Positions 1 through 36,525 of a stretch of 36,525 nt of DNA are shown in pieces (positions within the stretch are counted from its first letter, which is position 1; every line of letters starts with the position of its first letter). The DNA comes from Candidatus Aenigmatarchaeota archaeon. GTDB taxonomy: Archaea; Aenigmatarchaeota; Aenigmatarchaeia; GW2011-AR5. The position numbers were made by a program, and so were the translations under genes. The stretch lies in the NCBI GenBank assembly GCA_016180925.1, contig JACPAH010000007.1:1-36525 (forward strand), written 5' to 3'. The notes beneath the pieces were generated by a model. The model was not told the DNA's origin and made no database searches. It saw only the letters and a program-made list of their open reading frames with translations.

Positions 1-56
1 AAAGGCAAAAAGTATTTAAATGAGTAGCTTTAAGAAGGGAGAAAAACCTGAATTTG

Positions 57-164
57 AATGTCAAAATCCCATCAATATCTGTATCTGCAAAAAGCTGCGC
101 TTTTTGAGATCTTGAAGGAGTCGTAGACTCCTTCCAAGATAATTATGATGGGATTTTAGACATT
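57..164. repeat. Branched palindromic element, locus R1
   Basis: Outer stem AATGTC-AAAATCCCATCA (57-74) pairs with TGATGGGATTTT-A-GACATT (146-164, one bulge). It encloses hairpin AAAAAGC-TGC-GCTTTTT (89-105) and hairpin ATCTTGAAGGAGTC-GTA-GACTCCTTC-c-AAGAT (109-140). Confidence 0.85.
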
Positions 165-190
165 TAAGGATATTTCCGGTTCTTATCCAC

Positions 191-851
191 ATGAGACTCG
201 CGGCACTGCTTTCCGGCGGAAAGGACTCCCTGTACTCGATGCACAAAGCCGTTCAGGGCGGGCATGAAATAAAGCGCATAATTGCCTTCTTCAGCGAGAA
301 TCCCGAGAGCTACATGTTCCACATACCCAATGTGCATCTGGTGGAGGAACAGGCAAAACTGATGGGCATAGAATGCATTAAGGTGCCGACGAAGGGGGAG
401 AAGGAGAAGGAGCTTGATGATATCAGGAATATCCTCGCTTCGCTCAAGGGAAAGATAGACGGTATAGTCACGGGCGCCACGGCGAGCAACTACCAGAAGA
501 CTCGCATAGACAACATATGCACCCATATGGCAGGCGCCTCCGGCGCAAACCCTCAGGAACATGATAGCAGAAGGATTCAGGATAATGATTGTGGGCGTGG
601 CTGCGCCTCCTATGGACGACAAGTGGCTCGGCCGCATCGTAGACGAGCAGTGCGTGAGGGAGCTGGAGAAACTTTACGAAAAGCACGGCATACACGTCCT
701 GTTCGAGGGCGGCGAGGCGGAAAGCCTGGTACTGGACTGTCCTATGTTTCCAAGACGCATGGAAGTGGTGGAAAGCGAAAAGCATTGGGACGCGAAGAGC
801 AGGTCCGGATGGCTCGAGATAAAGAGAGTAAATATCATAAACAAAAACTAG
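191..851 (+). pseudogene. Dph6-like (diphthine--ammonia ligase / MJ0570-type PP-loop ATPase), interrupted by a frameshift with apparent internal deletion near 519
   Basis: N-terminus MRLAALLSGGKDSLYSMHKA has the PP-loop SGGKDS. Frame 2 runs to ...TRIDNIC (about 520), then homologous sequence continues in frame 0 from 519 as APIWQAPPAQTLRNMIAEGFRIMIVGVAAPPMDDKWLGR... to the stop at 851. Confidence 0.75.
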
Positions 852-1642
852 AACCTTGCGCCTTCCAGAGCATGCATGCATTTACAATCATCATAATCCA
901 CTTTTCCAATAGCCGTCAGGATTATCTGCTTCAACTTCTCGTTGTTTTCTTTGAAAACCCGGAGTACCTCATCAGCCGAGACAGCTCTGTGAATACCCAA
1001 TCCTGCATCGTAGTCCGTTACGAGGGAGATATTGGCATAGCACATCTCAAGCTCGCGCGCCAATACGCATTCAGGATACTGCGTCATGTTTATGACGTCA
1101 CCGTGCTTCTGGTAGAATCCGCTTTCAGCTTTGGTTGCGAACCGGGGGCCCTGTATCACTATAATGGTGCCGCCCATCCTGAACGGCATATCAAGTTCCT
1201 TGAATGTTTCCCCAAGAATGTCAGAAAGCTTGGGGCAGTACGGCTCGGCCATGGAGACGTGCGTGACTTGCGACAAGTCAGGCAACTCATTCATGCCGCC
1301 GTAATAAGTGTCGTCCCTTCCTGAAGTGAAATTTATGAGCTGGTCAGGTATGACAAATGTGCCGGGTTTTATGTCGTGCTTCAAGGAGCCAACAGCCGCA
1401 GGGGCCAGTATGCGCTTCACGCCACATTGTTTCATTGCCCATAAATTGGCCTTGTATGGTATCTTGTGAGGCGGCAGAGCATGCCCATCGCCGTGGCGCG
1501 CCATGAAATATACCTTCTTTCCGTATATGTCGCCGAAATTGAGAGGAGAGCTTGGAGTGCCGAACGGCGTACTCACTTCCTTTGTTTCATGTTTTTCAAT
1601 AAGGGAATAAAATCCGGAGCCTCCGAAGACACCTATCATCAT
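848..1642 (-). CDS. mtnP: S-methyl-5'-thioadenosine phosphorylase (MTAP/PNP family)
   Basis: MMIGVFGGSGFYSL...FMARHGDGHALPPHKIPYKANLWAMK...GTFVIPDQLINFT; characteristic MTAP motifs. Confidence 0.9.
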   Translation of the reverse strand: MMIGVFGGSGFYSLIEKHETKEVSTPFGTPSSPLNFGDIYGKKVYFMARHGDGHALPPHKIPYKANLWAMKQCGVKRILAPAAVGSLKHDIKPGTFVIPDQLINFTSGRDDTYYGGMNELPDLSQVTHVSMAEPYCPKLSDILGETFKELDMPFRMGGTIIVIQGPRFATKAESGFYQKHGDVINMTQYPECVLARELEMCYANISLVTDYDAGLGIHRAVSADEVLRVFKENNEKLKQIILTAIGKVDYDDCKCMHALEGARF

Positions 1643-1689
1643 AATTTCAGGCCAAAAAACTTTTTATCCGTAAAATTCCTACTGATATT

Positions 1690-2028
1690 ATGTATTTCGA
1701 CGAAGGTATAGCGAATTTCTACAGGAGCGGACAGAGAATGCTGCCGGCATACAGGGATGACAGGATTGAGATTACCGTCAACGAAACAAAGGAATACACG
1801 GCGGAAGGCGCGTGGGCGCACACAGTGCCGTCGGCGCCACAGAGATTCATGAACAGGCTTCCTCCAGAATTCACCGATTACAGGCAGGTCCCGGAGCTCG
1901 AGAAGCACGAGGCCCTGCATAATGTTCTTGGATTGGCCGGGTACGATGAAGGCTTTGTCACGGCGTTTGCAATGAATCCATCGTCAGACATAGAATTCCG
2001 CAGCAGGGCGAGGCTTGTAAGGCGCTAG
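1690..2028 (+). CDS. Hypothetical protein, 112 aa
   Basis: Intact ATG ORF filling the gap between flanking genes. Confidence 0.6.
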   Translation: MYFDEGIANFYRSGQRMLPAYRDDRIEITVNETKEYTAEGAWAHTVPSAPQRFMNRLPPEFTDYRQVPELEKHEALHNVLGLAGYDEGFVTAFAMNPSSDIEFRSRARLVRR

Positions 2029-2405
2029 AACGGGATGGCTGACCTTATGTACGGCGCCACGAATACCTGGAGAACTATGTAGACGATGAAAGCGATGACG
2101 GAAACTTTCAGCTTCGTCTTCCTGTCAGACGAAAGGAGGCCTTCGCCCAGCCCTATCCAGAACACAAGCGGCAGGAGGATGCTGGCCATGTAAGGTATCG
2201 AAGCGACAGCGGGCACGAAACCCAGAACGAATGTAGCGACTATGGGCACTATGAAAAGCGCTATGAGAGCCATGATAAAGGACTTCTTCGCATCTATATT
2301 GTGCGATATGAGCTTGTCCGACACCACGATGGCGATGAAAGCCAAGGCAGCGCTGATAAGCGTGCCAACAATGAAGCCAATATTTACGAACGGTATTTCG
2401 GCCAT
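2025..2405 (-). CDS. Hypothetical integral membrane protein, about 4 TM
   Basis: 126-aa ORF with alternating hydrophobic segments. Confidence 0.6.
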   Translation of the reverse strand: MAEIPFVNIGFIVGTLISAALAFIAIVVSDKLISHNIDAKKSFIMALIALFIVPIVATFVLGFVPAVASIPYMASILLPLVFWIGLGEGLLSSDRKTKLKVSVIAFIVYIVLQVFVAPYIRSAIPF

Positions 2406-2429
2406 AAATATAATTGTAAGGGGCCGTAT

Positions 2430-4244
2430 TTAAGATTTCATCTCGTCCTTCACTATTTCCATCGCATGTTCTCCGGAAACGCGGCCTCGGAACTTCTGCA
2501 TGACGAGCCCCATTATGACAGACTCCTTCTTACCTGGGTTCTGAGCCACGGCCTCCTTCACAGCGGCCCTTATGTCGACGTCAGAGACTGCCGCGAAGGA
2601 TGAAATAACCTTGACTACATTTTCCCCAGACGAAAGCTTCTCTAGAATCTGGGGCACGGCGTCCTTCGGCACCGTCCCGTCCTTCACCGAGGAGAGCATC
2701 CTTTCGATGTCGCCGACGCTTATCGCTTCGGGCTCAAGCTTGCGCCTTGAAAGGTCTTTGAAATAAGATGTGAATATAGTAGCGACCAGCACCGTGTCGT
2801 AATCGGTAGAAAGCGACTCGAAATTCTTGAAATGCCTCGAGCGCACTATCTGGGACGCGAGCTCTTCCGGCATCCTGGAAGAAAGCTCCTTCCTTATCTG
2901 TAAAAGTGTTTTCGGAGTAGGCACGGACTCCAGGTACTTCCGCTCTATCTTTATCGGCGGTATGTCGGACTCAGGATACATGCGGCCGGCTCCGGGCAGG
3001 GGCCTGGTGTAGCGGGAGCCGGTTCCTTCGGCAACGCGCGTCTCCTCCGGCACGCCCAGAAGGCAGTGATTGGCGCGCTCGAAAACCAGACTGGCGGCAT
3101 TCAGCGGGTTGCTTCCTGCTATGATGAATATCGCGTCACGTTCCTTGGCCCCAAGCTCGTCTTTCAGGGCTTTGAACTCCTCTTCAAGAGCGTACTTCTC
3201 CAGTTCCTCGTCGCTGTGTATTATTCCGTATCCTACGGCGTGGTCCGAGAGGTCCTTCCCAAGGGAGCGGTCGCCGCACTGAATTTTCAGGAGGCCTGAG
3301 AACAGCGGCAGCTTCCCTGCCACCACCACACCGCCCCTTTCCAGAATCTTCCTCACGAAAAGGCATTTCGTGCCATCAAATATGTGGCTCACGATGCGCG
3401 CATTGGGTTCAAAGGATATGGCGCCGCGCCCGAGAATCTCTTTCTTTATTTCCAGCAAAGACATCTGGCGCTTTATTTCGTTCTCTATGGCATCCGGTAT
3501 CCTGTCAAGCTCCTGGAAACCCTTTATCTCGATTCTTGCGCCGTTCTCTATTGAAATGTTTATGTCCTGGCGGATGCTTCCTATCCCGCGCACGACATCT
3601 GTGCTGCGAAGGAGCGCGCCCAGCTCCTCTGCAACCTCCTTCGCGTGGCCGGGGGATTTTATGTCGGATGAAGTGGCAATCTCAACGAGAGGGATGCCAA
3701 GCCTGTCAAGCCTGTATTCGGTGCCGCCGTTCAATGCTGTCAACGGCACGGCCGAATCCTCCTCGAGGCTCACGCTTTTCACGACGATATTTCCAAAGCT
3801 CGTATCTATGCGGCCGCTCATTCCGACGAAAGCCGTTCGCTGGAAACCGGACACGGCAGAGCCGTCTATAACTGTCTTCCTCATGAAATGGATCTCATCC
3901 AGAACTTTGCATCCCAGAAGCTTGCATATCTGCAGCGCCGTGTGAAGCGCTTTCCTGTTGACCGGCTTCGGCGGCTGCTCATCCGTCTCCACCAGGCAGG
4001 ACGTGTCAGTGTTTATTCTGTAAACAAAAATCCTATCCCTCAGGAATTCGTAGAGCGCAGAAATGTCGGTGACGCCGGTCTCGCCTGCGACCGGCCTGAG
4101 CTTCCTCCTCACCGCTATCGGGAAATCCTGCTGCTTGTCTTCGGTCGTAAATGGAACGCGGCAGTTGCAGAAAAGCTTGCTCCCGGACGCGAGCTGCTGG
4201 TGTATTTCCAGACCGATTTTCAGACCAAGCGAGGAATAATTCAT
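2430..4244 (-). CDS. gatE: Glutamyl-tRNA(Gln) amidotransferase subunit E
   Basis: MNYSSLGLKIGLEIHQQLASGSKLFCNC...; GatB/E catalytic and YqeY-like C-terminal regions; adjacent to gatD. Confidence 0.95.
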   Translation of the reverse strand: MNYSSLGLKIGLEIHQQLASGSKLFCNCRVPFTTEDKQQDFPIAVRRKLRPVAGETGVTDISALYEFLRDRIFVYRINTDTSCLVETDEQPPKPVNRKALHTALQICKLLGCKVLDEIHFMRKTVIDGSAVSGFQRTAFVGMSGRIDTSFGNIVVKSVSLEEDSAVPLTALNGGTEYRLDRLGIPLVEIATSSDIKSPGHAKEVAEELGALLRSTDVVRGIGSIRQDINISIENGARIEIKGFQELDRIPDAIENEIKRQMSLLEIKKEILGRGAISFEPNARIVSHIFDGTKCLFVRKILERGGVVVAGKLPLFSGLLKIQCGDRSLGKDLSDHAVGYGIIHSDEELEKYALEEEFKALKDELGAKERDAIFIIAGSNPLNAASLVFERANHCLLGVPEETRVAEGTGSRYTRPLPGAGRMYPESDIPPIKIERKYLESVPTPKTLLQIRKELSSRMPEELASQIVRSRHFKNFESLSTDYDTVLVATIFTSYFKDLSRRKLEPEAISVGDIERMLSSVKDGTVPKDAVPQILEKLSSGENVVKVISSFAAVSDVDIRAAVKEAVAQNPGKKESVIMGLVMQKFRGRVSGEHAMEIVKDEMKS

Positions 4245-4253
4245 GGAATCACG

Positions 4254-5603
4254 TCAGTATAAGAAAGCCCTGAGGTCGATGCGCTCCGGAACCTCGCCGA
4301 CGACGTTCTCCTTCAGCAGCTTCTCGGCCCCGAGCGCGTCCTTCGAATTGCCGAGAGCCCACCCGAGCTTCACATAAGCGCATTCGGAAGTCATCTCGAC
4401 GGGCGTCACGCCGGCCTGCTGTAATATACGACCTGTTGAATAGACGTTCATGTTGACGACCCCGTAAGGGCATTGAGACGCCATGAGTATTATCATCCCG
4501 TCGTCGGTGAGGCGCTTCAACGTGTCAAGAAGCTTCTTGTGATGTTTCGTGAACTTGTCCAACACATTGACTGGCGCATGCCCGAGCGCCATCCCCTCCA
4601 GAACTATGCCTTTGTACTTTTCCTTCTCGAAAAGTTCCAGCACCTTGCAGTTAAATCCGTTGTGCATCTTGACAAGCGCTATCCTGCTGTCAAAACCCTT
4701 CTTCAGGGTGAAAGGCCTGTCATCCCTCTTCCTGTAGTCACGAAGGTACTCGATGCCGCCCTCCTTCATCACTTTCGCGATCGGGAGCACGTCGATGCTG
4801 CGGAAAGCATCCCTTCTCGAAGTGTGCATCTTCTTTACATGCGTGCCCTCGTGCACAAAGCAGAAATCATCATCCATGCTGCCGTGCATGCATATGCCGA
4901 CGCCGGCAAAATCAGTCTTTGAAATGAAGTGGGCGGCGCATATAAGGTTCACTGCAGCGTCGCTGCTCCCCCTGTCTGACGAGCGCTGGGAGCCCACTAG
5001 GAAGACTGGCACCGGCAGGTTCTGAAGCATGAATGAAAGGGCGGCAGAAGTATAGTGCATGGTGTCGGTGCCATGGGTTATGATTATGCCCTGCGCGCCG
5101 TTTTTCACCTCTTCAAATATTCTTTCGGCCATCAGCGACCAGTGGCCGGGCTCCATGTCCTCGGACCACATCTGGAAGAGCATCTTCGCCCTTATGTTCA
5201 CTATCTGCGCCAGCTCGGGTACCGAAAGCAGGATTTCTTCCGGCGTCATCGAGGCTATCACGCCGCCCGTCTCGTAGTCTATGCGCGAGGCTATGGTGCC
5301 TCCTGTATGTAATATAACTATGTTCTTCTTGCCCGGCTCCGGGTTGTATTTCTCCAGCTTCAGAGGCTGCCTGCTCTTCGGCTGCCCGGATATTTTCTTG
5401 AACCGCGTCCCTCTTGTGAATTCGACGCCTATGTTGTACCCGCTGCTGATTTTCAGGACGATGCAGTTCTGGTCGCCGGTCTCGAAGCGGGGCATGAGCA
5501 TTCCCTCGTAATAATCCTTCTCCCGCTGCACTCCTATCATATCGCCGGCCTTCATGCCCCGCGCCTTCAGCGCCTTCTGTATCTGGGCAGAATAGTTTTC
5601 CAT
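4254..5603 (-). CDS. gatD: Glutamyl-tRNA(Gln) amidotransferase subunit D (L-asparaginase-like)
   Basis: KNIVILHTGGTIASRIDYETGGV and IIITHGTDTMHYTSAAL asparaginase motifs with a GatD-type N-terminal domain. Confidence 0.95.
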   Translation of the reverse strand: MENYSAQIQKALKARGMKAGDMIGVQREKDYYEGMLMPRFETGDQNCIVLKISSGYNIGVEFTRGTRFKKISGQPKSRQPLKLEKYNPEPGKKNIVILHTGGTIASRIDYETGGVIASMTPEEILLSVPELAQIVNIRAKMLFQMWSEDMEPGHWSLMAERIFEEVKNGAQGIIITHGTDTMHYTSAALSFMLQNLPVPVFLVGSQRSSDRGSSDAAVNLICAAHFISKTDFAGVGICMHGSMDDDFCFVHEGTHVKKMHTSRRDAFRSIDVLPIAKVMKEGGIEYLRDYRKRDDRPFTLKKGFDSRIALVKMHNGFNCKVLELFEKEKYKGIVLEGMALGHAPVNVLDKFTKHHKKLLDTLKRLTDDGMIILMASQCPYGVVNMNVYSTGRILQQAGVTPVEMTSECAYVKLGWALGNSKDALGAEKLLKENVVGEVPERIDLRAFLY

Positions 5604-5669
5604 GAGAAATAATTATGTCCGGAGCAATTTATAACTGAGCCGGCCTTCGTGAATATTAAGCGCATGAAT

Positions 5670-5692
5670 ATGTAGGTTAAATTAACCTACAT
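5670..5692. promoter_or_regulatory. Perfect 11-bp inverted repeat ATGTAGGTTAA-a-TTAACCTACAT
   Basis: Read directly; lies between the vapC-like stop and the gatD start. Confidence 0.6.
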
Positions 5693-6102
5693 CAGTAGAC
5701 CTCGACCTCGATGTCCTTCACGCCGAGGAAGCCGCGGTCGCCTGTGACGAACTTGCTGCATCCGGAATATACCGCAGTTGCTATGTGGATGCAGTCGAAG
5801 TAAGTCAGCTTCTTGTCTATGCCTGAATACTTGACGCGGAGGCGCCCGGCCTTCTTGGCTATCTCCTCGCCGACCGGCACTATCTCGATGTTCGGCAGCG
5901 ATTGTATGTATATCAGGACTTCCTCTGCCTTGTCCTTCCCCTTCCTCTTCGTCAGGTGGTAGCTGAGCTCTGCGAACAATACGGAAGATATGACGCCAGT
6001 TGCGCCGGATTTCATGAGCTCTATGTATTTCCTGGCATCGGCAGCGTGCTCCGAGCCTGACAGTATGTCCATGAAGACAAAGGTGTCCAGGTATATGCGC
6101 AT
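5692..6102 (-). CDS. PIN-domain ribonuclease, VapC-like toxin
   Basis: MRIYLDTFVFMDILSG...DCIHIATAVYSGCSKFVTGDRGF; PIN acidic residues. Confidence 0.85.
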   Translation of the reverse strand: MRIYLDTFVFMDILSGSEHAADARKYIELMKSGATGVISSVLFAELSYHLTKRKGKDKAEEVLIYIQSLPNIEIVPVGEEIAKKAGRLRVKYSGIDKKLTYFDCIHIATAVYSGCSKFVTGDRGFLGVKDIEVEVY

Positions 6103-6318
6103 TCATTCACCCTTTATCTGGCGCCTTATGTTCTTCATGCCGAGCTCCATGCCGGCGTTAACAAGGCCTTCCACAGGGTCGTCATATTTAGGCGTCAGGA
6201 TGAGCTGGCGGCCCACTTTCGTGAGAATGACGCCTTTTCCGGGCTGCATGCCTAACGCATCGCGAAGATACTTCGGAATCACGAGCTGGCCCTTGGAGGA
6301 AATTTTGGCTTCTGCCAT
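6103..6318 (-). CDS. AbrB/SpoVT-domain antitoxin, VapB-like
   Basis: MAEAKISSKGQLVIPKYLRDALGMQPGKGVIL; SKGQ-V-IPK swapped-hairpin motif, directly upstream of the PIN gene. Confidence 0.9.
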   Translation of the reverse strand: MAEAKISSKGQLVIPKYLRDALGMQPGKGVILTKVGRQLILTPKYDDPVEGLVNAGMELGMKNIRRQIKGE

Positions 6319-6612
6319 AAGAATACTCTTTTTCTTACTTTAAATTAATTTGTATTATTTAGACTAAAAAAGTAGGTTTTATACTATAATTTTCTTACTT
6401 CTATTACGTATTTTGTAAGTAATTTCATATAAAACCGATAAAAATCCTATTTCTTGCGGCATACAAACCCTTATATTCATCTGGAGGTAACTATGGAGCC
6501 GATGAAAACAGAAACAGGATAGTGCTGCTGATTCTAAGCGGCGCTTCCTGCCAAATAAAGCGCCGTAACGCATGGCATAATCACGTGTCACACCCTACGA
6601 CGACTAAACCCG

Positions 6613-7092
6613 GTGAACAACATGGTAGCTATATCAGAAAGAGCGGAAAGAGGGCTTGGAACTTCAGCATATTTCGCAAGGCTGCAGAACTGGCTTAACG
6701 ACACCCAGGAGAGATTCGGCAGTTACATGCCGTTCTTCTATGGTGACGTTCTGGATTCAAACAGGAGCGACAGGGATAACTACGACAGATGCATGCAGCT
6801 TTACAAGTTCCTTGACCACAGGATGTCTGAAGGAAAAGCGGCCAATCCGGCAAAGGAACGCATACACCTGAAGCTTGTCATAAACGGCAATACATCGCGT
6901 GTCTACAATATGTCCAATGGAAGCCTTTATGCGATAATGAGCAAGGACCCAGGAAGCGGCTCAGTGTCGTACTACGGGCCTGTGGAAGGACTTCAGAGGT
7001 TCGGAGGCAGGAACGAGTTCCAGGGCATTGTCCAGGACATGCACGACGGAAAGTACGACGGCGGCGACTACTACCAGAAAAAGGCTGCCTGA
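6613..7092 (+). CDS. Hypothetical soluble protein (GTG start 6613 or ATG 6622)
   Basis: Intact 159-aa ORF followed by a T-rich terminator-like tract. Confidence 0.65.
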   Translation: MNNMVAISERAERGLGTSAYFARLQNWLNDTQERFGSYMPFFYGDVLDSNRSDRDNYDRCMQLYKFLDHRMSEGKAANPAKERIHLKLVINGNTSRVYNMSNGSLYAIMSKDPGSGSVSYYGPVEGLQRFGGRNEFQGIVQDMHDGKYDGGDYYQKKAA

Positions 7093-7094
7093 TT

Positions 7095-7122
7095 TTTTCT
7101 TTTTTTCTTTATTTTTACTTTC
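7095..7122 (+). terminator. T-rich archaeal terminator-like tract
   Basis: attttttctttttttctttatttttac directly after the stop at 7092. Confidence 0.5.
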
Positions 7123-7155
7123 CTATAAATTTGTTATCTTTAAGTAGTGAAAATC

Positions 7156-7163
7156 TTTATATA
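7156..7163 (+). promoter_or_regulatory. Archaeal TATA box (TTTATATA)
   Basis: AAATCTTTATATACTCC upstream of the 7188/7197 start. Confidence 0.55.
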
Positions 7164-7187
7164 CTCCGTATGCCATATATATAGCAG

Positions 7188-7805
7188 GTGAAATGGATGT
7201 CAGTATTCCCTCCAAAGGCAGGATTTGGAAATAAATCTGTTTATCCTACAAAAACAATTATGGACGGCGGACTTGATGCTATACATGTAGGAAGGCCGTT
7301 CTCGCGGGTTTATGATAAATTTGACGAGATTGTTGACCAGTGGAAAAAGCTCAATACATGGGGGATTCCTAAGAAAGGGAAGAATGGCGAAGGCAAGGTA
7401 TCGCCGCCTCCAGAACTTGGAGCATCTGGACTAAGGCTTCCAAGAGACTACAGGGGCAGCATCGGAACAGCAGATATGGGAGCTTTCTATGATGCAATGG
7501 GAAGACTTCATGGCATTCGTGTCTCGGAAGTTCCTTACAGAGAAATGGACGGGGACTTCGTTGGAAAGTATCTTGGAGGCAGAATACTCGTTGCGAATGA
7601 CAATGGCGAAAGAAATCTCTCGTCTGATGAGAAAAGGGCCGTGACATACCATGAACTGGGTCATCATTACGCCGGCGAGAATGAGAGAGATGCTCATGGG
7701 AAAGGGGCGGATATTGCATTAAAATACGGCGACACTGCGGCCTACGAAGAGCTGATGAGAATGATAGAAGCCAGCCCGCGCTATCTGGGCTATTCCATGA
7801 ACTGA
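7188..7805 (+). CDS. Putative zinc metalloprotease-like protein
   Basis: HELGHHYAGENERDAHGKGADIALKYGD: HExxH with a downstream E/D-A motif. Confidence 0.55.
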   Translation: MKWMSVFPPKAGFGNKSVYPTKTIMDGGLDAIHVGRPFSRVYDKFDEIVDQWKKLNTWGIPKKGKNGEGKVSPPPELGASGLRLPRDYRGSIGTADMGAFYDAMGRLHGIRVSEVPYREMDGDFVGKYLGGRILVANDNGERNLSSDEKRAVTYHELGHHYAGENERDAHGKGADIALKYGDTAAYEELMRMIEASPRYLGYSMN

Positions 7806-7845
7806 TTTCACTGTCTTTTTATTCCGCAAATCCTATTAATTTTAC

Positions 7846-8466
7846 ATGGCTCTTGAAGACATAGGACAGGTTCTTTTTGTCGACATACTGAAGATGAGCC
7901 AGTATCCGGGCTCGCCTTTTACAGGCAATATTTTCAACGACCTCGTGATGTTCTTCTTCATACCCACGGTCTTCATTATTCTGGTCGTCTACATGATGGT
8001 TGCGAGGGTGTTGCCAGCTGACTATAAAGGTCTGAGATTCCTTCTCGGGATAGCTGCTTACCTGTTCATCATAGTCGGCGGCTACTACAGCCTTTTCGCA
8101 TACCTGGCAGGGCCTTACTTCCTGTTCCTCATACTTTTCATGGGGCTGCTGTTCTATTTCACGAGGCATTTCCAGAGAACCGGCGGGGCGCCGGCACTGC
8201 ATGGGAGCGCGACAAGAGGAGGCGTGAATGAAACAGGAGCTGACAGCAGAGTCCATCAACTTATAGATGCTGAAATAGAGGCCGAGGAACTGGAAACACA
8301 AATAAAAGAAGCGAAACATCTGGCAAATCCCCAGAACGTGCCGCAAATGCAGACAAGGCTCTCTGAATTGAAGTCTACAATAAGGCGCCTGAAGCCGAGT
8401 GTACAGCGAAATCCCCTCGAGAGTATTCAATACCAGAACCTCAGGCACAAGCACCACCTGAGGTGA
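7846..8466 (+). CDS. Multi-TM membrane protein with C-terminal coiled-coil-like tail
   Basis: N-terminal TM segments, then charged EIEAEELETQIKEAKHL tail. Confidence 0.65.
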   Translation: MALEDIGQVLFVDILKMSQYPGSPFTGNIFNDLVMFFFIPTVFIILVVYMMVARVLPADYKGLRFLLGIAAYLFIIVGGYYSLFAYLAGPYFLFLILFMGLLFYFTRHFQRTGGAPALHGSATRGGVNETGADSRVHQLIDAEIEAEELETQIKEAKHLANPQNVPQMQTRLSELKSTIRRLKPSVQRNPLESIQYQNLRHKHHLR

Positions 8467-8470
8467 TACT

Positions 8471-8941
8471 ATGCTTTTCGACCCAGTTCTGGCGCCTATT
8501 GTCCTCGCATTCATATTTGTTTTCGCCGTAGTGTATGGCCTTCTTTCGTCGTCGAAAGTGCTGGAGTTCAAGAGGCCAGTCAACGCGGCGATAGCCGTGG
8601 TGTTCGCAGGCTTCTCGGCGTCCTACGAGCCTTTCGTCGTCATGATACAGGACATAATGCCCGTCGCCTCGATATTCCTGATTATAATATTCTTCATCGT
8701 GTTCGTGAAGAAGAACCTGTTCAAGGAAAAGAAAGAGGGTGAAAAGCAGGAAAAGAGTGACATGCTGCCCCTTGGAGTCTCGATGGCCCTGCTGCTGATA
8801 GTTCTCGGCTCAATGGGCGATGTGCTGGTCCCATACCTGCCTGCCGGCATAGAGCCCTCAAACGTCCTGTGGCTGGCCGGCATATTAATAATATTAATCC
8901 TGTTTTGGATAGGCTACAAGAAAGGCTTTTCACAAACGTGA
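8471..8941 (+). CDS. Small multi-TM membrane protein
   Basis: 156-aa ORF; TM-loop-TM pattern like its neighbours. Confidence 0.65.
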   Translation: MLFDPVLAPIVLAFIFVFAVVYGLLSSSKVLEFKRPVNAAIAVVFAGFSASYEPFVVMIQDIMPVASIFLIIIFFIVFVKKNLFKEKKEGEKQEKSDMLPLGVSMALLLIVLGSMGDVLVPYLPAGIEPSNVLWLAGILIILILFWIGYKKGFSQT

Positions 8942-8987
8942 AAGGTTTATATACAACAAACACGAATAATTGAACATATAAGGAGGT
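8941..8987 (+). promoter_or_regulatory. BRE/TATA promoter (AAAGG-TTTATATA) and strong Shine-Dalgarno (AGGAGGT)
   Basis: TTTATATA at 8946-8953; AGGAGGT at 8981-8987, 6 nt before ATG 8994. Confidence 0.7.
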
Positions 8988-8993
8988 TATGAA

Positions 8994-9428
8994 ATGGCAG
9001 CATTTCCAACACAGCTTTTCAATCTGGGGTTCGGCGACAAGGCCAACAGGCAGGTTTCAGTCGCCCTTGCCTTCGTTATAGCGTTCTTCGTTACAGGCGT
9101 CGGAGGTGCGCAGCTGGCTGCGTTCTTCACCAACCTGTTCGGCGGCGCATCCGTGTTCCTCGCTGGCATACTGGTCGTTGTGCTGTTTGCATCGATGCTC
9201 TGGCCCGGCGACAAGAAGGACAACTGGCTGCATAAATCTTTCGTGCCTCTCGCAGCCGTAATCCTCATCGGCATTGCGCTGTTCCTCGGCTCGACAGGCA
9301 CGCTTGTCGGCAGTGTATGGCTTGACTCCCAGACCGCGGTGACGCTGTTCTGGATAATCATAATCGTCGTCGCCATCTACCTTGTGACGAGGGAAAAGGC
9401 TGAGGCTGCACCAGCAACAAAACCATAA
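8994..9428 (+). CDS. Small multi-TM membrane protein, paralog of the 9506 ORF
   Basis: SVALAFVIAFFVTGVGGAQLAAFFTNLFGGASVFLAGILVVVL resembles VISIVVAFFVVAFGGPAMAKFFTNFFGTMALVLAGVLGIILV in the next ORF. Confidence 0.75.
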   Translation: MAAFPTQLFNLGFGDKANRQVSVALAFVIAFFVTGVGGAQLAAFFTNLFGGASVFLAGILVVVLFASMLWPGDKKDNWLHKSFVPLAAVILIGIALFLGSTGTLVGSVWLDSQTAVTLFWIIIIVVAIYLVTREKAEAAPATKP

Positions 9429-9454
9429 ATCTCTTATTTCTTTTTTTCTTTCCC
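9429..9454 (+). terminator. T-rich archaeal terminator-like tract
   Basis: atctcttatttctttttttctttccc directly after the stop at 9428. Confidence 0.5.
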
Positions 9455-9505
9455 GACTTCTAAAGCATTTAAGAAACGGAAGTGATATGATTACTCAGTG
9501 ATTGA

Positions 9506-9973
9506 ATGACAGGCCCGTTCGAAGTGATGATTCATAACCTGAGCCAGCTCGGGGTATTCGGGTTCCTCCTTCCGTGGATATTCATCTTCGTTGTCATGTA
9601 CGCGCTGCTTCTGAAGTCGAAGGCACTCGGCGAGGACCATAAGATAATAGGCGTAATATCCATCGTCGTCGCCTTCTTCGTCGTAGCATTCGGCGGGCCG
9701 GCAATGGCCAAGTTCTTCACAAACTTCTTCGGAACCATGGCACTTGTCCTGGCCGGCGTCCTTGGAATAATACTTGTTGTGGGGCTCACCGGGGCCGACG
9801 TGAGCAAGACCCTGAACACGAAATCAGTACTGGCGGTCCTGGCCGGAATAGTAGTTGTAGTGTTCGTCATATCACTAGGGGCCTATGGCGTCAACATAGG
9901 CAGCACTATAGTAAGTCTGGTATTCATACTCGCCCTCCTGGCGCTGGCCGTGATGTTCATAACGAAGAGCTGA
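9506..9973 (+). CDS. Small multi-TM membrane protein, paralog of the 8994 ORF
   Basis: See 8994. Confidence 0.75.
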   Translation: MTGPFEVMIHNLSQLGVFGFLLPWIFIFVVMYALLLKSKALGEDHKIIGVISIVVAFFVVAFGGPAMAKFFTNFFGTMALVLAGVLGIILVVGLTGADVSKTLNTKSVLAVLAGIVVVVFVISLGAYGVNIGSTIVSLVFILALLALAVMFITKS

Positions 9974-9978
9974 AACTC

Positions 9979-10173
9979 ATGGAAAAAAGGAAAGATGAGT
10001 GGAGAAAAAAGGGCGCGGCGATGATAATAATAGGCATCATTTCTTTATTCGGCGCGTTCTTAATCTTCGCTTTCTACGAGATGCCTGAGGGCGGCTTCGC
10101 AAAGAGCCTCTTCTTCCTCATAGCAGGGATGTTCCTCATAGTTGCCGGCAAGAGGTCGTATCATTTCGGCTGA
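9979..10173 (+). CDS. Small membrane protein, 2 TM
   Basis: 64-aa ORF, 5 nt after the previous gene. Confidence 0.55.
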   Translation: MEKRKDEWRKKGAAMIIIGIISLFGAFLIFAFYEMPEGGFAKSLFFLIAGMFLIVAGKRSYHFG

Positions 10174-10298
10174 ATCTGCAAAGCACCGGAAGAATGAAGT
10201 TCTTCCAAAGCTTTGGGATGTCAAAAACCTTCGGTTTCCTCAAAAGAACATAGTTCTTTTGGGATATTGAAAATCTCCAATTTTCATATATTTGCACA
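10174..10298. repeat. Palindromic hairpin element, locus R2
   Basis: GGAAGAA(10188-10194)/TTCTTCC(10200-10206), AAACC/GGTTT (10225-10237), AAAAGAAC(10242-10249)/GTTCTTTT(10253-10260), TGAAAAT(10268-10274)/ATTTTCA(10280-10286); linkers GGGATGTC, GGGATATT, GCACAT. Confidence 0.85.
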
Positions 10299-10733
10299 TT
10301 ACCAGCCGAACTCGCTGTAGAAAACGCCATTACGGATATTCTCAATTGCCTGCCTTATGTAAGGAATCGTGTTGGATGGCAGCTCGTCCACAGGAAACCA
10401 TCCTATATCGTCGCACTTGTCAGGCTCCATTATTTTCGGCATGCCATCCCATCTCTCAGCTTGTATGAAAAAGTCCGCGCGTTCATGGTCCGTCTTCCTG
10501 TGAATGACATGGACAACCCGGAGGTCTTTTTCATTAATATCGATGCCGGTCTCCTCCTTCGCTTCACGTATCATCGCCTGAAGGAAGGTTTCGTTTCCGT
10601 CAAGATGGCCGGCAGGAACGCTGTAGTTGCCGTCCATCCAACCCGTATTGAACCGCCTGGAAAGCAGAACTTTTCCTTCTTCAATCAGAATCAGGTGCGA
10701 CACAGGCACAATCATGAACCTTTCTTTCGGCAT
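10299..10733 (-). CDS. NUDIX hydrolase
   Basis: Nudix box GHLDGNETFLQAMIREAKEETGID. Confidence 0.9.
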   Translation of the reverse strand: MPKERFMIVPVSHLILIEEGKVLLSRRFNTGWMDGNYSVPAGHLDGNETFLQAMIREAKEETGIDINEKDLRVVHVIHRKTDHERADFFIQAERWDGMPKIMEPDKCDDIGWFPVDELPSNTIPYIRQAIENIRNGVFYSEFGW

Positions 10734-10758
10734 AGAAGATTATTACAGGAAATATTTA

Positions 10759-11406
10759 TTACTGGTATTGTTCCTCGACAGGAACATGCTTCTGCTTCAT
10801 CTCGTGTATCATTTTCGACAATGACTCTATGTTGCGCGTCAGGGACGGCAGGAACTGCTTGAAAGCGCGCTCAAGTCCGCCGACGCGGGCCTGCAGGTCC
10901 TCGAGCTGCTCCGTCATCTCCTGGCTGTTCGACTCGGAAACAGGCTGTGACTTCAGCTCGCCGAGCCTCTGCTCAATCCCTTTTATGCTGCCTGAAAGAG
11001 TATCAACAGTATCCTTCAGCTTCTTCATCTCAGTCTCGTACTTGCTTATCTTGTCCTCCATGACGCTCTCGATGAGTTCCTCCATCATGAGCTCGGGAGA
11101 CTGCTGCTGCTCGTTCGGCATTATGGCGTCGAATTCCGGCATTTCATCCGACTGAAAATCCTGCTGCGGCGCCGAAGGCGGCCCTGAGAAGTCCTCGAAC
11201 TTGGGCCTCTGCTGCGGCGGCTGCGGAGCCTCATCAACGCCTGTCTTGACAGCCTGAAGCATCCCCTTCTCTATATCCTCGTAGGAATAGCCCTTCGATT
11301 TGAGCGTCTTTATGATTTCGTGGTCCGTCATCCCCTTTCCGCTCATGCCCCTTATCTCGCCGACAGGGAGCTCCCTGTGTTCCTCTTTTTTCTTCTTGCC
11401 GAACAT
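10759..11406 (-). CDS. Coiled-coil protein, 215 aa
   Basis: Basic N-terminus, UBA/CUE-like GMTDHEIIKTLKSKGYSYEDIEKGM, then long heptad-like region. Confidence 0.65.
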   Translation of the reverse strand: MFGKKKKEEHRELPVGEIRGMSGKGMTDHEIIKTLKSKGYSYEDIEKGMLQAVKTGVDEAPQPPQQRPKFEDFSGPPSAPQQDFQSDEMPEFDAIMPNEQQQSPELMMEELIESVMEDKISKYETEMKKLKDTVDTLSGSIKGIEQRLGELKSQPVSESNSQEMTEQLEDLQARVGGLERAFKQFLPSLTRNIESLSKMIHEMKQKHVPVEEQYQ

Positions 11407-11456
11407 AAACGCACCTAAATATAATTACAACCGGGGGTTTATTAACGTTTTTTAAT

Positions 11457-11825
11457 TCAGACGACAGGCTGCTTGACAGGACGCTGCTCCGGGTACTGCT
11501 TCACCGGGTTGAGCAGGTCCATCATCCTTTCCATCTCCCTTATGTCGCTTTTCCTCGCAAACTTGACTATCTGCCTGTTTATCTTCTCCATGTTGTTCCT
11601 AAGCCTAGAGAACTCGTCATAGAGGCCTTTCAGCGACGCCTCCATCTCAGAAATCTTCGCGCCGGACTTTTTTGACCTGTCGAAACCCGCGGATTCCAGC
11701 GAATTCATGCGGTTCTCGAGCATGTCGAGGCGCTGCTCCAGGCTCCTGATGCGCCGCGTATCCTCGCCGTTCTTCCTTATGAGCTCGTGTATTATTATAT
11801 TGTACTTCGACTCTTCCCTAACCAT
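11457..11825 (-). CDS. Coiled-coil protein, 122 aa
   Basis: Heptad-rich charged ORF. Confidence 0.6.
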   Translation of the reverse strand: MVREESKYNIIIHELIRKNGEDTRRIRSLEQRLDMLENRMNSLESAGFDRSKKSGAKISEMEASLKGLYDEFSRLRNNMEKINRQIVKFARKSDIREMERMMDLLNPVKQYPEQRPVKQPVV

Positions 11826-11903
11826 GAATATAATTTCTATTTTCCACTATTTATAATTTGAAAGCGCGGCCTGGAAAACGTTTAATTCGGACACCTAGAT
11901 GAT

Positions 11904-12190
11904 CAAAGATGTTATATCTCCACCAACGGAACAGAGTTCCGTTGAAGGTTTCCACATCTTTGTCATTGTGTAAAAGCCAAAGGCTTTTAACATCTCAAAA
12001 GAATTCCATTCTTTTGCAGACTCAGAAGCCTCTTTGTGATATCCTCAAAGAATAAAGTTCTTTGGGATGTCAGAAAGCTATGCTTTCTGCACATATCCTA
12101 CAACTAAATGTGCAAAAACCTTTGGTTTTTGACATCTCAGAAACATCTAGGATGTTTCTGCAGAGTTGTAGGTTTTATAGAGGCTTCTGC
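11904..12190. repeat. Large nested palindromic hairpin element, locus R3
   Basis: CAAAGATG(11904-11911)/CATCTTTG(11955-11962) around CAACGGAAC/GTTCCGTTG; TAAAAGCC/GGCTTTTA (11971-11989); AAAAGAAT/ATTCTTTT (11997-12015); outer AGAAGCCTCT(12024-12033)/AGAGGCTTCT(12179-12188) around CAAAGAA/TTCTTTG, CAGAAAGC/GCTTTCTG, and CCTACAACT(12097-12105)/AGTTGTAGG(12164-12172), which itself encloses two hairpins. Confidence 0.9.
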
Positions 12191-12203
12191 AGATAATACT
12201 TGT

Positions 12204-14441
12204 ATGGTCTTCGAATACGACTACGACGAGGAAGCGCAGAGGATAAGGATAAACTGCGTAGGCGCGATATCAGAAACCAGCGTGGAGGACTACGACCTCT
12301 GCATGGCCACGACCATAGAGAAGCTCATGGAAGTGAAGAGGCTCGTGAGGGTTGTCCTGGCCGGCTCAAGGGAGTACGAATACGACTTCAGCGAAGCCAA
12401 GCTGCTGCTCGAGATAGGGTACGCGATAGAGCGCATCATAAAGGAAAGGATAATATCCATGAAGAACGTCGCCGCCAGGGAGGACGACTTCTGGATACAG
12501 CAGCGTTACGGGTTCCTGCAGAATTTTCTCAACAGGCTGAAATACGACCCCATAGAGGCGTACAAGAGCCTCCTGAGGGAGATAAGGCACAGCAAGATAA
12601 TGAAGGAAAAGGAGCCGGATTACGCCTCAAAGATATCCTACCAGCATTATATAAACAATTCACTGGAGCCGATAAGGCAGATACTGGAAGAGTGCGAGCT
12701 CATACAGATAGCGAAGCCGCAGCTCACCGAAAACAAGAACCGCTCCCTGTACAGGAAAATATTCCACCCGACGATAAGGCCCAACTTCATCTACACGAGG
12801 TACGTATCCCTGCCTCCGCCGGACGCGGAGCTCCTGGAGAGATACAGGATGGGGGACACGGACGTGGAGATATACAGGGTCAAGGGAAAGCTCAGGAATT
12901 TGTACCACGTAATACCCCCAGAATTCCGGCTGGACGAGAACGAATACACTCTCCTCGACACGGCAAGGCGCTACCTTGGAAGGCACGAGCCGGTCGAAGG
13001 CGAACTGTCAAGGCCGGAGAACGTCAGAGAAAATCTGTACAGGATAGGGCTGGACATGATAAGGGACATCGCGAACAACAACAACATGCAGCTCAGCGAG
13101 AAGAAGCTTAGCAACCTGGCGAAGATACTGACCAGGTACACGGCCGGGCTCGGCATACTGGACCTCATACTGCAGGACGACAAGATACAGGACATAGCGG
13201 TCAATTCGCCGGTGGGGACATCACCGGTCTACATATACCATGCCGACTACCACGAGTGCGAAACCAATATCGTGCCGAGCCAGGAGGACGCCGAATCATG
13301 GGCCACGAGATTCAGGCTGAGCAGCGGCAGGCCGTTTGACGAGGCCAATCCAGTTCTCGATACGGAGCTCGAAGTTCCGGGGGGCCGCGCCAGGGTGGCT
13401 GCGATAACAAGAACTCTCTCGCCAGACGGCCTCGGCTTCGCATTCAGGCGCCACAGGGACAAGCCGTGGACATTCCCCCTCTTCATAAAAAACCGGATGA
13501 TAGACTCGTTTTCTGCCGGGCTCCTGTGGTTCCTGATAGACGGCTCCAGGACGATGCTGATAGCAGGGACCAGGTCAAGCGGCAAGACGTCGTTTCTGTC
13601 GTCGTGCATCGTCCAGATAATGCCGAAAATCAGAATCGTTTCATTAGAAGACACGCTGGAAATCCCGGTGCCGCAGCTGCGGGAGCTGGGTTACAACATA
13701 GAGAGACTCAAGTCAAGAAGCGTGATAACCAACGTCGAGACAGAGCTGCCGGCCGAGGAAGGGTTGAGAACGGCGCTCCGTCTCGGGGACTCCTCGCTGA
13801 TAGTAGGCGAAGTGAGAAGCAGGGAGGCGATAGCGCTGTACGAGGCAATGAGGATAGGCGCCCTGGCAAACCTTGTGGCAGGCACCATCCATGGGGAGAG
13901 CGCTTACGGAGTCTTCGACCGTGTAGTGAATGACCTCGGCGTGCCGCCGACCAGCTTCAAGGCCACCGACATAGTCGTCGTGAACAACATGATAAGGTCG
14001 CCAGACGGGCTCCACTCCTTCAGGAGGACGGTCGAGCTGACGGAGATAAGGAAGCACTGGTCAAGCGACCCCGTGAAGGAGGGAGGATTCGTGAACCTTC
14101 TGGAATATTCGGCAAAGGAGGACAAGCTCAAGCCCACGAAGACCCTGCTCACCGGAGAGTCGGAGATAATAAACGACATAATGTCGAGGGTCAGGGAGTG
14201 GAGGGGGAACTGGGACGCCGTATGGGAGAACATAACCATGAGGCAGAAGATACTTCAGTCCCTTGTGGACTATTCGGACGCTTACAAGAGGCCTGACATC
14301 ATGGAAGCCCCGTCCGTGATAGAGTCCAACTCCATGTTCCACATAGCGAGCGCCGATATCAAGGAAGAAACCGGCTCCATAGACAACAAGCTCGTATACG
14401 AAAGGTGGCACGACTGGCTCGAAAAAAAGGTCAGGCAGTGA
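12204..14441 (+). CDS. Type II/IV secretion system ATPase (archaeal T4P/Tad/GspE-like); ORF open upstream to 12108
   Basis: Walker A MLIAGTRSSGKTSFLSS; SLIVGEVRSREAIALYEAMRIGA Walker B region. Confidence 0.9.
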   Translation: MVFEYDYDEEAQRIRINCVGAISETSVEDYDLCMATTIEKLMEVKRLVRVVLAGSREYEYDFSEAKLLLEIGYAIERIIKERIISMKNVAAREDDFWIQQRYGFLQNFLNRLKYDPIEAYKSLLREIRHSKIMKEKEPDYASKISYQHYINNSLEPIRQILEECELIQIAKPQLTENKNRSLYRKIFHPTIRPNFIYTRYVSLPPPDAELLERYRMGDTDVEIYRVKGKLRNLYHVIPPEFRLDENEYTLLDTARRYLGRHEPVEGELSRPENVRENLYRIGLDMIRDIANNNNMQLSEKKLSNLAKILTRYTAGLGILDLILQDDKIQDIAVNSPVGTSPVYIYHADYHECETNIVPSQEDAESWATRFRLSSGRPFDEANPVLDTELEVPGGRARVAAITRTLSPDGLGFAFRRHRDKPWTFPLFIKNRMIDSFSAGLLWFLIDGSRTMLIAGTRSSGKTSFLSSCIVQIMPKIRIVSLEDTLEIPVPQLRELGYNIERLKSRSVITNVETELPAEEGLRTALRLGDSSLIVGEVRSREAIALYEAMRIGALANLVAGTIHGESAYGVFDRVVNDLGVPPTSFKATDIVVVNNMIRSPDGLHSFRRTVELTEIRKHWSSDPVKEGGFVNLLEYSAKEDKLKPTKTLLTGESEIINDIMSRVREWRGNWDAVWENITMRQKILQSLVDYSDAYKRPDIMEAPSVIESNSMFHIASADIKEETGSIDNKLVYERWHDWLEKKVRQ

Positions 14442-14447
14442 CGTAGA

Positions 14448-16403
14448 ATGGAAGACAAAGAGAGAGCCGCCAGGATAAAAAAAATAATATCAAGGGAATA
14501 CAGGATATACAAGGAAGAGGAGGAAATATCCTCGCTTCCAAGGACCTTGTACGAGAAAGCGTGCAGGATATCGGCGGCGCTCCTCAACCTGAAGCCGGAC
14601 GCCAGGACCAGGAAGAAGCTAGAGGAAGTAATAGAATTCTCGCACCTCAAGATAACGCCAGCCGGCGTCTCGTCCCTCACGATACTGTTTGCACTTCTCA
14701 CCACGATACCGACAACGCTCCTGATAATACTGTCGCTCTTCACCCCGTTCAGCGTGCTGCCGTTCGGGTACGGGATGCTTCTCATGCTGATGTCGCTGTT
14801 CTTCGTGATATACCTCTACAACTACCCGTTCTTCCTGAAGAGAAGATACGAGTCGGAGGTGAGTTCGGAAATAGTGACGATGATACTCTACATGGCGATG
14901 TACATGAGGAACACCCCCAACCTTGAAGGCGCCGTGAAATTCGCGGCCGACAACCTGTCAGGCCCGATAGGGCTGGAGCTCAAGAAGATGCTGTGGGACG
15001 TTGAGGTCGGCAACTTCTTCTCCATGCAGGCGGCGCTCCTGGATTACACCGAGAAATGGGCGAAGAACAGGGAGTTCGTGGAGGCCGTGGAGCTGCTTAT
15101 AACGTCAATGAAGCAGATCGGCGAGAAGCGCTTAACGCTCCTGGACGAGACGGTGAATATAGTCTTGGAGGGCAACAGGGAAAGGGCAAAGCACTTCAAC
15201 CAGAAGCTGAAGCTGCCTGTCATGGTCGTGCACGCCCTCGGAGTAATACTTCCCGTGATGGGCCTCGTGCTCTTTCCGGTCATATCCGTCTTCCTGGGAA
15301 TAGAGTCGGCGGTTCTTTTCGTCATATACGACGTGCTGCTGCCGCTGATACTCTACTTCGTCATAATGCGGATATCGGAGCTGAGGCCGGCGACGTTCAG
15401 CAAAATCGACATCTCCGAGAATCCGGATGTGCCGCCGATGGGGAAGATAAAGCTCGGCGGCAGGCTGGTTTCGGCGTGGCCTATAGCAATGCTGAGCGCG
15501 ATACCCTTCATAGGGCTTGGTCTCTTCATAAAACAGTTCGAGAGCGAGGGAATAATAGCGGGACTCCTGATACTGTTCGGCGTGGCGTTCTCCATATCAA
15601 TATACAACATACTCCTCTCCAGGAAGAGGCTCGAGGTCAGGGACAAGACGAGGAAGATAGAAGGCGAATTCGCCGAGGCTTTATTCCAGATGGGGAACCA
15701 GGTGTCATCTGGAAAGCCGATAGAGATATCGATAAAGAATTCCATGGAGCGCATCAACAACCTCGAGATAAAGAACTTCTTCGACAAGGCGCTGAACAAC
15801 ATAAAGTCGCTCGGCATGACATTCCAGCAGGCGTTCTTTGACAAGGACTTCGGCGCGATAAGGCTCTACCCGTCGAGGCTCATAAAGAACATCATGAGGA
15901 CGGTGGTGGAGTCGAGCAAGAAGGGCGTCAACGTGGCGTCCAACGCCATGCTGTCGGTCTCCAGGTACCTGAAGGGCATCCACTCGACGCAGGAAGAGGT
16001 GAGGGAGGAGCTCAGTGAGACTGTCAATTCGCTGAAGTTCCAGCTCTATTTCCTGTCGCCCATGATATCCGGCATAGTCGTGACGCTGGCCATAATAATA
16101 ATAAGGATACTGAAGTCCCTGTCCAACAGCCTCGGCGACTTCCAGAGCGTGCAGGTCCCGCTCATAAGCCAGTTCGCCAACATCACCGTGACGCCCTTTC
16201 AATTTATAATAGTCGTTGGCACATATATCATAGAAACATGCGTAATCATATCGATATTCATAAACAACATAGAGAACGGCGACGACCCGATAGGGCGCAT
16301 GCACACGACCGGATACTCGCTGCTGATAGGGTTCATCATGTTCACCGTATTCACCATGATAACGCTGATGGTGTTCGGGCCGCTCATAACGACGCTGGTG
16401 TGA
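14448..16403 (+). CDS. Type II secretion system F domain (TadC/FlaJ-like) membrane platform protein
   Basis: 651 aa, duplicated TM-cytoplasmic arrangement, immediately downstream of the ATPase. Confidence 0.85.
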   Translation: MEDKERAARIKKIISREYRIYKEEEEISSLPRTLYEKACRISAALLNLKPDARTRKKLEEVIEFSHLKITPAGVSSLTILFALLTTIPTTLLIILSLFTPFSVLPFGYGMLLMLMSLFFVIYLYNYPFFLKRRYESEVSSEIVTMILYMAMYMRNTPNLEGAVKFAADNLSGPIGLELKKMLWDVEVGNFFSMQAALLDYTEKWAKNREFVEAVELLITSMKQIGEKRLTLLDETVNIVLEGNRERAKHFNQKLKLPVMVVHALGVILPVMGLVLFPVISVFLGIESAVLFVIYDVLLPLILYFVIMRISELRPATFSKIDISENPDVPPMGKIKLGGRLVSAWPIAMLSAIPFIGLGLFIKQFESEGIIAGLLILFGVAFSISIYNILLSRKRLEVRDKTRKIEGEFAEALFQMGNQVSSGKPIEISIKNSMERINNLEIKNFFDKALNNIKSLGMTFQQAFFDKDFGAIRLYPSRLIKNIMRTVVESSKKGVNVASNAMLSVSRYLKGIHSTQEEVREELSETVNSLKFQLYFLSPMISGIVVTLAIIIIRILKSLSNSLGDFQSVQVPLISQFANITVTPFQFIIVVGTYIIETCVIISIFINNIENGDDPIGRMHTTGYSLLIGFIMFTVFTMITLMVFGPLITTLV

Positions 16404-16407
16404 CGAC

Positions 16408-16662
16408 ATGAAGATGTGCAAATGTATGAAAACCAGAGGTTTTCAACATCCCAAAGGAATCTCGGACGTGATGCTGTGGACCATGATAGGGCTTGCATTG
16501 GCCCTGATCGCACTGGCGATACTTGCATCGATAGCAGGGAGCCAGACGACTCTGGTGAAGAACGACATAGAGATACAGCGCGAAAGCGTTTACACAATGC
16601 CCGTATACGGACCGTGCCATGACTACGAGGAGGCCGACTTTTCATGGAAAGTCTTGAGATGA
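16408..16662 (+). CDS. Prepilin-like small protein with repeat-derived leader
   Basis: MKMCKCMKTRGFQHPKGISDVMLWTMIGLALALIALAILASIAG: basic leader, KG, hydrophobic helix. Confidence 0.7.
   Translation: MKMCKCMKTRGFQHPKGISDVMLWTMIGLALALIALAILASIAGSQTTLVKNDIEIQRESVYTMPVYGPCHDYEEADFSWKVLR
16411..16455. repeat. Single palindromic unit, locus R4, inside the coding start of the prepilin-like gene
   Basis: GATGTGCAAATGTA-TGAAAACC-AGA-GGTTTTCA-ACATCCC; 8-bp stem 16427-16434/16438-16445. Confidence 0.8.
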
Positions 16663-16976
16663 AGCAGGTATTTTATGTTATAATCGGCATCGTCATAACG
16701 GTAGTCGTCGCCTTCGTCCTGTGGAACAAGTTCGCGCCGGATGCCAGCCGCTCGTTCTATAATACTGTGACAGGACCGGGCGGGCTGTTCGGCCTCGCGC
16801 TTGCTGGAAGGAGGAAGAAAGGGATGCCGATGTCGCTGCTCGTGCTGATAATCGGCTCCGTAATAGCTCTCATAGTCATATTCCTCATCATGGGAGGGTT
16901 CATAGGCGAATCGGGCGGCGTGTCCAGCTCGCTCCGCGACTCCCTCACCGATTTCGGCATCGGTGCAATAAGCTAA
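16644..16976 (+). CDS. Small membrane protein, 2 TM
   Basis: 110-aa ORF overlapping the preceding gene in the same operon. Confidence 0.65.
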   Translation: MESLEMKQVFYVIIGIVITVVVAFVLWNKFAPDASRSFYNTVTGPGGLFGLALAGRRKKGMPMSLLVLIIGSVIALIVIFLIMGGFIGESGGVSSSLRDSLTDFGIGAIS

Positions 16977-16981
16977 CCACG

Positions 16982-17878
16982 GTGATATCCATAGAAATAA
17001 CAGAAATCGTTCCGGCGATGCTCACAGCGCTGATAATTCTGTCGATAGTGATAATATTTTTCATCCCGAAAGAGCTTCTCGCCAGCGGCTACGGCAACCT
17101 CACGGGAAGCTTCCTCATCATGCCCAGGGACGTCAATACAGAAGTCATGGATATCGTTCGCGATGCAAACGGGGATGTAGCGGGCTATAATCTGGAAATA
17201 CGAACCACTCTCGCATACATAAACACCGAATCGCTCAAAGAAGACACCATTAACGCAGTCCCGATAGTCCATTTCAAGGGTGGCTCTGCAAGAGGCAGTC
17301 CATTTACCATGACAAAGCAGGAAATGACAAGCGGTGCCGGAGGCGTGAGGTGGAATTTGAGTTTCAATGTCCAGACCAGCGAGCCGCCGTACAAAACAGA
17401 ACAAAGCCCATTCTCCGGTGAAGTGAGTGAAAAGGATGGACTCGTCATGAAATCCGGCGAAGGAGGGGATTTTCTAGTCAAGGCTGAGAAATACGACGTA
17501 ACAGGCATTTTCACCAAGTCGTGCGAGATAGGGTTCCGCATCCAGTGCGGGAACGACACCAAGGCCCTGTACATGGATGAAAAGGAGGACTGCATCGCAT
17601 CAGGAGGACAATATTTGTGCTATGAAAACTCCAATGCATGCAGCGGCATCGTGGAGATAGAGATGAACGAGAGGCCGGACTGCGACGCCAGGAAGAATAC
17701 CATGTCGATTGCGGTGAAGAAAGGCACCGAGGGCCCTGTCCAGGAGGAAGTTTCTATAAGCTTCTGGAAAGACACCCAATGCGTAGAAGGCGAGACGGAT
17801 TACAGGCGCCTCACCGGCCTGTGCGAACTCGACAGGCTGAGCGGCCTTTACCTTTACGGCTTCCCGCTTTTTGGATGA
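16982..17878 (+). CDS. N-terminally anchored extracytoplasmic protein, pilin-like, Cys-containing (GTG start)
   Basis: N-terminal TM TALIILSIVIIFFI followed by large polar domain. Confidence 0.7.
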   Translation: MISIEITEIVPAMLTALIILSIVIIFFIPKELLASGYGNLTGSFLIMPRDVNTEVMDIVRDANGDVAGYNLEIRTTLAYINTESLKEDTINAVPIVHFKGGSARGSPFTMTKQEMTSGAGGVRWNLSFNVQTSEPPYKTEQSPFSGEVSEKDGLVMKSGEGGDFLVKAEKYDVTGIFTKSCEIGFRIQCGNDTKALYMDEKEDCIASGGQYLCYENSNACSGIVEIEMNERPDCDARKNTMSIAVKKGTEGPVQEEVSISFWKDTQCVEGETDYRRLTGLCELDRLSGLYLYGFPLFG

Positions 17879-17943
17879 ACCCCAGCGCTTTGGCGCTGCA
17901 AGCCGAAAGCAAGTATTTATTCTGACGGCTCAAATCAATATTT

Positions 17944-18582
17944 ATGGCCGAGATAAGGGAACTCTTCCTAGGGATATTCGTTGCCGTCTTAGTTATCAGC
18001 ATAATGATACTGATATTCACGCGCGGCAACGAGAGCGCCCTCACGCTGGGGGACAGGGTCGAGAAGGCGTTTGACAAGAACAAATTCATTGCGGACGTTT
18101 CCGGGGCATGCTATACCATAGACTCGTCCAGGCTTAACCTGACGGGCGTAATCCCGGAATACAGGGAATATCTGGCAGAAGGCGACTCCGTTTCCATCAT
18201 GCTAACGGCAGCGGTAGACGGCAAGGCCGGCTTCAGCCAGGAACTCAACAATCCGGATTTTGTTCTGGACAACAACGAGCTGCAGCTGTCAAGCATATCT
18301 ACGATAGGATGCGTGAGCGATGGCAAGCAGTGCGACTTCCAGCAGACTGAGATAAATTTCAACATAGACCGAAGCGAAGTCATTAATCTGCAAGACAGCG
18401 GAGGTAACGCTGTGCCCAAGTCCATCAAGGAAATTCTGGACTCACAGCAAAGCGTGCAAATCGGCGCATGGAAGGAAGTCGGACTGGATGCAGACCGCGT
18501 TTATCCGGTGACATTCGAAGATATGATAGAGCAGCGAACAAACTTTTATCTCGGGAGCTTCATATTGAATAAAAAGTGCTAA
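17944..18582 (+). CDS. N-terminally anchored pilin-like protein
   Basis: MAEIRELFLGIFVAVLVISIMILIFTRGN then polar domain. Confidence 0.7.
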   Translation: MAEIRELFLGIFVAVLVISIMILIFTRGNESALTLGDRVEKAFDKNKFIADVSGACYTIDSSRLNLTGVIPEYREYLAEGDSVSIMLTAAVDGKAGFSQELNNPDFVLDNNELQLSSISTIGCVSDGKQCDFQQTEINFNIDRSEVINLQDSGGNAVPKSIKEILDSQQSVQIGAWKEVGLDADRVYPVTFEDMIEQRTNFYLGSFILNKKC

Positions 18583-18584
18583 GC

Positions 18585-18728
18585 ATGGAAAGGAAAGCGA
18601 TAGGAATGGCAGTCGGGTTCGTAATACTTATGATACTGATAGCCGTCGCCTTGATGCTGACCAGCAAAAGCCAGGGCGGCTCCATGTCCAACCTGGAAAC
18701 CGCCCTTGGCATAGTGAGGGGTGTCTAG
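18585..18728 (+). CDS. 47-aa single-TM pilin-like microprotein
   Basis: Translated by eye: MERKAIGMAVGFVILMILIAVALMLTSKSQGGSMSNLETALGIVRGV*; absent from ORF track because of size. Confidence 0.7.
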   Translation: MERKAIGMAVGFVILMILIAVALMLTSKSQGGSMSNLETALGIVRGV

Positions 18729-18848
18729 ATGCGCCTGGAATACATTGCTGTCGGGTTCATACTGATGCTGGTAGTCGTCATGGTCGTGTTATCAATACTC
18801 TCAGGCGTGGCGCCGGGCGTTGAGTTCATATTCAGCAAGGTGAAATGA
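18729..18848 (+). CDS. 39-aa single-TM pilin-like microprotein
   Basis: MRLEYIAVGFILMLVVVMVVLSILSGVAPGVEFIFSKVK*; abuts both neighbours with no spacer. Confidence 0.7.
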   Translation: MRLEYIAVGFILMLVVVMVVLSILSGVAPGVEFIFSKVK

Positions 18849-20498
18849 ATGGAGGAAAACACGCAGGCAATATTCATTGTAATCAGCCTTCTGTTCGTCC
18901 TGATAGGGCTGGTATTAATCTCCACCTTGCTTGCGAATTCGGATCCGTACGCATATATTTCAACATCCAACGCCGAAAAACTCAGGACAGCAATGGAGCA
19001 GGCATGCAACGGCCAGAACCAGAAGATAAGCTTCTCGCTGCCCCAGAACGTGCCGGCCCTGACATCTATACTTTCATTCGCAACTTCATGGCTCCTTTAT
19101 GAGGGCGGCGACCCGCATTACACGCTTTATTACGAGATGTTCCCTGCCGGCGACGCCATAGGATGGGAGTCATACCAGAAATACAGCTCAAAAGCCCTGA
19201 CATACATAACGGAAGACGCGCGAAATAAAGACGGGCAGCCCATAACAAGCACCGATGAAGCCGATGAATACATGAGGAGCGTAAAAGAACAGCTCAATGA
19301 AAGAGGCGTAAATGCCGATATAGTTATACTAAGGAACGTCATACTAAGCGCCGATTTTCCGCATTACCAGAATTACAGATTTGAAAAAAGACAAAATACA
19401 GGCTCATCATCCGACGACTTCATATCAAGCTTCTTCGGTTTCGGCGAATGGAAGCGCGTGGATAATGCAGGAAATCCCAGGGAAGGCGACAATTTCTTTG
19501 AGTTCACCAACTACGATGCACTGCCGACCGAGGAAAAGACCGCGATAAAATACATGCCGTGCGGAGACCATTCGCTCTGCCTGAAGACGCGCGACGGCGT
19601 CTACAGGTATAAAATGCCGGACTGCGAGGCGCAGGACATAAAATACGTCGCGCTTGCGTATGATGACAGAAGCATAGGAGAAGGGTATATTACTACGGTG
19701 GGGGCCGAGGCCGTCGTCACGGGCGTCGCCGCAGCGAGCATAATATACGGCGTCCCGGCGGCGGTAACAGCCACCGCCTCAGCGACTTTCAGGGTAGCGT
19801 CTTTCATATCAAAAATACCTTATGTTAAAACCATTGGTTTGGTGGCCTCGACGTATGCCGCAGACAAACTTGCCCACTATTTCTTCACTGTATTCCTGTC
19901 CTACAGGGTCTCGGACTTCAGCATCACGAGCCCATGCGCCGCAGAAGACGTGGAAATAACCAAAATGAGATGCGGCGATATTCCGTCTGAATACTCGTGC
20001 AGCAGGATGGAAAAGATACCCATCATGAAATTCGATGACAGCACCGGGGGCCTGTCGAAGGTGTCGGACCACTACACCTGCGTGGAAAAGTTCAACAAAA
20101 ACTACGACGACGCAGCATCGAATCCGGATGTTTTCCCGCTGGAATCCGGGGAGATAAGCAATGAGCAGTGCCTCCTGGTCAAAGTCTCAAAGCTCCCGGA
20201 AGGATACTGCTGGACTCCGGACCCTTACAAGGAACTCTCCCTAAACTTTTTCACCCAAGGCCCAACCCAGCTGTTCGCAAGAAACCTTGGGCTGAATCCA
20301 GTAAGGGAATACACATCATACCTGTACAATAACATGCCCGGCCCGGTGGCCCTCCTTCTTCCGTGGAACGACGAGGGGTTCTTCATAGACAGGAACGGCG
20401 GCACCATATCGTGGGGATGGCCGCAGCACAACGGAGAAGGAATAATAGGCGACCTGGTGGAACTTCCTGGAGCGATTGTCAGCGGAATAACCAGCTGA
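18849..20498 (+). CDS. Large N-terminally anchored extracytoplasmic protein with an additional hydrophobic segment
   Basis: MEENTQAIFIVISLLFVLIGLVLISTLLAN...; 549 aa. Confidence 0.75.
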   Translation: MEENTQAIFIVISLLFVLIGLVLISTLLANSDPYAYISTSNAEKLRTAMEQACNGQNQKISFSLPQNVPALTSILSFATSWLLYEGGDPHYTLYYEMFPAGDAIGWESYQKYSSKALTYITEDARNKDGQPITSTDEADEYMRSVKEQLNERGVNADIVILRNVILSADFPHYQNYRFEKRQNTGSSSDDFISSFFGFGEWKRVDNAGNPREGDNFFEFTNYDALPTEEKTAIKYMPCGDHSLCLKTRDGVYRYKMPDCEAQDIKYVALAYDDRSIGEGYITTVGAEAVVTGVAAASIIYGVPAAVTATASATFRVASFISKIPYVKTIGLVASTYAADKLAHYFFTVFLSYRVSDFSITSPCAAEDVEITKMRCGDIPSEYSCSRMEKIPIMKFDDSTGGLSKVSDHYTCVEKFNKNYDDAASNPDVFPLESGEISNEQCLLVKVSKLPEGYCWTPDPYKELSLNFFTQGPTQLFARNLGLNPVREYTSYLYNNMPGPVALLLPWNDEGFFIDRNGGTISWGWPQHNGEGIIGDLVELPGAIVSGITS

Positions 20499-20573
20499 CG
20501 GGATAAAGAATTATTCAGCATCCAACAATTTTGCCAATCAAAGATTTAATCAAAAGGCTGCATATTTATCATA

Positions 20574-20959
20574 TGCACGGAGTCACGAGCATAAGGAACT
20601 TCATATCCATAACGATACTTTTGATAATGCTTGTAGGATTCGCATCTCCGCTGCAGGCGTCCGTCCAGGACGTCATAAATACTGATGCATCCCTTCAGGC
20701 AGAACTCATAGCTTCAAAAATCAACGTACTCAGGGCTGCGCCAGACGGGACCGGAACAAGAATATCGCTGCCTGATGCAAAATGTACGGTGAAATTTGAG
20801 AACACGTTCCTGACCATAACCTACCAGAAGGCCGTCTCCAGCCCCACCACTGTCACAAAGCATCTAATCCAGAACCCGACAGTCATCCAGAGCTTCGAGG
20901 AAGAATGCCCCAATTCGTTCTTTCTGAAAAAAAACAACGGAGTCATATCGGTGGATTGA
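20574..20959 (+). CDS. Small secreted or anchored protein (alternative upstream start 20531)
   Basis: MHGVTSIRNFISITILLIMLVGFASPLQA signal-like N-terminus. Confidence 0.6.
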
Positions 20960-21928
20960 ATGGCTGAAAACCTGGACCCCGTATGGATGATAATGTTCAT
21001 CGTCAGAATAGTTTTTGCCGTCGCCATAGTGTTTTTCATGTCAATCCTTATACTCTCACTGAGCATAAGCCTCGACGACGACCAGCTGAAGAGATTTTCC
21101 CATGAGTTATCTGAGAACATACTCAGTTCGGAACTGGCTGAAAGCAAGGGCATAATCTCTGAAGCAAAGCTTGACAGTTTCATCGCCAATTCGTCGAACC
21201 TGATTTCAAACGTTTACCCCGGCATGGGAGATGAAGCGGCATTCATGCTGGGCGACATCCAGTTCGGGCAATATCCCAACATAGAGCCCAATTTCGCAAG
21301 GCATTGCCTGATAGGATACAGCGCATCCATAAGAGAGCTGAACGGCGACAGGTTCTGGGATTTCGGCTACAGGCCTTCCGGACTCGAGGAATACGGCCTT
21401 GCCGACGAAAACTTCAAGTCATCCCAGGAAAGCTTCCCGATATCCGTAATGAAGAGAGATGGTTCACTGCAGCAGGCCGAAATGGAACTTCGCGTATTCA
21501 TAGACCCCATGACACGATACTCATGCCTTGCCGAGATGGCGAAAACAACGAAAGAGAAGCAGGAGCTGGGCATGCCGCTCTGCACCATTTCCAGGTGCAC
21601 TGTATCGATAAGAAACTTCTACGACAGGAATAATTACACATGCACGATCGAAAGCCCGCATCAGGGAAGCTCCGATGCCGAATATGTGGCATGCAGATAT
21701 CTCCCTGGCGTCAGCATAATACCTTCATCCCTCACTTACCTGAAAGACGAGAAAAAGAAGCTTGTTGCATATCCTGTAAAGGAAGGAGCCCCATATTCTG
21801 ACATCATGAGCGACCCTGATAATTCTATGCAGATTTCGCAGGACAACTGCGACTCGCTCAAGGCAGCCTGGATAGCGACAGATGCCGACAATGTAAAATC
21901 AGTTATATTCTGCATGGAGCCGAGATAA
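20960..21928 (+). CDS. N-terminally anchored extracytoplasmic protein, 322 aa
   Basis: IMFIVRIVFAVAIVFFMSILILSLSI then polar Cys-containing domain. Confidence 0.7.
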   Translation: MAENLDPVWMIMFIVRIVFAVAIVFFMSILILSLSISLDDDQLKRFSHELSENILSSELAESKGIISEAKLDSFIANSSNLISNVYPGMGDEAAFMLGDIQFGQYPNIEPNFARHCLIGYSASIRELNGDRFWDFGYRPSGLEEYGLADENFKSSQESFPISVMKRDGSLQQAEMELRVFIDPMTRYSCLAEMAKTTKEKQELGMPLCTISRCTVSIRNFYDRNNYTCTIESPHQGSSDAEYVACRYLPGVSIIPSSLTYLKDEKKKLVAYPVKEGAPYSDIMSDPDNSMQISQDNCDSLKAAWIATDADNVKSVIFCMEPR

Positions 21929-21929
21929 C

Positions 21930-22778
21930 ATGAAAGGACAATCATCATTACCGGAGGACATCGGATGGACGATATTCATAGTCATAGCCGTCATTTTCAT
22001 CGTCGTGATATCACTCATCATGGTCGGGAAGGCGAGGTTTGACAACTACGGAAGGGGGAGCAACCTCATATACTCCCTTTATTTCGTCAGCATCTCGACA
22101 GAGCCCTATCTTGTCGGTGAATCTCTGTCATTTTACGGCATACGGGACAGGCAGTTCTTCGAGCACGCCCTCGAAAGCGCTGTAACGGGCTCGCTGGAGA
22201 GCTCGTCATCAATGAACGTTCCGGCAGAGCTGAAACTGTTCATGGAAGCTTACGAGTTCCGGAGATATGCGGTCGAAATAAGAAGCGGCGGGAAATCTGT
22301 GCTGAACTTAGACAATATATTGACGAGATGCGGCACAGCCGGTGATGGGACATGTGTGAATAAGTACAGTAACGACATCACGGCATGTGGTATAGGAAGG
22401 GTGGAGATAGATGACGCCGGCGTATGCAGTTTTTACCAGACATGCTGCAGAGAAGAACCTTCATCAATACCAACCGATGCAACGAGATGCGGGCCGCAGG
22501 GAATAGGCATATGCTCGAAGGACCTTGCACCTCCTACACGAAGGTCGGACATTTTTATACCGGCGTGCGCCGACGGCCGTGATTACTATCCGGACACCGA
22601 AAGATGCAGCAGCGCATCGCTGAACGGGGAAGAAACGCCGGTGTGCTGCATCCCGATAACAACACAGAATATTGCGGCGGCGCAGACTGCAGCTTCTGCT
22701 GAAATACCGCTGTTCTTCAATGGAACCTCCAATTATGACAAGGACTCGGACAGTTCCATAGAGGTGACGATAGGATGA
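21930..22778 (+). CDS. Prepilin-like protein with tandem six-cysteine modules
   Basis: MKGQSSLPEDIGWTIFIVIAVIFIVVISLIM (KGQ-type class III prepilin leader); 12 Cys in two CC-terminated sets. Confidence 0.8.
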   Translation: MKGQSSLPEDIGWTIFIVIAVIFIVVISLIMVGKARFDNYGRGSNLIYSLYFVSISTEPYLVGESLSFYGIRDRQFFEHALESAVTGSLESSSSMNVPAELKLFMEAYEFRRYAVEIRSGGKSVLNLDNILTRCGTAGDGTCVNKYSNDITACGIGRVEIDDAGVCSFYQTCCREEPSSIPTDATRCGPQGIGICSKDLAPPTRRSDIFIPACADGRDYYPDTERCSSASLNGEETPVCCIPITTQNIAAAQTAASAEIPLFFNGTSNYDKDSDSSIEVTIG

Positions 22779-25045
22779 GTCGCAGGATGAAGGGGGCCGG
22801 CACAACAATAGAGTCCATCATGATAATGATAATTATACTGTTTTTCTTCGCAATACTTCTCGTTATCCTGTCAAAAACAACGACCAAGAATGTCCAGCTC
22901 AACACGGAAACTCTGGAATTGTCAAAACTCTCGAACACGTTCTACCTTCTCAACAGGTCTCTCTACACGACGTGGTACGTGTCGACGGTGCAGACTCTGT
23001 TCAAGGCAGGATTTGACGGGCTTGGCTGCGGGTTCGACAGCGCGGCGACGCGGCAGGGATACTGGTACGAAGAGAGGAACGGCAACGTGAAGGACGAAAG
23101 GAACATCCGATTCCCGGTAATGTTACCAGAAGCCGTGGAAACGGGCGAGCCGTTCTTCATAGAGACATACGATGTAAACGGCGCTTCCGAAACGAGGTAC
23201 GCAAGGATGACATGCAGGGTCGGGGACGGGACAGCCATATTTGAAACACCGCCCTCGGGATGCACAGCAATAGAGCCCGGAAAAGTGGAAAAGATTTTCG
23301 TGGAGACATCCGCAGGCAGTCCGGGCTCTCACATTGTTTCGTCATGCTCCATAAGCAAATACACGGACAGCGGGTGCACTGATATCGTGGTAAAGGGGGA
23401 GGACACAACCATCAACATGCCTTTTGAATCCGGCGAATATCTGAAGCAGAGTCCTGAAAGAAAATACACATCCGATTCATGGTCCGCATCCTGCGTCCCT
23501 AACGAGGCATTGATGTCGCACTTCCTGAACCTGACATTCTCGTCTTACAAGGACATAAGGAGGGCGGCCGACACAAACGGCGTAAGAATATACGTGGGAA
23601 CGGACGACCCGGAGAAAAATTCGGAGAACAACGACATAATATCCGAATTTTTCGTGGGACAGGACAACATCAGGAACCGCGTGAGCCATGAAGTGCATCT
23701 GGAATCGGTCTCCAGCAGCATAAACACAAATATAGTTCATGACGTCTCCATAGAGACAAACTTCTCCGGCATGGCCGACAATGCAAGGCAGGCCGTCGGC
23801 TACCTCATCACGCTTCGCGACAGGATGACCAGGAAAACGGATGGAACCGGACTGGTTGACATAGACGGAAACCTCGTTTACAGGGACGAAACATTCGACG
23901 CTGCGACTCTTTACCAGGAATCCGTGCCGGAAATTGACGGAAATGGCGCGCCTGTAATTGATGGAAGCGGGAATTTTGTCCTGGCACCGGGCGACAGCAA
24001 ATCAAGTTATATAAGCAGAATAAAGGGCGTCATGAATTCGCAGATGCCTTCGGCGCCCAATCTTGACGTGAGCGTGAAGGAAAATGCCATGTCATTCGAG
24101 GCGCTTCCCGGAGAAAGCGGCCTGGCTCTTCATTACAATGTTGACGCAAGCTTCTCGGAAAAATCCACGAAGTCCAAGAGGGAGATTAGAATAGGCCTCC
24201 AGAAGGACGCGAGCAAGACGTTCGGCTGGCAGTGGCCGACCGACAGCAGGAGGATAACAAGCTGCTTCGACGAGGCAAGAAAGGGGGAGCGCGGCAGCGG
24301 CGCCCACAAGGGGCTCGACATAGGAAGCGGCGAGCCCGACGATTCGTCGTATGAGGACGCAGTATATCCCAGCTTCCCGAAAGCATCCCTGCCAGTCCCC
24401 ATGAAGGTCTCGAGAACCAGCAATGTGTGTGCGGTAGGCGACAGCATATGCGGAGGCGGTTACGGGAATTTTGTCGAGCTTGAATACGACACAGGAGAGG
24501 GAAAGCTCTACTTCCTGTATGCGCATCTTGAAAGTACCGGCATGAACGCAGGCGACGAGTTCGATTACGACCCGGCTAGCAGCCCTGATACGATTGTCGG
24601 CATGATGGGAAATACAGGAAGGTCTTCAGGAAAGCACCTGCATTTTGAGGTGCGGGACGAGGGCGGAAACAAGCTGAACCCGTGCAACTTCATAGACTGC
24701 AGCGAAACGACGCTCCGCACATGCGGCTTCAGCGGCACGGACGAGCCGGTGGTCGTGGAGGAAGAAACCGACAGCGGCTATTATTTCTACGATGACGACG
24801 CCAACAGGTTCTACAAGCTGCCGATGCAGCTCCGGATAGGCGCGGAGGGCTACCTCCCGGCAATCGACTGCACATTATACCAGGGCTCCCATGTATTCCT
24901 GTGGGAAGGGCAGGATATCATGGCATGCTCGGGAGGAAAGCTATATACGTGCGGCGCGGCAACTAATATCCAAGGCCTGCTAGACAGACAGAAAATAGGC
25001 CCGGGCCAGAACATTCCGGAAATGATAATATCCTGCGGTGCGTAG
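22775..25045 (+). CDS. Pilin-like anchored protein with C-terminal M23 (LytM/lysostaphin-type) peptidase domain
   Basis: MSRRMKGAGTTIESIMIMIIILFFFAILLVIL; AHKGLDIG (HxxxD), YAHL, GKHLHFEVRD (HxH). Confidence 0.9.
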   Translation: MSRRMKGAGTTIESIMIMIIILFFFAILLVILSKTTTKNVQLNTETLELSKLSNTFYLLNRSLYTTWYVSTVQTLFKAGFDGLGCGFDSAATRQGYWYEERNGNVKDERNIRFPVMLPEAVETGEPFFIETYDVNGASETRYARMTCRVGDGTAIFETPPSGCTAIEPGKVEKIFVETSAGSPGSHIVSSCSISKYTDSGCTDIVVKGEDTTINMPFESGEYLKQSPERKYTSDSWSASCVPNEALMSHFLNLTFSSYKDIRRAADTNGVRIYVGTDDPEKNSENNDIISEFFVGQDNIRNRVSHEVHLESVSSSINTNIVHDVSIETNFSGMADNARQAVGYLITLRDRMTRKTDGTGLVDIDGNLVYRDETFDAATLYQESVPEIDGNGAPVIDGSGNFVLAPGDSKSSYISRIKGVMNSQMPSAPNLDVSVKENAMSFEALPGESGLALHYNVDASFSEKSTKSKREIRIGLQKDASKTFGWQWPTDSRRITSCFDEARKGERGSGAHKGLDIGSGEPDDSSYEDAVYPSFPKASLPVPMKVSRTSNVCAVGDSICGGGYGNFVELEYDTGEGKLYFLYAHLESTGMNAGDEFDYDPASSPDTIVGMMGNTGRSSGKHLHFEVRDEGGNKLNPCNFIDCSETTLRTCGFSGTDEPVVVEEETDSGYYFYDDDANRFYKLPMQLRIGAEGYLPAIDCTLYQGSHVFLWEGQDIMACSGGKLYTCGAATNIQGLLDRQKIGPGQNIPEMIISCGA

Positions 25046-25046
25046 A

Positions 25047-25361
25047 ATGAAAGGAGTTTCACTTGCGATAGAAACGGTGGTGTTCATCATACTTGCAGTG
25101 CTCGTCCTGACAATACTCCTGTTCTTCTTCACCAGCCAGTCCGGGCCGGCGCAGCAGGAGATAAGCCTGCAGAGGCAGCGCGCCGAGATATGCGGACGGA
25201 TTGCAACTGCCGACCCGAAGTGCGAGAACTTTAACGGCATCACAAGCAGTGATTTGAACGACCTAACAGATAAAGTATGTGTGGGCATTAAGCTGTGCAC
25301 AGCCGGCGAAGATGATGCGGCTTGCGTCAAGAAATGCTGCACGATATTCTGCCCCAGGTGA
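25047..25361 (+). CDS. Cys-rich prepilin-like small protein
   Basis: MKGVSLAIETVVFIILAVLVLTILLFFFTSQ; eight Cys in the C-terminal part. Confidence 0.75.
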   Translation: MKGVSLAIETVVFIILAVLVLTILLFFFTSQSGPAQQEISLQRQRAEICGRIATADPKCENFNGITSSDLNDLTDKVCVGIKLCTAGEDDAACVKKCCTIFCPR

Positions 25362-25365
25362 TTTC

Positions 25366-25722
25366 ATGGACATTTTCCTTTCGAAAGACGAGAAGATGGA
25401 AAAGCTGGAGAAAAAGCTCAATTCCCTGGAGAAGAGCACCGAAAGGAGGCTTGACAGGAGCGACGAGAGCTTCAGGTTCTTCAAAACCGTCATCATGCAG
25501 ATGCAGAAAGACAATGCAAAGCTGAAGAAAGACAGGGACTATCTTTTCACTTCGTACAGCAGGCTGCTTGACAGGCTTTACGACTCGGCTCTGTCGGACG
25601 AGCTGCGGAACCTGATAGAGCCCATGAGGAAAGGCCTGAAGGAGAACTTCAATTTCATACAGCAGGTCGCAAAGGAAGGCCTGGTGGAAAAGAAAAGGAA
25701 GCGAGCTACTTCCCCCTCTTGA
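25366..25722 (+). CDS. Cytoplasmic coiled-coil protein
   Basis: MDIFLSKDEKMEKLEKKLNSLEKSTERRLDRSDE; heptad-rich. Confidence 0.65.
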   Translation: MDIFLSKDEKMEKLEKKLNSLEKSTERRLDRSDESFRFFKTVIMQMQKDNAKLKKDRDYLFTSYSRLLDRLYDSALSDELRNLIEPMRKGLKENFNFIQQVAKEGLVEKKRKRATSPS

Positions 25723-27076
25723 AGTCGTACAGAAATTCATCCTTCTTCTTTTTGGGCGGCTTCTGCTGTTTTGGCTGCGTCCATCCCTTTTCCGGATGGT
25801 ATCCGGCCGCGGAGCCCTGGGGCCAGAACAGGTATGCGAGAACCCCGACGATGCCGACGCCAGCGACGCCGGCAATAATGTAGACAGGGTCGACATTAAT
25901 GCCCAGGCCGCACGTGCCAGGCGCCGTGTTCAGTATCTTCTGGTTGAGCTCGTCAAGGCCTTTCGTGACCTCCTCGATAAGGGTGTTTGCCCTGACGTAG
26001 TCCTTGGCATCCAGGTACTCCTGGATTTTCTTCATCTTTTCCCTTATCTCGTCCCGGTTGCTTTCAAGGATCTTTACGTCTGTGCACGTCTCCCCAAGGC
26101 CCTCCACCTTTTTCTCAAGTTCGGAAAGCCTGGAAGACGCGTTGTTGTAATTGGGAATGATTTCTCTCTGCACCGTCTCCTCGGTCGGGATGACAAATAC
26201 CTTGAAGCCCGCCGAGGTTGACACGGAAGAGTTGCCCGTAGCAACGTTCGCCGTCACGTCATAAACCTTGGCTGTCGCATCCGAGGGGATTATAAATTCC
26301 ATCCCGAAGGTCGCATTGGCATTTATCGTTATGTTGACCCTGTCCGGCCCTATGCTCACCCACGACGCTTCAATTCCGGAGACGCTCACGGAGACATTGA
26401 AGAGTGTCCTGTTCCCTGTATTCTTTATTATAATGGTTTTCAGCGCCTTTGTCCCCTGGGTTATGTTGAAGTCCGAAGGCGACGACAGGACGCTTATTTT
26501 CTGGTTGAAGTCGCCGGCGCTTGAGGACGAGCCGCCGCTGGACGACGAGCTTGACGAGGATGTCGAAGAGGAACACGCGCCGGCAGAGCATGTATTGTTG
26601 CTGGAGCATGAAGTGGACGAGCCCCACGTACCGGAAGAGCATGTGCGATAGCTCGTTGAAGTGTCACATTCTGAGGAGCCTGTCGCAGTCGCCGTGCCGT
26701 TGTGGTAGCATGAGGTGATGGAAGTGAGGTTGCACCATCCGGCCCTGCCGCCCCCGCCCGTGCCATCCCAGTCAGTGAAGCACGCATAGCCGAAGCACTC
26801 GTATCCTGCGTTGCAGTAATCCACCGTATAGGCATAGATTCCGGTGACGATTGACACGTTGGATGTGCCCAGATTAAGCTGGCCGCCCGTTTCCGCAAGC
26901 GACGCGGCGGAAACCGCTGTCACTATTAGAGCCAGGCTGAAGAGAAGCTTCGCTTCTCTGCGTAGACATTCAATAATGTCTCCGAGATGCCAAAAACTCA
27001 GCGTTTTTGTGCATTTGAGATTCTGAAAAGTCCTGCTTTTCAAGAACATTCCATAATTCATCAGTATCACTATCAT
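25706..27076 (-). CDS. Surface protein: signal peptide, Ser-rich linker, Ig-like/NEW3-type domain, C-terminal TM
   Basis: KLLFSLALIVTAVSA; SSSTSSSSSSSSGGSSSS; FNITQGTKALKTIIIKNTGNRTLFNVSVSVSG; IIAGVAGVGIVGVLAYLFWP. Confidence 0.75.
   Translation of the reverse strand: MIVILMNYGMFLKSRTFQNLKCTKTLSFWHLGDIIECLRREAKLLFSLALIVTAVSAASLAETGGQLNLGTSNVSIVTGIYAYTVDYCNAGYECFGYACFTDWDGTGGGGRAGWCNLTSITSCYHNGTATATGSSECDTSTSYRTCSSGTWGSSTSCSSNNTCSAGACSSSTSSSSSSSSGGSSSSAGDFNQKISVLSSPSDFNITQGTKALKTIIIKNTGNRTLFNVSVSVSGIEASWVSIGPDRVNITINANATFGMEFIIPSDATAKVYDVTANVATGNSSVSTSAGFKVFVIPTEETVQREIIPNYNNASSRLSELEKKVEGLGETCTDVKILESNRDEIREKMKKIQEYLDAKDYVRANTLIEEVTKGLDELNQKILNTAPGTCGLGINVDPVYIIAGVAGVGIVGVLAYLFWPQGSAAGYHPEKGWTQPKQQKPPKKKKDEFLYDFKRGK
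26941..27044. repeat. Palindromic hairpin element, locus R5, inside the 5' coding region of the surface-protein ORF
   Basis: AGAGAAGC-TTC-GCTTCTCT (26941-26959), AGACATT-CAAT-AATGTCT (26964-26981), CAAAAAC-TCAGC-GTTTTTG (26991-27009), TGAAAAG-TCCTG-CTTTTCA (27024-27042); linkers GAGATGCC, GTGCAT. Confidence 0.85.
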
Positions 27077-28356
27077 TCAGAGCGGAACAGGAAATTATAT
27101 ATGGATGACCAAGAATTTGTCACGACTGTTCCGGTCGGTATTATCATCCTCATAACAGCGTAATACAGTGTGCCTTCGGTGCAGCAGCCCTGCACGGACA
27201 TCGAGTAATTGTAGATATAAGTAACGTTCATTATGTTCGTCCAGTTCGCATTGTCCCTGAGGGAAGCGTAAAATCCGTTCCCGGTCGAGTTTGTGAGCGA
27301 AATGTTTCCAAGGGCGCTTGTCCAGTTCGTCAGGTTCATCTGCAGCTTTCCGCTCATGTTGGCCGTGAAATTGAGCGTGAAATTGAACTCCCAGAAGTCC
27401 GTGCCGTTCACGAGTGCCGTGCTTTTCGTTATCGAAACCGACGAGACGTTGACAAGCTGCTTCATCGTGACGTTGTTCACGGTGCTGTTAGTTTTCGTCG
27501 GAAGCACAGTGAAGTTCGAACCGGAGACAGTGGAATTTATAGCAACACTGACTATCGTGGACGCATTGGTCGTTGCATTGAAGAACACCTTTATCCTCGG
27601 CCCGGCTCTGAGGGTGGTGCCGCCGCTTCCGAAAGAAATATTAAGGCTTCTGGCCGAAGTAGTGGCTGAATAGTCGCTGGAAGCAGCGCTCAGGTTGCTG
27701 GAATCCTCGACATTAGAGACGTAAGGCGTGCCGAACCCGAAAGGAAGCGTTATGTTGAAGCCGTATATCCTGTCCAGGCCTTCATATATGAACGAATAAA
27801 CAAAACTCTGGTTTATCACGTTGGTGTCGACATTACGCGGCGTCAGTGTGCCGTTCACGTGCAAATCCTGAACCTGGGCGCTTGACGACTGCGCGCCGAG
27901 CGTGGACACGTTATCAGCCGAGTTGTTTGTAGTCAGGCCAAAGCTCATGTTAACGGCGAAAGTTGACGTCCTTGTCGCATTCCTGCTTATGTTTATCTCG
28001 ACTATCATTGACCTGTTCTGCCACAGCGTGATGTTGAATCCGCCCGAGGGGCTGAGAACAGTGTGGTTTGTCGTCGTGTTCCACGTCGTGTTTGTCGCTA
28101 TTATAGAGCCAGTCTCGTTTATCAGCCTCACCAGGGTGATGTTCTCGACTCCGACGCCTTTTATGGTTATGTTGAGCGATGTGACATTGACTTCCTCGGC
28201 AGTTGCATTGAAAGAGAGGTTGAGAAAGCTGTATACAGTCCTTGTATTAACGTAAGAAGGGGCTAGGCTGGTTCCGTTCACTGTAACATTGCCTATGGCA
28301 AGCGCAGGGGAGACCAGAACAGCAGCAAATACTATGAACGCTATCAAAAACTTCAT
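27073..28356 (-). CDS. Secreted sequon-rich (putatively N-glycosylated) surface protein
   Basis: MKFLIAFIVFAAVLVSPALA signal peptide; roughly 40 N-x-S/T sequons in 427 aa by eye. Confidence 0.75.
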   Translation of the reverse strand: MKFLIAFIVFAAVLVSPALAIGNVTVNGTSLAPSYVNTRTVYSFLNLSFNATAEEVNVTSLNITIKGVGVENITLVRLINETGSIIATNTTWNTTTNHTVLSPSGGFNITLWQNRSMIVEINISRNATRTSTFAVNMSFGLTTNNSADNVSTLGAQSSSAQVQDLHVNGTLTPRNVDTNVINQSFVYSFIYEGLDRIYGFNITLPFGFGTPYVSNVEDSSNLSAASSDYSATTSARSLNISFGSGGTTLRAGPRIKVFFNATTNASTIVSVAINSTVSGSNFTVLPTKTNSTVNNVTMKQLVNVSSVSITKSTALVNGTDFWEFNFTLNFTANMSGKLQMNLTNWTSALGNISLTNSTGNGFYASLRDNANWTNIMNVTYIYNYSMSVQGCCTEGTLYYAVMRMIIPTGTVVTNSWSSIYNFLFRSE

Positions 28357-28415
28357 CTATCATCCACTATTTACTTATTAGAACAAGCCCGATATAAAGA
28401 TTTTTCCGCCTTCAG

Positions 28416-28555
28416 CGTCCCCGGCGCGATTCGAACGCGCGACCCCCTGCTATCAACCGGCATCGTCCTCATCGCCTTGCGGCTCGGTTCACCTCCGTGC
28501 CGATAGGAGGCAGGTGCTCTATCCAAGCTGAGCTTTCCTCTTTTCATACGAGGAC
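28416..28555 (-). tRNA. tRNA-Arg(CCU), intron at 37/38 (about 28452-28503) plus apparent 13-nt insertion before the D-arm
   Basis: Minus strand: acceptor GTCCTCG/CGGGGAC; D-arm GCTC-AGCTTGGATA-GAGC; anticodon stem CCTGC/GCAGG, loop CT-CCT-A...A; T-arm GCGCG-TTCGAAT-CGCGC. Confidence 0.8.
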
Positions 28556-28699
28556 TTTTTCTTCAGGGACGTATCAGCATTCTTTACTATATTCAAATAC
28601 CTTTCCAATTTCTCTTTTTTCACTGCTGACTCGAAATTGATGCTTTTTCTAAATCCCAATAGCAGGGACAAAAAATCAGTAAAAAATAGTTAAAAGGCT

Positions 28700-30493
28700 T
28701 TATACAAAGGCATTCAGCTCATTCCTTATGACGGCCTTCATCACGCTTTTTCCGGTGTCGCTGTCCTTGCCAACCCGTATTATGCCCTTCTTCCCTACAG
28801 TAGCGGAGAATAGATATTCGCCGCCGACGTAAAAGTTGGCCACGCTGTTCACGAGGCTTTCGTCAAATTTCATGCATATGTAAGCGCCCGTCTCCTCCAC
28901 GGCAAGCCGGACTTCGCTGCCGAACGTCTCGACCTTCGGCAATACCTCTATCCTCAGCCCCAGCTTTTCCTCGAGCTGCTTTATGGTCGAGCCGGACTTA
29001 CCTATGATGCGGGATATGACGTCGTTTTCAACGCGCACGACCACCTTCTCGTCGCCTACGAGCTCTATTTCAGCATGCCTGTCGAACTTTGATATCTCGG
29101 ACATTATGTATTTCTTCGCGAGCCTTCCTATCGGAGACTCCTTCTTCTGGGCCTTGACCGGTATTATGACATTTTCCTCGCCGTATGTGTATATCTCGTA
29201 CTCAAGGCTGTTGTTTTCGAAGTTCCTTATTTCCACAATAGGTCTTGCGAGGTCGGCTTCAGTCATGCCCGTAGGCGTGCGGACGGTAAGGCCGAGCGTA
29301 TATGTCTTCTCTATCTTCCCGTTTTTTATGTATATTATAGTATCCACTATGTGCGGGACGACGCCGAGCTCTATGCGGCTTATGAAGCGCTGCACGGCAT
29401 CTACGGGGTCGGTAGCATGCACGACTCCCAGCATGCCGATGCCTGACAGACGCATGTCCGAGAAAACCATGAATTCCTCCGTCTTCCTCACCTCGTCAAA
29501 TATCGTGTAATCCGGCCTGACAAGAAGCAGTATGTCGGCGGTGTTTTCGAAGCTCCCCCTGAGCTTCGAATACTGCGTCACCTCCTTGCTGACCTGGAGG
29601 TCCCTCGGAGATTCCATTGTCTTGACTATCTTGCCTTTGGACTCGAACAGCCCGGCCATGGCAGCCGCGAACGTTGACTTTCCGGAGCCAGGCGCGCCCG
29701 CTATCAGTATGCCCTCCGCCTTCTTTTCGAGGCGTTCCATGAGCTTTTCCGATATATCGTAGTCCGAAAGCGAAAGCTTTGCGACCGGCCTCACGACCGT
29801 CATCTCGACGCCGTCAGAGAAAGGGGGCCTTGCAATAACTATCCTCATATCGCCGAACTGCACGACGCTGGCGGAATGGCCCCCGACCTCGATGAATGAA
29901 TCGCTCTCATAACGCGTCGCATCCATGACTTCCTTTATTATCTCCTCTATCTTCTCGGCCGGAATCGGCTCGTCGGAAAGCCTGACGAGGGAGAAGTTTC
30001 CCGGCGTCCCCCTCTTTGAGACGGGGACCGTGCCTTCCTTGATGTGAAGGCTCATCGTATCGGGCGTAAGCATCTCAGACAGCTTGGTCGACTGCTTCTT
30101 CTCATATGGTGGAAAATATTTCGTGACGACATTTTCAGCTTCCGCGACCGTCGACTGGACATAATCAGACGTGAAGATTGTTGCTTTCTCGTCCCTTGCG
30201 ACATCAAGGATAAGGGCGTCTATCCTGCCGTATTTCGCGAGCTGTATTTCTTCCATTGTCTGCCTCCGGCCTATCCTGACGAGCTTTATCCTGTCGCTTT
30301 CCAGAGACCTGAGCCTCTTTATCTCCTCGAGGCCGCGAAATCCGGTTTCGCGCCCCTTTGACGCCTGGGCCCTGAGTTCCTCTATGACGAACTCCGGTAT
30401 TATTATCTCGGCATCCTTCATCTCGCCTTTTTCTATCATTCCCGTTATTATCCCGGATATAAGTACGCTCGTATCCGGCACTATTTTCTGCAT
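28700..30493 (-). CDS. PIN-domain / PilT-type ATPase / KH-domain protein (PINA-like)
   Basis: [18 protein letters not shown] start; [14 protein letters not shown] Walker [33 protein letters not shown] GxxG. Confidence 0.9.
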
Positions 30494-30614
30494 TCAATCA
30501 CCTATCCTTCAAGAAGTAAGAGTCTATTATACGTCTTCCGAAAACTTTTTAAGCCTCATAATTATATTCTCTGGAATATAAAATCCTATTAAGTGGGAAA
30601 ACCATAGAATTTAT

Positions 30615-30701
30615 ATGAAGTGCATGGAGTGTGGCTCGTCCAGATTCATCCTGGAGATGGGCATAAAATTCTGCGTGGAATGCGGTATTGCAAACGGATA
30701 G
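30615..30701 (+). CDS. 28-aa zinc-ribbon microprotein
   Basis: MKCMECGSSRFILEMGIKFCVECGIANG*; two CxxC knuckles. Confidence 0.5.
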   Translation: MKCMECGSSRFILEMGIKFCVECGIANG

Positions 30702-30777
30702 ACACCAAAATTATACGCGCAGTTTGCCTATTCAGATGACTGCAATGCGTTTCAAAAGAATCTTCGGAGGAATATCA

Positions 30778-31113
30778 ATGGAAACTGAAAAAATTTCCGT
30801 GCCGGGATGCAGGGAAACGGCTGTCAGCAGGTTATTTTCTGACGGAGGGGTTCAGGTTCTCAAAGTGGAAGTAATGCCCGGAGGGGAGATACCGCTTCAT
30901 GAGCATGAATGCGCAGCAACAATGGTCATCACAAAAGGAAGAGCCAGAACTTTGGGAAATGATTGCCGCATTGTCACCGAGGGTGATGTTGTCATCAAAG
31001 TGGCAAAAGAACCGCATGGATTTACAGAAATAACCGAACCTTTCGAGTTCATATCCATATCATATGGTGCCGGAATAATCCACGGGAACGATTTTGACAT
31101 CAGATATAGCTGA
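30778..31113 (+). CDS. Cupin-domain protein
   Basis: MPGGEIPLHEHECAATMVITKGRART...; cupin motif 1. Confidence 0.8.
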   Translation: METEKISVPGCRETAVSRLFSDGGVQVLKVEVMPGGEIPLHEHECAATMVITKGRARTLGNDCRIVTEGDVVIKVAKEPHGFTEITEPFEFISISYGAGIIHGNDFDIRYS

Positions 31114-31263
31114 CAGATTATTTCCCACTCAGTGGTATTGGTTATATACTTTTCCGGATTGTAAAACATATTTCGTTTTCCATAAATCACTATTATAACC
31201 GATGAGTAGACATTATAGTGGTGTGAGTCGATACAATGACGCTCTTGCCGATGGGGTGAGAAT

Positions 31264-31371
31264 ATGCATTGTCCAGAATGCGGTTCCAGCAGGATAATCG
31301 AGGACAAGAGGTTTGATGTCTTCTGCCAGAGATGCGGAACTGTCTTGGGAGAACCTATGTTCTCGGAGTGA
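31264..31371 (+). CDS. 35-aa TFB-like zinc-ribbon microprotein
   Basis: MHCPECGSSRIIEDKRFDVFCQRCGTVLGEPMFSE*. Confidence 0.6.
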   Translation: MHCPECGSSRIIEDKRFDVFCQRCGTVLGEPMFSE

Positions 31372-31392
31372 AGAGGAAATGAGGAGTTGGAT

Positions 31393-31533
31393 ATGAACTG
31401 CCCTGTGTGCGGTTCTGATAAAGTCAGGACCAGCAAGACAAAGGCCGACATAATATGTTCGGAGTGCGGGACGCCCTTTCACGTGAGCGGCCGGTATTTC
31501 TATTATTCTAACATTAATGACAGTAATTTTTAA
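31393..31533 (+). CDS. 46-aa TFB-like zinc-ribbon microprotein
   Basis: MNCPVCGSDKVRTSKTKADIICSECGTPFHVSGRYFYYSNINDSNF*. Confidence 0.6.
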   Translation: MNCPVCGSDKVRTSKTKADIICSECGTPFHVSGRYFYYSNINDSNF

Positions 31534-32771
31534 AGCAGAGATTTCAGGAAGGACATGTCTTTGAACTCCTTCTCTTCCCCGCTCTTCATGTCCCTGAGCT
31601 TGTAAGTGCCTGAAGCCATCTCCTTCTCGCCGAGCACTATGACATGTCCTATCTTCTTCGAACTTGCGTAGTCGAGCTGCTTGCTCAGCGAGCGCGGCAT
31701 GAGGTCGCATTCGCATTGGATGCCGGAGGAGCGCAGCTTTTCGGCCATCTTCACCGCCGCCGGGATGAATTTCTCATTCACCGTCGCTATATAGAGCGAA
31801 GCCTTCTTCGCTTCCTGAATGAGATTTTTCTTCTCCAGGACCTGCATCAGGCGCTCTATCCCTATGCTGAACCCCGTGGCAGGGGTTGTCTGGCCTCCGT
31901 ATCTCTCTATCAGGCTGTCGTATCTTCCGCCGCCGACCACGCTTCCAAGCCCTTCAAAGCCTGCAATAACGCATTCGAAAACAAATCCAGTATAGTATTC
32001 GAGCCCGCGCGCGATGCTCATGTCAGGCCTGACATACCTCCTGTATTTCTCGTCAAGGGCATTCATTATGGCATCTATGTCCGAAGTATCGGCGGCGCTC
32101 CTTGCAGAATCGACTGGCGACAATATGAAATCCAGGACCTGCTTCGCCTTCTTCTCCTTCAGCCTCTTCTTCAATTCCTTGTAGACTTCCTGCCTCCCCT
32201 TCTTATCAAGCTTGTCTATGATGCGGAAAACTTCATCCCTGTCCTTTATCTTCAGTTTGTCGGCGAACGAATCCAGTATCTTCCTGCTGTTTATCCTGAC
32301 GGTAAAGTCCTTCAGCCCCAGCGCCGTCATGGAATCTATGAAAATGCGGAGTATCTCGGCATCGGCCTGCGGCGACGCCGAACCCAGGAGCTCGACGCCG
32401 GCCTGCCAGAACTCCCGCGACCTTCCCTTCGTCACGTCCTCATAGCGCCACATGTTAGTTATGTAGTAGAGCTTCACCGGCTTGGGCAGGCTTTTCATGC
32501 CCACCACTATCCTCGCGACAGGCGTAGTCATGTCAAAACGCAACCCCAATTCCCTTCCAGACTTGTCCTTGAAGCGGTATATGTCCTTCACGGCCTCCTG
32601 TCCCAGGGAGCCCTTGCAGGTCAGAAGGGAAATCTCCTCGAATGCGGGGGTCTGCACCTCGCCGAATCCATACAGCTCGAAGACATTCCTCAGGCTGTCA
32701 AAGACCTGCCTGCGTTTCCACATTTCTTCCGGCATGAAGTCCCGCGTGCCGCGCGGCGTCTGGAATTTCAT
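31530..32771 (-). CDS. hisS: Histidyl-tRNA synthetase
   Basis: MKFQTPRGTRDFMPEEM...; ARGLEYYTGFVFE; GGGRYDSLIERYGG. Confidence 0.95.
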   Translation of the reverse strand: MKFQTPRGTRDFMPEEMWKRRQVFDSLRNVFELYGFGEVQTPAFEEISLLTCKGSLGQEAVKDIYRFKDKSGRELGLRFDMTTPVARIVVGMKSLPKPVKLYYITNMWRYEDVTKGRSREFWQAGVELLGSASPQADAEILRIFIDSMTALGLKDFTVRINSRKILDSFADKLKIKDRDEVFRIIDKLDKKGRQEVYKELKKRLKEKKAKQVLDFILSPVDSARSAADTSDIDAIMNALDEKYRRYVRPDMSIARGLEYYTGFVFECVIAGFEGLGSVVGGGRYDSLIERYGGQTTPATGFSIGIERLMQVLEKKNLIQEAKKASLYIATVNEKFIPAAVKMAEKLRSSGIQCECDLMPRSLSKQLDYASSKKIGHVIVLGEKEMASGTYKLRDMKSGEEKEFKDMSFLKSLL

Positions 32772-32788
32772 AATTAATCATTGCTCCT

Positions 32789-33625
32789 TTACGCTATAAG
32801 CTTTCCTGCCTCATATTCCTCTATATCGCCTATCCTTTCCATATCAAATCCTCCCTCTTCCAAGACTTCCAGAAGCATTTTATTGTATCTCTTGCACATC
32901 CTTTCCACACATCTTTCGTTTGGCGATGAAATGCTCGCCCAGCCTGAAAGATTTTCCCAATATGGCATAAACCGTCTTTTTCCATTGGATGCACCGACAT
33001 TCCTTCCGTCTATGCCAAAAAAATCCCTGAGTTCCACCCACTCGTACAGGTCGAATAAATTCAATGCATTGACTCTCCTGCTGCCGCTTATTCTTCTGTA
33101 GGCTTCATTTCCCGAAATGCCCAGATAAATTTCGCCTATTTCAATCCCACATCCTTCCAGAAGACTGCAAATTTCCAATAATGTATTTCCATCAAACATC
33201 CCTACATCGGCAAGCGAAATCTTTCCCAGCGCCCTTATGCCAGAAACCTGCTCTTTCAGGGCTATGCTTCCCGGGCGCGGCCCGATCGTTACTTTTCCTG
33301 TCTTCGGGTTGGTTATTCTCGTGACTTCCAAATACCTGTCGGCATTCGGCATGTATATCCTGTCAAGGCTCACGACAGGATATTTGCTTCTTCCGGCCTC
33401 CAATTCAATATCTCTTGACAAACAAGCCGCGTCAATCTCCGCAGGAGACGCTGAACCCGGTATATATGCCCAAAATTCACGGAGAAATCTGTCCTCAATG
33501 AAATTTATCCGTTCTTTTGCATCTTCCGCCAGCGCGTAGCCGAATTTTCTTTCAAGGGCTTCTGTTACGTCCTTTGTCACAAGATACGTGAAGTCGGCCA
33601 GCGCTTTCCTGCGCCTTAGCCTCAT
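32789..33625 (-). CDS. Unknown 278-aa protein, ATGA-coupled to an upstream AbrB-domain ORF
   Basis: Intact ORF; its ATG overlaps the upstream TGA. Confidence 0.7.
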   Translation of the reverse strand: MRLRRRKALADFTYLVTKDVTEALERKFGYALAEDAKERINFIEDRFLREFWAYIPGSASPAEIDAACLSRDIELEAGRSKYPVVSLDRIYMPNADRYLEVTRITNPKTGKVTIGPRPGSIALKEQVSGIRALGKISLADVGMFDGNTLLEICSLLEGCGIEIGEIYLGISGNEAYRRISGSRRVNALNLFDLYEWVELRDFFGIDGRNVGASNGKRRFMPYWENLSGWASISSPNERCVERMCKRYNKMLLEVLEEGGFDMERIGDIEEYEAGKLIA

Positions 33626-33798
33626 ATATATTTCTCATAAATACCGCTCCTCCTCATCACAACTATATTCTCAGAAATCGCCATTTCTAGGCGGAGCTTC
33701 TCGCCCTTCTCAAGGCCCAGCGTCCGCCTTATTGCAGCGGGCAAAAGGATTCTGCCTTTCTCGTCAATGGTGACTTGTATGTTGTAAGAACTAGACAA
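33622..33798 (-). CDS. AbrB/MazE-like DNA-binding domain protein, 58 aa, TTG start
   Basis: Translated by eye: (M)SSSYNIQVTIDEKGRILLPAAIRRTLGLEKGEKLRLEMAISENIVVMRRSGIYEKYI*; missing from ORF track. Confidence 0.75.
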   Translation of the reverse strand: MSSSYNIQVTIDEKGRILLPAAIRRTLGLEKGEKLRLEMAISENIVVMRRSGIYEKYI

Positions 33799-33945
33799 GC
33801 CGCGCTTCCTGCGCGCAGTGAAGTAGACCCCTTCTTGTCTGGATGGACATTTTTGTCACCACTATCAATAGATGAAAATACGTATTTAAAGAAAACGTGG
33901 GATGTAAGTTATGATTTATAATTAGCAGAACAAAGTCTGTTCAGT

Positions 33946-34031
33946 GGCTGCGGTAATGTAACGGCAACATAGGGGACTGTGGAACATGCTGCAGAAATCC
34001 CCTCTTCCGGGTTCGAATCCCGGCCGCGGCC
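33946..34031 (+). tRNA. tRNA-His(GUG) with encoded G-1, C73 and about 14-nt intron in the anticodon loop
   Basis: G-1, acceptor GCTGCGG/CCGCGGC, D-stem ATGT/ACAT, anticodon stem GGGGA/TCCCC with 21-nt loop starting CTGTGG, T-arm CCGGG-TTCGAAT-CCCGG. Confidence 0.85.
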
Positions 34032-34038
34032 CTGATGA

Positions 34039-34482
34039 TTACTTCTTCCGCACCCTGATTTCCGCTATGTCGCCGAGCGTCAGGTGATGGGCAGGAACGG
34101 AAGTTTTCCGGCCTTCCGTGCAGGCTCCAAGGAGCTTTATTCTGAGGGCCTTTTCCAGGCGCGACGCCACCTCATCGGTGGGCCTCATCCCCCTTTCAAT
34201 CCTGTTCAAAACGGATGGTGAAATGGAAATCTTTCCTGAAAGCCCCTCGACTGTCATCCCCGAAGACATTCTGGCATCCCTGACCATCGTGGCGAAATCC
34301 GGTTCAATGACGCTTTCCTTTATCTCAGGCTCGCGGGATTTCCTGGCCGGCAGGGCGGCGGACTCCTCCACAACGCTGCCGAATTTTGCGCATCTCTCGC
34401 ATACATGGAGCAGCGTGCCTTCCACCCAGGCTTTTTTCAGGCCTTTCGCAGAACCGCACATCTCGCACTCCATAGAAACCAC
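34039..34482 (-). CDS. MBF1-like transcription factor (zinc ribbon plus HTH)
   Basis: MECEMCGSAKGLKKAWVEGTLLHVCERC; FATMVRDARMSSGMTVEGLSGKISISPSVLNRIERGMRPT. Confidence 0.85.
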   Translation of the reverse strand: MVSMECEMCGSAKGLKKAWVEGTLLHVCERCAKFGSVVEESAALPARKSREPEIKESVIEPDFATMVRDARMSSGMTVEGLSGKISISPSVLNRIERGMRPTDEVASRLEKALRIKLLGACTEGRKTSVPAHHLTLGDIAEIRVRKK

Positions 34483-34546
34483 TGAATAATAAGTATGGCA
34501 ATGAAAGAATTTTAATCTTTATCAAGAAGTTGTAATAAGTGTATCT

Positions 34547-36525
34547 ATGAGGCGCGATGAAGAGGAAAAGACAAAGGAATACTGGAAAAAGAAGAAGGTA
34601 TACGACAGGCTGAAGAAGCGCGGAGGGGACAAGTTCTATTTCCTTGACGGGCCGCCCTACGCCACCGGCTACATCCATATGGGGACGGCGTGGAACAAGG
34701 TCCTGAAGGACGCATATATAAGATTCTGGAGGATGAAGGGGCGCGACGTATGGGACAGGCCGGGCTACGACACGCACGGCCTCCCGATAGAAAACAAGGT
34801 GGAGAAAGAGCTCGGAATAAAATCAAAGGCCGACATAGAGAGGCTCGGAGTGGAGAAATTCATCCTCGCATGCCGGGATTTCGCCACGAAATTCATAGAA
34901 ATAATGAACAGGCAGTTCTCCGACCTGGGGGTATGGATGGACTGGGAAAATCCTTACCTTACGCTTGATAACGAATACATAGAAGGCGCCTGGGCCACTT
35001 TCAAGATTGCATTTGAAAAAGGCCTGCTGTACAGGGGGCTGTACCCAGTCCACGTATGCTCCCATTGCGAAACCGCCGTGGCATACAACGAGATAGAATA
35101 CGCGAAGGTTTCCGACCCATCGGTGTATGTGAAATTTAAGGTGCACGGGAAGAAGGACGAGTTCATAGTGATATGGACAACGACCCCGTGGACGCTTCCC
35201 TCAAATACGGGCGTCATGGCGAAGCCGGATGCCGACTACGTGAAGATACAGAGCGGCGGGATGAAACTTATACTCGCAAAGGAGCTGCTGGAGACGGTAG
35301 CGAAAAATATCGGAATAGAAGACTATGATGTCATCGAAACGTTCAAAGGCCGGAAGCTGGAAGGGTTGAAATATGAGCACCCTCTAAAGAACGAATTCCA
35401 TTTCCAGAAAAACCTCCCAAACGCCCATCGCATCGTTCTATCGGAGCAGCACGTGACGCTCGACACGGGTACCGGCCTCGTGCATACAGCACCCGGCCAC
35501 GGCCAGGAAGACTACAAGGTCGGTATGGAAAACAAACTTCCTGTCGTATCCCCTGTGAATATGAACGGCACATACAACGACGAGTGCGGTAAGTTTTCCG
35601 GCATGTTCGTGAAGCACGCGGACAAGCTCATAATAAAGAACCTCCAGGAAAAGGGCCTGCTCCTCCGCGAAGAGGCTATAACTCATGACTATCCGCAATG
35701 CTGGAGATGCAACTCGCCACTGCTCCAGCTTTCCGTCCCGCAGTGGTTCTTCAAGGTCACTGAAATAAGGAAGAAGCTCATTGAAGAGAACGAAAAAGTC
35801 TCATGGTATCCGCAATGGGCCAAGCAAAGGTTCGGCAATTGGCTGGAAAGCCTGGGAGACTGGCCAATATCGAGGCAGAGGTATTGGGGCATTCCGCTCC
35901 CGATATGGGCATGCAAAAAATGCGACAAGGTCAGGGTGGTTGGCAGCATGAAGGAGCTGGGAAAGCAGTTGAAGGACCTCCACAGGCCATATATAGACGA
36001 AGTGAAGCTGGAATGCGCCTGCGGCTCGCAGATGGAGCGGATAAAGGACGTTCTCGATGTGTGGTTTGATTCAGGCCTTGCTTCGTGGGCATCGTTAGGC
36101 TATCCAAAGAACAAGAATCTTTCCAAAAGCTTCTGGAAAACGGATTTGGAGATAGAGGGCCCTGACCAGATAAGGGGATGGTGGAACTCCCAGCTTATCA
36201 CCTCCGTCATAACATTCGGCGAATCCCCGTTCACCAGCATACTTTTCCACGGGTTCGTCCTGGACGCCCACGGCGTGAAGATGAGCAAATCCAAGGGCAA
36301 TGTGGTGGGGCCGGAAGAGGTCGTGAAGAAATACGGAACCGACGTCCTGAGGATGTACCTCCTTTCATCGCCCCCGTGGGATGACTTCTACTTCAAGTGG
36401 ATAGACGTCGAGAACGTGTCGAAGTCTTTTGTGGTGATAGAAAACACGTTCAACTTCGTGAAAAGCTACGCCGGCGAGGAAGGCATGGAAAGCGCCATGC
36501 TTCCCGAAGACAGGTGGATAATCTC
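34547..36525 (+). CDS. ileS: Isoleucyl-tRNA synthetase, truncated by window end
   Basis: FYFLDGPPYATGYIHMGTAWNKVLKD (HIGH region), HGVKMSKSKGNVVGPEE (KMSKS); open to the last base. Confidence 0.93.
   Translation, partial: MRRDEEEKTKEYWKKKKVYDRLKKRGGDKFYFLDGPPYATGYIHMGTAWNKVLKDAYIRFWRMKGRDVWDRPGYDTHGLPIENKVEKELGIKSKADIERLGVEKFILACRDFATKFIEIMNRQFSDLGVWMDWENPYLTLDNEYIEGAWATFKIAFEKGLLYRGLYPVHVCSHCETAVAYNEIEYAKVSDPSVYVKFKVHGKKDEFIVIWTTTPWTLPSNTGVMAKPDADYVKIQSGGMKLILAKELLETVAKNIGIEDYDVIETFKGRKLEGLKYEHPLKNEFHFQKNLPNAHRIVLSEQHVTLDTGTGLVHTAPGHGQEDYKVGMENKLPVVSPVNMNGTYNDECGKFSGMFVKHADKLIIKNLQEKGLLLREEAITHDYPQCWRCNSPLLQLSVPQWFFKVTEIRKKLIEENEKVSWYPQWAKQRFGNWLESLGDWPISRQRYWGIPLPIWACKKCDKVRVVGSMKELGKQLKDLHRPYIDEVKLECACGSQMERIKDVLDVWFDSGLASWASLGYPKNKNLSKSFWKTDLEIEGPDQIRGWWNSQLITSVITFGESPFTSILFHGFVLDAHGVKMSKSKGNVVGPEEVVKKYGTDVLRMYLLSSPPWDDFYFKWIDVENVSKSFVVIENTFNFVKSYAGEEGMESAMLPEDRWII

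Follow-up and report, generated by a model that had tools for sequence, protein, structure and literature searches.

A dispersed palindromic repeat within the leader codons of a prepilin-like gene in an Aenigmatarchaeota archaeon

MITEs are short, non-coding, multicopy elements with terminal inverted repeats, and class III signal peptides are the archaeal leaders of type IV pilins and archaellins. The Rickettsia palindromic elements (RPE; Ogata et al. 2000, 2002) are palindromes dispersed through a reduced genome and occur in frame in genes that are unrelated to one another and have palindrome-free orthologs (PMC10969869, PMC3733652). In-frame coding palindromes have been discussed as a speciality of Rickettsia, and the same behaviour is now seen in a DPANN archaeon. 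A partial literature search returned nothing on coding palindromes in archaea or on MITEs in DPANN genomes, which is weak evidence of novelty. The window analysed here is a stretch of 36,525 nucleotides from a Candidatus Aenigmatarchaeota draft genome (81% complete, 41 contigs), in which a prepilin-like gene contains one copy of such a repeat.

The leader of the prepilin-like gene

The features of the locus are given below; R1 is a covariance model of the 34-nt repeat hairpin, built from 11 hand-picked training copies, the prepilin copy among them.

14448..16403, + strand: TadC-like membrane protein, the synteny anchor upstream of the prepilin gene; named from context, with no Pfam hit
16408..16662, + strand: prepilin-like gene, an ORF of 84 aa with a class III-type leader, MKMCKCMKTRGFQHPKG/ISDVMLWTMIGLALALI
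16408..16413, + strand: likely native start ATGAAG, kept from the pre-insertion state; the identical ATGAAG joins GGAATA in the same-genus genome G001
16414..16455, + strand: inserted palindromic unit of 42 nt, or 14 in-frame codons; R1 hit at 16422-16455, orthologs without the unit
16422..16449, + strand: hairpin ATGT-a-TGAAAACC aga GGTTTTCA-ACAT, based on covariation counts and the fold
16456..16458, + strand: GGA codon, the conserved Gly of the predicted KG/ prepilin-peptidase site; K-G is kept in the orthologs of G001, G015 and G017

Translation of 16408-16662 begins MKMCKCMKTRGFQHPKGISDVMLWTMIGLALALIALAILASIAGSQ..., and the gene is laid out as ATGAAG, the 42-nt palindromic unit (14 codons, MCKCMKTRGFQHPK) and the GGA of the KG motif. 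The repeat proper, ATGTGCAAATGTATGAAAACCAGAGGTTTTCAACATCCCAAA, begins with ATGTGC and contains in-frame ATGs at 16414 and 16426. Its hairpin has an 8-bp stem and ATGT/ACAT outer arms with one bulge. No pilin model was matched in a Pfam search of the protein; the class III signal feature, a K/R-G ahead of a hydrophobic core, is present and is conserved across the prepilin orthologs.

The same-genus comparison consists of one other genome, G001. The TadC-like protein is 85% identical there and present in 96 of 99 relatives, and the G001 prepilin ortholog lies directly 3' of the TadC-like gene, as it does here. This ortholog is an empty form, ATGAAG/GGAATA (MKG...; start region ATGAAGGGAATA), in which the unit is absent, and the locus after the TadC-like gene reads TAATATGAAGGGAATAACAAAA..., MKGITKMQIAIVAALLMALVVLVILIAITGNQ. 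The corresponding prepilin starts are MSKGMSKWLLWTAMGLLL in G015 and MQKKGLTNDTLWLVLGL in G017, so that outside G001 the leaders of the alignable orthologs are 4-5 residues long, MSKG and MQKKG. BLASTP aligns the two same-genus prepilins from KG through the hydrophobic core (E 2e-8), and global alignments place 12-14 extra residues of the repeat-bearing protein ahead of KG. Since the orthologs lack the unit and the extra residues precede KG, the unit is read as inserted after ATGAAG and ahead of GGA. The evidence for this exact point is a match of 6+4 bases, because there is one same-genus genome and identity to its prepilin is no more than 36%, over 47 residues. The exact right edge of the unit could shift by a few bases, as the junction, AAAGGAAT, is also a plausible left arm of a second hairpin; a comparable second-hairpin arm is found at G000:C33, CCCAAAGGAATTC.

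The sequence-only reading of this locus had described a palindromic unit at 16408-16470 that provides the start codon and leader of the gene. Its reading frame for 16408-16662, and the peptide it read from the antisense of a copy elsewhere in the window (MCKYMKIGDFQYPKRTMFF, 10299-10243), agree with translation. A palindromic repeat is indeed present and does not arise by chance, with an R1 match at 16422-16455 among the top three genome-wide (53.4 bits, E 3.5e-8), and starts at 16414 rather than at 16408. Provision of the start codon by the repeat is not borne out, as the empty ortholog has ATGAAG too. The 8-bp hairpin was likewise thought to overlap the start site; in the fold it begins at +15 from ATG 16408 and is therefore clear of this likeliest start codon. 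As the native ATG is retained and GGTG lies seven bases upstream of it, the palindromic unit need not supply the prepilin start, and from the sequence it appears to give 14 leader codons and not the start codon.

The palindromic repeat family

The 11 hand-picked hairpin copies align without gaps, 97% of their pair cells are standard pairs, and 8 of the 12 pairs have two-sided changes compared with a mean of 2.9 in shuffles. In 84 distinct matched rows, an alignment that was fitted to R1 and hence leans towards the model, 96.7% of cells are paired and two-sided changes occur in 9 of 12 pairs; sliding the partners destroys the signal. A search of the genome with R1 gives 115 hits at E<=10, and the 84 hits at E<0.02 represent 83 hairpins in 55 clusters; copies in this genome were read from the stretches around such hits. 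For the most part they are scattered, with no relation between the genes around them; many are intergenic, and both strands carry them. Within the taxonomic family of the archaeon, G001, G005, G009 and G014 have 73-84 hits each at E<=1, G004 has 41 and G007 none. At E<=0.001, hits among the 99 relatives are restricted to this family and to four genomes from another two families in its order; of the 68 other genomes in the class, 66 are without a hit and two have one each. The hairpin is thus nearly confined to one order of Aenigmatarchaeota.

Full-length copies measure 146-168 bp and consist of joined hairpins, several with inverted ends TATAGTG/CACTATA (also written TATAGTGAASCAAATAAA); 12 matches to these ends were located, and the flanks of the full-length copies inspected have no clear target-site duplication. 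In one full-length element (L107, G000:C12:23176) the left end is partly duplicated, and the element apparently lies directly after a tRNA-like 3' end. A search of the window against Rfam returned a single tRNA and no known RNA family for the repeat. The remaining copies in the window, and the secretion ATPase gene beside one of them, are as follows.

83..134, + strand: repeat copy close to the window's left edge; R1 hit at 83-116
10188..10299, - strand: hairpins directly 3' of the stop codon of a NUDIX gene, called R2 in the sequence-only reading; R1 hits at 10212-10245 and 10258-10291
11924..12165, both strands: repeat hairpin cluster upstream of the secretion ATPase; R1 hits at 11966-11999 (+), 12061-12094 (-) and 12108-12141 (+)
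12204..14441, + strand: type II/IV secretion ATPase, true start at 12204; T2SSE PF00437, E 2e-15
26951..27043, - strand: second insertion into coding sequence, a multi-hairpin repeat of about 31 codons in a signal-peptide n-region; R1 hit at 26981-27014

Repeat-derived ATGs can mislead gene calling: the ATG at 12108, in the copy at 12108-12141, adds 32 codons to the ORF of the secretion ATPase. This start was rejected, the G001 ortholog beginning with MVFEYEYDEDAQ, the equivalent of 12204. A perfect 10-bp hairpin at 5670-5692, ATGTAGGTTAAATTAACCTACAT, is of a type distinct from the repeat family.

Repeat copies in other genes and at proposed start sites

The prepilin gene is one of several cases within a single genome, together with a signal-peptide protein, GatB, Pelota and enolase, in which the repeat and coding sequence can be compared. 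The insertion at 26951-27043 is in frame within the gene at 25706-27076 (-), the N-terminus of the G001 ortholog is MKYEVMLLIFIVFSATAFAETGGQ without the repeat, and the family orthologs among the matches listed align only from about query residue 41 on. GatB contains a 57-nt insert of 19 codons with two hairpins, ILEKQSFSGSQRSAASLQT (L123, 801-834 (-), G000:C16:11000). GatB of 14 other family genomes, which are all the alignable ones, has DANIS, a short loop and RVEIKN without the insert; removal of the 57-nt copy gives exactly the G002 length, and both flanks align to solved GatB chains and to Pfam GatB_N. An adenylate-kinase-like ORF in G001 (L217, G001:C32:2696) has a repeat-derived N-terminus, MNILKKQSFLGSQRSETPLQIIIMGPQGSGKG, which matches the GatB insert in element type and frame. 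All three of the element's frames are in use, one in the prepilin and signal-peptide copies, one in Pelota and an HD-hydrolase and one in GatB and the adenylate kinase, and a single conserved peptide of the RPE kind was rejected on this basis.

Start-codon supply by the repeat is better supported at Pelota, enolase, a glycosyltransferase and others than at the prepilin gene. The proposed start of Pelota, TTG AGG, lies where a repeat hairpin ends, at the point where four relatives begin ATG AAG, and the proposed N-terminus of enolase, MFLQSCG-HAREVLDSRG, lies within the repeat while relatives have ordinary starts, e.g. MTKIKSLHAREVLDSRG. A hairpin subtype, CAAAGGAGGnnnCTCCTTTGAAGAT, pairs an arm containing GGAGG with an arm containing CTCCTTTGAAGAT and occurs in five copies across the two genus members. 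All five of these GGAGG...TTG hairpins end exactly where a long ORF has its TTG start (L260, L262, L264, L265, L266). In the glycosyltransferase, the TTG after the GGAGG hairpin is at the Met position of the orthologs (relatives MRIAMFTDTY...), and at Pelota a variant of this hairpin places the proposed start likewise at the native Met position. The family might, we tentatively suggest, act as a portable translation-initiation module, in which CAAAGGAGGnnnCTCCTTTGAAGAT brings a Shine-Dalgarno GGAGG and a TTG that replace native starts and other copies enter cleavable leaders.

Origin of the prepilin insertion and comparison with known systems

We consider it very probable that a MITE-like palindrome was inserted in frame, as 42 nt, into the n-region of the prepilin leader, that the native ATG serves as start and that the insert is discarded with the leader. 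The palindromic element would have been transposed or copied into the leader between the native ATGAAG and the KG glycine, and translation would most likely begin at ATG 16408 and read through the palindrome, the in-frame length being kept by selection. Prepilin peptidase is predicted to cut after KG, such that the inserted peptide would be lost while the mature pilin-like subunit would remain unchanged; because the peptidase would remove the insert together with the leader, the cost of the insertion would be low and, we infer, nearly neutral. Cleavable N-terminal signals may hence be a tolerant landing site for the repeat, and the same tolerance may hold for the signal-peptide n-region, the variable loop of GatB and the regions around start codons. 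The earlier proposal that the leader was captured from a mobile palindrome holds as regards repeat origin, in that most of the leader, 14 codons, derives from a dispersed palindrome with MITE-like full-length relatives. The direction is to be reversed: the leader was there first, the palindrome entered it, and neither the native start nor the KG processing motif was displaced. The orthologs compared lack the repeat, and none has the same leader without palindromic DNA.

A start within the repeat itself, at ATG 16414 or 16426, with ATGAAG 16408 unused, is an unlikely alternative for the prepilin gene. Both ATGs are in frame and repeat-internal starts are proposed elsewhere, at the Pelota TTG, the enolase ATG and the GGAGG...TTG of five long ORFs, but ATGAAG 16408 is identical to the sequence with which the repeat-free ortholog begins and follows GGTG at a distance of seven bases, whereas ATG 16414 is farther from GGTG and ATG 16426 is within the hairpin stem. 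It is also rather improbable that the unit, instead of being a passenger, is under selection as an RNA hairpin that regulates how the pilin operon is translated. A perfect 12-bp hairpin at +15 to +42, just within the ORF, and strong covariation throughout the family would be consistent with such a role; however, the scatter of most copies at unrelated genes, between genes and on both strands argues against it, the same-genus ortholog does without the unit, and shuffled sequences fold as well as the whole prepilin start region does (z 0.19). That the ORF is decayed or mis-called, with the true protein beginning after the repeat or the gene being a pseudogene, seems very doubtful. The repeat-derived extension of the ATPase at 12108 is spurious and sets a precedent, but here the sole in-frame start before KG other than those on the repeat side is ATG 16408, which itself reads through the repeat. 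Moreover, KG and the hydrophobic core are conserved with G001 and G015, and downstream codon usage is coding-like at 0.57 bits per codon. Copies of the family lie both in conserved enzymes and in leaders predicted to be cut off. This suggests that short selfish DNA has a recurrent way of contributing peptide segments, and even starts, to proteins.

The prepilin-like protein resembles class III systems in its charged n-region, its KG/ motif and its hydrophobic stretch of roughly 20 residues, and its gene lies near those of a T2SSE ATPase and a TadC-like protein; its leader differs in having 17 residues, 14 of them repeat-derived, compared with 3-5 in the orthologs. The repeat family is similar to MITEs in being non-coding, multicopy and <200 bp, with TATAGTG/CACTATA ends in full-length copies, but is built of several nested hairpins. 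With the REP elements of the REP/RAYT system it shares palindromes of 20-40 nt, high copy number and clusters of alternating orientation; in contrast to REP elements it has intragenic copies, and a GTAG-type end tag was found in none of the copies inspected. The CGTC end tag of the RPE superfamily was likewise found in none of the copies inspected. The archaeal family further differs from RPE in its host, in its modular hairpins of 34-42 nt, single or joined to about 146-168 bp, and in the use of three frames with no single conserved peptide, several cases being at N-terminal leaders or starts. Like RPE, it is a multicopy dispersed palindrome that lies in frame in ORFs with repeat-free orthologs, as in the prepilin, the signal-peptide protein and GatB. 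Kinship to RPE is not implied by this likeness, but of the systems compared here RPE come closest to the archaeal family in behaviour.
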